Assembly: GCF_014280935.1 (NCBI RefSeq)
Contig: NZ_JACLZI010000036.1
Coordinates: forward strand, 248,001 to 312,000
Source: Aquibacillus kalidii
GTDB lineage: Bacteria > Bacillota > Bacilli > Bacillales > Amphibacillaceae
DNA length: 64,000 bases
Direction of reading: 5' to 3'
This document shows positions 1-64,000 of the stretch, piece by piece. The notes under the pieces were generated by a model. The model worked only from the letters and a program-made list of their open reading frames with translations, was not told the origin of the DNA and made no database searches. Position 1 is the stretch's first letter. Each line of letters begins with the position of its first letter. The translations under genes and the position numbers were made by a program.

Positions 1-15
1 TTGTAACGCTTCCAT
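1..15 (-). CDS. Start of an unidentified gene downstream of sigD (cut by the window edge)
   Basis: Only five codons are visible: ATG at 15-13 followed by Glu-Ala-Leu-Gln. An AGGAGATG ribosome-binding site lies about six bases upstream, which is good support for a real start. The position after sigD is where B. subtilis has swrB, and some relatives have other motility-linked genes there. Five residues cannot identify the product. It sits beyond a hairpin that could end the fla/che transcript. Confidence 0.45.
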
Positions 16-56
16 TAACTTCATCTCCTATTGTGTACTGAAGTTCTATTGAAAAG

Positions 57-96
57 AAGGTAACCAAATAAGATAAAAATCTCTATAGGTTACCTT
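57..96 (-). terminator. Hairpin after sigD, possible end of the fla/che operon
   Basis: A perfect 9-bp inverted repeat, AAGGTAACC at 57-65 and GGTTACCTT at 88-96, lies just past the sigD stop. On the transcribed strand it is followed by CTTTTC, a weak U tract. The loop is 22 nt, long for an intrinsic terminator, so read-through into the next gene is likely. Confidence 0.45.
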
Positions 97-107
97 TACT
101 TTATTAA

Positions 108-875
108 TTAATGAACTTGTGTTAAGGATGATTTTAATTTAAAGATAGCTTGTTTATGAATTTGTGAAATTCTAGAAGTAGTTAATTCTAAAACTTTACC
201 AATTTCGGTAAACGTTAATTCTTCATGATAAAATAAACTAAGAATAATTTGTTCATTTTCATTCAAGTTACGAATGGCCTGTTCTAATTCTAAATGGTCT
301 TCTTTTGTTTTCAAAAATTGTTCTGGTAAGGGTGTTTTATCATCTGGAATCGAATAACCTATTCCATCTTTGAATTCATCACCATTATCATTTGAATTCT
401 CTTCTATCGACAGAAGATTAGCAAATAAATTATCTTTAATTACTTCTTCTACTTCTGAAGAGCTCCATTGTAATTCTTTGGCTATTTCTTCAGAAGTGGG
501 CGATCGATGAAGTTGTTGTTCCAATCTATGTGATTCACGCTCTACTTTTTTTGCTTTGTCTCTTGATGACCTGGGTAGCCAATCCTCTTTACGTAATCCG
601 TCTATAATGGCACCCCTGATTCGGAAAGAAGCATAAGTTTCAAACTTTAAGTCTCTTGAGTAGTCAAATTTCAAAAGTGCATCATACAATCCAAACAACC
701 CTAAACTTTTTATATCATCTTTGCTTACGTTCTTCGGTAAGTGAATGCCGATTCGTTGTACATGGTAGTTTACTAGATAAGTATAGTTCTCAATTAATTT
801 ATTCGCGTTATCATTATCTCTTTGATTTATCCAGTTTTCCCACAAATCATTTTTTATAGATGCCTGATTGATCAT
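108..875 (-). CDS. sigD: RNA polymerase sigma factor for flagellar genes (sigma-28/SigD)
   Basis: Directs RNA polymerase to late motility, chemotaxis and autolysin promoters. It is the last recognisable gene of fla/che, as in B. subtilis. The 255-residue protein has sigma region 2 (GLYDALLKFD, then FETYASFRIRGAIIDGLR), region 3 (RSPTSEEIAKEL) and a C-terminal region 4 helix-turn-helix (LTFTEIGKVLELTTSRISQI). I chose ATG at 875 because GAGGTGG sits seven bases before it. A start five codons further upstream has no ribosome-binding site. FlgM, its usual anti-sigma partner, is not in the window. Confidence 0.95.
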   Translation of the reverse strand: MINQASIKNDLWENWINQRDNDNANKLIENYTYLVNYHVQRIGIHLPKNVSKDDIKSLGLFGLYDALLKFDYSRDLKFETYASFRIRGAIIDGLRKEDWLPRSSRDKAKKVERESHRLEQQLHRSPTSEEIAKELQWSSSEVEEVIKDNLFANLLSIEENSNDNGDEFKDGIGYSIPDDKTPLPEQFLKTKEDHLELEQAIRNLNENEQIILSLFYHEELTFTEIGKVLELTTSRISQIHKQAIFKLKSSLTQVH

Positions 876-929
876 TGGTAACCACCTCACATTAGCCCTT
901 TTTCTGAATTAATAACCATACTTTTATTG

Positions 930-1427
930 CTAAATTTCAGTTTCACCTAAATGAACCGTCTTTACTTTTAATAGACCCGTTTCTGGTGAAAACTCAATGG
1001 TCCTTCCACTGCTACCTCCTACATCCTTAGCCATAATCGGTATCCGATAGTGATCAAGCATATGGAGTACAGCCTCCACATTCCGTTGTCCAACTCGGAG
1101 CATATCATTGGATGATGTAAAAGAGAACATTTGCGCTCCTCCTGCCAATTTTGCTTTTAAAGCAAACTTTCTAGCCCCCAGTCCTACAATATCATTAACT
1201 AGTATTTCAATAGCTGTATCTGCGTATTTCAATAGATTCAAGTTTTCTCTTTTAGATGATGTGGAATCAGGTAACATAACATGAGCCATTCCAGCCAATT
1301 TAAGCGGTAAATCATATACTACAACACCAACACAAGACCCTAACCCTGAAGTTCTTAGTACCTCAGGAGATTTAGTAAACTTTAAGTCGGCTATTCCTAC
1401 TTTTACGACTTGATTGATCACATTCAT
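930..1427 (-). CDS. cheD: Chemoreceptor glutamine deamidase CheD
   Basis: Deamidates specific glutamines on chemoreceptors and binds CheC, linking receptor state to CheY-P levels. The 165-residue protein carries the family active site: Thr26, Cys32 in GLGSCVG, and His49 in AGMAHV. The GGSSGRTIEF segment near the C terminus is also conserved. Its ATG overlaps the cheC stop codon (ATGA), so the two partners are probably translationally coupled. Confidence 0.95.
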   Translation of the reverse strand: MNVINQVVKVGIADLKFTKSPEVLRTSGLGSCVGVVVYDLPLKLAGMAHVMLPDSTSSKRENLNLLKYADTAIEILVNDIVGLGARKFALKAKLAGGAQMFSFTSSNDMLRVGQRNVEAVLHMLDHYRIPIMAKDVGGSSGRTIEFSPETGLLKVKTVHLGETEI

Positions 1428-2050
1428 TGCTCCCTAACACCTAGTGCTTCAAAAATTTTCACAAATGATTCCGGATCTGGCAAAAGGAAAAAGTGACCAT
1501 TTATTGCTTTATTAGCATTGTCTAGTTCTTGGATATTCGTATCAATAATAATGGCATAATCACTTTCTTGAGATAGTTCTATCAATCCCTGAATCAGTAC
1601 TGCACCAGCCATATCCATGTGTAGGGACGGAACAGATGGTTGCATGTTAATTGAAGTGAAATCGGATAAAGCCGATAAATAAGAGCCTGCCAATATATTC
1701 CCGACCTCTTGTAGTGCTGATAGACCAAGCTCTTCAATTGGTGGTTCTGTTAAAGAAAAAGTCGAATTTCCAGTAACCTGTTTAACAAAAGTTTCGGCTT
1801 CTGAAGGGGATAGCACAAAAAACATACTTCCTGGCGCTTCCCCTTGGATTCTCAAAAAGACAGAGACGATTAACTCGTCTGGTCCTCCTACCATATCCAT
1901 CATGTCATCGAACCCTACAACTCGAACAGAAGGCACTTTCATGTCTACCTTTTGATTTAATAGCTTAGACAGGGCCGTTGCGGCATTTCCAGAACCGATA
2001 TTACCGATTTCCTTTAAAATATCTAACTGATAATTGGATAAATGGTCCAT
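1424..2050 (-). CDS. cheC: CheY-P phosphatase CheC
   Basis: Dephosphorylates CheY-P, with activity stimulated by CheD. The 208-residue protein has both helical phosphatase motifs: Asp10-x3-Glu14-x2-Asn17 (DILKEIGN) and Ser111-x3-Glu115-x2-Asn118 (SALQEVGN). Two intact active sites match the bifunctional CheC class. It lies between cheW and cheD and overlaps cheD by 4 bases. FliY, upstream in the operon, is its switch-bound relative. Confidence 0.95.
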   Translation of the reverse strand: MDHLSNYQLDILKEIGNIGSGNAATALSKLLNQKVDMKVPSVRVVGFDDMMDMVGGPDELIVSVFLRIQGEAPGSMFFVLSPSEAETFVKQVTGNSTFSLTEPPIEELGLSALQEVGNILAGSYLSALSDFTSINMQPSVPSLHMDMAGAVLIQGLIELSQESDYAIIIDTNIQELDNANKAINGHFFLLPDPESFVKIFEALGVREQ

Positions 2051-2060
2051 AATAGATAAC

Positions 2061-2531
2061 TTATCCTTCTAAATTATTAAGTTCTTTATAGTCTTGAGTA
2101 GATAACACCTTATCCAAATTCAAAAGCATTAAAAGGCGTGAATCTACTTTAGCAACACCTTCGATATAATCTGCATCGACCGTACCGATCACTTCAGGTG
2201 GAGGCTCAATTGCATCCTTAGCAATATCAATGACATCATATGCTGCATCTACAATTAACCCAACTTCCATTTCACTTATATAAACAATAATAATTCGAGT
2301 GCTATCCGTATATTCAGAAGCTTCGATACCAAATCGTTTTCTTAAATCGATGATAGGTGTGACAACACCACGTAAGTTAATAACTCCCGTTACAAAGTCA
2401 GGTGTCTGTGGTACTCTCGTGATGTGCAATTCACGTTCAATGGAACCTACTTGTTGAACAGGTATCGCATATTCCTCATCTTTTAATTGAAAGATAATCG
2501 CTTTTACAGTTTCATTACTCATTTCTGCCAT
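2061..2531 (-). CDS. cheW: Chemotaxis coupling protein CheW
   Basis: Cytoplasmic adaptor that joins chemoreceptors to CheA in the signalling array. At 156 residues it is a single CheW SH3-like domain. The conserved segment GVINLRGVVTPIIDLRKRFG lies near residues 68-88, and the start region shows the usual IIFQLKDEEYAIPV strand. GGGAG precedes the ATG at 2531. An internal ATG three codons on is a weaker alternative. It follows cheA by about 20 bases. Confidence 0.94.
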   Translation of the reverse strand: MAEMSNETVKAIIFQLKDEEYAIPVQQVGSIERELHITRVPQTPDFVTGVINLRGVVTPIIDLRKRFGIEASEYTDSTRIIIVYISEMEVGLIVDAAYDVIDIAKDAIEPPPEVIGTVDADYIEGVAKVDSRLLMLLNLDKVLSTQDYKELNNLEG

Positions 2532-2550
2532 TTTTAAACACTCCCTTAAT

Positions 2551-4566
2551 TTACTTTATTAAAGAATTCGTATCGACAATTAATGCTACTTGTCCATCTC
2601 CTAAAATAGTGGCCCCAGATATTGCAAACACATCTTTCAAATAGTCCCCTAACGATTTAAGCACGACTTCTTGTTGGCCAATAAATGTATCTACTATTAA
2701 GCCTGCCATTTTGTCACCTTTTCTTATGATAACAATAGAGTAAAATTCTTCTTCCACTTGTTCACCTGGCACATCAAATACCTCTTTTAGTGAAATAAGC
2801 GGCACAACTTTCCCTCTAAAATCTATTACTTTTTTATTATGTGCATTTAAAATATCCGACTTACTCACAATTGCCGTTTCAATTATAGAAGATAGTGGAA
2901 TTGCATATTTCTCCTTTTCAACTTCTATTAATAAAACGGAAATGATAGAAAGTGTAAGCGGGAGCTGAATAGAGAAGACTGAGCCTTTTCCAAATTCAGA
3001 TTCAATTGTTATATTTCCACCAAGTGATTCAATCGTGTTTTTCACAACATCTAGCCCTACACCACGTCCTGATATGTCTGATATAGTTTCAGCTGTCGAG
3101 AAACCACTTGCCATAATTAATTGGAACACTTGTTTGTCTGATAAAGTATTCGCTTGTTCTTGCGTTATAACGCCATTAGAAATTGCCTTTTTCACTATTT
3201 TCTCTCTGCTTATACCCGCTCCGTCATCCGAGATTTCAATAAACACATGATTCCCACTATGAAAAGCATTCAATAATAACTTACCTTCAGCAGGCTTTCC
3301 TTTTGCTTCTCGTTCATTTGGGGTTTCAACGCCATGGTCCAACGCATTTCGAATTAAGTGAACAAGTGGATCACCGATTTCATCAATTACTGTTCTATCT
3401 AATTCTGTTTCTGCACCAACGATTTCAAGGTTCACTTGCTTTCCTAAATCTTTTGTAAGTTGACGTACCATACGAGGGAAACGGTTAAACACCTGTTCAA
3501 TTGGTACCATTCTCATATTTAGAATAATATTCTGTAGGTCTCCAGAGATTCTTGTCATTCTTTCAACTGTTTCTTGTAGTTCTCCATGTTTTAGATTGGC
3601 AGAAATTTGTTCTAATCGGCCTCTATCAATTACTAATTCCTCAAATAAATTCATTAGGGCATCTAATCTATCAATGTTAACACGGATCGTCTTGTTATTA
3701 ATGACACCATTGTTAGGTTTCTTTGCCGTTTTCTCAGCTGTCGCAGTCACTTCTGTAGCTTTATCTTGACCTTCATCAACCTTCTCAGAAACGTCATCCG
3801 ATACACCTAGTTCAAATAGATTAATAGAGACATCCTCAATTTCTGATACCTTTAAAATACGTTTCTTTACATCATCGGCAGATTCTTTAGTTACCAATAA
3901 GACAGTAAAATCAAGCTCAAAATTCTCTTCTTCTAATTCTTGTACGGATGGATTTGCTTTAATAACTTCTCCTACCTGTTCCAATACTTCAAAGACCATA
4001 TAGACACGTGCAGCTTTTAACAGGCAATTTTCATTAAGTCTGATATGAATTTCTTGATTCTGGAACCCTTTTTCTTCAGATTGTTGAAGAATTGCCCATT
4101 CAAATTGATCTAATTTTTCAAAGGATGAATCATTGTTTTTAACTGGTTTGCTAGAAGTCTTACTAGATTTATCTACCTCTTGATGTTCTCCAGTTTCAAT
4201 TGCATTTAATTGGGCAACCAATGACTCTACATCTCGAGTACCATCTCCACCACTTGCAATATCAACTACCATTGCTTCAAGTTGGTCAACCGCATCTAAT
4301 ACTACGTCTAGAATATCTGAAGTAATGACTAACTTGTGATTACGAACTGCATCTAAAACGTTCTCCATTTTATGAGTTAGATTTGCTAAATCCTGATAAC
4401 CCATGGTTGCGGACATCCCTTTAAGTGTGTGAGCAGAACGGAATATTTCACTTACTGTATCCATGTTTGTCGGTTCTTTTTCTAATATAAGTAACTGATC
4501 GTTCAACGACTGAATATGCTCTTTGCTTTCTTCAATAAATACTTCTAAATACTCATTCATTTCCAT
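2551..4566 (-). CDS. cheA: Chemotaxis histidine kinase CheA
   Basis: Autophosphorylates in response to receptors and passes phosphate to CheY and CheB. The 671-residue protein has five domains: HPt with phospho-accepting His46 in SAHTLKG, a P2-type response-regulator docking region (about 155-255), a dimerisation domain, an ATPase domain with the N-box HLIRNALDHG and DDGAGIS, and a C-terminal CheW-like domain. GAGGTG lies seven bases before the second of two adjacent ATGs, so I start there. The first ATG (4569) differs by one residue. It directly follows cheB. Confidence 0.95.
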   Translation of the reverse strand: MEMNEYLEVFIEESKEHIQSLNDQLLILEKEPTNMDTVSEIFRSAHTLKGMSATMGYQDLANLTHKMENVLDAVRNHKLVITSDILDVVLDAVDQLEAMVVDIASGGDGTRDVESLVAQLNAIETGEHQEVDKSSKTSSKPVKNNDSSFEKLDQFEWAILQQSEEKGFQNQEIHIRLNENCLLKAARVYMVFEVLEQVGEVIKANPSVQELEEENFELDFTVLLVTKESADDVKKRILKVSEIEDVSINLFELGVSDDVSEKVDEGQDKATEVTATAEKTAKKPNNGVINNKTIRVNIDRLDALMNLFEELVIDRGRLEQISANLKHGELQETVERMTRISGDLQNIILNMRMVPIEQVFNRFPRMVRQLTKDLGKQVNLEIVGAETELDRTVIDEIGDPLVHLIRNALDHGVETPNEREAKGKPAEGKLLLNAFHSGNHVFIEISDDGAGISREKIVKKAISNGVITQEQANTLSDKQVFQLIMASGFSTAETISDISGRGVGLDVVKNTIESLGGNITIESEFGKGSVFSIQLPLTLSIISVLLIEVEKEKYAIPLSSIIETAIVSKSDILNAHNKKVIDFRGKVVPLISLKEVFDVPGEQVEEEFYSIVIIRKGDKMAGLIVDTFIGQQEVVLKSLGDYLKDVFAISGATILGDGQVALIVDTNSLIK

Positions 4567-4578
4567 CATTCATCACCT

Positions 4579-5628
4579 CTAAGCCTTTATTTTATTAATA
4601 AGAACATCACTTATTTCATGCAAATCTACTACCAAATCGACTAAATTTGTTTTTTCTGCCGCTTGAGGCATCCCATAGACAATGGCAGTGTTTTTTGACT
4701 CGGACACGATAAACGAATTTTCTTTTTTTGCCTTTAAATTGTGCAACGATTTGGCTCCATCAGATCCCATACCTGTCATAATCACCGCATATGCTCGATA
4801 CTGCTCTAAATCAGCTACCGAATCAAACAGAACATCCACTGAAGGCTGATGACCATTCACAGGTGCCTCCTTCGTGATTTGGGCGATTAGGCTTTCTCCT
4901 CTTTGCTTAACTCGAAATTGATACCCTCCAGGAGCTATGTATGCAGTCCCTTTGGTTAGAATTTCGCCATCATCTGCTTCTTTTACCTCAATTTGTGATA
5001 GTGTATTTAACCGTTGAGCTAAGGAACGCGTAAAGCCGGCTGGCATGTGCTGAACAATGACAATTGGTGTAGGGAAATTTCCCGGTAAAGTCGTTAATAC
5101 TTGTTGTAACGCCCTTGGTCCTCCTGTTGAGGTACCAATTGCAACTACTGTTTGATTTGGTTTAAAAGTAGTTATCCGTCTAAAAGGTGTATTATTCAGT
5201 TCTGTTTGCTTTATTATTTGTTGTATTTTTAACTTTGCAGCACTTTTAACTTTATCAATAATTTGGCTTTGAATTTTCTTGATATCCAAAGAGATAGAAC
5301 CCGACGGCTTCGCGATAAAATCAATAGCACCTAAGGTCATTGATTCTATTGTTTTTTCTGCTCCCTCTTTTGTTAAACTAGAAAGCATAATAACAGGGAT
5401 TGGAGATTTAGCCATAATCTCTTTTAACGTAGTTATACCATCCATAATCGGCATTTCCACATCAAGTGTCACTACATCTGGCTTTATTTGTTCTACTTTA
5501 GTTAACCCTTCCTTACCATTTCTAGCGGTTGCGACTACTTCTATATTTGGATCTGAATTTAGTATATCGGATATCATTTTCCGCATAAATGCCGAGTCAT
5601 CAACAACTAATACGCGAATTAAACTCAT
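4579..5628 (-). CDS. cheB: Chemoreceptor methylesterase/deamidase CheB
   Basis: Removes methyl groups from receptor glutamates during adaptation and is activated by phosphorylation from CheA. The N-terminal receiver domain has Asp10/Asp11 and the phospho-acceptor Asp56 (TLDVEMPIMDG). The C-terminal esterase shows the serine in GTSTGGPRAL, the histidine in IVQHMPAGF and the aspartate in MTGMGSDGA. Length, 349 residues, is normal. It overlaps the end of flhG by 4 bases. CheR, the opposing methyltransferase, is not in this window. Confidence 0.95.
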   Translation of the reverse strand: MSLIRVLVVDDSAFMRKMISDILNSDPNIEVVATARNGKEGLTKVEQIKPDVVTLDVEMPIMDGITTLKEIMAKSPIPVIMLSSLTKEGAEKTIESMTLGAIDFIAKPSGSISLDIKKIQSQIIDKVKSAAKLKIQQIIKQTELNNTPFRRITTFKPNQTVVAIGTSTGGPRALQQVLTTLPGNFPTPIVIVQHMPAGFTRSLAQRLNTLSQIEVKEADDGEILTKGTAYIAPGGYQFRVKQRGESLIAQITKEAPVNGHQPSVDVLFDSVADLEQYRAYAVIMTGMGSDGAKSLHNLKAKKENSFIVSESKNTAIVYGMPQAAEKTNLVDLVVDLHEISDVLINKIKA

Positions 5629-6497
5629 GATAGTCTACCTTTCTTTAAGAACTGTTTTAACTTGTGTGTAAAAGGTACTGTCTCTTTTACATCCTGTTCG
5701 CTATAATCACGGACATACTGATCAACGATGCGGTTCATTGCTAACGATATCGATGATTTTGGTGCGTACAAAACAAAAGGTGTTTGACGAATAACTGCTT
5801 TTCCTACAGTACTATCGTCCGGCAAAATTCCTATCGTTGCTACTTCCTTTTTGATAAATTGTTGGACCACCTGAAATAAACGTTGTGAAGTTCGTAATCC
5901 TATCTTTTGACTAGGTGCCTTATTTACAATCAAACTCATAGGTAAGTTAAAACGTTTATGCGTCAAGTGTTTAATCATGGAATAAGCGTCTGTTAGAGAG
6001 GTAGGTTCTGGTGTTGTAACAACGATACACTCATCGACTGCTAATATATAATGAACGCTTTCCTCCGTGACGCCTGCCCCCATATCAAAAATAATGTAGT
6101 CGTAAAGACTCATTAATTCGTCAAGTTGCGACAAAAAATAATCGAACTTATCTTCATTTAAGCTAAAAATCTGATTTAACCCTGAACCTGCAGCAACATA
6201 TGATAAGGAATTTGGTCCTAGTTCTATAATATCATGAATCGACAAATTTTGATCAAACAAATTTATAATTGTTTTCTTAGGAGTTAGACCCATTAAGATA
6301 TCAATATTACCCATGCCAATATCTAAATCAAAAATTAGCACTTTTTTATTTTTCATTGCCATAGTCATAGAGAAGTTCAATGCAAAATTTGATTTACCAA
6401 CGCCGCCTTTTCCACTAACAATTGCTAATGTTTTGGCTCTTTTTATACTACGTGACATTTCCATTTTTCTTCGTAGGTTTGCTGCTTGGTCACTCAT
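5625..6497 (-). CDS. flhG: MinD-like ATPase FlhG (YlxH), flagellar number/placement regulator
   Basis: Works with FlhF to set where and how many flagella are built, and helps load FliM/FliY into the C-ring. The deviant Walker A motif KGGVGKS spans about residues 30-36 with its signature lysine. IFDLDIGMGNID and IIFDMGAGV are the switch regions of the ParA/MinD family. The N-terminal basic stretch before the P-loop matches the segment that stimulates FlhF GTPase activity. It starts three bases after flhF and overlaps cheB. Confidence 0.93.
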   Translation of the reverse strand: MSDQAANLRRKMEMSRSIKRAKTLAIVSGKGGVGKSNFALNFSMTMAMKNKKVLIFDLDIGMGNIDILMGLTPKKTIINLFDQNLSIHDIIELGPNSLSYVAAGSGLNQIFSLNEDKFDYFLSQLDELMSLYDYIIFDMGAGVTEESVHYILAVDECIVVTTPEPTSLTDAYSMIKHLTHKRFNLPMSLIVNKAPSQKIGLRTSQRLFQVVQQFIKKEVATIGILPDDSTVGKAVIRQTPFVLYAPKSSISLAMNRIVDQYVRDYSEQDVKETVPFTHKLKQFLKKGRLS

Positions 6498-6500
6498 GTT

Positions 6501-7622
6501 CTATTCCCCCACGATTAATGTACTTATATAATCAACAGTTGTCTCAACAATATCATCCGGAACATCTTGACCATGGGTAACGTACGCAACCCCTTTATTA
6601 TGCAAAAGACAAAGATTTAATATTGCTCCAAACGTTGTAGTCTCATCTTTTTTAGTGAAAATTAACTGTTTAATTGGAATATTTTTAAATTGAGTAAATA
6701 TCTCTTCCAGATCAGTTGCCCTTGTTGTAAGCGAAAGGACTAAATAAGTGTCAATGTCATGCGTTAAGTCCACTACCTTGCCTAAATCCGCAATGTATTT
6801 AGGATCTCTAAAATTTCGTCCAGCAGTATCCACTAATACCAGATCGTAATCCTTAAACTTTTCTCTAGCCTGACGATAATCTTCAATCGAGTATGCAATC
6901 TCTAACGGAATATCTAAAATTTTAGAATACGTCTTTAATTGTTCAATTGCGGCTATTCGGTATGTGTCAGTCGTGATCAACGCAACTTTCTTTTTATCCT
7001 TTAACATACTGTTTGCAGCAATTTTAGCAATTGTTGTTGTTTTTCCAACACCAGTTGGGCCTACTAGATGGACGAATTTTTTTGAATAGTCGATCTGATG
7101 AAATGATTGCTTACCTAGTCTATTTTTAATTTCCTTCCGGAGTAATCCTTTAATATCTTCATAGCTAATCTCTTGCTTATTGCTAGAAGGATACTCCATA
7201 ACCGTTTCGATCAAATCATAAGCTAGTTTGCCGTCCACTTCTTTATCAATCAATAAATCATAAACTGCCTGATAAGAGGATGGAAAATGGTGTTGTTGTT
7301 TAGAAGTATTTTTTTCCATCCACCTCCTAAGCTCTCTCACTTCTTCAATTACCTTATCATTATTAATTGAATCATTGGTCTTTTGACTAGTCCGCTCAAA
7401 TTTAATATCTGCTAATGATGGTTGTGGTGGTGTTTTCTTCGGTTTTTCTGGCTGTGGATCAACTGCTGCTAAAACCTCTATTTTTCTTTTCTTAAATAAC
7501 CCGAAGACCCCACCTTGGTAAACCTCTTTAGAATTCAGAATTACCGCATCACTACCCAATTCTTTACGAACTTGCTTCATAACCTCAGGCATGGTTGGTG
7601 CTGTATACTTTTTTACCTTCAT
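6501..7622 (-). CDS. flhF: SRP-type GTPase FlhF, flagellar placement
   Basis: Third member of the SRP GTPase family alongside Ffh and FtsY, both also encoded in this window. It marks flagellar assembly sites at the membrane. The 373-residue protein has the FlhF-specific N terminus (MKVKKYTAPTMPEVMKQV), a low-complexity basic/proline linker, and a C-terminal NG domain with P-loop [22 protein letters not shown] and TKKDET. The start overlaps the flhA stop by 4 bases, and flhG follows closely. Confidence 0.95.
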   Translation of the reverse strand: MKVKKYTAPTMPEVMKQVRKELGSDAVILNSKEVYQGGVFGLFKKRKIEVLAAVDPQPEKPKKTPPQPSLADIKFERTSQKTNDSINNDKVIEEVRELRRWMEKNTSKQQHHFPSSYQAVYDLLIDKEVDGKLAYDLIETVMEYPSSNKQEISYEDIKGLLRKEIKNRLGKQSFHQIDYSKKFVHLVGPTGVGKTTTIAKIAANSMLKDKKKVALITTDTYRIAAIEQLKTYSKILDIPLEIAYSIEDYRQAREKFKDYDLVLVDTAGRNFRDPKYIADLGKVVDLTHDIDTYLVLSLTTRATDLEEIFTQFKNIPIKQLIFTKKDETTTFGAILNLCLLHNKGVAYVTHGQDVPDDIVETTVDYISTLIVGE

Positions 7623-9652
7623 GCTACGTTCACCACCCCGATACTTTGTACTTCTAGATTTGGTTCTAATTCGTTATAGGATAATACAACCACCTGCGGG
7701 AAGAAACGATCAAGCAATTGCTTCACGTACATACGAATAGTTGGTGAACACAATATTATTGGTGTTTCCTCTTGCAGGGTAAGTTGCTCCATTTTTTCTG
7801 TTACAGAATTAATAATTAGTTGTTGGGATTCAGGATCCAAGGATAAATAACTTCCATGCTCCGTTTGCTGAATATGTTCTGCAATCATTCTTTCTACTTC
7901 ATTACCAACAGTAATTACTCGTAAAGAGTTATTCTGCCCTACATATGTTTTTGTTATTTGAACAGCTAACGATTGTCTGGCATATTCTGTTAATAAGTCG
8001 GTATCATTCGTCATTTTTCCAAAGTCAGCCAATGTTTCGAAAATAACCGGTAAATTCCGAATAGATATTCCCTCTCTTAACAATTTAGCTAATACCTTTT
8101 GTACATCCCCAATTGAAAGTGGGTCTGGTGTAACTTCTTCAACAAGGATTGGATATGTTTCTTTTAAATGGTCTATCAATTGTTTCGTTTCTTGTCTTCC
8201 CAATAGTAAGTGGGCATGACTTTTGATTATTTCTGTAATATGGGTTGAAACGACAGAAGGTGGGTCAACAACTGTATAACCTGAAAGTTCAGCCTCATCT
8301 TTTACCTCTTCACTTATCCATTTAGCTGGTAAGCCAAAGGCAGGTTCAACCGTATCGATCCCTTCCATGTTATCTTCTTCCATACCAGGACTCATGGCTA
8401 GGTAATGATCTAACAGTAACTCCCCGCTTGCCACTTCATTGCCCTTAATTTTCAACCGATACTCATTAGGATTAAGTTGTATATTATCTCGAATTCTAAC
8501 AACAGGTATAACAATACCAAGCTCGATTGCTAGCTGTCTTCGAATCATCACAATACGGTCTAATAAATCTCCACCCTGATTGGTATCCGCTAATGGAATT
8601 AAAGCATAGCCAAATTCAAACTCTATAGGATCCATACTTAACAATCCAACAACATTTTCAGGTGCTTTCATATGATCAGATTCTGCCTGTTCCTCCACTT
8701 CTTCTAAGTTTTCTTCAACAGAAGTCTCTGGCCTTGATAGGAAATACCCTCCTGCTGCTAATACTAACGCAATCGAAGTAGTTAAAAAGAAGTTTATTGG
8801 CGTTAATCCAAGTAGGAAAATGGTACCAGCCGCAATATAAAGCATCATTGGAAATCTAAATAACTGCTCCGTTACATCTGTTCCAAGATTTCCTTTTGAA
8901 GCTACACGAGTAACCATGATACCTGTTGCAGTTGAAATTAGAAGTGCTGGAATCTGAGAAACTAGTCCATCTCCGACAGTTAACTGCATATAAGTAGTTA
9001 TAGCTTCTCCAAAACTCATATCCATTTGCATCATACCGATAATTAAACCAAAAATAATATTAATTAGTACGATAATGATACCTGCAATAGCGTCCCCTTT
9101 TACAAACTTACTAGCACCATCCATCGCACCATAAAAGTCAGCTTCATGCTCTACCTTCTGACGTCTCTCTCTTGCTTGATGTTCATTGATCATGCCAGCA
9201 TTTAAATCTGCATCAATACTCATTTGTTTTCCTGGCATCGCATCTAGTGTAAATCGGGCTGCAACTTCCGATACACGTTCACTACCTTTTGTTATAACCA
9301 TAAATTGAATGATAATTAGAATGATAAAGACAACAAAACCTACTAAGGGATTATCTCCGATAACGAACGTACCGAACGTTTCAACAACCCCTCCAGCTTC
9401 TGCTTTAGACAAGATAGACCTAGTAGTAGACACATTTAGTCCTAGTCTAAAAAGAGTTAGCAATAATAATAGTGAAGGAAATACAGAAAACTGAAGCGGT
9501 TCAGAGGTATTCATTGATACAAGAATTACAATAAGTGCTAAGGATATATTCATTAATATGAAAATACTTAATAACCAACCAGGTAATGGCACTACTAACA
9601 TAATGATTATTAAAATAACACCTAACAACACTGATAAATCTTTTGCTTTCAT
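7619..9652 (-). CDS. flhA: Flagellar type III export gate protein FlhA
   Basis: Forms the nonameric ring of the export gate and its cytoplasmic substrate/chaperone docking platform. The 677-residue protein has about eight membrane helices in the first 310 residues, the conserved cytoplasmic loop (RFTLDAMPGKQMSIDADLNAG) and a large soluble C-terminal domain from about residue 330. It lies between flhB and flhF, and no key segment appears missing. Confidence 0.96.
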   Translation of the reverse strand: MKAKDLSVLLGVILIIIMLVVPLPGWLLSIFILMNISLALIVILVSMNTSEPLQFSVFPSLLLLLTLFRLGLNVSTTRSILSKAEAGGVVETFGTFVIGDNPLVGFVVFIILIIIQFMVITKGSERVSEVAARFTLDAMPGKQMSIDADLNAGMINEHQARERRQKVEHEADFYGAMDGASKFVKGDAIAGIIIVLINIIFGLIIGMMQMDMSFGEAITTYMQLTVGDGLVSQIPALLISTATGIMVTRVASKGNLGTDVTEQLFRFPMMLYIAAGTIFLLGLTPINFFLTTSIALVLAAGGYFLSRPETSVEENLEEVEEQAESDHMKAPENVVGLLSMDPIEFEFGYALIPLADTNQGGDLLDRIVMIRRQLAIELGIVIPVVRIRDNIQLNPNEYRLKIKGNEVASGELLLDHYLAMSPGMEEDNMEGIDTVEPAFGLPAKWISEEVKDEAELSGYTVVDPPSVVSTHITEIIKSHAHLLLGRQETKQLIDHLKETYPILVEEVTPDPLSIGDVQKVLAKLLREGISIRNLPVIFETLADFGKMTNDTDLLTEYARQSLAVQITKTYVGQNNSLRVITVGNEVERMIAEHIQQTEHGSYLSLDPESQQLIINSVTEKMEQLTLQEETPIILCSPTIRMYVKQLLDRFFPQVVVLSYNELEPNLEVQSIGVVNVA

Positions 9653-9715
9653 CTACTTTCCCCACTCCTTAGAGAAATTTAATTTATCTCTTTTCTAATT
9701 TCTCTTTACTAATAA

Positions 9716-10795
9716 TCATGCTTTCTGCTTCAAGCGATAAACATAGGCAAGAATTTCTGCAACAGCTTGATAGAACTCTTCATTAATTACATTGCCTATT
9801 TCTACTTGGTCATACAATGCTCTTGCTAAAGGTCGATTTTCTACTAACATAATTTGATTAGCCTTAGCAATTTCCCTAATTTTAAAGGCTACAAAATCGA
9901 CACCTTTAGCAACAACATATGGCGCATCCCCTTTTTCTTCATCGTACTTTATAGCAATCGAATAATGAGTTGGGTTTGTTATAATAACATCCGCCTCTGG
10001 AACTTCACTCATCATTCGGCGCATCGCCATCTGTCGTTGCTTTTCTTTAATTTTGGATTTTATTAGAGGATTACCTTCAATATTTTTATATTCATCTTTT
10101 ATATCGTTTTTAGACATTCGGATATTTTTTTCAAAGTCATATTTTTGATAGGTATAGTCCATCACAGATAAAATCAATAAAGCAATCGAAGCAGCGATAC
10201 CCATTTGAATCGTTATATTTCCAAAAAATGCTAAAGCGCCATTGACATCTTTTCCAGCTAACATCATCATGTCATCTTTGTTCATCCAAAGAATTGAAAA
10301 AGTCACGACACCTACAATCGATATTTTTAATAATGACTTGAGTAATTCCACTAGTGCACGAGCAGAAAAGATTCTCTTAGCACCTTGAATTGGATCAAGC
10401 TTATTTAATTTCATTTGTAATGGCTCAGTTGTAAATAAGAACCCTATTTGCATGTAGTTAGCAGCTACACCCGCAAGCATTGCAATTCCCATAACAGGAG
10501 CAAGCGTCATGGCCATCTCTAAAGTTAATTCTACGAACAGTGTATGGACACTGTACTCAGTTATGTCCCAATGAATATATTCTGTGAAGGACTTTTCGTA
10601 CATGGAAGTCATAGTATCTTTCCATTGTCCTCCCATTACAATTAATGCGATAAATACAAAAAACAATAAAATAGCCGTATTAACATCCTGACTTTTTGCA
10701 ACTTGTCCTTTTTTACGAGAATCTTGTCTCTTTTTCGGAGTCGCTTTTTCTGTTTTTTCTCCAGCAAAATATTGTAAATCCAAATGAAGTTTCAT
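9716..10795 (-). CDS. flhB: Flagellar export switch protein FlhB
   Basis: Export gate component whose self-cleavage changes specificity from rod/hook to filament substrates. The 359-residue protein has four membrane helices and the autocleavage motif NPTH inside TNPTHYSIAIKYDEEKG, followed by the expected C-terminal domain. The basic N terminus (GEKTEKATPKKRQDSRKKGQ) is typical. It begins immediately after the fliR stop. A second copy of its C-terminal domain is encoded separately at 37100-37381 (ylqH). Confidence 0.96.
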   Translation of the reverse strand: MKLHLDLQYFAGEKTEKATPKKRQDSRKKGQVAKSQDVNTAILLFFVFIALIVMGGQWKDTMTSMYEKSFTEYIHWDITEYSVHTLFVELTLEMAMTLAPVMGIAMLAGVAANYMQIGFLFTTEPLQMKLNKLDPIQGAKRIFSARALVELLKSLLKISIVGVVTFSILWMNKDDMMMLAGKDVNGALAFFGNITIQMGIAASIALLILSVMDYTYQKYDFEKNIRMSKNDIKDEYKNIEGNPLIKSKIKEKQRQMAMRRMMSEVPEADVIITNPTHYSIAIKYDEEKGDAPYVVAKGVDFVAFKIREIAKANQIMLVENRPLARALYDQVEIGNVINEEFYQAVAEILAYVYRLKQKA

Positions 10796-11575
10796 CTAAG
10801 CACCTCCGAAAAATCGCATTAATCCTTGCATGGTTTCCAACATTAATTCAAAAAGATCCTTCACAAGCATGACATATATACCGATAAATATAATAAGGAC
10901 GAACAAAGCAACTAAAATTTTTAGAGGCAGTCCAACAACAAACACATTTAATTGTGGAACAGTCCTTGCCACTATACCAAGTGCTACATCTACTAGAAAC
11001 ATACACCCTACGATCGGTATTGACATTTGAAAGGCAATTAGAAACATCTGACTAAATGTTTGAAGGATAAATGCAATTGTATTCCCATCACCGAGGTCTA
11101 TTAAGGAATCAATCGGTATGGTATCGAAACTATACATAATCCCGTTTATGATAAGATGGTGCCCATTAACAGTGAATAAAAACAATAAAGCAATCGTATA
11201 AAAGTATTGTCCCATTAACGGACTTTGTGCACCTGTTTGCGGATCAACAACGTTCGCAATTGCAAACCCCATTTGAAAATCAATAAATCCTCCAGCTATT
11301 TGTATCGCAGACAGGACGATATAAGCGATTAAACCTAAAGCTAGTCCTACAATTATCTCTTTCAACAGTAATAAAATGAACATGCCGTCGATAGGTAATT
11401 CAGGAATAGGACCTGTAAAGAATACGATCCAAGCAAGAAAAAAACCTATTCCAATCTTAAAGTGAGTCGGCACATTTCGGTAAGAAAATATCGGTATTGT
11501 TACAAAAAAAGCCGTAACCCTAAACAGTATCAGTAAAAATGCTGGTAAACTATTTATATTTATAACTTCAATCAT
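10796..11575 (-). CDS. fliR: Flagellar export gate protein FliR
   Basis: Membrane core of the export channel, packing with FliP and FliQ. The 259-residue protein is strongly hydrophobic with about six membrane segments and the family segment GGFIDFQMGFAIANVVDPQTG near residues 95-115. The gene sits between fliQ and flhB, and flhB starts right at its stop codon, consistent with coordinated synthesis of the gate. Confidence 0.95.
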   Translation of the reverse strand: MIEVININSLPAFLLILFRVTAFFVTIPIFSYRNVPTHFKIGIGFFLAWIVFFTGPIPELPIDGMFILLLLKEIIVGLALGLIAYIVLSAIQIAGGFIDFQMGFAIANVVDPQTGAQSPLMGQYFYTIALLFLFTVNGHHLIINGIMYSFDTIPIDSLIDLGDGNTIAFILQTFSQMFLIAFQMSIPIVGCMFLVDVALGIVARTVPQLNVFVVGLPLKILVALFVLIIFIGIYVMLVKDLFELMLETMQGLMRFFGGA

Positions 11576-11578
11576 TGG

Positions 11579-11848
11579 TTACCCTACAAACTGATTCAAA
11601 TTTTGAAATATATTTGCTGCAAATTCAACCATTCTTCCTAGCATCCACGGTCCGAAGAAAACCAAGCCAACTAGTACTGCTACTATTTTAGGAATAAAAG
11701 CAAGCGTTTGTTCTTGTATTTGGGTAGTTGCCTGAAAAATACTTACTAATAGTCCAACGACTAGAGCTAGTATTAATAAAGGTCCAGTAACCATTAACAC
11801 CGTATAGATGCCTTTTTCAGCTAGAGAAATAACAAATTCACCACTCAC
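11579..11848 (-). CDS. fliQ: Flagellar export gate protein FliQ
   Basis: Small subunit that wraps the FliP-FliR channel. The 89 residues form two membrane helices, and the family segment IFQATTQIQEQTLAFIPK lies between them. GAAAGAACTG precedes the start, and three bases separate its stop from the fliR start. Order fliP-fliQ-fliR is the standard type III export arrangement. Confidence 0.95.
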   Translation of the reverse strand: MSGEFVISLAEKGIYTVLMVTGPLLILALVVGLLVSIFQATTQIQEQTLAFIPKIVAVLVGLVFFGPWMLGRMVEFAANIFQNLNQFVG

Positions 11849-11882
11849 AGTTCTTTCCCCTCTCCTCTACCTTCATTTATAT

Positions 11883-12548
11883 CTAGAATCCTTCTAATAA
11901 GGAGTGTGTGATCAAATACCATCCATCAACTAAGATAAACAACAATATTTTAAATGGTAGAGAGATCATAACAGGTGGGAGCATCATCATCCCCATAGAC
12001 ATTAGAACACTGGCAACAGCCATATCAATGACCAAAAATGGAATGAATATCATGAATCCCATTTGAAACGCTGTTTTTAGTTCACTAATAGCAAAAGCTG
12101 GAACTAAAGTGGTAAGCGGAATATCTTGAACTGTTTCAGGCCTGTCCATCTCTGCATAATTGATAAACAATGCAAGATCCTTTTGCCTTGTATGTTTAGC
12201 CATAAACTCTTTTATAGGTCCACTAGCACTTGTATATGCTTCATCTAACGTTATTTCTTCATTTAATAAAGGTGATAACGCCTCTTCGTTAATCTCTTGA
12301 AATGTAGGTGCCATAATAAAAAATGTCATAAACAAAGCAATACCGATTAAAACTTGGTTTGGTGGCATTTGTTGTGTAGCAAGAGATGTTCGCACAAAAG
12401 ATAGCACGATTAGGATTCTTGTAAAACTAGTCATTAAAACCATAATACTTGGTGCTAAAGAAAACACAGTTAAAAGTAATAACAATCTTACTGATGTGGA
12501 TACATTAGTAGGGTCTGTGCCAGAAAAAATATCTACAAACTCATTCAT
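11883..12548 (-). CDS. fliP: Flagellar export gate protein FliP
   Basis: Forms the pentameric core of the export channel. The 221-residue protein shows the family helix SIMVLMTSFTRILIVLSFVR, then QQMPPNQVLIGIALFMTFF, and two C-terminal membrane helices. It lacks the long cleaved signal seen in enterobacterial FliP, as expected for Firmicutes. The start lies inside the last 8 bases of fliO. Confidence 0.95.
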   Translation of the reverse strand: MNEFVDIFSGTDPTNVSTSVRLLLLLTVFSLAPSIMVLMTSFTRILIVLSFVRTSLATQQMPPNQVLIGIALFMTFFIMAPTFQEINEEALSPLLNEEITLDEAYTSASGPIKEFMAKHTRQKDLALFINYAEMDRPETVQDIPLTTLVPAFAISELKTAFQMGFMIFIPFLVIDMAVASVLMSMGMMMLPPVMISLPFKILLFILVDGWYLITHSLLEGF

Positions 12549-13215
12549 GACGATCCCCTTCTTTTTTAGTAAAATCTTTCCTTACCTTTTGTCTACCTTT
12601 AACCAATGATTCAAGTTCCTTTTGAAACATATTAGTAAATGTTTGTGTTTGGCTATTCTCAAACTTATCATTGGTTTCAACTTTCTTAGTTTTAGGCAGA
12701 AATGTTTTAACCAAATTAGTGGGGTTGTAGTCTGTAGGATTATTCGCCATCAATTCTGATTTCGTTTTTTCATCCGTTACCTCTAACAGCATTTCTACTG
12801 TATCCCCAACCCCAATAACATATATTCTTTCACCAATTCTAACTGTTTGTAATGACTTGTTTGTCCCTAAAGGAATTCCACCAAGATTCTCTAATGAACG
12901 TGTTTTTTGCACCGTCTTGTTTTTACCATTAACTATCTTTAGAACAAAATAGATCAAAATAATAATGATTGCTAACGCAAAAACTAATTTAACAGTACTT
13001 ATGAACATGTTAGGCGGTTCATAAGTACCTTCTTCTTCTTGAGTTTCATTTTCTACATTTTCTTCATTCTGTTTATCAGTTTCTATTTTCTTCTCTTCAT
13101 TGCCAAACATCTCATCCACCATGGGAGACGCCTTTACTTGGGTAGCTTCATCTTGAAACAACCAACTAGCAATTATTAAGCACACCAAGAAAATACACTT
13201 TTTTATTGGGATCAC
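12541..13215 (-). CDS. fliO: Flagellar biosynthesis protein FliO (FliZ)
   Basis: Assists assembly of the FliP ring. About 224 residues: an N-terminal signal-like hydrophobic stretch, an acidic spacer rich in Glu and Asn, one strong membrane helix (KLVFALAIIIILIYFVLKIV, about 77-96) and a cytoplasmic FliO domain (LGGIPLGTNKSLQTVRIG). The start is uncertain. The only conventional start, GTG at 13215, is itself part of the GAGGTG ribosome-binding site. An ATA codon at 13206-13204 sits six bases beyond it and would give an N terminus starting Met-Lys-Lys. Confidence 0.87.
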   Translation of the reverse strand: MIPIKKCIFLVCLIIASWLFQDEATQVKASPMVDEMFGNEEKKIETDKQNEENVENETQEEEGTYEPPNMFISTVKLVFALAIIIILIYFVLKIVNGKNKTVQKTRSLENLGGIPLGTNKSLQTVRIGERIYVIGVGDTVEMLLEVTDEKTKSELMANNPTDYNPTNLVKTFLPKTKKVETNDKFENSQTQTFTNMFQKELESLVKGRQKVRKDFTKKEGDRHE

Positions 13216-13219
13216 CTCA

Positions 13220-13582
13220 TTAATCTAATGCTTTAGAGATTGCCTCTAATACTCGATCAGCCTGAAAAGGTTTTACAATGAAATCTTTAGCACCAGCTTG
13301 AATGGCATCAATTACCATAGCTTGCTGCCCCATTGCAGAACACATAATAATCTTAGCTTCTCCACTCATCTTTTTGATTTCTTTTAAGGCTGTAATACCG
13401 TCCATTTCAGGCATTGTAATATCCATCGTAACTAAATCTGGAGAAAGCTCTTTATACTTTTCAACAGCTTGAGCACCATCTTGTGCCTCTCCTACAACAT
13501 CGTACCCATTTTTACTTAAGATATCCTTAATCATCATTCTCATAAATGCTGCATCATCAACGATTAATATTTTTTTACCCAT
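13220..13582 (-). CDS. cheY: Chemotaxis response regulator CheY
   Basis: Single receiver domain. CheY-P binds FliM and FliY at the switch, and in B. subtilis promotes counterclockwise rotation. The 120 residues include Asp9/Asp10, phospho-acceptor Asp54 (TMDITMPEMDG), the Ser-Ala of IIMCSAMG and the lysine in DFIVKPF. GGGAGAGGGAG precedes the ATG. The gene sits directly after fliY, which encodes a CheY-P phosphatase. Confidence 0.96.
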   Translation of the reverse strand: MGKKILIVDDAAFMRMMIKDILSKNGYDVVGEAQDGAQAVEKYKELSPDLVTMDITMPEMDGITALKEIKKMSGEAKIIMCSAMGQQAMVIDAIQAGAKDFIVKPFQADRVLEAISKALD

Positions 13583-13610
13583 GTTAGTTCTCCCTCTCCC
13601 GAAACCATTT

Positions 13611-14831
13611 TTATTTTAATTTTTTTAGTCGATCTGATTGACTTACTATATCTGTAACTCTTACGCCAAAGTTTTCGTCAATAACAACTACTTCACCTTT
13701 TGCAATTAGTTTGTCATTTACGTGAATATCAACTGGCTCTCCGGCTAATTTATCAAGTTCAACAATAGAACCAGAAGACAATTCCAGAATATCTTTAATT
13801 GTTCTCTGTGTTCTTCCCAATTCCACTGTAACCTTTAGCGGTATATCTAACAGCATATCTAAATTTCTTTTTTCTGTCTCTGGTAAATTTATGCTACTAA
13901 AATCTGAGAAAGATGCTGCTTGTACATTAGCATTGGGTTGTGAAAAACCACCAATTTGTTTAGGCTCTTGTACTTGTTGATAAACCGGTTGTTGTGTTTG
14001 GTTAGCATAGTTCCCACTATTTACTTGTGCTTCAGAAGCTTGATTATAGGAACTTGCTTGTACCGATTCTTCTAACACACTACTTGCAGATGCCATTTGA
14101 TTCACTGTTTCAGTCACTTCTGCTTGGGCCTCTTGCGGTGGATTCAACAGTTGATCTACTAACTCTTTCGCAAAAGAAACTGGTAATAATTGCATAATAC
14201 TAGAGTCAATTAATGTTCCGATTTTTAGATCGAAAGAAACTTTAACAAACACATCATCATTAGGAATATAGTTCTTTCCTTCTTCTTCCTTTACATCAAG
14301 TAATGTTATAGCAGGTGGTGATATATCCACTCTTTTCGTAAACAGGGTCGACATACTAGTAGCTGCTGTTCCCATCATTTGATTCATTGCTTCTTGAACT
14401 GCGCTTAAGTGTATTTCACTTAACTCAACTGAGTCGACTTTTCCTTCGCCACCTAACATGAGATCCGCAATGATCGCAGCATCTGTAGATTCTAATACGA
14501 AAAGGTTAGCCCCAATAAAACCTTCTGTAAATTTCACTTCGACTCCAACATAAGGGTCAGGAAATTCCTGCTCTATGTCTTTTTTATGAATCAGAGAAAC
14601 AGTGGGTGTTGTAATATCCACCTTTTGATTTAATAATGTAGACAAAGTAGTAGCAGAACTACCAAAAGAAATATTTCCAATTTCGCCTATTGCATCCTCT
14701 TCTAATGAGGACAAATAATCACCATTAGATGGTGCGTTATCAGCAGGCTCATTATTATCTTCATCCTCGATATCACTACCATTTAAAAGCGCATCTATTT
14801 CATCTTGAGACAACATGCCATCATTCATCAT
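13611..14831 (-). CDS. fliY: Flagellar switch protein and CheY-P phosphatase FliY
   Basis: C-ring component that also dephosphorylates CheY-P. The 406-residue protein has an N-terminal CheY-binding peptide (MLSQDEIDALLNG), a CheC-like phosphatase region with EDAIGEIGN and a second helix (SAVQEAMNQMMG), a Gln/Ala-rich linker and a C-terminal FliN/SpoA domain (DIPLKVTVELGRT). I chose ATG 14831, six bases after AAGGGGG. It lies 11 bases inside fliM, so translation is probably coupled. A further nine upstream codons have no support. Confidence 0.94.
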   Translation of the reverse strand: MMNDGMLSQDEIDALLNGSDIEDEDNNEPADNAPSNGDYLSSLEEDAIGEIGNISFGSSATTLSTLLNQKVDITTPTVSLIHKKDIEQEFPDPYVGVEVKFTEGFIGANLFVLESTDAAIIADLMLGGEGKVDSVELSEIHLSAVQEAMNQMMGTAATSMSTLFTKRVDISPPAITLLDVKEEEGKNYIPNDDVFVKVSFDLKIGTLIDSSIMQLLPVSFAKELVDQLLNPPQEAQAEVTETVNQMASASSVLEESVQASSYNQASEAQVNSGNYANQTQQPVYQQVQEPKQIGGFSQPNANVQAASFSDFSSINLPETEKRNLDMLLDIPLKVTVELGRTQRTIKDILELSSGSIVELDKLAGEPVDIHVNDKLIAKGEVVVIDENFGVRVTDIVSQSDRLKKLK

Positions 14832-15822
14832 ATTGGTCCCCCTTCTTAATTTCCTCAATAACTTGAACCGCTAGTTTATGTTTCTTTTTACCTGGCTGAA
14901 CGTGGAACATTGGTTCTTTGTCGACAAGAAGATGTAATGGATCTTCGATGGATTTATCCAACAAAATGACATCATCTCGGTTTAAATTCAACAAGTCGTC
15001 TAGTGTAATAGTGGTTTCTCCCAAGTTAACTGTCAGATCAATAACTGCTTTTTCTAGGTTTTTCGATAAATCTTCAAATTCTTCAGGATTGCTTTCCTTA
15101 GCGTTTTCTGTTTGCATCCAATAGTGTACAGATAGTTTTGGAATGATTGGTTCTAATACAACATGAGGAATGCAGATATTAATCATTCCACTACTTTCTC
15201 CAATTGTAGTATTTAATGAAACAACAACTACTGTCTCATTAGGCGAAACCAATTGTAAAAACTGTGGATTTACTTCAAAGTCTTCTAACATTGGATCAAT
15301 CTCCACTACAGAACGCCAGGCTTCCTGAAGATTGTCAAGAGCCTTTTCGAATAGCTGCGACATCAATGTCGTTTCAATTTCTGTTAGGTTCTCAACTTTA
15401 TTAATACTACTACCTTTTCCACCTAACATACGATCGAGCATGGCATAGGCAATGTTTGGATTAAATTCAAAAATAATTCTACCTTCTAACGGCGTAACAC
15501 TATACACATTTAAAATAGTCATAGTCGGTATCGATCGAATAAACTCCTCATATGGAATTTGATCTACTGACGCCACTGAAATATGCACATAGGTTCTTAG
15601 TTGTGCAGAAAAATATGTTGTTAAGAGTCTCGCAAAGTTTTCGTGGATACGTGAAATGCTTCTGATTTGATCCTTTGAAAAACGGAGTGCTCTTTTAAAA
15701 TCATAGACCCTGACTTTCTTATCTTTCTCTTCTTGTTTTAATTGATTGGCATCCATTTCCCCAGAGGAAAGTGCAGATAACAAGGCATCAATTTCATTTT
15801 GCGATAGTACTTCCTCAGCCAA
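14821..15822 (-). CDS. fliM: Flagellar switch protein FliM
   Basis: C-ring protein that binds CheY-P and sets rotation direction. The 333-residue protein has the N-terminal CheY-binding motif (LSQNEIDALLSAL), a middle CheC-like domain and a C-terminal FliN-like domain (VNLGETTITLDDLLNLNRDD). GGAGGTG precedes the ATG. Its 3' end overlaps the fliY start. Confidence 0.96.
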   Translation of the reverse strand: MAEEVLSQNEIDALLSALSSGEMDANQLKQEEKDKKVRVYDFKRALRFSKDQIRSISRIHENFARLLTTYFSAQLRTYVHISVASVDQIPYEEFIRSIPTMTILNVYSVTPLEGRIIFEFNPNIAYAMLDRMLGGKGSSINKVENLTEIETTLMSQLFEKALDNLQEAWRSVVEIDPMLEDFEVNPQFLQLVSPNETVVVVSLNTTIGESSGMINICIPHVVLEPIIPKLSVHYWMQTENAKESNPEEFEDLSKNLEKAVIDLTVNLGETTITLDDLLNLNRDDVILLDKSIEDPLHLLVDKEPMFHVQPGKKKHKLAVQVIEEIKKGDQYDE

Positions 15823-15852
15823 AGAGGCTCACCTCCGTTTTAGGAGTCATTA

Positions 15853-16272
15853 TCACTGGATAATTTTATTAATGATATAAACATCAATAATTTTCCCTTC
15901 AGTCATTAACTCGTTCATTTTAGTCTTTAAGTTTGACTCTAATTCTGTTAGTCCAGATTTAAAGTCAGCTTCCGTCAAAGATACAGATTGTTTTATAAAT
16001 TCATTTTTAATTTGGAATGAGCGTTGTTCTATTTCTTTCTTAGCTTTCTCACTATCAGTCATAAATTGAAATTGAATCTGTACAAAACTACCATCTTGTA
16101 GGTCTGTATTCATTTCTTCAGTAGTAAAAGAATATTCCACCATTTTATCCAAACTAAGTGGCTCATCTTTCTTATCTCCGAAGACATTTAATACTAACAC
16201 GAAAGCTACTACTCCGGTAATGGTAATTGCGACCAAAATAGCTATCAATATTTTTAATAGTTTAGGATTCAT
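15853..16272 (-). CDS. fliL: Flagellar basal body-associated protein FliL
   Basis: Membrane protein near the stator ring that supports torque and stator function. The 139-residue protein has one N-terminal membrane helix (IAILVAITITGVVAFVLVLN) and a periplasmic-side FliL domain with EYSFTTEEMNTDLQDGSFVQ. The ATG at 16272 is preceded by AGGTG at six bases, so it is preferred to the GTG three codons upstream. It overlaps the end of swrD by 11 bases. Confidence 0.93.
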   Translation of the reverse strand: MNPKLLKILIAILVAITITGVVAFVLVLNVFGDKKDEPLSLDKMVEYSFTTEEMNTDLQDGSFVQIQFQFMTDSEKAKKEIEQRSFQIKNEFIKQSVSLTEADFKSGLTELESNLKTKMNELMTEGKIIDVYIINKIIQ

Positions 16273-16483
16273 GATGATCACCTGTCTCTTTATAAAATCC
16301 TTGCAATCCGATTGTTCGGTAGTAGTTTGTCACAAGTTTTATTACTTCCTGTTCAGATTGTTTTACTACCAATTTTTTATTATTAGTTAAAGTAATGGTT
16401 GTGTCAGGGAACGATTGAATCTGTTCAATATATAAAGCATTTAATGTAAAGGCATCTCCGTTTAATCTATTTAATTCAATCAT
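16262..16483 (-). CDS. swrD: Flagellar protein SwrD (FlbD family)
   Basis: Small cytoplasmic protein that, in B. subtilis, raises flagellar motor power and is needed for swarming. The 73 residues match the FlbD family: MIELNRLNGDAFTLNALYIE at the start and PDTTITLTNNKKLVV in the middle. It lies between flgE and fliL, as in B. subtilis, and its 3' end contains the fliL ribosome-binding site. Confidence 0.92.
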   Translation of the reverse strand: MIELNRLNGDAFTLNALYIEQIQSFPDTTITLTNNKKLVVKQSEQEVIKLVTNYYRTIGLQGFYKETGDHHES

Positions 16484-16535
16484 TAATTTGGTGGGGAGCT
16501 AGATCATAGTATGACTAACTCCCTGCCTCCTTTAC

Positions 16536-17510
16536 CTATCGTTTTAGATTTACTAATTCTTGTAGAATTTCATCAGAAGTAGTAATAATTCTTGTATTTG
16601 CTTGGAAACCACGTTGCGCAGTGATCATTTCTGTAAATTCTTCGGCAAGGTCAACGTTAGACATTTCTAGAGCACCAGAGACGATGGATGCTGATCCTTC
16701 TTGTTCTGGAGTTACTAGATCTCCAATCGCATTAAATTCTCCATCATTGTCTGTAAATACACCTGCGTTATTAGTCATTTGGAACATATTTCCTCCAACT
16801 TTCTGTAAACCACCTGGGTTAGAGAACTTAGCTAGTAATATTTGCCCTGAATTCTGTGTTTTGCCACTCGCATCAACATAAGTAACAAGACCATTACCTT
16901 GAATACTAAAGCTCTCTGCATCTTCAGGGATTTTAATTCGACCCAATACATCATTAGGTTTTCCATCAAAAGCCATAAGCGGATTTCCATTAGCATCATT
17001 AATAGGATTACCAGCATCATCCACAACAGGAACATCTGCTATATCTGCATTACCTAATAAGTACTGACCATTAGCATTAACTACATATCCTTCATTATCA
17101 AGGTAAAAGTTTCCAGCTCGTGAAAAGGACATTGGCGTATTATTCATATTGATTCCAGAAGCCTCATCATTAGCAGTAATAAATTCTAGGTTATCACCAA
17201 GTACAAACATTCCGTCACCCTCTAAAGCTAAGTCTAACGTTCTATTAGTTGTTTGTCTGTTCCCTTGGGTATGGATATTATCGATAGAGCCAAGCTGAGA
17301 ACCAAGTCCTACCTGTGCTGGATTTATACCACCACGAGTCTGAGTCGGTCCTTCAGCACCTGAAAGAGTTTGACTCATCATATCTTGAAAAGTAATACGA
17401 CCTTTTTTGTATCCTGAAGTATTTACATTGGCAATGTTATTACCTACAACATCTAATTTTGTTTGGAAGTTTTTCATTCCCGAGATCCCTGCGTACATTG
17501 AACGTAACAT
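16536..17510 (-). CDS. flgE: Flagellar hook protein FlgE (often annotated FlgG)
   Basis: Builds the extracellular hook joining basal body and filament. The 324-residue protein has the axial-family N terminus (GNNIANVNTSGYKKGR) and C terminus (SNVDLAEEFTEMITAQRGFQANTRIITTSDEIL, in part), which form the coiled-coil shell. It is longer than B. subtilis FlgE (about 264 residues as I recall), with the extra length in a central Asn/Gly/Asp-rich region around residues 100-180. The position after flgD supports FlgE over the distal rod protein FlgG. Confidence 0.9.
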   Translation of the reverse strand: MLRSMYAGISGMKNFQTKLDVVGNNIANVNTSGYKKGRITFQDMMSQTLSGAEGPTQTRGGINPAQVGLGSQLGSIDNIHTQGNRQTTNRTLDLALEGDGMFVLGDNLEFITANDEASGINMNNTPMSFSRAGNFYLDNEGYVVNANGQYLLGNADIADVPVVDDAGNPINDANGNPLMAFDGKPNDVLGRIKIPEDAESFSIQGNGLVTYVDASGKTQNSGQILLAKFSNPGGLQKVGGNMFQMTNNAGVFTDNDGEFNAIGDLVTPEQEGSASIVSGALEMSNVDLAEEFTEMITAQRGFQANTRIITTSDEILQELVNLKR

Positions 17511-17590
17511 TTAATCCATTCCTTCCGTTTTTATGTAGCTACATCAGTCAGTCAGTAGCTCATGAAGGCTTCCCTTATCTTGGGTCCAGC

Positions 17591-17956
17591 CTAGTCTAAT
17601 AAAATCGTCCCATTAATATTTGTGAAAATTCGACTTGCTGCTTCAGTTCGGTCCATTGCTGTAACGACCGTGTTATTCGTTGCACTAACTACCAATGCAG
17701 CATCGTTGGTTAGCACTAAAGAGTCGGTAATACCTTTTTGTTTTGCTTCCCATACTTTTTCTGAGATTTGTTGCCACTGCTTATCGTCAATCATGATCTT
17801 TCGCTCGGTTAAGCGCTCCTTTGCATGTTTACTAATACTAAGATCTTGTACCTTAGATAGAACATCTTGGAAGGATGTTTGACTGATATTCTTTGTCTGG
17901 TTGTTTTTATTCGGCAACAAAGCTTGGCGATGTATTTGCTGAATGCGATGATCCAT
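17591..17956 (-). CDS. TIGR02530 family flagellar operon protein
   Basis: Small cytoplasmic protein found in many Firmicutes flagellar operons between flgD and flgE. The 121 residues show the family pattern: SFQDVLSKVQ, then ISKHAKERLTERKI, and the C-terminal IFTNINGTILLD. Its biochemical role is not established, and context suggests a part in hook or rod assembly. It starts about 20 bases after flgD. Confidence 0.88.
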   Translation of the reverse strand: MDHRIQQIHRQALLPNKNNQTKNISQTSFQDVLSKVQDLSISKHAKERLTERKIMIDDKQWQQISEKVWEAKQKGITDSLVLTNDAALVVSATNNTVVTAMDRTEAASRIFTNINGTILLD

Positions 17957-17973
17957 TACATCAGCTCCTTACT

Positions 17974-18423
17974 TTATTCCGCTGAAGGATTATTTACTTT
18001 TAATACTTCATCCGTATATATTTTGGAACCGTCTTTTAATTCCAATACAGCTTTACCTTGAGATTGACTAACCGCTGTTACTGCGCTTTTTGTTGTTTCC
18101 TTTGGTTCCATTATTTCACCAGTCTCTTCATCCAACTTATAAAAGGAAACTTCCTTTCCAATCAAATGACTATACTGAATCACAGGTGAAATTGATTGAT
18201 TTTGCACTAAAGAACTAATGGAATTGGACATGTTCATCATTTGTTCTAGTGAAGAGAAACTTGCCATTTGGGAGATAAACTCTTTATCTTCCATTGGATT
18301 TAATGGATCTTGGTTTTGTAATTGTGCCATTAAAATTTTCAAAAACTCTTCCTTACCCATTGTTGAACTAGTTGATCCTCTAGTTTGATTTGTTAAATAA
18401 AGAGAAGGATCTATTCGGGTCAT
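17974..18423 (-). CDS. flgD: Flagellar hook assembly scaffold protein FlgD
   Basis: Hook cap that guides FlgE polymerisation. The 149-residue protein carries the conserved N-terminal block (GKEEFLKILMAQLQNQDPLN, then MEDKEFISQMASFSSLEQM) and lacks the long C-terminal Ig-like extension of enteric FlgD, as usual in Bacillus. It lies between fliK and the TIGR02530 gene. Confidence 0.95.
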   Translation of the reverse strand: MTRIDPSLYLTNQTRGSTSSTMGKEEFLKILMAQLQNQDPLNPMEDKEFISQMASFSSLEQMMNMSNSISSLVQNQSISPVIQYSHLIGKEVSFYKLDEETGEIMEPKETTKSAVTAVSQSQGKAVLELKDGSKIYTDEVLKVNNPSAE

Positions 18424-18433
18424 GTTGATTCAC

Positions 18434-19825
18434 CTACACTTTCTCATTCATCAAAAGCTGATGAAAGCTAGTTTCAGTTTCTTGTTCATTAGAAGACTGT
18501 GTATCCTGTTGTTCATTTGATTGCTCACTGTTTTGCTCCTTCGTTTGTTGGTTCGTTTGTTGTTGTTTTAAACCTTGCTGATCCCCAGCAAATGAAGGTA
18601 AATCTTGTTTTTCAATCATAACCTGGTGTGGTGAAAACATATGTCTTAACTGCTGTAGATTGCCTTCTAAGAGCTCTTTCGTACTCTGGGAGTTGACAGT
18701 CATCTTGACAATCATTTCACCATTGACTTGAGTAAGTTTCACCATTATATCGCCGAGATTTTCTGGTCTAAGTTTTAATAACAGTTGATTTCCGTTTAGT
18801 CCGGTCATAAATTTACTAGATTTTATAACCTGTTGAAACTGATCTAACAATTGTTTTTGAACCTTTTCACTATCATTAGATGTTTGATCAAGATGAATAA
18901 CAAATTGTTGAACTTTAGACATAGGTAGATTGTTCATTTGAATCTGCCCATCATTAGATATAGCTGGAGATCCGTCAGTTGCTGAGACATTATTAGATGT
19001 TGTAGTCAATGCACTACTCAACCATCTGGCTACATCTTTACTAGTTACGGTAGCAGTTTCCTGATATTTCTGCTGCATACCTGTTCTATTTTGATAAACT
19101 TGCAATAACTTACTCCAAACCGCTTCATCCTGTGTACCATCAGCATTACTAGTTGGTATCATCTGCTCTAATCCCGTTTTTAAACCGTTTGACTTTGCAA
19201 CTTTAGTCCATTGCTCCAATAGACTTAGGATTTTAACTTGATCTTGCTGAGAAATATTCTCTGTATCAAGCTGTTGCAGTAGTTGCTTCACTTCAGTCCA
19301 CAAATTAGAAATAGTATCGGATAATTTAGTGGTATTAGAATGTTCTATAGTACTTTCAGCCAGGTCAATCGTTTTATATGGTGTATAATTAAGCTGTAAA
19401 CTAGCCAATACATTTAATGGCTCCATGTTGGAAGTGATTAAATTATCTTCTAGGTCTTCTCCAGACTGCAGTGCTAGATTTATGTCACTTTGAAGCGTAC
19501 TAAGTTGTTCCACTAGTACTTCTTCATCAACAACTTGTCCTTCAACAGATAATTCTTCAGCAAGTTCCTTTAGTAGAGCTTCTCTTTCACCTTCGTCATC
19601 TACCTTTAATAATTTTCGCAGTGTACTATTTATATTGTTTTCATCATTTATCTGTTGCTCAGTTATTAGTTTGGTAGACTCAGATTGTTTATTTTCTATG
19701 CCTTGATTTAATTGTTTCTCGACGTTTTTCATTTCTGCCTGAAAAACACCTTTTGCTGCTTGAACTGGTTTAGTTGTTTTTGTTTGATTACTAGTAGAAG
19801 GTAATGATATCGCAACACTTTCCAC
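18434..19825 (-). CDS. fliK: Flagellar hook-length control protein FliK
   Basis: Secreted ruler that measures the hook and triggers the FlhB specificity switch. The 463-residue protein has a long, poorly conserved Gln/Asn/Ser-rich N-terminal half and the conserved C-terminal domain around residues 340-410 (LRPENLGDIMVKLTQVNGEM). The tail is very Gln-rich. GTG at 19825 follows GGGAGGTG by five bases. An upstream in-frame TTG overlaps that site and is rejected. Confidence 0.92.
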   Translation of the reverse strand: MESVAISLPSTSNQTKTTKPVQAAKGVFQAEMKNVEKQLNQGIENKQSESTKLITEQQINDENNINSTLRKLLKVDDEGEREALLKELAEELSVEGQVVDEEVLVEQLSTLQSDINLALQSGEDLEDNLITSNMEPLNVLASLQLNYTPYKTIDLAESTIEHSNTTKLSDTISNLWTEVKQLLQQLDTENISQQDQVKILSLLEQWTKVAKSNGLKTGLEQMIPTSNADGTQDEAVWSKLLQVYQNRTGMQQKYQETATVTSKDVARWLSSALTTTSNNVSATDGSPAISNDGQIQMNNLPMSKVQQFVIHLDQTSNDSEKVQKQLLDQFQQVIKSSKFMTGLNGNQLLLKLRPENLGDIMVKLTQVNGEMIVKMTVNSQSTKELLEGNLQQLRHMFSPHQVMIEKQDLPSFAGDQQGLKQQQTNQQTKEQNSEQSNEQQDTQSSNEQETETSFHQLLMNEKV

Positions 19826-19858
19826 TATTTCACCTCCCTTCAAGTTCTTTTACTAGGA

Positions 19859-20458
19859 CTAATCTTGCATTTGAACTAATTGATTAGTTAGTTGAGCTGC
19901 AACGGTAGGGTCCATTGACCCAAACACCTCGCCTCTTTCTTTGGTAGGCAACTGCTTAAGAATAGATACAGCCAAATTTTCTTCCATATTAGTAATAATA
20001 GAAGCAGCAGCTTCCGGCTCCATTTCCTTAAAAGAAGAGGATACCTCTTCTAATACAACAGAGTTGTCTTCTTTTTCAGCAGTATTTATCTCTGATTCCT
20101 TTTGCTCTAACTGCGCCGTTAGGTTTTCAACTTCTTGTTTTAACGAATCAATTGCTGCGTCTCTTTCACTAACTTGTCCAGTTAACCCATCGATTTCTGC
20201 AGTTTTTGCATCAATTTTCTCCTGTAGCTTCTGAACTTCTTTGTTATGAGCACCCTCCACATCAGTCGTTACAACAGATGAAAGAAAAGGGACTTTATTT
20301 GCAAATGCTTCTGCTTTCCCAATGACGTCGATACCAGAGAAACTCATAATGCCTATAGCAATAACTAACGCAAAAATAAGAGGGACTATAAGAACAACAA
20401 ACCATTGAATTGGAGTGGCTTTCTTTGTAACTTTTTCTTCAGCTTGTCTTTTAGCCAT
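19859..20458 (-). CDS. ylxF: MotE-family/YlxF flagellar protein
   Basis: Membrane-anchored coiled-coil protein encoded between fliJ and fliK. The 199 residues comprise one N-terminal membrane helix (WFVVLIVPLIFALVIAIGIM), a coiled coil at about 75-125 and a C-terminal MgtE-N/MotE-like helical domain (EAAASIITNMEENLAVSILK). In other bacteria MotE chaperones the stator protein MotC. In Bacilli the role is unproven. ATG 20458 follows AGGTGATTGT, and longer upstream starts lack a ribosome-binding site. Confidence 0.85.
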   Translation of the reverse strand: MAKRQAEEKVTKKATPIQWFVVLIVPLIFALVIAIGIMSFSGIDVIGKAEAFANKVPFLSSVVTTDVEGAHNKEVQKLQEKIDAKTAEIDGLTGQVSERDAAIDSLKQEVENLTAQLEQKESEINTAEKEDNSVVLEEVSSSFKEMEPEAAASIITNMEENLAVSILKQLPTKERGEVFGSMDPTVAAQLTNQLVQMQD

Positions 20459-20462
20459 ACAA

Positions 20463-20909
20463 TCACCTATCTTTGTGGAATAAAAACTGTCTAACCGACG
20501 TCTCATCCATTACTTTATTGTCTTCAATTAGTTCCAGTTGGACTTGTTTTTGTTTTTTCTGTTCAATCAATTTTTCAAATTTCTTAACTTCTATATGTGC
20601 ATCTGTCAATGCTAACTGCTTGATATCCATTTCATTTCTAGCTTTATTAACTGTAACTTCAAGTTGTAAAATTTTCTTGTTTAGCTGCTCCAAATAAGAA
20701 TAGTGAGTTGCTATTGTAGTTACTGTACCTACATTCTCGATATAAGTTTGATACTGTCGCTCTATCTCTTCTTTTTTCCGTAGTAGGTTATACAACTTAG
20801 TTGCAATGGCTTCAAAACTCTCGACCGACTGACTATATGCCATTTGTGCGTCATTTTTTTGAACTTGCCGATAGTCTAGAATTTTTTGAAAGGTTTTTAC
20901 ATTAGCCAC
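20463..20909 (-). CDS. fliJ: Flagellar export chaperone FliJ
   Basis: Soluble stalk of the export ATPase that couples FliI to FlhA. The 148 residues are predicted to be almost entirely an antiparallel coiled coil, rich in Lys, Glu and Gln. The typical FliJ N terminus (FQKILDYRQVQKNDAQMAYS) is present. It overlaps the fliI stop by one base, so expression with the ATPase is coupled. Confidence 0.92.
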   Translation of the reverse strand: MANVKTFQKILDYRQVQKNDAQMAYSQSVESFEAIATKLYNLLRKKEEIERQYQTYIENVGTVTTIATHYSYLEQLNKKILQLEVTVNKARNEMDIKQLALTDAHIEVKKFEKLIEQKKQKQVQLELIEDNKVMDETSVRQFLFHKDR

Positions 20910-22225
20910 TAATTACCACTCCTACCAACCAATTGTTGCAATTCAATTAAGGACTGCTCTCTCGTAATCATTTCTTCTGTCTCTTGCTTCAAGAAGTTCA
21001 CTATTTTAGGTTGAGTTTGAATCGAATGGTCTATGTCTCTGTTCGTTCCTCGTTTATAGGCACCAATTTGTATCAGTTCCACGTTATTTTCATATGTTGC
21101 TAACATCGAACGAACTTCCTGTGCCCATTTTTGTTCTTGTTTCGTAGTCACTTGTGGCATCACCCTACTAACTGACTTTAAAACGTTTAAAGCAGGAAAC
21201 TGTCCTTGCTCCGCTAATTTTCGGTCTAAGACAAAATGCCCATCAAGAATTCCCCTTGCCGTATCCGCAATTGGTTCATTCATATCATCCCCGTCAACTA
21301 AAACAGTATAAAATGCGGTGATCGATCCTATATCATTTGTACCTGTTCGCTCTAATAACTTAGGAAGAATAGCAAAAACAGATGGAGTGTAACCTTTCGT
21401 AGTAGGAGGCTCACCTGTTGCTAAGCCAACTTCTCTTTGTGCCATTGCAACACGGGTAACAGAATCCATCATAAGATTTACGTGAAGACCCTGATCTCTA
21501 AAATATTCACAAATCGCTGTTGCAGTGTAAGCACCTTTTATCCTCATTAGAGCAGGCTGATCAGATGTTGCAACTACTACAATCGATTTTTTCAGTCCTT
21601 CTTCACCTAAATCCTTTTCTACAAACTCTCTTACTTCTCTCCCACGTTCTCCTATTAATGCAATAACATTAATATCGGCATCACTATTTCGTGCGATCAT
21701 TCCTAGCAAGGTACTTTTACCAACGCCACTACCAGCAAAAAGGCCAACACGCTGTCCTTTCCCAACCGTTAATAAGGCATCTATCGATCGTACACCGATC
21801 TGGACTGGTTCTAAAATTCTAGGTCTTGACAAAGGATTTGGAGGAGCTTGCTCTGTTTGATAATCTCCCATTCCCTTAGGTAGTGGTGACCCATCTAATG
21901 GATTACCAAGCGAATCAATCACCTTCCCGATCAATCCGCGTCCCACTTTGATCGTTAACGGCTTATTAGTTGCTTCCACTAGGCAACCTGAGCCAATTTC
22001 TTTAATCGGTGAATACGGCATAAGGAGAACATTTTCCTTGTTAAAACCGACTACTTCAGCCAAAATTTTACGAGTGGACTTCGATGTGTGAATATAACAA
22101 ACATCACCAACGCTTACTTCAGGTCCTTTCGACTCAATCATAAGTCCAACAACTCGATGAATCTTACCATATCGCCTATAAGTGTCCATCTGTTTGACCT
22201 CATCAAGATAACCTTGAATGTTCAC
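20909..22225 (-). CDS. fliI: Flagellum-specific ATPase FliI
   Basis: Hexameric export ATPase related to F1-beta. The 438-residue protein has Walker A GLFAGSGVGKST, the catalytic-loop segment IALIGERGREVREF, Walker B-region MMDSVTRVAMAQREVGLATG and the C-terminal helical domain. It starts within the last codons of fliH, its regulator, and is followed directly by fliJ. Confidence 0.96.
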   Translation of the reverse strand: MNIQGYLDEVKQMDTYRRYGKIHRVVGLMIESKGPEVSVGDVCYIHTSKSTRKILAEVVGFNKENVLLMPYSPIKEIGSGCLVEATNKPLTIKVGRGLIGKVIDSLGNPLDGSPLPKGMGDYQTEQAPPNPLSRPRILEPVQIGVRSIDALLTVGKGQRVGLFAGSGVGKSTLLGMIARNSDADINVIALIGERGREVREFVEKDLGEEGLKKSIVVVATSDQPALMRIKGAYTATAICEYFRDQGLHVNLMMDSVTRVAMAQREVGLATGEPPTTKGYTPSVFAILPKLLERTGTNDIGSITAFYTVLVDGDDMNEPIADTARGILDGHFVLDRKLAEQGQFPALNVLKSVSRVMPQVTTKQEQKWAQEVRSMLATYENNVELIQIGAYKRGTNRDIDHSIQTQPKIVNFLKQETEEMITREQSLIELQQLVGRSGN

Positions 22226-22976
22226 GCCTTACCTCCTCAGACAGATTGAAAAGTTTATTTCTTAGTTCCTGTAATTGACCTTCAATACTTGCATCAATCT
22301 TGCCATATGGTGTTTCAATTACGCACCCGCCCTTTTCAACATCCGTATCTGGATAGATCGATAGTTCTGATCTTGATCCTACAATATTACTCAATTCCTG
22401 TTTTGACTCTAGTATCAACGTATAGTCTTCTGGATGCGCAAAAACCAAAATTGACGGTTGCTCTTTCACTTCTCTTAAGACGCCCTTAACTATTTGCAAA
22501 ATCGGGTTATCTTGTTCTACACGCATATGGACAACCTTAGATGCAACTTCAACACTAAGTTTCAATATATCTTCTTCACTCTGTTCAATAATAGATTGAT
22601 AATCTTGTTTTGCGAGATCGACTATTGACTTTGCATAATCAATTAACTCAATATACTGAGAGTGACTATCCTCTTTTCCTGTTTGGAAACCTGCTTGGTA
22701 TCCCTCTTGCTGTGCTTGTTGTATATAAGCTTGTTTCTCACTTTCCCACTGTTGCTTTTCTAGCTCAATTGTCTCTTTTGTAGCTGTTAGTAAGTCTTCT
22801 ATTTCTTTTTGTGTTTCCGTTAACTGTGCACGAGTAGCCTCAAGTTTTTCTTCCGTCATTCTAAGCTCGTCTTCTACAATATCTACCGTCGAATCTTGAG
22901 GCCGGTTCACAATGATTGGTTTTATTCCTATTATTTTTTTCTGGGCTTGATCATCATATCTATAAATACTAGACAA
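22203..22976 (-). CDS. fliH: Flagellar assembly protein FliH
   Basis: Peripheral stalk-like regulator that binds FliI and tethers it to the C-ring. About 257 residues: a long central coiled coil (about 45-120), a GYQAGFQTGKED glycine-repeat segment and a C-terminal V-ATPase E-like domain. The start is uncertain. GGAGGGG lies nine bases before TTG at 22976, which I prefer. The ATG at 22985 directly abuts that site with no spacing. Either choice overlaps the fliG end. Confidence 0.88.
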   Translation of the reverse strand: MSSIYRYDDQAQKKIIGIKPIIVNRPQDSTVDIVEDELRMTEEKLEATRAQLTETQKEIEDLLTATKETIELEKQQWESEKQAYIQQAQQEGYQAGFQTGKEDSHSQYIELIDYAKSIVDLAKQDYQSIIEQSEEDILKLSVEVASKVVHMRVEQDNPILQIVKGVLREVKEQPSILVFAHPEDYTLILESKQELSNIVGSRSELSIYPDTDVEKGGCVIETPYGKIDASIEGQLQELRNKLFNLSEEVRREHSRLS

Positions 22977-23982
22977 TAATATCATCCCCTCCACCACGGG
23001 CTATAACTATTTCTCCAACCTCTTCTAAACGTCTAATAACGGACACAATTCTCGATTGAGATTCTTCCACATCTCTCAATCGAACAGGACCCATGAATTC
23101 CATCTCTTCTTTAAACGTTTCTGCCATTCTAGTAGACATGTTCTTAAAGACAACATCTCTAACCTCTTCACTAGCAACTTTAAGTGAAAGTCGTAAATCA
23201 TCATTTTCAACTTCTCTAATAACTCTTTGTATTGCACGATTATCCAAAGTAACAATATCCTCAAACACAAACATACGTTTCTTAATTTCCTCAGCAAGTT
23301 CGGGATCTTGTATTTCTAATGCATCTAAAATCGTTCTTTCCGTACTTCTATCAACACCGTTTAACACTTCCACAACAGCCTGAATACCACCTGTTTGTGT
23401 ATAATCTTGTGTAACAGTAGCAGACAATTTTCTTTCCAGTACTTGTTCTACTTCATAGATTATTTCTGGTGAAGTAGAATCCATCACAGCAATACGCTTT
23501 GCGATATCAGCTTGAACATCTTGTGGAAGCTCAGATAGGATTTGTCCTGCTTGATCAGCTTCAAGATAAGATAAAACAAGCGCAATAGTTTGAGGATGCT
23601 CATTTTGTATAAAATTCAATACTTGTGATGGATCAGCTTTCCTGGCAAAATCAAACGGTTTTACTTGCAAAGAAGAGGTTAGTCGATTGATAATATCAGA
23701 TGCCTCTTTTTCTCCTAGCGCCTTCTCAAGAACAGTTTTTGCATAGGTTATACCGCCCTGCGAAATGTAGTCTTGCGCAAGTGCGATTTGATGAAATTGA
23801 TCTAATACATCTTCTTTTTCTCCTGTGTCCACTTTTTTTACAGAAGAAATCTCCAACGTAAGCTTCTCTATCTCTTCTTCCGACAGGTGCTTATAAATCT
23901 GAGCAGAAACATCTGGACCTAAAGAGATCAAGAGAATTGCTGCTTTTTGCCTCCCTGTTAATGCTTGTTTATGTCTTACCAT
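22969..23982 (-). CDS. fliG: Flagellar switch protein FliG
   Basis: Rotor protein that contacts the stator and transmits torque. The 337-residue protein has the N-terminal FliF-binding domain (LTGRQKAAILLISLGPDVSA), a middle domain with EHPQTIALVLSYLE, and a C-terminal torque helix with alternating charges (RAIQRVIREVENDDLRLSLK). ATG 23982 follows AAGGGGTG at nine bases. A GTG four codons upstream overlaps that site. Confidence 0.95.
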   Translation of the reverse strand: MVRHKQALTGRQKAAILLISLGPDVSAQIYKHLSEEEIEKLTLEISSVKKVDTGEKEDVLDQFHQIALAQDYISQGGITYAKTVLEKALGEKEASDIINRLTSSLQVKPFDFARKADPSQVLNFIQNEHPQTIALVLSYLEADQAGQILSELPQDVQADIAKRIAVMDSTSPEIIYEVEQVLERKLSATVTQDYTQTGGIQAVVEVLNGVDRSTERTILDALEIQDPELAEEIKKRMFVFEDIVTLDNRAIQRVIREVENDDLRLSLKVASEEVRDVVFKNMSTRMAETFKEEMEFMGPVRLRDVEESQSRIVSVIRRLEEVGEIVIARGGGDDIIV

Positions 23983-23997
23983 AACAGTTGACACCCC

Positions 23998-25608
23998 TTA
24001 ATCTTCCGAAATCCAACTTCTTAATAGCTTAGCAAATTCCTCAGGCTTGTCCTTCGCCATTTTTTCTAATTGTTTCTTTCTTCTACTTGCTTCATTGTCT
24101 TCTAATGGTTCAATATCTGGAATTGGTTCTTCAATAGAAGCAGATATTGCCTCTTCTGTTTCCACTACATCTTCTTCCGTCTTCTTCTTTCTACGTAGCA
24201 TAAAGATCAATCCGGCAATAATAACTAGTAGTAATGCGCCTCCAGCTATATACGCCCAAGTCGGTATTCCCGCACTAGGTGTTGGTGTTGAGAAATCTGG
24301 TTGTCCATTAAACTCTTGGAAAACAATCGATACTTTTTCCTCTGGATTCACTTCACCATAGGACTTGTCAACAGAGGTAGAGATAATCGAGTTCAAAATC
24401 GAAGAAATACCTTCTTGTACAGCAGCTTCTTCTTGTTGGCTCAAATATTGTACTTCGTCTGTTCCATCAGCATTGTCTTTTGTATTATCAACAGCTACCT
24501 GAATACCTAAATCACGCACCTTGTATGGACTTTCTGTAATATCTTTCTGAATTCTATTAAACTCATTGTTGATAGATTCTTTTACCATCTCGTAATCGCC
24601 ATCATTACCCTCTTCTGTAGCAGGATAATTTGTAACATCACCTTCACCAGTTCCAGCTTCCCCAGTTACTGGTGGGTTACCTGTATATGATTCTTTAATA
24701 GTTTCGATGCTTACAGGAAGTCCTTCGGTTCCATCTTCACTAACGGACTCTACTAGTTGCTCTACTCTGTTTTCCTGGGTAAAATCAATGTCTGCTGTTA
24801 CAGATGCGATAACCTTATCTTTTCCTACCATCATCCCCAACATTTGTTGAACACGACGTTGGATATCTCTTTCGATATCTTGCTTAATTTTTTGTTGATT
24901 GGTATATGTGTCACCAGTTGCAAAGCTATTTGAATTATTTAAGTCAAAATACTCAAAGTTTTGATTCATAATGACGATATTATCTGTAGGAAGATTTGGA
25001 ACTGTTTTGGAAACTAAATGGTATAAGGAACTAATTTGACCTTGTTCAAACTGATAACCTGGTTTTGTATTAAGCACAATGGATGCAGATGCTTGCTGCG
25101 GTTCATCACTAACAAACACCGACTCTTCTGGTTTATTTATCATTACGTTAGCATCTTCAATACCTTCAATACTTTTCATAAGGTTAGCTAATTCTGTTTG
25201 CATAGCATCAAGTTTAATAACGTCAAACTCATTATCAGTCATCCCCCATGATGCATTACCACTAAAAAAGGAATAGTCAATGCTCCCACTATTAGGTAGT
25301 CCTTGAGCTGCAAGGTCAACTAGTAAAGTATCTACCATTTCTTCTGGCACCTCTATCGTTGTACCACCATTAGTAAGTTCATATTGAACTCCTCTTGCGT
25401 CCAACTCGGCTTTTATTTGTCCTACCTCTTGTAAGGAAAGATCTTTATACATCGGGACCATCTTGCTCGTGTTAGCAAGTAGAGTTCCTCCAACAACTAC
25501 TAGGAGGAACAATAGAATAAGGCCCAAATATAAAGTTCTTTGTGATTTTGTTTTGGTATTCCAAAAATTTATAAATTTTTCTCTATAAATATCTATTTTT
25601 TGTTTCAT
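23998..25608 (-). CDS. fliF: Flagellar MS-ring protein FliF
   Basis: Forms the membrane ring on which the rotor and export gate assemble. The 536-residue protein has two membrane helices, near residues 23-45 and near 455-475 (AYIAGGALLLVIIAGLIFML), flanking the large YscJ/FliF periplasmic-side region. The FliG-binding tail is at the C terminus (KPEEFAKLLRSWISED). ATG 25608 follows TTGGGGGC. An upstream start would add eight unlikely residues. Confidence 0.95.
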   Translation of the reverse strand: MKQKIDIYREKFINFWNTKTKSQRTLYLGLILLFLLVVVGGTLLANTSKMVPMYKDLSLQEVGQIKAELDARGVQYELTNGGTTIEVPEEMVDTLLVDLAAQGLPNSGSIDYSFFSGNASWGMTDNEFDVIKLDAMQTELANLMKSIEGIEDANVMINKPEESVFVSDEPQQASASIVLNTKPGYQFEQGQISSLYHLVSKTVPNLPTDNIVIMNQNFEYFDLNNSNSFATGDTYTNQQKIKQDIERDIQRRVQQMLGMMVGKDKVIASVTADIDFTQENRVEQLVESVSEDGTEGLPVSIETIKESYTGNPPVTGEAGTGEGDVTNYPATEEGNDGDYEMVKESINNEFNRIQKDITESPYKVRDLGIQVAVDNTKDNADGTDEVQYLSQQEEAAVQEGISSILNSIISTSVDKSYGEVNPEEKVSIVFQEFNGQPDFSTPTPSAGIPTWAYIAGGALLLVIIAGLIFMLRRKKKTEEDVVETEEAISASIEEPIPDIEPLEDNEASRRKKQLEKMAKDKPEEFAKLLRSWISED

Positions 25609-25661
25609 CTTCTGCCCCCAACAAAAACACATCTTTTATTTTTGGAAGCCTATAATCCTAT

Positions 25662-25970
25662 TTATACTTGCATTCTCATAATTTCGTTATAGGCATTAAT
25701 TGCTTTACTTTGAACTTCAACAGCTGTTTGCAGTGCAATACTAGCTTTTTGGGCTGTTATCATAACATCATGCAGATCATCAATTTGACCAGTTACAAGC
25801 GCCTCAGTTTTCTTATCAGACGCCACTTGTGTTTTATTTAGATTTTCAATTGCGTTTTTTAAACTTGTCTTAAATTGATTTTGTGCTTCTCCACTCGTTA
25901 TTTTCGATTTATTAATTGAATCAATTCCAATTTTCGGTGTTTGCAAGTTTCCAATCTTAGTTATCTCCAT
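25662..25970 (-). CDS. fliE: Hook-basal body complex protein FliE
   Basis: Adaptor joining the MS-ring/export gate to the rod. The 102-residue protein has the family features: a variable N terminus, FKTSLKNAIENLNKTQVASD, and the C-terminal AVEVQSKAINAYNEIMRMQV. It follows flgC by about 20 bases in the conserved flgB-flgC-fliE order. Confidence 0.95.
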   Translation of the reverse strand: MEITKIGNLQTPKIGIDSINKSKITSGEAQNQFKTSLKNAIENLNKTQVASDKKTEALVTGQIDDLHDVMITAQKASIALQTAVEVQSKAINAYNEIMRMQV

Positions 25971-25992
25971 TATGAAATCTCCTTTTTAGCAA

Positions 25993-26448
25993 TCATTTCC
26001 CAATTTCCAAGGCCTTCAGAAGCATGCTTTTCGTAGCATTTAGAGAGGTTACATTTGCTTCGTATGACCTCGTCGCACTCATTAAATCAACCATCTCTTT
26101 TAAAGGGTCCACATTAGGAAGCTCCACATAACCATCTGCTCCCGCGTCGGGATGGCTAGGATTATAAACTAGCTTAAAAGGCTCTTCATCTTCGGATATT
26201 TTACTTACCCTGACACCATCACCAACATTGGAACTGCCAGAAGTAGCTTTTTGCAAATAGGAAGAAAATCCTTGTTCTTTTGATTCTAAAACAACCATTT
26301 TCCTTCTATATGGTTCATATTCCCCATTTTCATTAATGGAGGCCCTAGTTGTCTCAGCATTTGCTATATTTGATGAAATAGTGTCCATTCTTAGCCGTTG
26401 CGCAGTAAGTGCACTGGCACTTGTATTAATAGAATGAAAGATTCCCAC
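25993..26448 (-). CDS. flgC: Flagellar proximal rod protein FlgC
   Basis: Extracellular rod subunit. The 151-residue protein has the axial-family N-terminal motif (RMDTISSNIANAETTRA), DGYVELPNVDPLKEMVDLMS typical of FlgC, and the C-terminal helix SYEANVTSLNATKSMLLKAL. It begins two bases after flgB ends. Confidence 0.96.
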   Translation of the reverse strand: MGIFHSINTSASALTAQRLRMDTISSNIANAETTRASINENGEYEPYRRKMVVLESKEQGFSSYLQKATSGSSNVGDGVRVSKISEDEEPFKLVYNPSHPDAGADGYVELPNVDPLKEMVDLMSATRSYEANVTSLNATKSMLLKALEIGK

Positions 26449-26450
26449 TA

Positions 26451-26849
26451 TTATCTACCTCCTTTAAGGACTGTCTGTAGACTGTTAAATTTACCATTTA
26501 ACCGATCCACAATTGCTTGATAATAAATTTGGTTTTCTGCCAACTCGGTCATTTCCTTATCAATATCAACATTGTTCCCGTTGTGGTTATATGTCGAACC
26601 TTTATCTGTCACCACTCTAAAAGAACCCTCTAATGAGGAAGATTGAAAAGGAATGTGTTTGACGTTAGTTCGCTTTGCTACAAAAGTACTGTTCATTTCC
26701 TTAGACAATGCATCCTTAAACACAACACTCTTAGCTTTATAATTATCTGTATCAACATTAGCAATGTTGTTAGAAATCGTTTTGTTTTTAACTGATGAAT
26801 AATCTAGAGCTCTTTCTAATGAATTAACCGTATTTCCAAAAAAAGACAT
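26451..26849 (-). CDS. flgB: Flagellar rod protein FlgB, first gene of fla/che
   Basis: Proximal rod subunit. The 132-residue protein has NKTISNNIANVDTDNYKAKS at the N terminus and the C-terminal helix ENQIYYQAIVDRLNGKFNSL. GGAGG lies nine bases before ATG 26849, within a purine-rich leader end. It is preceded by 440 bases without a gene, where the operon's main promoter must lie. Confidence 0.95.
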   Translation of the reverse strand: MSFFGNTVNSLERALDYSSVKNKTISNNIANVDTDNYKAKSVVFKDALSKEMNSTFVAKRTNVKHIPFQSSSLEGSFRVVTDKGSTYNHNGNNVDIDKEMTELAENQIYYQAIVDRLNGKFNSLQTVLKGGR

Positions 26850-26890
26850 ACCTTCATTCCTCCGTCTCCTTTTTTCGACAATCTACAACC

Positions 26891-26905
26891 CAATATCGAA
26901 TATTG
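26891..26905. repeat. 15-bp palindrome upstream of flgB
   Basis: CAATAT-CGA-ATATTG has perfect 6-bp arms around a 3-base centre, 42 bases before the flgB start codon. It could be an operator or a short RNA hairpin. There is no known match that I recognise. Confidence 0.4.
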
Positions 26906-27005
26906 TAATTTAATCTACCCGAAGTGTCTACGAAATTTAGACATAATCTGACTATAGTTGCTATTTAATTCAGAATTACTATGACTAAAGAACTAAATAA
27001 ATCGT

Positions 27006-27036
27006 ACTATATTAATAAAATATACTTTTTTGTCGA
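27006..27036 (-). promoter_or_regulatory. Candidate sigma-A promoter for fla/che
   Basis: On the minus strand TCGACA (27036-27031) is followed after 16 bases by TAATAT, or after 19 bases by TATAGT. The -35 matches 5 of 6 consensus positions. Spacing is not ideal for either -10, and other weak candidates exist in this AT-rich region. Confidence 0.35.
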
Positions 27037-27130
27037 AAAAAGTCATAAACTTACTTCACTAATTATTACATAGAAATACGGATTTTTAAATATTTTCTTT
27101 TAAAAAATCGACGTTATTTTTTGGAAATTA

Positions 27131-27160
27131 CCCAAAACAGCCCCAAAACAGCCCCAAAAC
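27131..27160 (-). repeat. 11-bp tandem repeat (TTTTGGGGCTG type) ahead of fla/che
   Basis: Nearly three head-to-tail copies of an 11-bp unit, giving three G runs of 4, 4 and 3 on the transcribed strand separated by CTGTTTT. It lies upstream of the candidate promoter, about 280 bases before flgB. The period is close to one helical turn, which would place a bound protein on one DNA face. Confidence 0.7.
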
Positions 27161-27250
27161 GTGGAGCAAATAACTTGACATTGCGTTCCGATTATCAGTG
27201 TGTGCTTAAAAAATACTAGCCATGTTAAAACATTTATCTAAACATAAAAA

Positions 27251-27278
27251 AGAAGCATCTAACTTAATAGATGCTTCT
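27251..27278 (-). terminator. Intrinsic terminator after codY
   Basis: Perfect 11-bp stem AGAAGCATCTA/TAGATGCTTCT with a 6-base loop. It is followed on the transcribed strand by six Ts and lies 12 bases past the codY stop. It separates the codY unit from fla/che. Confidence 0.88.
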
Positions 27279-27289
27279 CATTTACTTAT

Positions 27290-28069
27290 TTAGTTAGACT
27301 TAAGCTTTTGTAGTTCTACTAAAAATTTATTGTTTAATACTTTAATGTAAGTACCTTTCATCCCTAAGGAACGGGACTCAATTACACCAGCACTTTCCAA
27401 CTTCCTTAATGCGTTAACAATCACTGACCGCGTGATACCGACTCTATCTGCTATCTTACTTGCCACAAGTAGTCCTTCATTACCTTCTAACTCATCAAAA
27501 ATATGTTCTATTGCTTCAAGTTCACTATAGGATAAAGAGCTAATAGCCATTTGAACAACAGCCTTACTTCTAGCCTCCATCTCGATTTCTTCCGTTTTCT
27601 CATGAAGAATTTCCATTCCGACAACTGTTGCACCATATTCCGCTAATAATAAATCATCGTTATTAAAGCTTGCAGTCAATCGACTCAATATCAACGTACC
27701 TAAGCGTTCTCCTCCGCCTATAATAGGAACAATTGTCGTTAGACCATTTTTGAACAATTCTCTGTTTTCAACCGGAAATGCAGTGTACTCACTATCAATA
27801 TCAATGTTTGATGTAGTTTCCTGGATGTTAAATAAACTATCCGTGTATTCTTCTGGAAACTGTCTTTGTTCAAGCATTGATTTCATTCGTTCGTTTTCAA
27901 TCTGTTGATTAATAGCAAACCCCAACAGTTTTCCTCTACGACTAACAACAAAAATATTGGCTGTAATGATATCCCTTAATGTCGCAGCCATGTCATTAAA
28001 ATTCACCGTTTTTCCTGTTACCTTTTGTAGCATCGAGTTAATTTTTCTTGCGCGATCTAATAATTCCAT
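27290..28069 (-). CDS. codY: GTP- and isoleucine/valine/leucine-responsive global repressor CodY
   Basis: Controls nutrient-limitation genes by sensing branched-chain amino acids and GTP. The 259-residue protein has the N-terminal GAF ligand domain (about 1-155) and a C-terminal winged helix-turn-helix ([20 protein letters not shown]), both full length. It is the last gene of the xerC-hslV-hslU-codY cluster, next to fla/che, which CodY represses in B. subtilis. Confidence 0.97.
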
Positions 28070-28091
28070 ATTGCTCCTCCAGTCTTTCTGT

Positions 28092-29486
28092 TCACAAAAT
28101 ATATTGGCTTAAATCTTTGTTCTTTGCAATAGTGCTTAGTTTTTCATTCACATAACTTTCTGTAATTTCAATATGTCCCATTTGTATGTCTGATGCTTCA
28201 AATGATAGATCCTCTAATAACCTTTCAAGGATAGTATGCAATCTCCTTGCACCTATATTATCTGTATCCTGATTCACCTCAAAAGCTACTTCTGCAATTT
28301 TGGTAACAGCATCGTCGGTAAACGTTACTTTTATACCTTCCGTTCCCAATAACGCCTCATATTGTTTCAAAAGTGCATTAGATGGTTCAACAAGAATTTT
28401 CTTAAAATCGTCTACAGATAACTTATCAAATTCTACTCTAATCGGAAATCTCCCTTGTAACTCGGGGATTAAATCAGAAGGCTTTGCCATATGGAACGCA
28501 CCTGCTGCTACAAACAGAATATGATCTGTCTTTACCGGGCCATGCTTAGTGACGATTGTTGATCCTTCTACAATCGGTAAAATATCGCGTTGGACCCCTT
28601 CTCTGGAGACATTTGCTGATTGTTCACTTTTACCAGCTACTTTATCGATCTCATCAATAAATATGATTCCTGATTGCTCCACTTTATCCACAGCTTCTTG
28701 CGTAACCTCATCCATATCAATTAACTTATGAGCTTCCTGTTGAGTTAAGAGCTTTCTTGCTTCAGAAACAGGCAATTTACGTTTCTTTTTCTTTTTAGGC
28801 ATAAGTTGACCAAAAGCATCTTGCATGTTCATCCCCATTTGCTCCATACCAGATCCCTGCAGCATGTCAAACATAGACGGATTTTGTTCATCCACTTCTA
28901 TTGTTACAATCGTATCTTCTAATTCACCAAGAGCTAATTGGTGTTCTATCCGCTTTCTTTTCGTCTCAATTTCTTGATTATCTTCTGTTTGTTCCTGACC
29001 TTCATCATCAGTTTGTTGAGAAGAAAAAAGCATTTCAAAAGGGTTTTTCATGGCATTTTGCTTTTTGGCCTGCGGCACAATAATTTTGACTAAACGTTTA
29101 TTAGCATTTTCTTTTGCTTTATCCATAACACCTTTCATCTTTTCTTCTTTAACCATCCGAACGGCCATTTCAACTAGATCTCGCACCATTGATTCTACAT
29201 CCCGACCTACATAACCAACCTCGGTAAACTTTGTAGCTTCTACCTTCACAAAAGGTGCGCCTACTAACTTAGCTAAACGTCTAGCCACCTCAGTTTTACC
29301 GACACCCGTAGGACCGATCATTAAAATGTTCTTAGGTACAATCTCTTCACGCATTTTTTCTTCAAGTTGCATACGTCTATATCTGTTTCTAAGTGCTATA
29401 GCGACAGATTTCTTGGCGCTCACTTGACCAATAATGTATTTGTCTAACTGCTCAACTATTTGTTTCGGAGTCATATTCATAGACAT
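28092..29486 (-). CDS. hslU: ATP-dependent protease ATPase subunit HslU (ClpY/CodX)
   Basis: AAA+ unfoldase that feeds proteins into HslV. The 464-residue protein has Walker [10 protein letters not shown], Walker B IIFIDEID, the pore-loop region [16 protein letters not shown], sensor/arginine segment GRFPIRVEF and the C-terminal HslV-activating tail. The inserted I-domain (about 140-215) is charged and variable. It lies directly after hslV. Confidence 0.96.
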
Positions 29487-29508
29487 CTATCCAACCAGCC
29501 TCCCAGTA

Positions 29509-30054
29509 TTAATCGATTACCTCTAGTGTAATTTGATCATTTGTGAAAACACAAATTTCTCCCGCAATCTTCAGCGCAGCCTGCGCTATATCCTTAGCAG
29601 TTAAATCTTGCGCATAATTCTTAAGTGCTCTACCCGCACTTAATGCATAATTACCACCAGACCCAATTGCCAATATACCGTCGTCTGGTTCTATAACCTC
29701 TCCAGTTCCAGAAACAAGTAACATTTCATCTTTATTCATAACTATTAACATCGCTTCAAGCTTGCGAAGTACTCTATCACTTCTCCATTCTTTGGCTAAC
29801 TCAACTGCTGCACGAGAAAGATTGCCATCAAAAGATTCAAGTTTGCCCTCAAATTTTTCAAAAAGTGTAAAAGCATCTGCAACTGATCCTGCAAAACCTG
29901 CAAGCACCTGCCCTTTAAACAGTCTTCTTACTTTTTTTGCTGTATGTTTCATAACAACTGAATTCCCTAACGTTACCTGCCCATCACCACTCATGGCGCA
30001 TTGTCCATTGTGTTGAACAGCAAAAATGGTGGTTGCGTGAAATTCTTGATTCAC
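29509..30054 (-). CDS. hslV: ATP-dependent protease subunit HslV (ClpQ/CodW)
   Basis: Proteasome-like peptidase chamber activated by HslU. The 181-residue protein has the conserved [20 protein letters not shown] start region, GDGQVTLGN and the [14 protein letters not shown] block. GTG at 30054 is six bases after GAGGTG, giving Met-Asn-Gln-Glu before Phe-His-Ala-Thr-Thr. An upstream TTG start overlaps that site. It has no serine at position 2, where the B. subtilis homologue has its reported nucleophile. Confidence 0.94.
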
Positions 30055-30073
30055 ATTGTTCACCTCGTTCAAT

Positions 30074-30988
30074 TTATTCCCGTTTTTGTGCCCGGGGATG
30101 GCTATTCATATATATTTTACGCAAGTGATCCTTGGTTACATGAGTATAAATTTGAGTGGAAGACAAATGTTCATGCCCTAACAGCTCTTGAACTACTCTA
30201 AGATCCGCCCCCTCATTTAGCATATGCGTAGCAAAGGTATGTCTTAATTTATGTGGATGAAGCTTCACGGTTATCGCTGCATCCTTTACCATTTTGTCCA
30301 GAATTAACCGTACCCCTCTAGCCGATAACGGATTTCCTCTCGCATTTAGAAAAATAGCTTCATGATTAAATTTAGCTTTATTCAACAATATATTACGACC
30401 ATCTTGTATGTAAAGTTTCAATGCATTTTCTGAAAAGGATCCAAATGGAACGTACCTTTCTTTTCTCCCCTTTCCAGTAACGAGAGCAGTATTCATACTA
30501 AAATCAATATCATTCATTTTTAAACCAACACATTCACTAATCCGTATCCCTGTTGCGTATAACAACTCAAGTATCGCTTGATTTCTCTGTCCAATCGGCT
30601 CCGACTGATCACTAACTTGAAACAGTTTCTCTAATTCCTGTGTATAAAGAAAATCAGGAACTGGCTGCTCTGCTTTAGGTAAAGAAATATTTAGAAAAGG
30701 GTTACTATGTAAATAACCTTCTCTTTCCATAAACTTATAAAAGGTTCTGAGACTTGACAGTTTTCTTGATACACTTCTTCTAGATAGCTTTTTTTCATAT
30801 AAGGATGTTAGAAACAGTCTTACAACTTGGTAATCTATATCATCTATCTCCGTTATTCCCTCACCAAGAAGAAATTGAACGAAAGATTCTAGATCCTTCA
30901 TATAGTAGGTGATTGTGTAGGAAGATGCATTTTTCTCAATTTGTAAATATTCTAAAAACAATTGGTTTAGACGATCCACATTTTTCAT
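30074..30988 (-). CDS. xerC: Tyrosine recombinase XerC (CodV)
   Basis: Resolves chromosome dimers at dif together with XerD/RipX. The 304-residue protein has an N-terminal SAM-like domain and a catalytic domain with Arg in [42 protein letters not shown] (His/Trp-position His and the tyrosine nucleophile). ATG 30988 follows GGAGATG. It heads the unit with hslV-hslU-codY behind a consensus promoter. This is chromosomal XerC, not a phage integrase: the gene order is ancestral. Confidence 0.94.
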
Positions 30989-31094
30989 TTGTTCATCTCC
31001 AAAGCGTATCAATAGTAACACAAAAGACTTTCCTCATGCAATTAATTAACGAAATTGTAACAAAATTCTGAATCATGCTCTGCACAAGTACAAT

Positions 31095-31151
31095 TTACTG
31101 AGTTAAAGGTATCTTACTGAGTTAAAGGTATCTTTCTCACTTAAAAATATC
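31095..31151 (-). repeat. 19-bp tandem repeats in the xerC leader
   Basis: Two perfect copies of TTACTGAGTTAAAGGTATC (31095-31113 and 31114-31132, plus strand) plus a third at 14 of 19 positions (31133-31151). They lie downstream of the promoter, so they should be transcribed as part of the xerC-hslVU-codY leader. Confidence 0.8.
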
Positions 31152-31180
31152 TGTCAAGTAATATTACTTACCGAATGGAA

Positions 31181-31209
31181 ATTATAGCTTTAATATCCAC
31201 AATTGTCAA
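31181..31209 (-). promoter_or_regulatory. Sigma-A promoter of xerC-hslV-hslU-codY
   Basis: Perfect consensus on the minus strand: TTGACA at 31209-31204, a 17-base spacer, and TATAAT at 31186-31181. Predicted transcription start is near 31174, giving a leader of about 185 nt before xerC. Confidence 0.88.
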
Positions 31210-31440
31210 TATTTTTATATAACCACTTCATTAAGTCGTGATCTAATCGTTAAAACATTTAAATTAACTTAATTTTTAAAATAGTTTTCCCTAATTACAC
31301 TCGAAACAAACATAATAAGTAAGACCTTGAAATAGACTTGGTTACTATATTGTTTTTATGTCGTAATGTCCATAGACTCACCAGTAAAGTATGAAGACCT
31401 ACATTCCTTATAGAAGATGAATGCTAAACCAACACTGCTT

Positions 31441-31475
31441 AAAAAACGCTCGCTTTCCGCAGCTTAGTGTGGATC
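31441..31475. repeat. Decayed fragment resembling a Bacillaceae intergenic repeat
   Basis: AAAACGCTCGCTTTCCGC followed by diverged sequence. The CGCTCGCTTTCCGC core resembles one end of a GC-rich intergenic repeat I recall as common in Bacillus-related genomes. The other end and the palindromic core are absent here, so this looks like a remnant. Family membership is from memory. Confidence 0.4.
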
Positions 31476-31581
31476 ATTTACTCAATAAAGCATTTAAAAA
31501 TAGTATGACATCACTTAAAATGCAGAAAGCCTATCATAACAAGGTATGCAAAAGCGCCTAGAAATAAGAAAATGCACAAAA

Positions 31582-31606
31582 AAACCGTTAGAAAGACTAA
31601 CGGTTT
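31582..31606 (-). terminator. Intrinsic terminator after topA
   Basis: Perfect 10-bp stem AAACCGTTAG/CTAACGGTTT with a 5-base loop, followed by a run of Ts on the transcribed strand. The topA stop codon (31607-31605) overlaps the first bases of the stem. Confidence 0.87.
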
Positions 31607-33683
31607 AGGTTTGAGGTTCCTCTTTGTATTCGCATTCCGTACACTGAATCTGTGTACCCTTTTTAGACTTCTTCTCCACAAGTAAAGCGTTACATTTCGG
31701 ACAAGGTCTTGAAATAGGTTTATCCCATGAAATGAAATCACACTCTGGATAATTATCGCATCCATAGAAAGTTCGACGTTTTTTAGTTTTTCTTTCTACA
31801 ACGTTTCCTTCTTTACACTTTGGACAAGTTACCCCTATCTCTTTTAAAATAGGTTTTGTATTTCGACACTCTGGAAAATTGGAACATGCCAAGAATTTAC
31901 CATAACGACCCATTTTATATACCATTTCATTACCACAGTTTTCACAATCTATTCCTGCTGGTTCATCTTTTATTTCTACTTTTTCCATTTCCTTTTCAGC
32001 AATTTCTAATCTCTTATCAAAGCCTTGATAAAATCCATCAATGATATTTACCCATTCTGTATCGCCTTCTTCAACAGCATCTAAGTCCCCTTCCATCTTG
32101 ACTGTAAAATCAACATCGATAATTTCAGGGAAAAACTCTTCTATTAAATCTATTACAATTTGACCTAGTTCTGTTGGTACAAAACGTTTATTATCAAGTG
32201 TTACGTAGCCTCGTCGTTGAATAGTGTCCAATGTTGGGGCATATGTGGAAGGTCTACCAATCCCTTGTTCTTCCATTGTCTTAACTAAACGCGCTTCTGT
32301 ATATCTTGGAGGTGGTTGTGTAAAGTGTTGATTAGGTTCAATCTCTTTTGTTTCGATAACCATACCCTCTTCAAGATCAGGTAATAATTTATCTTCTTCT
32401 TTTTTGTTATCATCTGTACCTTCTATATAGATTTTCATAAAACCTTTAAATTTAATTTTTGAGCCAGATGCTCTAAACTCTACCCCCTCATTAAGAAGGT
32501 GAACCGTCATCGTATCCATAATTGCTGGAGCCATTTGGCTAGCAATAAATCGGTCCCAGATCAACTTATATAATCTAAATTGGTCTCTTGATAGAATACT
32601 TTTCAATGATTTAGGATCTCGATTAGGATACGTTGGTCTTATCGCTTCATGGGCATCTTGAGCGCCTTCGACTTTTTTACCTTGTTGGTATGAGCCTAAA
32701 AATTCTGTACCAAATTGATCAGTGATATATTCAGCGGCCTGTTTTTTGGCTGTGTCAGAAACTCTTGTGGAATCTGTACGCATATAGGTGATTAAACCTG
32801 TAATACCACCCTCGGCTTTCCCTAAGTCTATTCCTTCATATAATTGTTGTGCTACCATCATCGTTTTTCTCGCACGGAAATTAAGTTTCCTTGCTGCCTC
32901 TTGTTGTAGAGAAGAAGTGGTAAAAGGGGCTGAAGGATTACGTTTTCTTTCACGTTTTTTCACTTTATCAACAGTAAAATTAGACCCTTTCATTTGATCT
33001 AGTATTTTATCTACATCTTCTCGGTTATGGAGATCTGTCTTTTTTCCATCTAAACCATAAAAACTACCGTCAAAATTTTCTTTCCCTTTTAGAAATGACG
33101 CCTCTATCGACCAATACTCTTCTGGTATAAACTTTTCAATTTCGCGCTCTCGATCCATAATCATTTTAACTGCAACAGATTGCACGCGTCCGGCACTTAA
33201 TCCTTTTTTTACTTTCTTCCATAATAAAGGACTAATATTATAACCTACTAATCTGTCTAAAATTCTTCTAGCTTGCTGTGCATCTACTAAATCCATATTA
33301 ATGGTCCTTGGATGTTTAAACGATTCTTTGATCGCATCCTTGGTTATCTCGTTAAATACAACTCTGCACTCAGATTTGTCATCTATATCTAAGCTATGTG
33401 CTAAATGCCAAGCAATTGCTTCCCCTTCGCGATCCGGGTCAGCTGCGAGGAAAACTTTTTTAACTTTTTTAGCAGCAGTTTTTAATTCTTTTAACACGGG
33501 GCCTTTTCCGCGGATAGTAATATACTTCGGTTCATAATTTTCTTCTACATTTACACCCATCTGACTTTTAGGTAAATCACGTATATGTCCCATGGATGCC
33601 TTTACTTTATATTTTTTCCCTAAATATCTCTCAATCGTTTTTGCTTTTGCAGGAGATTCCACAATTACCAGATAATCTGCCAT
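31605..33683 (-). CDS. topA: DNA topoisomerase I
   Basis: Relaxes negative supercoils by single-strand passage. The 692-residue protein has the N-terminal TOPRIM domain ([29 protein letters not shown]), the active-site tyrosine in [14 protein letters not shown], and three C-terminal Cys4 zinc ribbons ([30 protein letters not shown]). ATG 33683 follows GGGAGGAAAAGAGAC. The upstream in-frame extension has no ribosome-binding site. It has its own promoter and terminator. Confidence 0.97.
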
Positions 33684-33815
33684 GTCTCTTTTCCTCCCAA
33701 GAGGTTTTTCTATTTTCATTTATTTTATCTACTTATGTTATATATTATTACTATACACAGGCTTCCGTACTGTGTTCTTTTTAAATAAGTTATTCCTTGA
33801 ATATAAATCTTCCCT

Positions 33816-33845
33816 ATTATTAAATACTTCTTATTGATTTGTCAA
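33816..33845 (-). promoter_or_regulatory. Probable sigma-A promoter of topA
   Basis: TTGACA at 33845-33840, an 18-base spacer, and AATAAT at 33821-33816 (5 of 6 matches). It lies between dprA and topA. A small hairpin (ACACAG/CTGTGT) is in the resulting leader near 33753-33774. Confidence 0.65.
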
Positions 33846-33877
33846 ACAGCAAATTCAATTTCTGGATGTAATTACCG

Positions 33878-34795
33878 TTATTTTTCCGTCAATTCTGACA
33901 AAAACCGACTCCATTTTAACTTTTGATTCTCCCAATCCTCTACTAAATCATAGGCACTTTGTACTAATTTAGCGCCATCTTGTATCAGTTTATGACAGCC
34001 TTTTGTCTGTTTTTGAAGTGGTGATCCTGGTATTGCATACACTTCACGTCCCTGATCTAAAGCTTGATCAACCGTTATGAGGGATCCACTTTTTTCTTGT
34101 GCTTCTACCACGAGTGTTCCGTAACTTAATCCGCTTATAATTCGGTTCCTTTCGGGAAAATGATATCTCTTTGGAGGGGTGCTTGGAGGATATTCCGATA
34201 CAATTAATTGTGTTGTAGCTAGTTGAAAAAATAAGTTTTCATGGTGTCTTGGATAGATATAGGAAAAGCCACTTCCTAAAACGGCAATCGTTCTTCCATT
34301 ATTCTCGATAGCAAGTTGATGGGCTATCCCATCAATTCCACTTGCCATACCACTGACAATTGTCCATCCCATTTTTATAAGAGGTACGATAATAGGGGCC
34401 ATTTTCTGTCTTGCTTCGAAAGTTGGATTTCTCGTTCCGACTATACTTAATGCTGGCATCTGAAGAAAAAGTTTGGAGTTTCCATATAAATACAAAACAT
34501 ACGGTGGGTCATTAATAGTCCTAAGCGCTAGAGGATAGTCTGAATCAAAAACGGTAGTAATATGGTAGAGCTCTCGATCATTTTTAATAGACTCAATTAT
34601 AGTAGAATCATGTAGGTCAGAAAATAGTTGGTTGGCTCTCTGAGAAGGCAGAGAAAAATAATTCACAAAATCATGAGGCTTGAATCGGTAAAGGTTTTCT
34701 AGTTCAGTATCTAAAGCAATGATCTTTCTTAGGAGAGGTCTTGTCATCACAGATGACCTATGAAGATGAACGAGTCTCCATTTTTTCTTAGTCAA
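33878..34795 (-). CDS. dprA: DNA-processing protein DprA (Smf)
   Basis: Binds incoming single-stranded DNA during transformation and loads RecA. About 305 residues with the Rossmann-like core: SIVGTRNPTFEARQ, VSGMASGIDGIAHQLAIENN, VLGSGFSYIYPRHHENLF and SEYPPSTPPKRYHFPERNRI. The start is uncertain: GAAAGGA abuts ATG 34804 but lies nine bases before TTG 34795, which I use. It lies between sucD and topA, as in B. subtilis. Confidence 0.92.
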   Translation of the reverse strand: MTKKKWRLVHLHRSSVMTRPLLRKIIALDTELENLYRFKPHDFVNYFSLPSQRANQLFSDLHDSTIIESIKNDRELYHITTVFDSDYPLALRTINDPPYVLYLYGNSKLFLQMPALSIVGTRNPTFEARQKMAPIIVPLIKMGWTIVSGMASGIDGIAHQLAIENNGRTIAVLGSGFSYIYPRHHENLFFQLATTQLIVSEYPPSTPPKRYHFPERNRIISGLSYGTLVVEAQEKSGSLITVDQALDQGREVYAIPGSPLQKQTKGCHKLIQDGAKLVQSAYDLVEDWENQKLKWSRFLSELTEK

Positions 34796-34829
34796 ACGCA
34801 ACATTCCTTTCTCGTCAATGTAAAAAATA

Positions 34830-34861
34830 AGTAGACTGACTTTTTACCTCGCCAGTCTACT
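34830..34861 (-). terminator. Intrinsic terminator after sucCD
   Basis: 9-bp stem AGTAGACTG/CAGTCTACT around a 14-base loop, followed by TATTTTTTA on the transcribed strand. It begins eight bases past the sucD stop, separating sucCD from dprA. Confidence 0.75.
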
Positions 34862-34868
34862 ATATATT

Positions 34869-35771
34869 TTAATGTGTTTTACACTTATCGTACAAGCCTT
34901 TTTCTTTTAAAACACCAATTAATGTTTCGCCCATAACAGAAGGTGTGTCTGCCACTGCAATTCCGCAGCTGTTCATAACTTTGATCTTTTCCTCTGCAGT
35001 ACCTTTTCCACCAGAAATGATCGCACCAGCATGCCCCATTCTTTTTCCAGGTGGAGCCGTGCGTCCTCCAATAAAGCCTACAACCGGTTTAGTCATATTG
35101 GCTTTCACCCATTCAGCCGCTTCTTCCTCAGCTGTTCCACCAATCTCACCGATCATCATTACAGCTTCAGTTTCTGGATCTTCATTAAATGCTTTTAAGC
35201 AATCAATAAAGTCAGTACCATTTACTGGGTCTCCACCGATTCCAACTGCGGTTGACTGTCCAAAACCTTGTTCAGATAGCTGATGAACTGCTTCATACGT
35301 CAAAGTACCACTACGAGATACAACACCGATATGTCCCTTCTTATGAATGTATCCAGGCATAATACCAATTTTACATTCTTCCGGTGTTATGACACCAGGG
35401 CAGTTAGGTCCTACTAATCTTGTTTTCTTGCCTTCCATGTATCTTTTCACTTTAAGCATATCCATAACAGGAATGTGTTCCGTTATACAAATAACTAAAT
35501 CTAACTCTGCATCCACTGCCTCAATAATCGCATCTGCAGCAAATGGCGCAGGAACGTAAATAACAGATGCATTAGCACCAGTTTCATTTACTGCGTCAAT
35601 GACAGTATTAAATACAGGCACTCCTTCAACTTCTGTTCCGCCCTTTTTAGGCGTTACTCCGCCAACAATCTTAGTGCCGTACTCTAACATTTGCTTTGTA
35701 TGGAAGAGAGCAGTTGATCCCGTAATACCTTGAACGATTACTTTTGTATCCTTATTTATAAAAACACTCAT
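34869..35771 (-). CDS. sucD: Succinyl-CoA synthetase alpha subunit
   Basis: With SucC converts succinyl-CoA plus NDP and phosphate to succinate plus NTP in the citric acid cycle. The 300-residue protein has the CoA-binding Rossmann domain ([17 protein letters not shown]), GPNCPGVI, and the phosphohistidine in [17 protein letters not shown]. It follows sucC after a 56-base gap that contains a small hairpin (35805-35827). Confidence 0.97.
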
Positions 35772-35827
35772 TTACGTCCGTCCTCCCTTTTTTTACAGTC
35801 CTCATTTGTCTATAATTTAAAGACAAA

Positions 35828-36988
35828 CTATTGAACTAGTGATACGATTTTTTCAGCACCATCAGCCATAGATTCAGCTGTAGTTATGTTTAAACCAGAT
35901 TCAGCTAGAATTTGCTTCCCTAAGTCAACGTTTGTTCCCTCCAAACGAACAACTAAAGGAATTTCTAATCCAATCTGTTTCGTTGCTTCAACAATCCCTT
36001 CCGCTATTACATCGCATTTCATAATACCACCAAAAATATTAACAAAAATACCCTTTACGTTATCATCTGATAAGATTATTTTAAATGCTTCTGTTACTTT
36101 TTCAGCAGTTGCACCGCCACCTACATCGAGGAAATTTGCAGGATCACCACTATAATGTTTGATAATATCCATTGTAGCCATAGCAAGTCCCGCACCGTTA
36201 ACCATACAACCAATATTTCCTTCTAATGCGATATAGCTTAAGTCATGTTTAGAAGCTTCGATTTCTTTCGTATCCTCTTCATCCAAATCACGGTATGCCG
36301 CAATATCTTTATGACGGAACAAAGCATTGTCATCAAAGTTTAATTTGGCATCTAAAGCTAATACATCTCCACTTCCTGTTGTTACTAATGGATTAATTTC
36401 AGCGATCGAACAATCTTTATCTACAAAAACTTGGTATAATCCCATCATAAATTTCACTGCTTTTGACAAATATTCTTGTGGAATATTGATATTAAAAGCA
36501 AGTCGTCGTGCCTGATATGGTAATAATCCAGTAACTGGATCTATCACTTCTTTAAAAATCTTTTCTGGTGTTTCTGAGGCTACTTCCTCTATTTCTGTAC
36601 CGCCTTCTTCAGAAGCCATCATCGTAACTCGGGAAGTTGCGCGATCTAATACTAGACCCACGTAATATTCCTTTTGAATATCGCAACCCTCTTCAATTAG
36701 TAAACGCTTAACTTCTTTACCTTGTGGACCTGTTTGATGTGTAACCAATGTTTTACCAAGAATTTCGTTTGCATATGTACGCACTTCATCAAGGTTTTTA
36801 GCTACCTTTACACCACCAGCTTTACCCCTACCACCAGCATGAATTTGCGCCTTTACTACAGATACACTACTGCCCAATTCTGTAGCTGCTTCCACAGCTT
36901 CATCTACTGAATAAGCAACTTTGCCATTTGGTACAGCAACACCGTATTTTCGCAAAATCTCTTTGCCTTGATACTCGTGAATGTTCAT
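35828..36988 (-). CDS. sucC: ADP-forming succinyl-CoA synthetase beta subunit
   Basis: Nucleotide-binding subunit with an ATP-grasp fold. The 386-residue protein starts [17 protein letters not shown] and has [16 protein letters not shown], the [15 protein letters not shown] segment, and the power-helix region [16 protein letters not shown] 36988 follows GGGAGGATGG. The longer reading adds residues encoded by the ribosome-binding site. A promoter lies just upstream. Confidence 0.97.
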
Positions 36989-37023
36989 GTTCCATCCTCC
37001 CATCAAATAATCACTGCAAATTC

Positions 37024-37053
37024 ATTGTATAAAAAACACGGCTAAATTGTCCA
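37024..37053 (-). promoter_or_regulatory. Probable sigma-A promoter of sucCD
   Basis: TGGACA at 37053-37048, an 18-base spacer, and TACAAT at 37029-37024, each 5 of 6 to consensus. It lies between ylqH and sucC. Confidence 0.6.
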
Positions 37054-37099
37054 CAAATTACCATTGATATTTCAAAATGATTAGAAAATTTATGAATTT

Positions 37100-37381
37100 T
37101 TATTGCTTCCCTATCAATTTGTCAGCTTGATAGATGTAGGCGAACACCTCCGCTACTGCATGGTAAAGTTCTTCTGGGATCGATTCATTAATATTTAATT
37201 CAGATAACAACGCTACTAATGATGGATCTTCTTGTATGGGAACATTATTTTCCTTGGCTTTTTGTAATATATTTTCTGCGACATATCCTTTTCCCATAGC
37301 AGATATCCTTGGTGCACCATCTATTTTGGAATCGTATTTTAAAGCAGCCGCCTGTTTTATATTTTTCAATTCTTTCTTCAT
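37100..37381 (-). CDS. ylqH: FlhB C-terminal domain homologue YlqH (FlhX-like)
   Basis: A 93-residue soluble protein resembling only the cytoplasmic domain that FlhB has after autocleavage. AAALKYDSK near residue 11 lines up with SIAIKYDEE that follows NPTH in FlhB, and the tail IPEELYHAVAEVFAYIYQAD parallels INEEFYQAVAEILAYVYRLK of this window's FlhB. The NPTH motif itself is absent. It overlaps the end of ylqG by 4 bases. In some bacteria such proteins can replace FlhB-C; the role here is inferred. Confidence 0.88.
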   Translation of the reverse strand: MKKELKNIKQAAALKYDSKIDGAPRISAMGKGYVAENILQKAKENNVPIQEDPSLVALLSELNINESIPEELYHAVAEVFAYIYQADKLIGKQ

Positions 37382-39201
37382 ATCCTGTAATCAACCCCCT
37401 CAGAACGTTGTTTGTTATTGCTTTGTACTCGATTTTGTCTAGATAATTGACCATCTTTAAATTGAACCTGAGATAATTGGTAATTAATTTTTGCAAGACC
37501 TTCCTTTAATAATGGCTTTAACTTAGGAAGTAACATCGCTAATTCTTGATGTTGATTTACAACTGTTACATTGACAACTCTTTTTTGTATGGACATGTCT
37601 ATAACAGTCTCTCCTAAATTTGTCAGGTCCAAGAAAAAATAGATACGGCAAAAATCTGGATTTATCATATCAGTCTTTTCATCTTTATAACTTTCTATTT
37701 CTACACGCATATCGTCGTTCAAATTTAATTTTGAACCTGGTAATTGTAGATTAGCTTGTAACATGTTCCCTTCTTCTTGGAACGAATTAATTTGGATTCC
37801 TGTTAAAGTATGAAGCAATCGATTAATTCTTTCATTAGATCCTTGCTCTTCGACAGCAGACTGAATTAATAGGCTTTTCAAGGATTGGTCTAATTCATCC
37901 ATACTATTCAATTGATCGTTAGCTAGCGTTGCCTCATGATTTATTCCACTATACTGAATGAATTGTTTTAAGAGTACTTGAAACTGTTGTTTAGGCGCTA
38001 ATAAGTGATCCATTTTATCGATGGTTCGTCCTAATATATCGAGTACAATCTTCTCTTGCTCAGGAGGTAATTGTTCGATGCCTACTTTATGGATGAGCGA
38101 TAGAACTTGCTTGGACACTTGTAGGTTTGTCTGTTCACTATAAAGCCATTTGTTAAATATGAAGGCTTCTTGTTTAGACAGTACAGACGAAATTTTATCT
38201 AAAATTCCCAAACTAATTAAATTTTGCTTTAAGTTAGTAAGCAAATGCTTCGTATCCTCATTACTATTTATTCGGTCAACTAGTTGACGAAACATTGCTT
38301 TCTTATTTTGAGAGACAGGGAGCTGGCGGAAGCTAATTTCTGCTAGTTTTTCTACCAAATCAGACTGCTGGAGCTTTAATGGGAGCTCTCTAGGGATGTT
38401 ATTTGCAAATACTCTCTCTTCTGAATTCCAATTGCTCCACGCTTTTGTCCACTCTTCTTGTGTTAAATCAGGCGAAATAATCCCTGATTTGGAAAACAAT
38501 GCAAAGGTATTGGTATTCATTTCCTGATTACTGATCGCATTGGAAATATAATTTCCAATAGACAGTTCTTTACTAGTTGTTAAGGTTGCAATCCGTTCCT
38601 GTAAAAGTAAATCTAATTTACTAGGTTGTGGTTTCGTGTCAATATACTTATTTAAGTTCATTAGTTGTTCCGTTAACTCATTCATTTGTCCTGCTTCTAC
38701 ACTTTGGAAGGTTAGTGCTGTTAGGGGAAGATTACGTTTTAGCAGAGTAGCAATTACTTCTTTCGTACTATTATTACTACCAAATCTGTCTAATAAATCA
38801 GCTACCTGTTTTACTTGATCACCATCAAAAGGTTCGCCTTGCTTAATTAGTTCGGTTACAATGGATAATAATTCTTTATTAATAGGAATCCCAAGTTTCT
38901 TTAACATTTGCTCAATTTGGTTAGAGTCAGATAATGGTTGTTCTACCACCACTTTTAGTTTTAAAAACTCACCGATAGATTGGACCTGAAACAAATAATT
39001 ATTATGAAGGTTTAAGGATGTTTGTAATTGTGCAACAAACTGCTTCCCCCCAAGTAAAATCGCTGCACGTTGATTAGGAAAGATTTCTAGAACTTTACCT
39101 GACAATATATGTCCTGGTCGAATTTGGTTTAGGTTATTCCCACTCTTTACAACTTGTGAGGTCTTTAGTGGATTGTATCCTATTTTGGAAGATCCATTCA
39201 T
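37378..39201 (-). CDS. ylqG: FliK-like protein YlqG
   Basis: A 607-residue protein of uncharacterised function, conserved at this locus in Bacilli. It begins with a beta-rich domain (PGHILSGKVLEIFPNQRAAI), continues as a long variable helical region rich in Leu, Lys and Gln, and ends with a domain whose LTNLGETVIDMSIQKRVVNV pattern resembles the conserved FliK C-terminal core. It is translationally coupled to ylqH, an FlhB-C homologue, which supports a role linked to export-substrate switching. Confidence 0.78.
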   Translation of the reverse strand: MNGSSKIGYNPLKTSQVVKSGNNLNQIRPGHILSGKVLEIFPNQRAAILLGGKQFVAQLQTSLNLHNNYLFQVQSIGEFLKLKVVVEQPLSDSNQIEQMLKKLGIPINKELLSIVTELIKQGEPFDGDQVKQVADLLDRFGSNNSTKEVIATLLKRNLPLTALTFQSVEAGQMNELTEQLMNLNKYIDTKPQPSKLDLLLQERIATLTTSKELSIGNYISNAISNQEMNTNTFALFSKSGIISPDLTQEEWTKAWSNWNSEERVFANNIPRELPLKLQQSDLVEKLAEISFRQLPVSQNKKAMFRQLVDRINSNEDTKHLLTNLKQNLISLGILDKISSVLSKQEAFIFNKWLYSEQTNLQVSKQVLSLIHKVGIEQLPPEQEKIVLDILGRTIDKMDHLLAPKQQFQVLLKQFIQYSGINHEATLANDQLNSMDELDQSLKSLLIQSAVEEQGSNERINRLLHTLTGIQINSFQEEGNMLQANLQLPGSKLNLNDDMRVEIESYKDEKTDMINPDFCRIYFFLDLTNLGETVIDMSIQKRVVNVTVVNQHQELAMLLPKLKPLLKEGLAKINYQLSQVQFKDGQLSRQNRVQSNNKQRSEGVDYRI

Positions 39202-39222
39202 TAGGTTATGTCACCCCTTATC

Positions 39223-39999
39223 TTACAAGTTTGAATAATTACTTACTGGTGCAAATGTTCTTCGGTGATAAGGGGTAATGCCGTACTTCTCAATTGCTAA
39301 CAAATGGTCTTTCGTACCATAGCCCATATTTGAAGCAAATTGGTACATTGGATACTCCTTATCTAATTCTTCCATAAGTCGATCACGTGTTACCTTTGCA
39401 AGGATACTAGCAGCTGCAATCGAAACACTTTTTTGATCCCCTTTTATAATAGACTCACTTGTACATGGCAATTCATCTAATTTTACAGCATCTACCAATA
39501 TGTGATCTGGAATAGGATCTAACTGCTGGATCGCAGACTTCATTGCCTTTTTAGTAGCCTGAAGTATATTTATCGAATCGATTTCATTATTATGTATTAT
39601 CCCTATTCCATATGAAAAAGCGTTCGTTTTAATATAGTCAAAAAAATAATCTCTTTTTCTCTTGTTTAGTTGTTTTGAATCGTTCAGTCCTGCAAGATAA
39701 AAATCTTCTGTCAGAATAACTGCAGCTGCAACAACAGGGCCTGCTAAAGGGCCACGTCCAGCCTCATCTATGCCAGCAATATAATTGTCCCCCATCAGGT
39801 AACGCGCTTGTTCAAAAGTCATCATCTCCACAAACTTTTCCTTTTCAAGCTTTTCAAGTTCTTGTTGACGCTCATACTTTTCCACTAGTTTTTTCACGCC
39901 AATTCTTTTATCTTGCTTTAACTGCAATAATTCGTCAGCGGATAACTTGGAATCACTAATCATTTCACTCACTTGTGCAATAGTTAATTGTTTTGTCAT
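39223..39999 (-). CDS. rnhB: Ribonuclease HII
   Basis: Removes ribonucleotides misincorporated into DNA. The 258-residue protein has a Bacillus-type N-terminal extension (about 1-70) and the catalytic core with acidic residues in AGIDEAGRGPLAGPVVAAAV and ILVDAVKLDELPC, then KGDQKSVSIAAASILAKVTRD and GYGTKDHL. It lies between rbgA and ylqG, after a terminator that ends the sipS-rbgA unit. Confidence 0.96.
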   Translation of the reverse strand: MTKQLTIAQVSEMISDSKLSADELLQLKQDKRIGVKKLVEKYERQQELEKLEKEKFVEMMTFEQARYLMGDNYIAGIDEAGRGPLAGPVVAAAVILTEDFYLAGLNDSKQLNKRKRDYFFDYIKTNAFSYGIGIIHNNEIDSINILQATKKAMKSAIQQLDPIPDHILVDAVKLDELPCTSESIIKGDQKSVSIAAASILAKVTRDRLMEELDKEYPMYQFASNMGYGTKDHLLAIEKYGITPYHRRTFAPVSNYSNL

Positions 40000-40044
40000 T
40001 GTATCCCTCCGTCACCTATTTTATCGACAAAAATGTAAAAAATT

Positions 40045-40071
40045 AAAGACATTCTCTTCTAGAATGTCTTT
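40045..40071 (-). terminator. Intrinsic terminator after rbgA
   Basis: Perfect 11-bp stem AAAGACATTCT/AGAATGTCTTT with a 5-base loop, followed by AATTTTTTAC on the transcribed strand, just past the rbgA stop. Confidence 0.78.
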
Positions 40072-40079
40072 AGTCATTT

Positions 40080-40925
40080 TTATGATGGTTGTTCCAACGT
40101 AATCCTTCCGAGTCTTCCAGAACGGAGATCTCTTATAATTACATCTGCAGTCTTCTCATAATTAACTTTCCCACCGCTTTCTAAACAGCCGCGGTCTCTG
40201 CCTATTTTTTCGAAAATTTCAACCATATCTGTTATCTCTTCGGTAATATGATACCGATTTTTCATAACATCAGGGTAGTGCGCTTTTAAGTATTCGATCG
40301 CAAATACAGCAATATCATCTAAAGATAAGATCTGATCTTTTATTGTACCAACAGCAGCTAAGCGATAGCCAACTTGTTGATCTTCGAATTTGGGCCATAA
40401 AATACCTGGTGTGTCTAGCAATTCAAAATCCTTCTTTACTTTAATCCATTGCTGACTTGTTGTGACTCCGGGTCTATCACCAGTTTTCGCTATTTTTTTG
40501 TTAGCAAGTCGATTTATTAATGTGGATTTACCGACATTAGGAATTCCGATAATCATTGCTCTAGCAGGCCTTGGACGAATTCCCTTTTTTATTAATCTTT
40601 CTAATTTTGCTTTCCCCATCTCTTTTGCTAAGGCAATAACTTGTTGGATATCTTGTTTTTGTTGAACATCTACCGCAAGCGATGGGATATCTTGTTTTTT
40701 GTACGCAGAAATCCATTTGTCTGTCAAAATAGGATCTGCTAAATCCCTTTTCATTAAAACAACCATTTTGGGTTTGTCATTTAAAACTTGATGCAACATT
40801 GGATTCTGAGATGATTCTGGAGCTCGAGCATCTACTAATTCTATGACAAAGTCCACAAGTTTTAATTTTTCTTGAACTTCTCGCTTGGCTTTTGCCATAT
40901 GTCCTGGAAACCATTGAATGGTCAT
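40080..40925 (-). CDS. rbgA: 50S ribosome assembly GTPase RbgA (YlqF)
   Basis: Circularly permuted GTPase needed for late 50S subunit maturation. The G4 motif (LMKRDLAD) comes before G1 (GIPNVGKSTLINRL) and G3 (DTPG), the permuted order. The start MTIQWFPGHMAKAKREVQE is highly conserved. Length 281 residues is normal. It follows sipS and ends at a terminator. Confidence 0.96.
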   Translation of the reverse strand: MTIQWFPGHMAKAKREVQEKLKLVDFVIELVDARAPESSQNPMLHQVLNDKPKMVVLMKRDLADPILTDKWISAYKKQDIPSLAVDVQQKQDIQQVIALAKEMGKAKLERLIKKGIRPRPARAMIIGIPNVGKSTLINRLANKKIAKTGDRPGVTTSQQWIKVKKDFELLDTPGILWPKFEDQQVGYRLAAVGTIKDQILSLDDIAVFAIEYLKAHYPDVMKNRYHITEEITDMVEIFEKIGRDRGCLESGGKVNYEKTADVIIRDLRSGRLGRITLEQPS

Positions 40926-40974
40926 TTTATCACCTTATTCCTTCATCACGATCACGAATATAAAAATATCGTTA

Positions 40975-41538
40975 TCAATTTACTATTCCTATCTGATTTA
41001 GCGGCCAATATCTCAGCCCCGTTTTACCAACTATTTGATCATAGGAAATTAATCCTAAGCTTTGACTTCGGCTATCAGTAGAATTGCCGCGGTTATCACC
41101 AAGAACCAAGACATGATCTTCAGGGATCCTTTGATTATCCCCTGGGATATCTTCCATTGTAAAGTCAAAAGTGTATCTTTGATTCTCTACCAGTTGTTGT
41201 TTTTTTTCATTTAAAAATGGTTCATCAATCGGTTTATCATTAATATATAAAGTATCGTTTTTAACCGCTACTGTTTCCCCTGGTAATCCTATTACCCGCT
41301 TAATGTAATCTTTGTTAGCTGTTGCATGAAAAACGACAATATCAAACCGCTCTGGTTCCCCTATAGTATAACTAAATTTGTTAACAATCATGTGATCCTC
41401 GTCTAATAAAGTTGGCATCATCGATGGACCGTCTACAACAATAGGAGCGAAAAAGAACATGCGCACAATAAAAGCGAGTAGACCAGCAATAATGAGTGCT
41501 TTTATCCAATCTAACCATTCATTCTTTTGTCTGGCCAT
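40975..41538 (-). CDS. sipS: Type I signal peptidase
   Basis: Cleaves signal peptides from exported proteins. The 187-residue protein has one N-terminal membrane helix (ALIIAGLLAFIVRMFFF), the catalytic serine in VDGPSMMPTL, the catalytic lysine in KDYIKRVIGLPGETV and the VLGDNRGNSTDSRS box. ATG 41538 is eight bases from GGAAGGAT. A TTG two codons earlier is too close to it. The symbol reflects gene position; the genome may encode several paralogues. Confidence 0.93.
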   Translation of the reverse strand: MARQKNEWLDWIKALIIAGLLAFIVRMFFFAPIVVDGPSMMPTLLDEDHMIVNKFSYTIGEPERFDIVVFHATANKDYIKRVIGLPGETVAVKNDTLYINDKPIDEPFLNEKKQQLVENQRYTFDFTMEDIPGDNQRIPEDHVLVLGDNRGNSTDSRSQSLGLISYDQIVGKTGLRYWPLNQIGIVN

Positions 41539-41637
41539 TATCAACTATCCTTCCACTTTTGCTGTAAAATTTATGCGTTAATATTTTTTACTCTATCAGA
41601 AATATTATGTAGTGTTTTTAATCTATAAATAGTAGAA

Positions 41638-41665
41638 AAAGGAGCCTGACTAAGCAAGCTCCTTT
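41638..41665 (-). terminator. Intrinsic terminator after rplS
   Basis: 8-bp stem AAAGGAGC/GCTCCTTT around a 12-base loop, followed by TTCT so that the 3' side reads as a T tract. It lies 12 bases past the rplS stop. Confidence 0.8.
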
Positions 41666-41676
41666 CACATTTCTGT

Positions 41677-42021
41677 TTAGCGAATTTCTTTAATACGAGC
41701 AGCCTTACCACGAAGGTTACGTAGATAATAAAGCTTAGCACGACGAACTTTACCACGACGGCTTACTTCAATTTTATCAACACGTGGAGAATGTACTGGG
41801 AAAGTACGTTCAACGCCTACACCGTAAGAAATCTTACGTACAGTGAATGTTTCACTGATTCCGCCGTTTTGACGTTTAATTACAACGCCTTCGAAAACCT
41901 GGATACGTTCGCGGTTACCTTCGACAACCTTAACGTGAACTTTTACAGTATCTCCAGGACGGAAATCAGGATGATCAGCACGAAGCTGTTCTTTTGTAAT
42001 TTCTTCAATTATGTTTTGCAT
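41677..42021 (-). CDS. rplS: 50S ribosomal protein L19
   Basis: Component of the large subunit at the interface with 30S. The 114-residue protein starts [20 protein letters not shown] and has [21 protein letters not shown] and the basic C terminus [13 protein letters not shown] 42021 follows GGAAGGAG. A longer open frame upstream translates the structured leader and is not coding. It has its own promoter and terminator. Confidence 0.97.
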
Positions 42022-42125
42022 CCTGTTACACTCCTTCCAAACCAATATTCTTATCCTCGGACTTATAATCCTTCTACCAGACAGCGGAACATCGTTTATA
42101 CGACTCAAGCAATCTACTTAAGCAC
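42022..42125 (-). ncRNA. Putative L19 leader (autoregulatory rplS 5' UTR)
   Basis: The roughly 105-nt leader between the predicted rplS start site and the coding region has local pairing potential (for example GGA/TCC around TATAAG). It lies where Bacilli carry the L19 leader RNA, through which L19 is thought to control its own synthesis. I identify it by position and partial resemblance only. Confidence 0.42.
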
Positions 42126-42132
42126 AACAAAT

Positions 42133-42161
42133 AATATATCATATTTCCATTTCTAATTCAA
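42133..42161 (-). promoter_or_regulatory. Sigma-A promoter of rplS
   Basis: TTGAAT at 42161-42156, a 17-base spacer, and TATATT at 42138-42133, within the gap between trmD and rplS. This implies rplS can be expressed apart from rimM-trmD. Confidence 0.7.
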
Positions 42162-42208
42162 CTAGAAACAGACAAATTATCATCTAATTAATGTGATTTC
42201 AACAGAAC

Positions 42209-42946
42209 TCACTTCTTTAAGTCATTCCATTCATCAATCCATTGTTTTTCTTCTTCAGAGAGAGGGTATTCTTGTAACATATCTTTTCGACGTTCAAAGG
42301 TTCTTTTCAATGATTGTTGTTTACGCCATTCATCAATTTTTGCATGGTTACCAGATAGAAGAACTTCAGGTACCTTCATACCACGAAAGTCAGCTGGCCT
42401 TGTATAATGGGGATGTTCTAGTAAACCACTTGAGAATGAGTCTTCAGGTGCAGAAGATTCGTTCCCTAACACTCCTGGCAGTAATCGCACAACACTATCA
42501 ATTACGACCATTGCACCTAATTCCCCACCAGTTAGTACATAATCCCCAATTGAAATTTCATCCGTAACTAAGTGCTCTCGGATCCTTTCATCATACCCTT
42601 CATAATGACCACATATAAAAACAAGATGGTCTTCTCGAGATAGCTCTTCAGCTTTCTTCTGTGAATGGGTTTCACCCTGTGGACACATTAAGATAATCCG
42701 AGGCCTTTTGTCACTACGCTTTTTAACATCTTCTATAGCATCAAAGATCGGCTGTGGCTTTAAAACCATCCCAGCCCCTCCACCATAAGGATAATCATCT
42801 ACTTTATTATGTTTGTTTTCTGTATAATCTCGAAAGTTTACATAATTATATTCAAATGTACCTGATTCTTGTGCTTTTTTTAATATAGAAGAGTTAAAAA
42901 CACCCTCAAACATTTCAGGAAACAAAGATAATATATCTATCCGCAT
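42209..42946 (-). CDS. trmD: tRNA (guanine-37-N1)-methyltransferase TrmD
   Basis: Methylates G37 of tRNAs reading CNN codons, preventing frameshifting. The 245-residue protein has the SPOUT trefoil-knot segments [29 protein letters not shown] and [20 protein letters not shown]. It shares its first base with the rimM stop, so translation is coupled. Confidence 0.97.
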
Positions 42947-43464
42947 TAATCTAATAGTCCTTCCATCGGTTCAATAATTATAGACTTATTTGTAACATCC
43001 ACTTCTTTTACGACATCGTCAATGTAAGGGATAAGAACATCCTTATCTCCATTTTGCTTAATAACCCATACATCATTTGCACCAGGTGAAAGTATTTCTT
43101 TAACAGTCCCAATTTTGTCACCAGAAACGGTAGCTACTTCACAGCCAATAATTTCATGGTAGTAATAGGAACCATCATCCAATGGCTCTAACTGATCTTC
43201 CTTGACCTTAAGCATTCCTTCTTTAAGCTTTTCCGCATCATTTATGGAATCATATTGTTTAAAATGCAATAAATCGAAATTCTTGTGAAGACGGTGTCCA
43301 TCAACTACTAATTTTATCGGAGTACCATTTTCTTTTCCAACAAAATATAGCTCTTGTCCAACCTGAAATCGTTCTTCAAAATCTGTAATTCGTACAACTT
43401 TCACTTCACCTTTTATTCCGTGCGTGTTAACAATTTTTCCAACATTAAATAACCTGTCTGCCAT
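42946..43464 (-). CDS. rimM: 16S rRNA processing protein RimM
   Basis: Assists maturation of the 30S head. The 172-residue protein has the N-terminal RimM domain ([17 protein letters not shown]) and C-terminal PRC-barrel ([39 protein letters not shown]). It is followed immediately by trmD and preceded by ylqD. Confidence 0.96.
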
Positions 43465-43477
43465 ATAAACTCTCCTG

Positions 43478-43864
43478 CTATTTTATTTGAATAACAATAC
43501 CATCTCTTATAATAATCGCTTTTTCATTAAATAATTCATTCCAATTAGATCCTTCTTTTACCTCAACAAGAGTTTCAACTTCGCCTTCCACTATTTCACT
43601 ACCAATCGGTAAAATTTCAAGTTGTTCTATTTGAAATTCTATCCACTTCATTTTGTCTGTTCGTTTGGTAATCTCTGGTTGGAATCGTTTCATAATATCT
43701 TGCTTGGAGACTCCTTTTTTATTTTGAAGTTTTTTTTGTTCAAATATAAGTTGTTGACACTCTTGTTCAAGTTGCTGTTTATGTTTGTAAAAATTATCTC
43801 TTAGTTGCTTTTTACTATTCTCTGTTAGTATTTGCTTAACAGGTATTTTTTGAATAATTTCCAC
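43478..43864 (-). CDS. ylqD: YlqD family protein of unknown function
   Basis: A 128-residue protein with a conserved place between khpA and rimM in Bacilli. It is mostly a Lys/Gln/Glu-rich coiled coil (about 18-85), followed by a short beta-rich C-terminal domain ending DGIVIQIK. No signal peptide or membrane segment. The start is GTG at 43864, with only a modest ribosome-binding site (AAAGG about 11 bases upstream). The function is not known. Confidence 0.85.
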
Positions 43865-43893
43865 TAACTCTCAGCCTTTCTGTTGAAGGATTT

Positions 43894-43939
43894 GGTGACA
43901 CTACCCGCACATACTTCATAGGGAGTGAGCCAGTCAACC
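43894..43939 (-). promoter_or_regulatory. Putative structured RNA element upstream of ylqD
   Basis: In the transcript CACTCCC can pair with GGGTAGTG (one bulged base), extended outward by GGTTGA with TCACC, around a 14-nt loop. The segment is notably richer in G and C than its surroundings. I see no T run, so it is not an obvious terminator. It resembles no riboswitch class I can name. Confidence 0.35.
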
Positions 43940-44044
43940 AGATTCTTTCATGAATTGTCCGAGTAGTCTTTTATTTATTTATAAAATAATCAAGTCTTAT
44001 TTTTAAACTATCAAGATTTAACGAACATATAGACTATTACTAAA

Positions 44045-44073
44045 ATTATACCATGTACTACCACTATCTAGAA
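44045..44073 (-). promoter_or_regulatory. Candidate extended -10 promoter for ylqD-rimM-trmD
   Basis: TGGTATAAT at 44053-44045 is a perfect extended -10. The -35 at 17 bases (TTCTAG) is poor, which extended -10 promoters tolerate. It lies directly downstream of the khpA terminator, where a new promoter is expected. Confidence 0.45.
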
Positions 44074-44146
44074 AAATATTATAAGTAGTGAAAAGTACCC
44101 CATAGTTAGAATAATCCATTGTTCTTAAAGACTTGTATGTATGAGA

Positions 44147-44171
44147 AAAGGGAAGGTTTCCCCTCCCCTTT
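44147..44171 (-). terminator. Intrinsic terminator after khpA
   Basis: 10-bp G/C-rich stem (AAAGGGGAGG with CCTTCCCTTT, one G-U pair) with a 5-base loop, ending in a short T tract. It begins seven bases past the khpA stop and separates rpsP-khpA from ylqD-rimM-trmD. Confidence 0.7.
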
Positions 44172-44177
44172 ACAACA

Positions 44178-44405
44178 TCACATAATATCAAGAAAAATAC
44201 GTTTCTTAGAATCCGTACCCGCTGCATAAACAACAGTTCGAATCGCTTTAGCAATTCTACCATTCTTGCCAATTACTTTCCCAACATCGTTAGGGTTTAC
44301 CGTCAAATGATAGACGATTTTATGTTCCTCTTCATTTACCGTTATCTCTATGTCATCAGGGTAATCGACTAAAGGCGTTACTATTGTTTCGATTAAGGCT
44401 TTCAT
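44178..44405 (-). CDS. khpA: KH-domain RNA-binding protein KhpA (YlqC)
   Basis: Small RNA-binding protein, known in other Firmicutes to pair with KhpB/Jag and affect cell division and mRNA. The 75 residues form one KH domain with the GxxG loop in VGKVIGKNGRIAKAIRTVV. It follows rpsP by about 14 bases and is transcribed with it. Confidence 0.94.
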   Translation of the reverse strand: MKALIETIVTPLVDYPDDIEITVNEEEHKIVYHLTVNPNDVGKVIGKNGRIAKAIRTVVYAAGTDSKKRIFLDIM

Positions 44406-44419
44406 GACATCACACTACT

Positions 44420-44692
44420 TTACTTTTGGTTTTTAAGTTCGTGGAATTTCTTCATGATGCCTTCATTTGAAAATAAGTTACGTACAGTATCGCTTGGTTT
44501 TGCTCCTTTAGCCATCCAGTCAAGTGCCTTTTCTTCATCTAATTTCACTTCAACCGGGTTAGCAACCGGATTGTATGTGCCAATTTGCTCGATTAAACGT
44601 CCATCACGCGGAGAACGTGAATCTGCAACTACTACACGATAAAAAGGATTTCTTTTTGATCCCATTCTTTTTAGGCGAATTTTTACTGCCAT
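44420..44692 (-). CDS. rpsP: 30S ribosomal protein S16
   Basis: Small-subunit assembly protein. The 90-residue protein has the conserved N terminus [19 protein letters not shown] and [15 protein letters not shown] 44692 follows GGAGGTG by six bases. An upstream ATG lies before that site and is rejected. A promoter sits between ffh and this gene. Confidence 0.97.
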
Positions 44693-44730
44693 GTTTCGCA
44701 CCTCCATATAAATGTTTTACACAAGTTTAG

Positions 44731-44759
44731 ATTGTATCAGAAGTTTTTTTGTCTGTAAA
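44731..44759 (-). promoter_or_regulatory. Sigma-A promoter of rpsP-khpA
   Basis: TTTACA at 44759-44754, a 17-base spacer, and TACAAT at 44736-44731, with TG one base upstream (extended -10). It lies just past the ffh stop, giving the ribosomal protein gene an independent promoter. Confidence 0.75.
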
Positions 44760-44770
44760 GTGTTTTTCCA

Positions 44771-46123
44771 TTACATGAATGGAAAATTAAATCCTTTACC
44801 CTTTTTCCCTTTTTTACCCTTCTGCATATTCGTCATCTGTTTCATCATTTTTTTCATCTCTTCAAACTGCTTTAACAGACGATTAACCTCAGAAACAGTT
44901 CTTCCAGATCCTTTAGCAATTCTTTTTTTGCGACCAGCATTCATTACACTAGGATCCTGTCTTTCATGTTTCGTCATCGATTGAATGATTGCCTCTACGT
45001 GGGATATCTGCTTCTCGTCAAATTGGACGTTCTTTAAGCCCTTCATCTTATTTGCGCCTGGAAGCATCCCAATAAGGTCTTCTAGCGGCCCCATATTACG
45101 AACCTGAGACATTTGTTCAAGGAAATCATCAAATGTAAAAGAAGCGGAGCGCATTTTTTCTTCTAGCTCTTTCGCTTTCTTTTCATCCACATTTTCCTGT
45201 GCCTTTTCAATAAGTGATAACACATCACCCATACCTAGGATTCTCGAAGCCATTCGTTCAGGGTGAAACGCTTCTATTTCATCCAGCTTTTCACCCATAC
45301 CTGCAAACTTAATAGGCTTTTGCGTGACCGCTTTAATAGACAGTGCAGCACCACCACGCGTATCACCATCAAGTTTAGTAAGGACAACACCACTTATATC
45401 TAATTGCTCATTAAAACTTTCAGCAACATTTACTGCATCTTGACCCGTCATCGCATCAACGACAAGGAAAATTTCATTAGGATTAACATCAGACCTAATT
45501 TGCTTTAATTCATCCATAAGATCCGTATCAACATGAAGTCGACCAGCTGTATCAATAATAACGTAATCTAAATGCTCTTCTTTTGCTTTCTCAATAGCCT
45601 GATTGGCAATATCGACCGGATTTGCTTCCGTACCCAAAGAAAACACAGGCATATCTAACTGCTTACCCAATGTTTGTAACTGATTAATAGCCGCAGGCCG
45701 GTATACATCGGCTGCTACTAGTAATGGTTTACGGTTGTATTTTTTCCTCAAAAGATTTGCAAGTTTACCAGTCGTTGTTGTTTTACCAGCACCTTGTAGT
45801 CCTACCATCATAATAACTGTTGGCGGTCGATCAGCAACTGCAATCTTACTTTGTTCCCCACCCATTAGGGCCGTCAGTTCTTCTTTCACCACTTTAATAA
45901 CCTGCTGCCCTGGTGTTAAGCTTTCCATTACTTCCTGACCGACAGCACGCTCTTTCACTTTTTTTATAAAATCTTTAACTACCTTGAAATTAACGTCTGC
46001 TTCTAATAATGCCAGACGAACCTCTCTTGTCATTTCTTTTACATCTTGTTCGGTTACTTTACCTTTGCCTTTGATTTTCTGGATTGTATTCTGTAGGCGG
46101 TCGGCTAAACCTTCAAATGCCAT
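44771..46123 (-). CDS. ffh: Signal recognition particle protein Ffh
   Basis: Binds 4.5S/6S RNA and signal sequences and targets ribosomes to FtsY. The 450-residue protein has the NG domain (GLQGAGKTTTTGKLA, ADVYRPAAINQL, DTAGRLH, TKLDGDTRGGAAL) and a Met-rich M domain with SGRTVSEVNRLLKQFEEM. The tail is Lys/Gly-rich. It follows ylxM, its likely regulator or accessory. Confidence 0.97.
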   Translation of the reverse strand: MAFEGLADRLQNTIQKIKGKGKVTEQDVKEMTREVRLALLEADVNFKVVKDFIKKVKERAVGQEVMESLTPGQQVIKVVKEELTALMGGEQSKIAVADRPPTVIMMVGLQGAGKTTTTGKLANLLRKKYNRKPLLVAADVYRPAAINQLQTLGKQLDMPVFSLGTEANPVDIANQAIEKAKEEHLDYVIIDTAGRLHVDTDLMDELKQIRSDVNPNEIFLVVDAMTGQDAVNVAESFNEQLDISGVVLTKLDGDTRGGAALSIKAVTQKPIKFAGMGEKLDEIEAFHPERMASRILGMGDVLSLIEKAQENVDEKKAKELEEKMRSASFTFDDFLEQMSQVRNMGPLEDLIGMLPGANKMKGLKNVQFDEKQISHVEAIIQSMTKHERQDPSVMNAGRKKRIAKGSGRTVSEVNRLLKQFEEMKKMMKQMTNMQKGKKGKKGKGFNFPFM

Positions 46124-46135
46124 ACAACTCGCCTC

Positions 46136-46462
46136 CTAATCTAGTTCTTTTAGAGATTCAATTAACTTAAATAATTCTTCATCATTCTGATTAGTAAATT
46201 GTACTTTTATTAATTCTAATAGTTCCTTACGCTTCTCAAACTTCTCATAAAGCTTAAGCTTGGATTCATAATCCTCTAACATAGCTTCCGTTCGTTTAAT
46301 ATTGTCGTAGACCGCTTGTCTTGACACTTCAAACGACTCCGAAATTTCCCCTAAAGATAAGTCCTCTAGATAATACATTTCCATATAATTTTGCTGTTTA
46401 GGGGTTAATAGTTCCTGGTAAAAATCGAACAGAAAATTAATTCGAGTTGTTTTTTCTAACAA
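46136..46462 (-). CDS. ylxM: SRP-associated helix-turn-helix protein YlxM (UPF0122)
   Basis: Small protein encoded with ftsY and ffh, thought to modulate SRP activity. About 108 residues: [20 protein letters not shown], then an HTH resembling sigma-70 region 4 ([20 protein letters not shown]). TTG at 46462 is eight bases from GAGGGG and matches the family start. The GTG three codons upstream abuts that site. Confidence 0.92.
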
Positions 46463-46537
46463 CGCAAGCACCCCTCGTTAAGTAAAATACCTTTACACCA
46501 AAAAATATTAACGAACTCAAAGCTATATGTCAAGGAT

Positions 46538-47536
46538 TTACTCTTTATTTTCTTCTATCAAGTCAGCAAACAGGCCATAAACAAACGCACTAGCGTCAAA
46601 GGCTTGTAAGTCTGTAACCTTCTCGCCAAGACCAACAAACTTAACTGGTATTTGTAATTCATTTCTTATTGCAAGTACAATACCACCTTTAGCGGTACCA
46701 TCCAGTTTGGTTAATACAATTCCAGATACATCTGTAGACTCGGAGAATGTTTTAGCTTGACTCATTGCATTTTGACCTGTAGTTGCATCTAAGACAAGTA
46801 ATACTTCATGAGGTGCTCCAGGGACTTCTCGCTCAATAACCCGTTTTACTTTTGATAATTCGTTCATCAGGTTGACTTTATTTTGAAGACGTCCAGCTGT
46901 ATCACAAAGTAAAACATCTGCATTTCGTGACTTTGCAGCTTGTACACCATCATAGATAACAGCAGCCGGATCACTTCCCGCACTATGCTTTACTACCTCA
47001 ACACCAACCCTTTCTCCCCATACCTCTAATTGCTCAATAGCACCAGCACGGAAAGTATCACCTGCAGCAAGTACTACATTTTTGCCTTCAGATTTTAGCT
47101 TATGAGCCAATTTCCCAATCGTTGTTGTTTTACCAACGCCATTAACACCAACAAATAATACAATTGATAACTCTCCATCGTTTAATTGTAGTTCCTCAAC
47201 AGAACTGTCTTCATCACCATAATAGATATCCACTAATTTTTCTGAGATTACTTCTTTAACCTTCGCTGAATCTTTAATGTTTTGTCGCTTAACTTCCATT
47301 TTTAATTCATCGATAAGGTCCATAACTGTTGAGACACCAACATCGGCTGAGATTAGGATTTCCTCCAAATCTTCAAAAAAATCTTCATCTACTTTACGGT
47401 ATTTTGCTACAAGGTCGTTAATTTTACTTGAGAAGGAGCCTCTTGTTTTCGAGAGTCCTTCTTTATACTTATCAGAAACTTCTTCTGTTTCAGTATTACC
47501 GGTAAATTTTTCCTTCAACTTTTTAAAAAAGCTCAT
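46538..47536 (-). CDS. ftsY: Signal recognition particle receptor FtsY
   Basis: Membrane-associated SRP receptor GTPase. The 332-residue protein has a short charged A-like N terminus and an NG domain with GVNGVGKTTTIGKLA, AGDTFRAGAIEQL, DTAGRLQNK and TKLDGTAKGG. It lies between smc and ylxM-ffh. Confidence 0.97.
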   Translation of the reverse strand: MSFFKKLKEKFTGNTETEEVSDKYKEGLSKTRGSFSSKINDLVAKYRKVDEDFFEDLEEILISADVGVSTVMDLIDELKMEVKRQNIKDSAKVKEVISEKLVDIYYGDEDSSVEELQLNDGELSIVLFVGVNGVGKTTTIGKLAHKLKSEGKNVVLAAGDTFRAGAIEQLEVWGERVGVEVVKHSAGSDPAAVIYDGVQAAKSRNADVLLCDTAGRLQNKVNLMNELSKVKRVIEREVPGAPHEVLLVLDATTGQNAMSQAKTFSESTDVSGIVLTKLDGTAKGGIVLAIRNELQIPVKFVGLGEKVTDLQAFDASAFVYGLFADLIEENKE

Positions 47537-47553
47537 CTAATCTTCCTCTCTGT

Positions 47554-50500
47554 CTATGACTTAACTAATTCAGGTGTATCTTCTAGCTTAACTGATACCA
47601 GACGTGATACCCCAGATTCTTGCATGGTGACACCATACAGAACATCAGCCTCTTCCATCGTTCCTTTTCTGTGTGTAATAACTATAAATTGGGTATTTTC
47701 ACTGTATTCTTTCAAATACTTAGCAAAGCGACTAACGTTGGCCTCATCTAAAGCAGCCTCTACTTCATCCAAAATACAGAAAGGTACAGGTCTTATCCGT
47801 AAAATAGCGAATAACAAAGCGATGGCTGTTAATGCCCTCTCTCCACCTGACAGTAAGCCTAAATGTTGCAGTTTCTTTCCTGGAGGCTGGGCAATAATAT
47901 CTACACCTGTTTCCAAAATATTAGTTGGGTCAGTAAGTTTTAGTTCTGCACGGCCTCCCCCAAATAATTGTTGGAATACAATGGTAAACTCTTCTTTGAT
48001 TTGATGAAAAGTTGATTCGAATCTTCTTTTCATTTCTTCATCCATTTCAGATATAACACCATAGAGGGTATCTTTTGCCTGTACTAAATCTGTTTGTTGT
48101 TCTGTTAAGAATTGATATCTCTCTTCTATTCGATCATATTCATCAATTGCCCCAATATTTACTGTACCGAGTTCATCGATCGACCGTTTAATTAACTTCA
48201 CATCACGCTTAGCCTCTTCGATATTTGAAGCTTTTTCGTAATCCTGCTGCGCTTTCTCGAACGTGATCAAATACTCCATTTGCAAATGATTCAACCGATT
48301 CTCTAAATCAACATCTAATCGATTGGCTTTTACTTCTTTATCTTGGAGGGCTTGAATTAATGACTGATATTGACGATTTCTCTCTTTAAGCTCCCTTTCC
48401 GCATCATTAATTAACTGGGTACGATTAGCTCTATCTTGTCTTCTTGATTGAATAAGGGTTGTTGTTTTGTTCTTTTGTACTTCTTTTTCTTTTAGTTTCT
48501 CCTCAATCTCTTCTTCAGTCTCTCCACTTTTATGGAAGTCTAAAAGCTGCTTTAATTGCTGTGCGTTCTCTTCTGAAGCTTGTCTTGCCTCTACTAACTG
48601 CATGTTAATTTGTTGTGTTTTTTCCTTTTGATTCCGAACTTGAGCTTCTTGCTCAGCTAATGTTACTTGTAAACGATGATAGTCATCTTGAAGTTCCTCT
48701 TGATTCTGTTTCCATTCTGACTGTTGCAAACTCAAATTGTCTATTGTGGACTGTATTTCAGACAATCTTGTTGTTAATTGACTAAGTTCGACACTGAGTT
48801 CCTTGTCACGATCCTGTAAACTTGCAACATCCGCTTCATATTGTGATTTATCTTGATCATATAGCTTTAAATTATCATTCAAATGATTAATACGAATTTC
48901 TTTCTCAGATAACTTAGATTGAAGTTGTTGTGTTTTTTGTTGTTGCGTACTTATCGTAACTCGTAAACTCTCTATGTTTGTTTCCTGTTGATCAATTAAT
49001 TGTTTATGCTGTTTAACCGTTTTTTCGAATTCAAGTGCTCGTTCCTCATATTGAGCAAGCTTCTCTGTGATTTCCTGTAAATCTTTATCCCGTGTAAATA
49101 AAGATTGGTTTGTTTTCTTTTGAGCTCCACCAGTCATAGAACCACCAGGATTAACTACATCACCATCTAGTGTTACTATTCGAAAACGCCGCGCGAGGCG
49201 ATTAGCAATTTCGTTTGCATCTTTTAGTGTTTTTGCAAAAACAACATTACCCAACAAAGACTTAATTATATTTTCGTAGGCATTGTTATAGGTTACTAAA
49301 TCTGCTCCAACTCCAACAAATCCAGGATGATTGGCAACAGATGACAGTAAATCATTAGGGATAAACTTCGCTTTAATTGCAGTCATAGGTAAAAATGTAG
49401 CTCTTCCCTTTTTCATTTGTTTCAACCAATTAATAGCATGTCTTGCAGCAGGTTCATCTTTGACTACAATATGCTGTGCTTGGCCACCTAGAGCCGTTTC
49501 GACTGCTGTGATATAGTCAGTTGGAACATTTACAAGTTCAATTACTGCACCATGAATATCTTTAATTTGGTTTTCTTCTCGGGCTTTAAGTATTTCCTTA
49601 ACCCCTTGGAAAAAGCCTTGAAAGTCCTCTTTCATTTCTTCTAACATTTCTTTTTTAGACTTTAGCTTTTCGATATATTGATAACCCTGATATAACTTTG
49701 TTTGAAGTTCCTGATATTTATGTTTATTTTGATCTATTGACTTCTTAAGATCCATTAATTCAGTCTCTGACTTCCTAGTTTCCCCTTGACGCTCATTAAG
49801 TCCAACTTTTAATTCTGATATTTCTTGTTCAATTGTATTTCTCTCGTCAATTAAACCTTGAAATTTACCATCTTGAGAGCTCTTTTTGGTTCCTATTTGG
49901 TTTACTTGCTTTTCTATTGATTGTCTTTCATTACGCTTTGCTGCTTGTTCATTAAGCAGTTCGATGTACTCACTTTTCATTTCCTCAATTTGTTCTTCAA
50001 TATTTTCCTTGCTAGTGCTCAGCTGATCAGATAGTTGCTGAACTCGCTTTTTTGTGGAATTTCTAAGATCAACGTACTTCGTCAAATTTTCGATTTCAAC
50101 CTGATATTCATTATCAAACTTATTAACCTTTGCGTCTAATGTATTACTTTCCATTTCTAGCTTCTCTTTATTGGACTCAAAGTGTGAAAATCGCTCGTTA
50201 ATAAGTTTTTTATTACCTTCTAGATTTTCTAGTTCTTTTGTTAAAACAAGTAAAGTTTCTTGTAGATCCTCAATTGACTCGTCTATTGCCTGAATCTCGG
50301 AACGTTCGTTTTCCAAACTTGCTTCCTTTTGTTGCATTTTTGTTTTTAGCTGCATCTCTTGCTGTTTTTCAACATCTATTTCTTGTAATAGATTATTCCA
50401 TTGTCCATGTAATTGCTCAATTTCAGCAATTAATAAAGAGATTTCTTTTTCTTTTAATTGATCCTTTTTCACCAAAAATTCTTTAGCAACGGTTGCTTGT

Positions 50501-51120
50501 TCTTTTAGAGGCTCTAATTGATTCTCAATCTCGTAGATAATATCCTCTACACGGTTCAAGTTTTCTTGTGTTTCGGCCAATTTATATTCAGCTTTTTTCT
50601 TACGGTTTTTATATTTCAATACACCTGCAGCTTCCTCAAAAATCGTCCTTCGTTCTTCGGATTTTGAGCTAAGTATTTCTTCAACTTTACCTTGACTAAT
50701 AATGGAGAAGGCCTCTCTTCCTAAGCCTGAATCCATAAATAATTCTATAATATCTTTTAGTCTGCATGTCTGTTTATTGATTAAGAACTCACTTTCACCT
50801 GATCTATATACACGTCTAGTGACACTTACTTCATCGTAATCGATTGGTAATCTATGGTCGGCATTGTCAAGTGTTAAAGTTACTTCTGCGACATTCAAAG
50901 CCTTCCTTGAGTCACTTCCTTGAAAGATAATATCCTCCATTTTGGATCCTCTTAAGGATTTAGCTGATTGTTCACCCAACACCCAACGAATCGCATCTGT
51001 AATGTTACTCTTCCCACTACCATTTGGTCCAACAACTGCAGTCACACCGGGTACGAACTCCACTGAAATCCGTTCCGCAAACGACTTAAAACCAACTGTA
51101 TCTATCCTCTTTAGGAACAT
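47554..51120 (-). CDS. smc: Chromosome partition protein Smc
   Basis: Condensin ATPase that organises and segregates the chromosome with ScpA/ScpB. The 1188-residue protein has the N-terminal head with Walker A GPNGSGKSN (residues 31-39), two long coiled coils, a hinge around residues 500-670 (rich in Gly, VNPGGSMTGGAQKK), and the C-terminal head with signature LSGGERALTAIALLFAI and Walker B FCILDEVEAALDEANV. ATG 51120 follows AGGAGA at seven bases. Upstream in-frame residues are not supported. Confidence 0.96.
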   Translation of the reverse strand: MFLKRIDTVGFKSFAERISVEFVPGVTAVVGPNGSGKSNITDAIRWVLGEQSAKSLRGSKMEDIIFQGSDSRKALNVAEVTLTLDNADHRLPIDYDEVSVTRRVYRSGESEFLINKQTCRLKDIIELFMDSGLGREAFSIISQGKVEEILSSKSEERRTIFEEAAGVLKYKNRKKKAEYKLAETQENLNRVEDIIYEIENQLEPLKEQATVAKEFLVKKDQLKEKEISLLIAEIEQLHGQWNNLLQEIDVEKQQEMQLKTKMQQKEASLENERSEIQAIDESIEDLQETLLVLTKELENLEGNKKLINERFSHFESNKEKLEMESNTLDAKVNKFDNEYQVEIENLTKYVDLRNSTKKRVQQLSDQLSTSKENIEEQIEEMKSEYIELLNEQAAKRNERQSIEKQVNQIGTKKSSQDGKFQGLIDERNTIEQEISELKVGLNERQGETRKSETELMDLKKSIDQNKHKYQELQTKLYQGYQYIEKLKSKKEMLEEMKEDFQGFFQGVKEILKAREENQIKDIHGAVIELVNVPTDYITAVETALGGQAQHIVVKDEPAARHAINWLKQMKKGRATFLPMTAIKAKFIPNDLLSSVANHPGFVGVGADLVTYNNAYENIIKSLLGNVVFAKTLKDANEIANRLARRFRIVTLDGDVVNPGGSMTGGAQKKTNQSLFTRDKDLQEITEKLAQYEERALEFEKTVKQHKQLIDQQETNIESLRVTISTQQQKTQQLQSKLSEKEIRINHLNDNLKLYDQDKSQYEADVASLQDRDKELSVELSQLTTRLSEIQSTIDNLSLQQSEWKQNQEELQDDYHRLQVTLAEQEAQVRNQKEKTQQINMQLVEARQASEENAQQLKQLLDFHKSGETEEEIEEKLKEKEVQKNKTTTLIQSRRQDRANRTQLINDAERELKERNRQYQSLIQALQDKEVKANRLDVDLENRLNHLQMEYLITFEKAQQDYEKASNIEEAKRDVKLIKRSIDELGTVNIGAIDEYDRIEERYQFLTEQQTDLVQAKDTLYGVISEMDEEMKRRFESTFHQIKEEFTIVFQQLFGGGRAELKLTDPTNILETGVDIIAQPPGKKLQHLGLLSGGERALTAIALLFAILRIRPVPFCILDEVEAALDEANVSRFAKYLKEYSENTQFIVITHRKGTMEEADVLYGVTMQESGVSRLVSVKLEDTPELVKS

Positions 51121-51331
51121 ACTCATTTCTCCTATATATATAGTAAAATACAAAAACCCTTAGTTTCTTGTCCATTAATTACTTACTAACTGGCTTATGT
51201 ACGCTATAATTAAATTAATTCATTAATAATTTCAACAATATAATTTTGCTTTTCAACTTATTTATTTTATCATAAAGGAAAGGGACATAGAAGGTTTCCT
51301 TTACTATAAATTACTGGGAGTGTTAATACAT

Positions 51332-51562
51332 ATGAATTTAAACGAACCCTCTAAAGAAAATCTTGCTTTTATAATTAACGAAATGGCAAGCTTGCTTCAA
51401 GTAGTTAACAGATCTATTTTAGATCCAGAAGATTATAATATAGAAAAATATGAAGAACTAAAGTCCTTATATGATTTGTTAAAACAAAAAGGACAATTGA
51501 GTGTCGCTGAAATTCAAGCATTTGTACAAGAACTAGCTGCCTATCGAATTAAAAAGAATTAA
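51332..51562 (+). CDS. DUF1128 family protein (YfkK-like)
   Basis: A 76-residue acidic, helical, soluble protein resembling B. subtilis YfkK: MASLLQVVNRSILDPEDYN and IQAFVQELAAYRIKKN fit the DUF1128 pattern. The function is unknown. ATG 51332 follows GGGAGTG. A GTG four codons upstream overlaps that site. It is one of only two plus-strand genes here and lies convergent with rnc, divergent from smc. In B. subtilis yfkK lies elsewhere. Confidence 0.85.
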   Translation: MNLNEPSKENLAFIINEMASLLQVVNRSILDPEDYNIEKYEELKSLYDLLKQKGQLSVAEIQAFVQELAAYRIKKN

Positions 51563-51650
51563 CTGGAAGTACTATTTCAGTGAAATTCCAGTTAAGGGAT
51601 AGGATAAAGGAACCGGGCTGATTAGATTAGTTGTTAACGCATGGAAGACA

Positions 51651-51678
51651 AAAAAACACCATAGATGTGGTGTTTTTT
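51651..51678. terminator. Bidirectional terminator between DUF1128 gene and rnc
   Basis: Near-perfect 11-bp stem AAAAAACACCA/TGGTGTTTTTT with a 6-base loop and T runs on both strands. It is placed to end both the plus-strand DUF1128 transcript and the minus-strand rnc transcript. A second hairpin (51561-51593) follows the DUF1128 stop but lacks a T run. Confidence 0.82.
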
Positions 51679-51690
51679 TCGATCAATCCA

Positions 51691-52377
51691 TTATTTCTTC
51701 TCAATATCATCTAAGGCTTTCTTCGCAGCACGTTGCTCAGCTTCCTTTTTAGTTCGTCCGCTGCCAATCCCAACAATTGTTCCATTGATCAATACATGTG
51801 CAACAAATTCACGGTTATGCGCCGGCCCTTTTTCTTCTGCAATATGGTAATCCACCATATTATTTTTGTCGCGTTGCACTACTTCTTGCAATTGACTCTT
51901 ATAATCCATCGCATGGGAAAAAGCACCTACATTAATTTTTGGATAAACATGCTGTTCTAGAAAAGTAATAACCTCTTTATACCCTCTGTCTAAATACAGA
52001 GCACCAATAAAGGATTCGAATACATCTGCTAAAAGAGCAGGTCTATTTCTTCCACCAGTCATCTCCTCACCTTTGCCCAAAAGGATATATTCGCTAAATT
52101 TTAAATCGTTAGCAAAGTTTACTAAGGAAGGTTCACATACGATTGCTGCTCGAAGCTTCGTTAACTCTCCTTCTGCCATTTTAGGATATTCACGATACAA
52201 GTACTGAGAAATGCCTAATTCCAAAACTGCATCCCCTAAAAATTCTAGCCGTTCGTTGTCCTCAAATTCTTTTTTTCGATGCTCATTCACATAAGATGAA
52301 TGGGTGAATGCTTGCATTAATAACTGCTGATCATTGAAATGGATATTTAATTTTTCTTGTAACAATTGAAAATTCAT
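51691..52377 (-). CDS. rnc: Ribonuclease III
   Basis: Cleaves double-stranded RNA in rRNA and mRNA processing. The 228-residue protein has the signature [19 protein letters not shown], the second catalytic segment [17 protein letters not shown], and a C-terminal dsRNA-binding domain ending [20 protein letters not shown] terminator separates it from downstream genes, and a candidate promoter precedes it. Confidence 0.96.
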
Positions 52378-52418
52378 TGTTTTTCCACCTACTTAATATA
52401 CAAACTCTAATATATGGA

Positions 52419-52446
52419 GAAAGTCTCGCAGCTAAGCGAGACTTTC
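52419..52446 (-). terminator. Hairpin after acpP, possible terminator
   Basis: Perfect 11-bp stem GAAAGTCTCGC/GCGAGACTTTC with a 6-base loop, 125 bases past acpP and 40 before rnc. The tail is only weakly T-rich (TCTCC), so it may attenuate rather than fully stop transcription into rnc. Confidence 0.5.
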
Positions 52447-52479
52447 CTCTAATTATACTATTCATTTTGCTTGGTTCAT

Positions 52480-52508
52480 AGTATAAGTCAACTAGGATTT
52501 ATAAGCAA
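52480..52508 (-). promoter_or_regulatory. Candidate sigma-A promoter for rnc
   Basis: TTGCTT at 52508-52503, a 17-base spacer, and TATACT at 52485-52480. It lies upstream of the hairpin at 52419-52446, so a transcript would have to pass that hairpin. Confidence 0.4.
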
Positions 52509-52570
52509 ACATCTAAAAACCCTAGTTATCAAGTAAATTACATGTTTATGAATAATCTATAATTAAAAAA

Positions 52571-52804
52571 TTATTTACTACCTTCTATGTAATTTACCGC
52601 ATCACCAACAGTTGCAATTTTTTCAGCATCTTCGTCAGCAATTTCCATATCAAACTCATCCTCAAGCTCCATAACAAGCTCTACTACATCTAGTGAGTCT
52701 GCTTCTAAATCATCTTTAAAAGAAGCTTCCATCGTTACTTTAGATTCTTCTACATCAAGACGATCAACAACAATCTTCTTTACGCGATCAAAAGTTTCAG
52801 CCAT
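52571..52804 (-). CDS. acpP: Acyl carrier protein
   Basis: Carries growing acyl chains on a phosphopantetheine arm. The 77-residue, very acidic protein has the attachment serine in [23 protein letters not shown] 52804 follows GGGGGTG by seven bases; the upstream ATG lies too near it. It is the last gene of the fapR-plsX-fabD-fabG-acpP unit. Confidence 0.97.
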
Positions 52805-52924
52805 GCAATTCACCCCCTTTCAAAGTTTGAGTAATACACCACTCTACTATCTTACCTTAATTAACTTAAGCAATTATCCAGACATTATGCCTGTCAAATA
52901 TACTAACTTACGAATAGCTATAAG

Positions 52925-53665
52925 TTACATTACCATTCCACCATCGACATGAATGGTCTGTCCGGTAACATAATTAGCATCTTCAGAAGCAAGGAATCTT
53001 ACTACTTTAGCTACATCCTCAGCTTTTCCTAGTTTAGCGAGTGGAATCAGGTTTAGCATACCTGCTTTCTGTTCATCTGTTAACTCATCCGTCATATCTG
53101 TCTCAATAAACCCAGGAGCAATAGCATTTACTAATATATTTCTAGTCGCAAGTTCCTTTGCTGTCGTTTTGGTTAATCCAATCACACCTGCTTTTGCAGC
53201 CACATAGTTAGCTTGACCAGGATTACCACTAACACCCACAACAGAAGCAATATTAATGATTCGACCATTTTTTTGTTTCATCATTTGTCTAGTAACAGCT
53301 TTCGTACATAAAAAGACACCTTTTAAATTCGTTTGAATTACTTCATCAAACTCTTCCACTTTCATCCTCATCAATAAGTTATCTCTCGTAATTCCAGCAT
53401 TATTTACTAAAATATCAAGACTTCCAAACTCTTCGATAACAGATTTCGTCATTTCTTTTACTTCTGACTCCTGTGAGACATTGGCTTTTATTTTAATAGC
53501 CTCTGCTCCAAGTCCTTTAATTTCTTCTACTACCTCTTGCGCTTTAGCTTCACTTCCTGAATAGTTAACAGCAACTTTAGCTCCTTGTTTAGCTAACTCT
53601 AGCGCAATAGCCTTCCCTATTCCTCGTGAAGCACCTGTAACAAGCGCCACTTTTCCTGCCAACAT
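52925..53665 (-). CDS. fabG: 3-oxoacyl-ACP reductase FabG
   Basis: NADPH-dependent first reduction of the fatty acid elongation cycle. The 246-residue SDR protein has the nucleotide motif [17 protein letters not shown], the catalytic tyrosine/lysine in [13 protein letters not shown] and [13 protein letters not shown]. It overlaps the fabD stop by one base. Confidence 0.96.
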
Positions 53666-54612
53666 TAGGATTCCTCCTTATACCACTCTAAAAACGTTTG
53701 TAATGACTCTGGGTCCTGGATATTAAAAGTTTTCATTCTACGATTTACTTTCTTTATCAGACCAGCTAATACTTTCCCATTTCCAACTTCCACAATCGCA
53801 TCTAATTCATGCTCTAGTAGTTGATTAATTGTTTCCTCGAATCGAACCGGAGAATATAACTGTTTAACTAATAAATCTCTAATCTCTTCTTTGGCAATCG
53901 CCTGTTCTGCTGTTACGTTTGCATATACAGGTATTGTAGCATCGTCAATAGATATTTCTTGTAACGCTTGTGCAAAATTATCAGCAGCTGGCTTCATCAG
54001 TCTAGAATGAAAGGGCCCACTGACGTTCAATGGAATAACACGCTTTGCACCAGCCTCTTTTAATTGTTCAACAGATTGTTCAATCCCACTTTTTGTTCCA
54101 GAAATAACTACTTGTCCAGGACAATTCAAATTTGCCACATCAACAACTTGCTCAGCGCTCTCTTCAATTTTAGTTAGTACTTCAGAAATTGTATCACTTG
54201 CTAGCCCCAAAACAGCAGCCATTGCCCCTTGCCCTTTCGGGTATGCTTGTTCCATTAATTGTCCTCTTGTTCGAACAAGTGGTAAAGCTTGATCAATTGT
54301 CAAGGCTCCCGCTGCTACCAATGCACTATACTCTCCTAAACTATGGCCAGCTGTCATAACAGGATTAATTCCATTGTCTTTTAACAGCTTAGAAAGCGCA
54401 GAACTAGAAAGTAGCAATGCTGGTTGGGCATTTTCGGTATTGGTCAGTTCTTCTTCTGGCCCTTCAAACATTAACGTTGACAAAGAATAACCTAGTTGTT
54501 GGTCAGCATCATCATACATTTTTTGGACTTCTGGAAATTGATCATATAGTTCTTTCCCCATTCCCACTGACTGAGAACCTTGTCCAGGGAAGACAAAAGC
54601 AACTCTCTTCAT
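53665..54612 (-). CDS. fabD: Malonyl-CoA:ACP transacylase FabD
   Basis: Loads malonyl groups onto ACP. The 315-residue protein starts [17 protein letters not shown] and has the nucleophile serine in [16 protein letters not shown], an active-site arginine in [11 protein letters not shown] and the histidine in [10 protein letters not shown]. It follows plsX by one base. Confidence 0.96.
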
Positions 54613-54613
54613 T

Positions 54614-55618
54614 TTATTCCTCCTCTGTCTCTAACTCAATTGCTGTCATTGTTTCTTGGATCGTACTAGTCACTTGGTTTTCAACCATATGACATGCTTG
54701 TTTTATCGCACTGTATATTGCACGTGAATTAGATGATCCGTGTGCTTTTATAACTGGTGCAGCCAATCCAAATAAACCTGCACCACCATATTCAGAATAG
54801 TCTAGTTGATTTTTCAACCCTCTAAGCTCCGTTTTCACAAGGCTTGCAGCAAGCTTTGTTTTAAGATTGGACATAAAAGCGTCTTTCATCATAGAAAACA
54901 TCGTTAGAGCAGTGCCCTCAATTGTTTTTAACGCAATATTCCCACTAAAACCATCAGTGACAACAACATCCGCGACTCCATCCAATAAATCTCGTGCTTC
55001 TACGTTGCCTATAAAGTTGATAGGTGCCTGTTGTAACAGGTTAAAGGCTTTTTTCGTTAAATCATTACCTTTTCCGTCCTCTGTTCCAACGTTCAATAAT
55101 CCTACTTTTGGAGACGCAACACCACGTACTTTTTCGGTATAAATTGATCCCATAATTCCGTATTGTAATAAGTGTTGTGGTTTTGCATCCACATTTGCTC
55201 CTACATCTAATAGTAAGAAACCTTTTCCGTCCTGTGTTGGTAGCGTGGGACTTAATGCGGGACGGTCTATCCCTTTAATTCTCCCTATAATAAAGAGACC
55301 AGCACTCATCAAGGCACCTGTGTTTCCAGCTGAAATACAGGCGTCTGCTCGCTGTTCTTTTACTTCGTTTGCCATTAGTACAAGGGATGCATCTTTTTTT
55401 CTTCTAACCGCTTTTACTGGCTCATCATTTCCTGTAATAACTTCTGTAGTATGTAAAACCTTAATATTACTTTGATCAGATAAGTATGGCACTATTTTAT
55501 CTTTATCTCCAATTAAGGTAATTTCTATATTAGGTATATTTTTCGCTGCTTCCACTGCACCAAGCACTATTTCTTTCGGAGCATGATCCCCACCCATAGC
55601 ATCAATAGCTATTCTCAT
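54614..55618 (-). CDS. plsX: Phosphate acyltransferase PlsX
   Basis: Makes acyl-phosphate from acyl-ACP for phospholipid synthesis. The 334-residue protein starts [20 protein letters not shown] and has [31 protein letters not shown] and [20 protein letters not shown] 55618 follows AAAGGAG. The in-frame extension upstream runs back into the end of fapR and is not coding. Confidence 0.96.
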
Positions 55619-55631
55619 CAGAAAATCTCCT

Positions 55632-56195
55632 TTATTTATCATTTGAACGATACATTGTAAATGTACCAGAAAAAACCATTTCATTTTCAACAAAACTATC
55701 AACGTGGACAGTTGTTGTACCCTTTATTTCAGCATTATCTACCTTTGCCTTGGCAATTACTCGCTCACCTTGATTGACCTGTCTAGTAAATTTAATTTCT
55801 GCTCTTTTAGTTAAAGCAAGCTCTTCATCAATTACTGCGACAGCCAATGAGTTAGCCTGCGCAAATAAATGGTGTCCTCGCGCAATATTATTTCTAGAAA
55901 AAACATGTTCTCTTTTAATGTCCAATATCGAAATAGCACGATTATCTAATTCTAAATCAATTATTTCCCCTATTACCTCATCAATTGGCAATGCTTTTAC
56001 AGTCTCATTCCATTGTGAAGTTGCAACGTACTTTATTCTTTCCCTCAATTCGGGAATAGACATTTCCATACGATCTAAACGAATGGTTTGAATACTTACT
56101 TCAAACCTTTTAGCAAGCTCTTCATCCGTTATAAAAGGCATTTTTTCAATTGTTTCTTTTAAAAGTTGTTGCCTATCCTTTTTATTTCTTCTCAT
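55632..56195 (-). CDS. fapR: Lipid biosynthesis repressor FapR
   Basis: Represses fatty acid and phospholipid genes and is released by malonyl-CoA. The 187-residue protein has an N-terminal DeoR-like HTH ([20 protein letters not shown]) and a C-terminal hotdog domain that binds malonyl-CoA ([20 protein letters not shown]). AGAAGGTG precedes the ATG. It heads its own operon behind a FapR operator, so it is autoregulated. Confidence 0.96.
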
Positions 56196-56238
56196 TTTTT
56201 ACACCTTCTACTAAGAACTATCACATTCATTACAACTT

Positions 56239-56257
56239 ATTAAGACTAGGTACTAAT
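56239..56257 (-). promoter_or_regulatory. FapR operator of the fapR operon
   Basis: ATTAGTACCTAGTCTTAAT on the minus strand matches the described FapR box at essentially every position. It lies 4-22 bases downstream of the -10 and covers the predicted transcription start, so bound FapR would block initiation. The repressor gene is the next gene. Confidence 0.92.
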
Positions 56258-56260
56258 AGT

Positions 56261-56289
56261 AATATATAATACCAATAATAATTATGCAA
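56261..56289 (-). promoter_or_regulatory. Sigma-A promoter of fapR-plsX-fabD-fabG-acpP
   Basis: TTGCAT at 56289-56284, a 17-base spacer, and TATATT at 56266-56261, just past the recG stop. The FapR operator begins three bases beyond the -10. Confidence 0.77.
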
Positions 56290-56295
56290 GTAATT

Positions 56296-58341
56296 CTAAT
56301 CTAATGTGTCCGGATTATCAATAACTTCTTCTTTTAAAACTTTATATAAGAATTGATAAGACGGATCTGCCTCTAATGAGTTTGAATAAATAATAGTTTG
56401 CGCATCATTTCTAGCTGTTTCCAGTGCACGGTAGTCATGAACCATATCCCCGACTTTAAATTCAGGTAGCCCGCTTTGCTTTTTACCAAAAAAGTCACCT
56501 GGACCTCTTAGTTGAAGGTCTTGTTCTGATAGTTCAAAGCCATTTGTAGTTTCAGTCATAATCCGCATTCGCTCTTTTCCTACCTCACCCTTAGGATCTG
56601 CTACTAGAATACAATAGCTCTGGGCCTCACCTCTACCTACTCGTCCCCTTAGCTGGTGTAGTTGTGATAAGCCGAAACGTTCCGCATCATATATAACCAT
56701 AACGGTGGCATTAGGTACATTTACTCCTACTTCCACAACAGTTGTAGACACTAGCACTTGAATTTCATTATCAGAGAATTTCTTCATTACCTCATCTTTT
56801 TCAGTTGTATGAAGCCTTCCATGCATAAGTCCAACATGCATTTTATTTTGAAAATGGAATTGAAGTTGGTTGAATAAATCTACTGCATTTTGAATATCTA
56901 ACTTATCAGATTCTTCGATCAATGGACAAATAACATAAGCTTGATAGCCTGCTTTTACTTCTTTTTCAATAAAGCTAAGTACACGATCGAACATATTATC
57001 TTTAACCCAATATGTTTCAATCGCTTTTCTACCCACTGGCATTTCGTCAATCTGTGAAACATCCATATCTCCAAAAGATGTTATTGCTAGTGTTCTTGGA
57101 ATAGGTGTTGCTGTCATAAAAAGGACATCTGGGTAAATCCCTTTATCTCTTAATGTTTTTCTTTGCTCTACCCCGAAACGGTGTTGTTCGTCGACAATAA
57201 CTAGTCCAAGGGCACGAAAAACAACTTCATCTTGGATTAATGCATGAGTACCTACAACAATATCAGCTTGTCCAGATTCAATAGTAGCTAATACTTCTTT
57301 TCTTTTCTTGCCCTTTATTGACCCAGTCAACAAAACTACATCAAGAGACTCTCCAAACAACTCCGTTAAAGATTGATAATGTTGTTCAGCAAGTATTTCT
57401 GTAGGAACCATTAATGCACCTTGTTTGTGAGCAGTTGTAGAGGCTAATAAACTTATGGCAGCAACAGCAGTTTTCCCCGAACCAACATCTCCTTGGAGTA
57501 ACCGGTTCATACGATACGGGGATTTCATATCCTTTAAAATTTCCGCTAAACTTCTTTGTTGGGCATTAGTCAATTCAAAAGACAGACCCTTTATAAAACT
57601 TTCCAAGCGCCCACTATCATAATCTTGACTGTTTCCCATTGTAGATTCCCTGTTCCTTTTTCTTAACAGTTGCATTTTTAACTGAAACAGTAAAAATTCT
57701 TCGTAGGTAAACCTTCTTTTTGCATGTTTTAATTGTTTAAAGCTACTCGGGTAATGCATTTGTTTAAGAGCTTCTTTCCGACTAGGTAATTTGTAATTTT
57801 GTAAATAGGACTTCGGTAATATTTCCTCTACTTTAGAGCCGAATTCGTTTACTGCATTTAACATCACTTTTTTTAATTGTTTACTAGTTACGTTTCCTTT
57901 GGTTGGATAAACTGGTTGAATTGGATCCTCCGACTTGGCACGACCTTTTTTATAATTACTTACTGTAATTTGCAAGCGATGTTGGTCCCACTTTCCAGTT
58001 ACAGTGATAACGTCCCCACCATGCATTTGTTTTTTAGCAAACGCCCGATTAAACATCACAGCTTTAACCACCATATGTTCTACCTGTAAATTAATGACTA
58101 GCCGTGATTTTTTTCGTCCAAAAAAAGTTAAAGAGGGATCTCCAATTACTTCTCCTTCTATGGTGACTTTCTCATCATGTACAAGTTCGCTAAGTGGTTT
58201 GATCTCGTAATTGTCATAACGATTTGGGAAATAAAACAGTAAATCGTTGATGGTCTTTATTCCCAAGCCTGTCAAGTCTTCATAGAGCTTATCTCCAACA
58301 CCCTTCACATTTTTAACCGACTCATTTAACACGTTACTCAC
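56296..58341 (-). CDS. recG: ATP-dependent DNA helicase RecG
   Basis: Branch-migrating helicase that remodels stalled forks and recombination intermediates. The 681-residue protein has an N-terminal wedge/OB domain and helicase motifs: LLQGDVGSGKTAVAAISLL (I), DEQHRFGVEQR (II), MTATPIPRTLAI (III), and QLRGRVGRGEAQSYCIL (VI). It starts with GTG overlapping the sdaAA stop by 4 bases. The fapR promoter follows its stop. Confidence 0.96.
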   Translation of the reverse strand: MSNVLNESVKNVKGVGDKLYEDLTGLGIKTINDLLFYFPNRYDNYEIKPLSELVHDEKVTIEGEVIGDPSLTFFGRKKSRLVINLQVEHMVVKAVMFNRAFAKKQMHGGDVITVTGKWDQHRLQITVSNYKKGRAKSEDPIQPVYPTKGNVTSKQLKKVMLNAVNEFGSKVEEILPKSYLQNYKLPSRKEALKQMHYPSSFKQLKHAKRRFTYEEFLLFQLKMQLLRKRNRESTMGNSQDYDSGRLESFIKGLSFELTNAQQRSLAEILKDMKSPYRMNRLLQGDVGSGKTAVAAISLLASTTAHKQGALMVPTEILAEQHYQSLTELFGESLDVVLLTGSIKGKKRKEVLATIESGQADIVVGTHALIQDEVVFRALGLVIVDEQHRFGVEQRKTLRDKGIYPDVLFMTATPIPRTLAITSFGDMDVSQIDEMPVGRKAIETYWVKDNMFDRVLSFIEKEVKAGYQAYVICPLIEESDKLDIQNAVDLFNQLQFHFQNKMHVGLMHGRLHTTEKDEVMKKFSDNEIQVLVSTTVVEVGVNVPNATVMVIYDAERFGLSQLHQLRGRVGRGEAQSYCILVADPKGEVGKERMRIMTETTNGFELSEQDLQLRGPGDFFGKKQSGLPEFKVGDMVHDYRALETARNDAQTIIYSNSLEADPSYQFLYKVLKEEVIDNPDTLD

Positions 58342-59222
58342 TCTTTCTCTACTGGAATTCCATAGATCTTATTAGCTAGCGCCTTACCTGTAGGTGTTGC
58401 TGCAAGTCCTCCTTCAGCAGTTTCTCTTAACGCAGAAGGCATTGTTTTCCCTATTCGGTACATGGCACCAATGACCTCATCACATGGTATTCTGCTCGTA
58501 ACTCCTGCTAAAGCCATATCCGCAGATACAATTGCATTAGAAACCCCCGCAGCATTTCGCTTTACACATGGAACTTCTACTAACCCTGCTACTGGGTCAC
58601 AAACAAGACCAAGCATATTTTTCAATGTTATAGCGAAAGCTTCCGCACTCTGTTTTGGCGTTCCACCAGCCATCTCAACAACAGCTGCAGATGCCATAGC
58701 CGCAGCAGAACCAACTTCCGCTTGACACCCACCTTGAGCTCCAGAAATAAACGCGTTATTTGCAACAACAAAACCAAATGCTCCTGATGTGAACAAGAAT
58801 CTAACCATCTCTTCTCTCGTAGGGTTCAACTTATTTTTCACTGCAAATAAAGCACCTGGAACACACCCAGCACTTCCTGCTGTTGGTGTAGCACATATGG
58901 TACCCATTGCAGCATTTACTTCGTTGGTTGCTACAGCTTTGCTAACTGCGTCGAGTAACAATGTGCCAGAAAGCGATTCTTTTTCTGCTATATATTTTTG
59001 AATTAATACGGCATCACCACCAGTTAAACCAGAATGGGACTTTACCCCCTTTAAACCTCGGTCGATAGCTTCCTCCATAACTAGTAGATTCTTTTCCATT
59101 TGTTCCATAATTTGTTCTCTAGTTTTGTCATACACTTCCATTTCTTGTCTTATCATCACTTCTGATATAGGTAACTCTAATTCTTCTGTTAAAGAAATTA
59201 ATTCAGCCACATTTCTAAACAT
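58338..59222 (-). CDS. sdaAA: L-serine dehydratase alpha subunit
   Basis: Catalytic subunit that converts serine to pyruvate and ammonia using an oxygen-sensitive 4Fe-4S cluster. The 294-residue protein has cysteines placed for the cluster in GTICATPTAGSAGCVPG, LVCDPVAGLVEVPCVKRNA, and the GGCQAEVGSAAAMASAAV segment. It follows sdaAB, its partner, and is coupled to recG by a 4-base overlap. Confidence 0.96.
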   Translation of the reverse strand: MFRNVAELISLTEELELPISEVMIRQEMEVYDKTREQIMEQMEKNLLVMEEAIDRGLKGVKSHSGLTGGDAVLIQKYIAEKESLSGTLLLDAVSKAVATNEVNAAMGTICATPTAGSAGCVPGALFAVKNKLNPTREEMVRFLFTSGAFGFVVANNAFISGAQGGCQAEVGSAAAMASAAVVEMAGGTPKQSAEAFAITLKNMLGLVCDPVAGLVEVPCVKRNAAGVSNAIVSADMALAGVTSRIPCDEVIGAMYRIGKTMPSALRETAEGGLAATPTGKALANKIYGIPVEKE

Positions 59223-59246
59223 GCTGACTCCCCCTCTAGTTGTATG

Positions 59247-59909
59247 TTAATCGACAATCTTTGCTATTTGTAAGATATTTTCGGCACGCTCTAATTCCCG
59301 TTCAATATAACTATCGATATTCTCATCAAGTTCAATTATCATTATGGCTTCTTTACCAATGTCTTTTCTAGATACTTCCATTCTACCAATATTAATTTCA
59401 TGCTTAGCCAAAATCTGTGCAACAGACGCAATTGCACCGAAGCGGTCATTGTGCATAACTAAAATAGCAGGATGGTTTCCAGACAGGTGTAATTCGAATC
59501 CGTTTAGTTCCGTGATTTCGACCTTCCCACCACCTATTGATATACCTACTAGTTCAAGTTGGTCATTCCCATCTCCCAATTTAATTCTAACTGTATTAGG
59601 ATGTTCAACAGCGGCTTCGTCTTGGTGAAAATTTATTTTTATTCCCTTGCTTTCTGCAATTTCCAACGAGTCGGGTATTCGCTGGTCATCCGTATTAAAA
59701 TCTAAAATCCCCCCAACAAGAGCTACGTCGGTTCCATGTCCCCTATATGTCTTGGCGAAAGAACCATACAAAAAAATTTCAATCCAGTTTGGTTCTTTTC
59801 CAAATAAAGTTCTAGCAGCCTTCCCAATTTTAGCTGCACCTGCTGTATGAGAACTAGAGGGCCCAATCATAATTGGGCCCATTATATCAAAAACTGATTT
59901 ATACTTCAT
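59247..59909 (-). CDS. sdaAB: L-serine dehydratase beta subunit
   Basis: Regulatory/structural partner of SdaAA. The 220-residue protein starts with FDIMGPIMIGPSSSHTAGA, the conserved serine dehydratase beta domain, and ends with an ACT domain (about 145-220) that probably senses an amino acid. It is separated from upstream fakA by a terminator and has a candidate promoter. Confidence 0.96.
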   Translation of the reverse strand: MKYKSVFDIMGPIMIGPSSSHTAGAAKIGKAARTLFGKEPNWIEIFLYGSFAKTYRGHGTDVALVGGILDFNTDDQRIPDSLEIAESKGIKINFHQDEAAVEHPNTVRIKLGDGNDQLELVGISIGGGKVEITELNGFELHLSGNHPAILVMHNDRFGAIASVAQILAKHEINIGRMEVSRKDIGKEAIMIIELDENIDSYIERELERAENILQIAKIVD

Positions 59910-59951
59910 CGTTAATCACCCTTAGTTATCGTTTTAGCTTCTCTTGTATTA

Positions 59952-59980
59952 ATTATATCCCTAAAGCGGAGAAAGTGAAA
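59952..59980 (-). promoter_or_regulatory. Candidate promoter of sdaAB-sdaAA-recG
   Basis: A perfect -10 TATAAT at 59957-59952. The -35 at 17 bases is TTTCAC, a poor match. The position, between the fakA terminator and sdaAB, is where a promoter is needed. Confidence 0.4.
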
Positions 59981-60024
59981 CTTACAGATTGTACTTCTCT
60001 TCCTATAAAAAGGCGGGTCAAAAC

Positions 60025-60054
60025 AAAAGCTCTATCCATTTGGATAGAGCTTTT
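60025..60054 (-). terminator. Intrinsic terminator after fakA
   Basis: 14-bp stem AAAAGCTCTATCCA/TGGATAGAGCTTTT with a minimal loop and a T tract, seven bases past the fakA stop. Confidence 0.88.
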
Positions 60055-60060
60055 CACCTT

Positions 60061-61722
60061 TTATTCTACAGAAAAGATAAAGGAGTAGATTGGTTGGTTC
60101 CCTTTATGTTTTTCTATTTCAAGATCCTCATAATTTTCTTCTAGATACTCCACTAGTGCGTTGACATCTTCATCACTAGCATCTTCTCCTTGAAGGATTG
60201 TGATAATTTCATCATCTTCATCAATTAATTCAGCAAGTAAAAGCTTGATTGTTTCAAACCTATCTTTGTCAGTAGCTTTAATTTGACCTTCTGCTAAACC
60301 CATAAAGTTACCATTCTCTATAGTCATACCATCAATTTGCGTATCTCTAACGGCATAAGTAACTTGACCAGTTTTTACTTCTTTACTTGCTCCCAACATA
60401 TTCTGCTTATTTTCTTCCAAATCAACTTCTGGATGGAAAGCCAAAAGTGCACTCATCCCTTGTGGTATAGTTTTAGTTGGAACAACAACCGTGTTAGCTT
60501 CAGCTAATTCAGCGGCTTGGTCAGCTGCCATAATAATATTTTTATTATTAGGTAAGATAATTATATTTTTAGCATTAGCCTCTTTTATAGCATTCGTAAT
60601 ATCCTGTGTACTTGGGTTCATGGTTTGTCCGCCCTGAATGACGACTGTAGCTCCTAAACTCTCTAAAAGCTCTTTTAGCCCCTCTCCCATTGCAACAGAA
60701 ACAATACCATACTCTGATAAAGCTTTCGGCTTCTTATTCACTTTCTTGTCACCAACAATTGACGTATGCTGTTGTCTCATATTCTCAACCTTGAGACTAA
60801 CAAAACTCCCAAATCGTTGTCCTAAATTTAAAACATCCCCTGGATATTCAGCATGAATATGTACCTTTACAATCTCATCATCAGATACAACAAGTAAGGA
60901 ATCTCCATACTCACTTAATTCATTTCTGAACGTGTCCTCATCAAATGGATTATCCACTATCTTATCTTCTTCAAATTTAACCATAAATTCTGTACAGTAA
61001 CCAAATTCAATATCTTCTGTATTCATAAAATCCTGTGCTAGTTTATGGTGTTCTGCATTAACCATGTCACTAATATCAACGGATTGATCACTTGACGGAA
61101 GTTCTTCTCCCTTTAATGACGCAAGAAATCCTTCATAGATAGTTACTAAGCCTTGCCCACCACTATCCACTACTCCTACTTCCTTCAATACAGGTAACAA
61201 TTCAGGTGTATTTTTTAATGAAAGCTTAGCAGCCTTTAAAACATCTTCTAAAAATGTTTCTAGATCCTCATTTGTTTCAGCCAGTTCTACAGCTTTGTTA
61301 GCTGTATCCTTTGCTACAGTAAGGATTGTACCCTCAACAGGTTTTATTACTGCTTTATATGCTGTTTTCACTCCAACATCTAACCCGTTCGCAAAGTCCT
61401 TTGTAGTAAGTGTATCCTTGCCTTCTACCCCTCTGGCAAAACCACGGAATAACTGAGAAAGGATTACACCCGAGTTACCTCTAGCTCCCATTAACAGTCC
61501 TTTAGCTAAGGCCTGTGCGACATTCGTCACCCTTGAGGGATCCGTATTTTTCACTTCACTTGCTCCTGAAGTCATGGATAGGTTCATATTTGTTCCTGTA
61601 TCACCATCGGGAACAGGGAAAACATTTAACGCATCAATCATCTTGGCGTTATTCGTTAAATGGTTTGCTCCTAAGAGAACCATTTGTGCGAAAGTAGTTC
61701 CATCTAACGTACGTAACGTCAC
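60061..61722 (-). CDS. fakA: Fatty acid kinase catalytic subunit FakA (YloV, DAK2 family)
   Basis: Phosphorylates fatty acids bound to FakB proteins, feeding exogenous fatty acids to phospholipid synthesis through the PlsX/PlsY route. The 553-residue protein has the N-terminal DhaL-like nucleotide domain (FPVPDGDTGTNMNLSMTSG, GARGNSGVILSQL), a middle zinc-type region and a C-terminal EDD-like domain. GTG 61722 lies nine bases after AAGGAGG and matches the family start. TTG 61728 is the alternative. Confidence 0.94.
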   Translation of the reverse strand: MTLRTLDGTTFAQMVLLGANHLTNNAKMIDALNVFPVPDGDTGTNMNLSMTSGASEVKNTDPSRVTNVAQALAKGLLMGARGNSGVILSQLFRGFARGVEGKDTLTTKDFANGLDVGVKTAYKAVIKPVEGTILTVAKDTANKAVELAETNEDLETFLEDVLKAAKLSLKNTPELLPVLKEVGVVDSGGQGLVTIYEGFLASLKGEELPSSDQSVDISDMVNAEHHKLAQDFMNTEDIEFGYCTEFMVKFEEDKIVDNPFDEDTFRNELSEYGDSLLVVSDDEIVKVHIHAEYPGDVLNLGQRFGSFVSLKVENMRQQHTSIVGDKKVNKKPKALSEYGIVSVAMGEGLKELLESLGATVVIQGGQTMNPSTQDITNAIKEANAKNIIILPNNKNIIMAADQAAELAEANTVVVPTKTIPQGMSALLAFHPEVDLEENKQNMLGASKEVKTGQVTYAVRDTQIDGMTIENGNFMGLAEGQIKATDKDRFETIKLLLAELIDEDDEIITILQGEDASDEDVNALVEYLEENYEDLEIEKHKGNQPIYSFIFSVE

Positions 61723-61818
61723 TTCCAACTTCCTCCTTCTACTGGTCTTCTAGACCCTGCTATCACTTGTTGTCAAGGAAAGCCTTTTTTCTTTATGTTT
61801 TTACAAATGCTTTTATAG

Positions 61819-62181
61819 TTATTCAGGTAGTACTCTAACACCTTGAATATAAATATTTACGGAACGAATGGACAAGCCCAACGTTTTATCTAATGTATAT
61901 TTCACTTGGGATTGAACATTATTTGCTACTTCAGAAATTTTCGTACCATAGCTAACAATGATGTACATATCGATATGGATATTCTCGCCTTCTTGACGAA
62001 CAACAACACCTTTAGAAAAATTTTCTTTACGAAGAATTTCAGCAATTCCATCTCTTAATTGGTTTTTAGATGCCATACCGACAATTCCGTAACATTCAAT
62101 TGCAGCACCACCCGCAACAGTAGATATTACTTCATTTGTAATGGTTACATGACCATCTTTTGTTTTCAGTTCAATGGACAT
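61819..62181 (-). CDS. yloU: Asp23/Gls24 family envelope stress protein YloU
   Basis: Small protein of the Asp23 family, usually membrane-associated through partners, and often encoded with fakA. The 120 residues contain the family core: GAAIECYGIVGMASKNQLRD and IDMYIIVSYGTKISEVANNV. AAGGAGG precedes the ATG. Its exact role is unclear; context suggests cell envelope lipid homeostasis. Confidence 0.92.
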   Translation of the reverse strand: MSIELKTKDGHVTITNEVISTVAGGAAIECYGIVGMASKNQLRDGIAEILRKENFSKGVVVRQEGENIHIDMYIIVSYGTKISEVANNVQSQVKYTLDKTLGLSIRSVNIYIQGVRVLPE

Positions 62182-62519
62182 ACAAATCCTCCTTGGCTTC
62201 TATCTTTAATTTAAAGTCATTTTACTATAACATTGTCAATTTTGAAAACAGTTTCATTCTAATTATAACGTAAAATGATTTGATTAGAATAATACATTGT
62301 CTATATTATCATTATTTCCTAGTCTGCACGTAATTCAAACCCCTTTATACAATGTACGAAAACTTATAATCTGTCAAGTAAGATTTCTTTATATCACTTT
62401 TCTGCCATAAAAAACTGAATTTTATTATAACAGCTAAAGATATATTGCAATATAACTCTTCCTATGATAAATTATATTAGTATGTAAAGAGATACATGCT
62501 AGGTAGGAGGGAATTTATT
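62182..62519. other. Divergent regulatory region between yloU and rpmB
   Basis: 338 AT-rich bases with no gene. It must hold promoters for yloU-fakA (minus) and rpmB (plus). For rpmB, TTGCAA at 62445-62450 with ATAAAT or TAAATT 16-17 bases on is a weak candidate. For yloU, several TATAAT-like boxes occur without a good -35. A perfect 14-bp palindrome lies at 62441-62454. Confidence 0.5.
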
Positions 62520-62708
62520 ATGGGACGCAAATGTGTTGTAACTGGACGTAAAACTACTTCTGGTAACAATCGTTCTCACGCGATGAATGCTAATAAACGT
62601 ACATTTAAATCAAACGTACAAAAAGTACGTATTATGGTTGATGGTAAACCTAAGCGCGTTTATGTATCAGCTCGTGCATTGAAATCAGGTAAAGTAGAAC
62701 GAGTATAA
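62520..62708 (+). CDS. rpmB: 50S ribosomal protein L28
   Basis: Large-subunit protein of 62 residues: [20 protein letters not shown] at the N terminus and [20 protein letters not shown] at the C terminus. ATG 62520 follows GGAGGG by eight bases. Eight upstream in-frame codons translate the ribosome-binding site. It is divergent from yloU and convergent with spoVM, as in B. subtilis. Confidence 0.97.
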
Positions 62709-62714
62709 TAGTAC

Positions 62715-62747
62715 AAAAAAAGCACCCGACATTAGGGTGCTTTTTTT
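62715..62747. terminator. Bidirectional terminator between rpmB and spoVM
   Basis: 13-bp stem AAAAAAAGCACCC/GGGTGCTTTTTTT with a 7-base loop and T runs on both strands. It ends rpmB (plus) and spoVM (minus). Confidence 0.9.
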
Positions 62748-62754
62748 GTGTTTG

Positions 62755-62835
62755 TTAATCCTTTTTAAAAGATCCCATTATTGCACGAACAAAGCCACCA
62801 ATGAACCTTGGGAGTTTAAAGGTATAAAATTTCAT
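62755..62835 (-). CDS. spoVM: Stage V sporulation protein M (SpoVM), 26 residues
   Basis: Amphipathic peptide that marks the convex forespore membrane and anchors the coat via SpoIVA. The 26-codon frame starts MKFYTFKLPRFIGGFVRA and ends GSFKKD. Compared with B. subtilis SpoVM (recalled), the changes are conservative at positions 6, 10, 12, 15, 19, 20 and 24; Pro9, important for curvature sensing, is kept. AGGAGGGG lies six bases before the ATG. CATAGGAT about 50 bases upstream resembles a sigma-E -10. Synteny (thiN-spoVM-rpmB) agrees. Confidence 0.96.
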   Translation of the reverse strand: MKFYTFKLPRFIGGFVRAIMGSFKKD

Positions 62836-62896
62836 GAGAACCCCTCCTCTTTTCAAATAACAAAAGATCCTACAACACTATCCTATGATAATAACC

Positions 62897-63550
62897 TCAA
62901 ATAAGTACATCTCGGCTCTTTATTACTAATAGTATGCCTTCCTTGAATGAAAAAGTACCTGTTTCTGCATTTAATTGATTTGATATACACCTTGTTGAGC
63001 CCCAATAAATATTCTTATTACTTAATTTATAGTAGAAACCTTCGAGAGATATGCCAATAACTTCTTTAGAAAATGGGATAAAAGATATGTATGGGTATTT
63101 TTTATCCTTTTCAACACGATGCTCACCCGAAAAAAACAACTCAATAGAGTTGTTTCTATCTACTATGGTTGCCTTTATCGATTTTTTTCTGAGGGTATAT
63201 AATAATTGGACACTAGCCATTTGATGGTCTAATCTTCCGCCAGTAACACCAAATAGGAAAAGCTGTTTTGGAAAAAGTTCTATTGCTTGTAATAGAGCAA
63301 GTTCTAGGTCAGTCTCATCTTTTTCTACGGGAAATGACAAAAATAAATCCGAGTTATTTTTTACTTCTTCTTTTTCTGCTGTTGATAAAGAGTCAAAATC
63401 TCCAATTGCAATATCCAAGTGTATTCCCGATCTAATAATGGTAAGAGCGCCTCGATCAGCTCCGATCCATCTGTCAATTTCTTGTTTATAATTATCGAGT
63501 GAAGGAATTTGATCTTCTGGACCTGCTGCTACTACTGCTACTTTTTTCAT
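62897..63550 (-). CDS. thiN: Thiamine pyrophosphokinase
   Basis: Converts thiamine to thiamine diphosphate with ATP. The 217-residue protein has the conserved WIGADRGALTIIRSGI, IAIGDFDSLS, FPVEKDETDLELAL and the substrate-loop LFGVTGGRLDHQMASVQLL. The C-terminal thiamine-binding domain is present. It starts downstream of the rpe terminator. Confidence 0.95.
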   Translation of the reverse strand: MKKVAVVAAGPEDQIPSLDNYKQEIDRWIGADRGALTIIRSGIHLDIAIGDFDSLSTAEKEEVKNNSDLFLSFPVEKDETDLELALLQAIELFPKQLFLFGVTGGRLDHQMASVQLLYTLRKKSIKATIVDRNNSIELFFSGEHRVEKDKKYPYISFIPFSKEVIGISLEGFYYKLSNKNIYWGSTRCISNQLNAETGTFSFKEGILLVIKSRDVLI

Positions 63551-63629
63551 GACACAATATCCCCTTCAAAATTAATTTGTTTATTGTTCACAAGTCTATC
63601 TTTATTTGTAAAACAAGATTCATAATAGT

Positions 63630-63662
63630 AAAAAGGTTGCCGTTAGTATAGGCAACCTTTTT
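63630..63662 (-). terminator. Intrinsic terminator after rpe
   Basis: 12-bp stem AAAAAGGTTGCC/GGCAACCTTTTT with a 9-base loop and T runs on both sides, between rpe and thiN. It lies 117 bases beyond the rpe stop. Confidence 0.82.
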
Positions 63663-63778
63663 TACTATTACATAACTCAATCAATCACTATCTTAGCATC
63701 TATATTACTAGAGTTTGTCTATTAGTTTTTATTTAGAACTATTTTCCGCGAAAAGAACCCTTTTAATCCTTGGCAATC

Positions 63779-64000
63779 CTATTTAGCATTACGAATTTCT
63801 TCTATCGCTTTTTGTCGATCCTCTTTATCATAGATAGCACTTCCGGCAACTAAAACATCTACTCCTGCGTTTATGCATAATGGAGCTGTAGTAGTGTTAA
63901 CACCACCATCAACCTCGATCTCAAAGTTTAGTTGCTCCTCTTTACGCCAGCCATCTGCAACTTTTACTTTTCTTAATACATCGTGTATAAAGGATTGTCC
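63779..64000 (-). CDS. rpe: Ribulose-phosphate 3-epimerase, C-terminal part (cut by the window edge)
   Basis: The last 73 residues of the pentose phosphate epimerase. The visible part begins GQSFIHDVLRKVKV, the end of the conserved GFGGQ-F loop, and contains EVDGGVNTTTAPLCINAGVD with the catalytic aspartate, VLVAGSAIYDKEDR and a TAG stop. The upstream portion lies outside the window. The position next to thiN is as in B. subtilis. Confidence 0.93.
   Translation of the reverse strand, partial: GQSFIHDVLRKVKVADGWRKEEQLNFEIEVDGGVNTTTAPLCINAGVDVLVAGSAIYDKEDRQKAIEEIRNAK

Follow-up and report, generated by a model that had tools for sequence, protein, structure and literature searches.

The gene trmFO has been truly lost from Aquibacillus kalidii, not relocated within its genome, and this loss is old: it is family-wide, recurs across the order and is no recent local replacement in a single species. 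Its product makes m5U54, one of the most widely distributed modifications of tRNA; on the initial annotation, loss of the gene would leave this modification either absent or made by another enzyme. Among the relatives both outcomes look possible: many Bacilli that lack TrmFO have a candidate replacement for it, a group of COG2265 proteins here called class III, and 109 of the 159 genomes of the family, that of A. kalidii included, carry neither TrmFO nor class III. It is fairly probable that class III is a RumA-type tRNA m5U54 methyltransferase which has repeatedly displaced TrmFO, and that the lineages with neither enzyme have unmethylated U54; this function is attributed to class III because of its mutual exclusivity with TrmFO. 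What is new is a clade of predicted tRNA U54 methyltransferases, found in other Bacilli, together with a group of lineages, A. kalidii included, that have neither enzyme.

The window, that is, the whole analysed stretch of 64,000 nucleotides, carries on its minus strand the gene order sucC-sucD-dprA-topA-[gap]-xerC-hslV-hslU-codY (Table 1), each of the eight proteins scoring over the NCBIfam cut-off for its own name. In B. subtilis the slot between topA and xerC is the home of trmFO. Here, as initially annotated, that gene is missing from the interval and the other genes of the operon stand in the expected order; the replacing non-coding DNA, put at about 600 bp, measures 616 bp and holds no convincing gene. 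The longest ATG-started frame in the slot encodes 46 aa, a TTG frame of 52 aa runs antisense to the start of xerC, and one of 84 aa (31511-31765, minus strand) overlaps topA out of frame; the mechanical ORF of xerC begins at a GTG at 31021, and its ATG start is at 30988. A search for a trmFO pseudogene remnant by tblastn with the TrmFO of locus L006 against 31022-31604 gave a best E of 11, and a search of 30900-31700 for structured RNAs in Rfam gave nothing at E values up to 1. No tRNA genes were found in the window.

Table 1. Features of the window around the empty trmFO slot.
Feature	Position	Strand	Basis or remark
sucC	35828-37006	-	NCBIfam
sucD	34869-35771	-	NCBIfam
dprA, upstream of topA	33878-34804	-	TIGR00732
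topA, DNA topoisomerase I	31605-33719	-	TIGR01051, 863 bits
topA intrinsic terminator, overlapping the stop codon	31582-31606	-	10-pair stem followed by a T run
Empty trmFO slot, topA stop to xerC start	30989-31604	.	no convincing gene, no TrmFO remnant
Candidate sigma-70-like promoter TTGACA-17-TATAAT facing xerC	31181-31209	-	consensus match only
Core of the conserved block upstream of xerC	31046-31068	-	kept in named relatives
xerC, tyrosine recombinase, ATG after GGAGATGA	30074-30988	-	TIGR02224, 362 bits; start read from sequence
hslV	29509-30072	-	TIGR03692
hslU	28092-29486	-	TIGR00390
codY	27290-28069	-	TIGR02787, 406 bits

The new promoter initially placed in the slot is retained as a candidate only, with a 12/12 consensus match facing xerC; the scan returned four promoter-like sites against 2.9 expected, so that only the perfect score of this one is notable. 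For the topA terminator one site was found against 0.2 expected. A block upstream of xerC, alignable over ~37-95 bp with named relatives, has one exact site of its core in the window and none in shuffles. It reads GAATTTTGTTACAATTT...GTTAA, is common to several named relatives and, by eye, abuts a second candidate promoter adjoining xerC; it is perhaps a promoter plus regulator site for the xerC-hslVU-codY operon. The slot is best regarded as the scar of an old, family-wide trmFO loss, topA ending in its own terminator and xerC-hslVU-codY having a candidate promoter of its own.

Relocation of trmFO, the one finding that would have reduced the gap to a rearrangement, is ruled out by a genome-wide search. 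The assembly (66 contigs, 100% complete, 1.49% contamination) was searched with TIGR00137 in six frames, with stops read through, and the only match, a weak one of 65.7 bits (cut-off 428.65), is MnmG, which scores 946 bits on TIGR00136 (cut-off 524.85); seven of the 14 control genomes have TrmFO over the cut-off in the same TIGR00137 search. Within the family TrmFO is over the cut-off in 2 of 159 genomes, the best ten candidates per genome being scored, and in 273 of 397 genomes drawn from the order, with the best four candidates scored, the losses being scattered over many families. The two bearers of the family, G135 and G136 (L006 and L007), belong to one genus and have the gene in the topA-xerC slot, either by retention or by regain. 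A search with XerC gave 14 loci, the nearest nine of which come from Virgibacillus (four), Oceanobacillus (four) and Terrihalobacillus (one), genera that, judging from XerC identity, would belong to the same family. In the eight named relatives in which the slot is covered the topA-xerC gap is 460-1335 bp long, and their loci contain no TrmFO match. It is also worth recording that some Virgibacillus and Oceanobacillus loci (L027, L031, L032) have between topA and xerC an ORF of 104-129 aa, similar by eye, with no counterpart in the window; that in Virgibacillus senegalensis (L026, 294-3696) topA is matched by two overlapping pieces, residues 12-589 followed by 140-704, which looks like a partial tandem duplication; and that Fructilactobacillus florum (L034) has a topA-xerC spacing of ~80 bp with no trmFO between, an apparent absence outside the family.

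The genome of A. kalidii was likewise searched for COG2265/TrmA-type proteins. It has one full-length protein (C45:4539-5825), the other three matches being partial, with frames of 194-205 aa, and profile searching found no class III. The full-length gene adjoins, as read by eye, a dgkB-like gene, the order dgkB-yefA being that of B. subtilis. Its product scores 403 bits to S. pneumoniae RlmCD (5xj1), where one YfjO-type protein has 289, one class IV protein 281 and class III proteins 207-223, and is nested with 5xj1 in the RlmCD clade (SH 0.967); it is the RlmCD orthologue. Position 54, read directly from the sequences, is still encoded as U: TTCGA occurs in all four tRNA genes found in the 1.35 Mb of the genome covered, a stretch containing few such genes. 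A selenocysteine tRNA gene is predicted at C34:16772-16868 (L252). The tRNAs of A. kalidii most likely carry an unmethylated U54.

This would not hold if around A. kalidii RlmCD had become tri-specific, methylating tRNA U54 in addition to U747 and U1939 and making TrmFO and class III dispensable, the strongest competing explanation but one that we regard as rather unlikely; the fuller version, in which an RlmCD widened to tRNA U54 makes all the m5U of the cell and hence allows TrmFO, class III and YfjO to be dropped, appears distinctly improbable. RlmCD is the sole full COG2265 enzyme left in the genome and is, as PMC7226160 states, already dual-specific; moreover, the order genomes with neither TrmFO nor class III, 55 of 397 (16 in family f7, 12 in f1, nine each in f36 and f2, five in f35, two each in f14 and f21, one of the f14 pair having a partial TrmFO match), are concentrated in f1, f2, f7 and f36, with 46 of them, and the sampled RlmCDs of these four families cluster in one part of the tree. 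However, of the residues that set rRNA specificity in S. pneumoniae RlmCD according to PMC6235398 (F145, Q162 and N249), the first and last are unchanged in the A. kalidii protein (F, T, N) and in the sampled RlmCDs of that clade. F145 and N249 are indeed kept in all 24 RlmCDs besides 5xj1, whereas position 162 is Q or T in other RlmCDs, and the T of A. kalidii recurs in three of the 13 proteins sampled from outside that clade. Nor does any RlmCD column of the family track class III (top value 0.736 versus a shuffle 95% level of 0.784, compared over 33 of the 43 family genomes, of which 9 have class III and 24 do not). An unmethylated U54 is the simplest reading.

At least one COG2265 protein over the TIGR00479 cut-off is present in all 397 order genomes, and at least three copies in 59 of 124 TrmFO-less versus 19 of 273 TrmFO-bearing ones. 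In 43 plus 54 hand-picked genomes bit scores split these copies into RlmCD-type and YfjO-type proteins (the latter label being our assumption), class III (311-365), class IV (405-458) and class V (383-388). Class III proteins are ~460 aa long and have, invariant in 31 of 31, the motifs DPPRSG and SCNP, a Cys that we take to be catalytic, a C-terminal Glu, presumably the general base, and four presumed FeS-type Cys; with 84.4 bits on the Pfam model tRNA_U5-meth_tr (PF05958) they fit the COG2265 m5U methyltransferases. Scores of 342.5 and 355.9 bits on TIGR00479 (cut-off 183.55) give them the NCBIfam name RlmD, but RlmCD, the YfjO-type proteins and classes IV and V pass this model as well, and therefore it does not resolve function; on the stricter NF009639 (RlmD) class III stays below the cut-off, with 242 and 255 of 458 bits, and on trmA_only (TIGR02143) it has 86.4 and 98.8 bits (cut-off 334.65). 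The name RlmD is probably a misnomer.

In FastTree trees with SH support the 17 class III proteins sampled all fall in one clade (SH 1.0), which has a long stem. Because 8 of the 12 class III proteins from outside the order are divergent (434-645 bits), all 12 were placed in the tree, and the enlarged group still forms one clade (29 of 29, SH 0.987), some inner nodes being weaker (0.40, 0.74). The RlmCD clade is separate, with 25 members at SH 0.967 and, with ten more, 35 members at SH 0.966. Class III did not group with P. abyssi TrmU54; its neighbour in the tree is E. coli RlmD, with support of 0.70. In class III RlmCD position 145 is L or M, position 162 is mostly A and position 249 is D, the last in 29 of 29; A at position 162 is shared with E. 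coli TrmA and D at 249 with P. abyssi TrmU54, while the loss of F145 is not special, since YfjO-type proteins and E. coli RlmC likewise have L there. These residues are no more than suggestive. Identity between families is higher for class III than for RlmCD in 106 of 116 pairs from 16 genomes (means 75.7% vs 67.6%; in one pair 83.9% vs 61.7%), which fits either horizontal spread or slower evolution. No fixed neighbourhood was found, no neighbour within about 2 kb being common to more than 5 of 42 loci, and class III does not occupy the trmFO slot, as topA or xerC lies beside it in 0 of 42 loci. Plasmid and phage records gave 12 and 44 matches, respectively, all below 60% identity and so probably other COG2265 members.

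Classes IV and V are not favoured as TrmFO substitutes because their distribution is patchy; class IV, for instance, is present in G350 but not in G164 of the same genus (g52). Class IV frames of ~490-545 aa were seen in G015, G030, G123, G193, G339, G350 and others (L199-L208, L213), and class V frames of ~390-404 aa in G006, G008, G040 and G126 (L209-L212). A COG2265 fragment with two in-frame stops directly follows a full-length COG2265 gene at G171:C38:114955-115389.

The function predicted for class III comes from its distribution. With a profile of 31 proteins (A1) and a threshold of E <= 1e-150, class III was found in 84 of the 397 order genomes: 69 of the 124 TrmFO-less but only 15 of the 273 TrmFO-bearing ones (odds ratio 21.6; Fisher 2.8e-28, ignoring phylogeny). 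Within the 12 families of mixed TrmFO status the figures are 54 of 70 without TrmFO vs 10 of 103 with it, a difference equalled in 0 of 100000 within-family permutations. A strict one-for-one swap is seen within six genera of the order (g48, g54, g101, g104, g153 and g155) and in one outside it (g239, G701 against G652). Genus g72, with class III in 15 of 15 genomes and TrmFO in 9 of 15, has the pattern expected if the gain of class III precedes the loss of TrmFO; in genus g36 of the A. kalidii family the counts are 10 of 10 and 2 of 10. The 15 order genomes with both enzymes comprise nine of g72, two of family f4 and one each of f10, f19, f29 and f30. Two mixed genera show no swap: g59, in which G498 (family f14) lacks class III and gives no more than a partial match to TrmFO (E 1.8e-37), perhaps a decaying gene or one at a contig edge, and g186, in which G616 (420 contigs) has neither enzyme. 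In a class-wide draw of 190 genomes, with thresholds of E <= 1e-120 for A1 and E <= 1e-60 for TrmFO and the same genomes among those listed for both searches, all 14 carriers of class III were without TrmFO. Counted by hand over the 175 genomes outside the order, class III is present in 12 of 15 without TrmFO and in 0 of 160 with it. The link is incomplete, neither enzyme being present in 55 of the 124 TrmFO-less order genomes and in 3 of the 15 outside the order.

It could be objected that class III methylates rRNA or some other RNA and is linked with TrmFO loss only indirectly, through shared habitat or lineage, as its NCBIfam name and the 17 genomes that keep both genes might suggest. We consider this unlikely: the mutual exclusion is repeated in seven genera and beyond the order, class III does not keep N249 of RlmCD, and RlmCD itself is retained alongside, as checked in the 20 class III genomes with RlmCD in the tree. 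Class III as a tRNA U54 methyltransferase is the preferred reading of this distribution. By this scheme the SAM-dependent class III would have displaced the folate/FAD-dependent TrmFO many times, probably often after horizontal transfer, and sometimes through an overlap phase with both genes, of which g72 may be an example. In the family of A. kalidii class III is present in 50 of 159 genomes, and both TrmFO bearers also carry it, hence the 109 with neither. About two thirds of the family, A. kalidii included, would thus have neither enzyme left and most likely an unmethylated U54, m5U747 and m5U1939 of 23S rRNA presumably still being made by RlmCD.

An unrelated third enzyme could instead make m5U54 in these lineages: two unrelated families already do the job, so that another is conceivable, and the repeated gain of class III suggests that the modification is usually worth keeping; but no candidate appeared in the searches for TrmFO, COG2265 and class III, and we hold this to be very unlikely. 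That trmFO is present in A. kalidii but was missed through an assembly gap, relocation or a frameshift has a negligible probability, since, although a gap in 66 contigs could in principle hide a gene, the six-frame search reading through stops found none, the slot itself is an uninterrupted, empty stretch in A. kalidii as in the eight named relatives with the slot covered, and TrmFO is also lacking from 156 of the other 158 family genomes, several of them single-contig, which argues against a gene hidden in a gap.

If the displacement of TrmFO by class III holds, a clade named as an rRNA enzyme, RlmD, would in many Bacilli be the enzyme for tRNA T54, and whole groups with ordinary genome sizes, the family of A. 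kalidii among them, would live without ribothymidine in their tRNA; the lineages with neither enzyme would then be natural experiments on the purpose of the modification. The idea of displacement can be put to a direct test in the seven genera that show one-for-one swaps.

In the open-access literature, as far as its accessible text goes, no report was found of a COG2265 clade displacing TrmFO in Bacilli. Statements in a T-loop review assign U54 methylation in Firmicutes to TrmFO (PMC7912444), and a B. subtilis survey gives TrmFO as the replacement there of E. coli TrmA (PMC7408541). A review covering 33 Bacilli (PMC5954106) counts TrmFO in 23 of them and the TrmA family in all 33, with all COG2265 proteins lumped together, so it was already known that not all Bacilli have TrmFO; the same source describes TrmA and TrmFO as dispensable under optimal growth.

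TrmFO, or Gid (COG1206), the folate/FAD-dependent tRNA m5U54 methyltransferase expected in the slot and found in it in G135 and G136, is absent from the A. kalidii genome, whose full COG2265 enzyme is orthologous to RlmCD (YefA), with U747 and U1939 of 23S rRNA, not tRNA, as its known targets. The structure 2jjq (PYRAB10780), which we take to be TrmU54 of Pyrococcus abyssi, scores 185-198 bits to class III and shares with it the D at the RlmCD-249 position, but its scores to RlmCD (200 bits) and to a YfjO-type protein (213 bits) are at least as high. E. coli TrmA belongs to the same superfamily, and class III is predicted to share its reaction, but reaches only 86-99 bits on trmA_only (cut-off 334.65); RlmC and TrmA are stated in PMC6235398 to be restricted to Proteobacteria. 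A precedent for a RumA-type enzyme acting on tRNA U54 is TrmU54 of P. abyssi, as cited in PMC7912444. A comparable reshuffling of m5U enzymes in Firmicutes-derived bacteria is that of RlmFO of Mycoplasma capricolum, in which, according to PMC4081110 and PMC7226160, the enzyme acting on rRNA changed from a SAM-dependent to a folate-dependent one; its direction is opposite to the one proposed here, in which a SAM-dependent enzyme would have taken the place of a folate-dependent one on tRNA.
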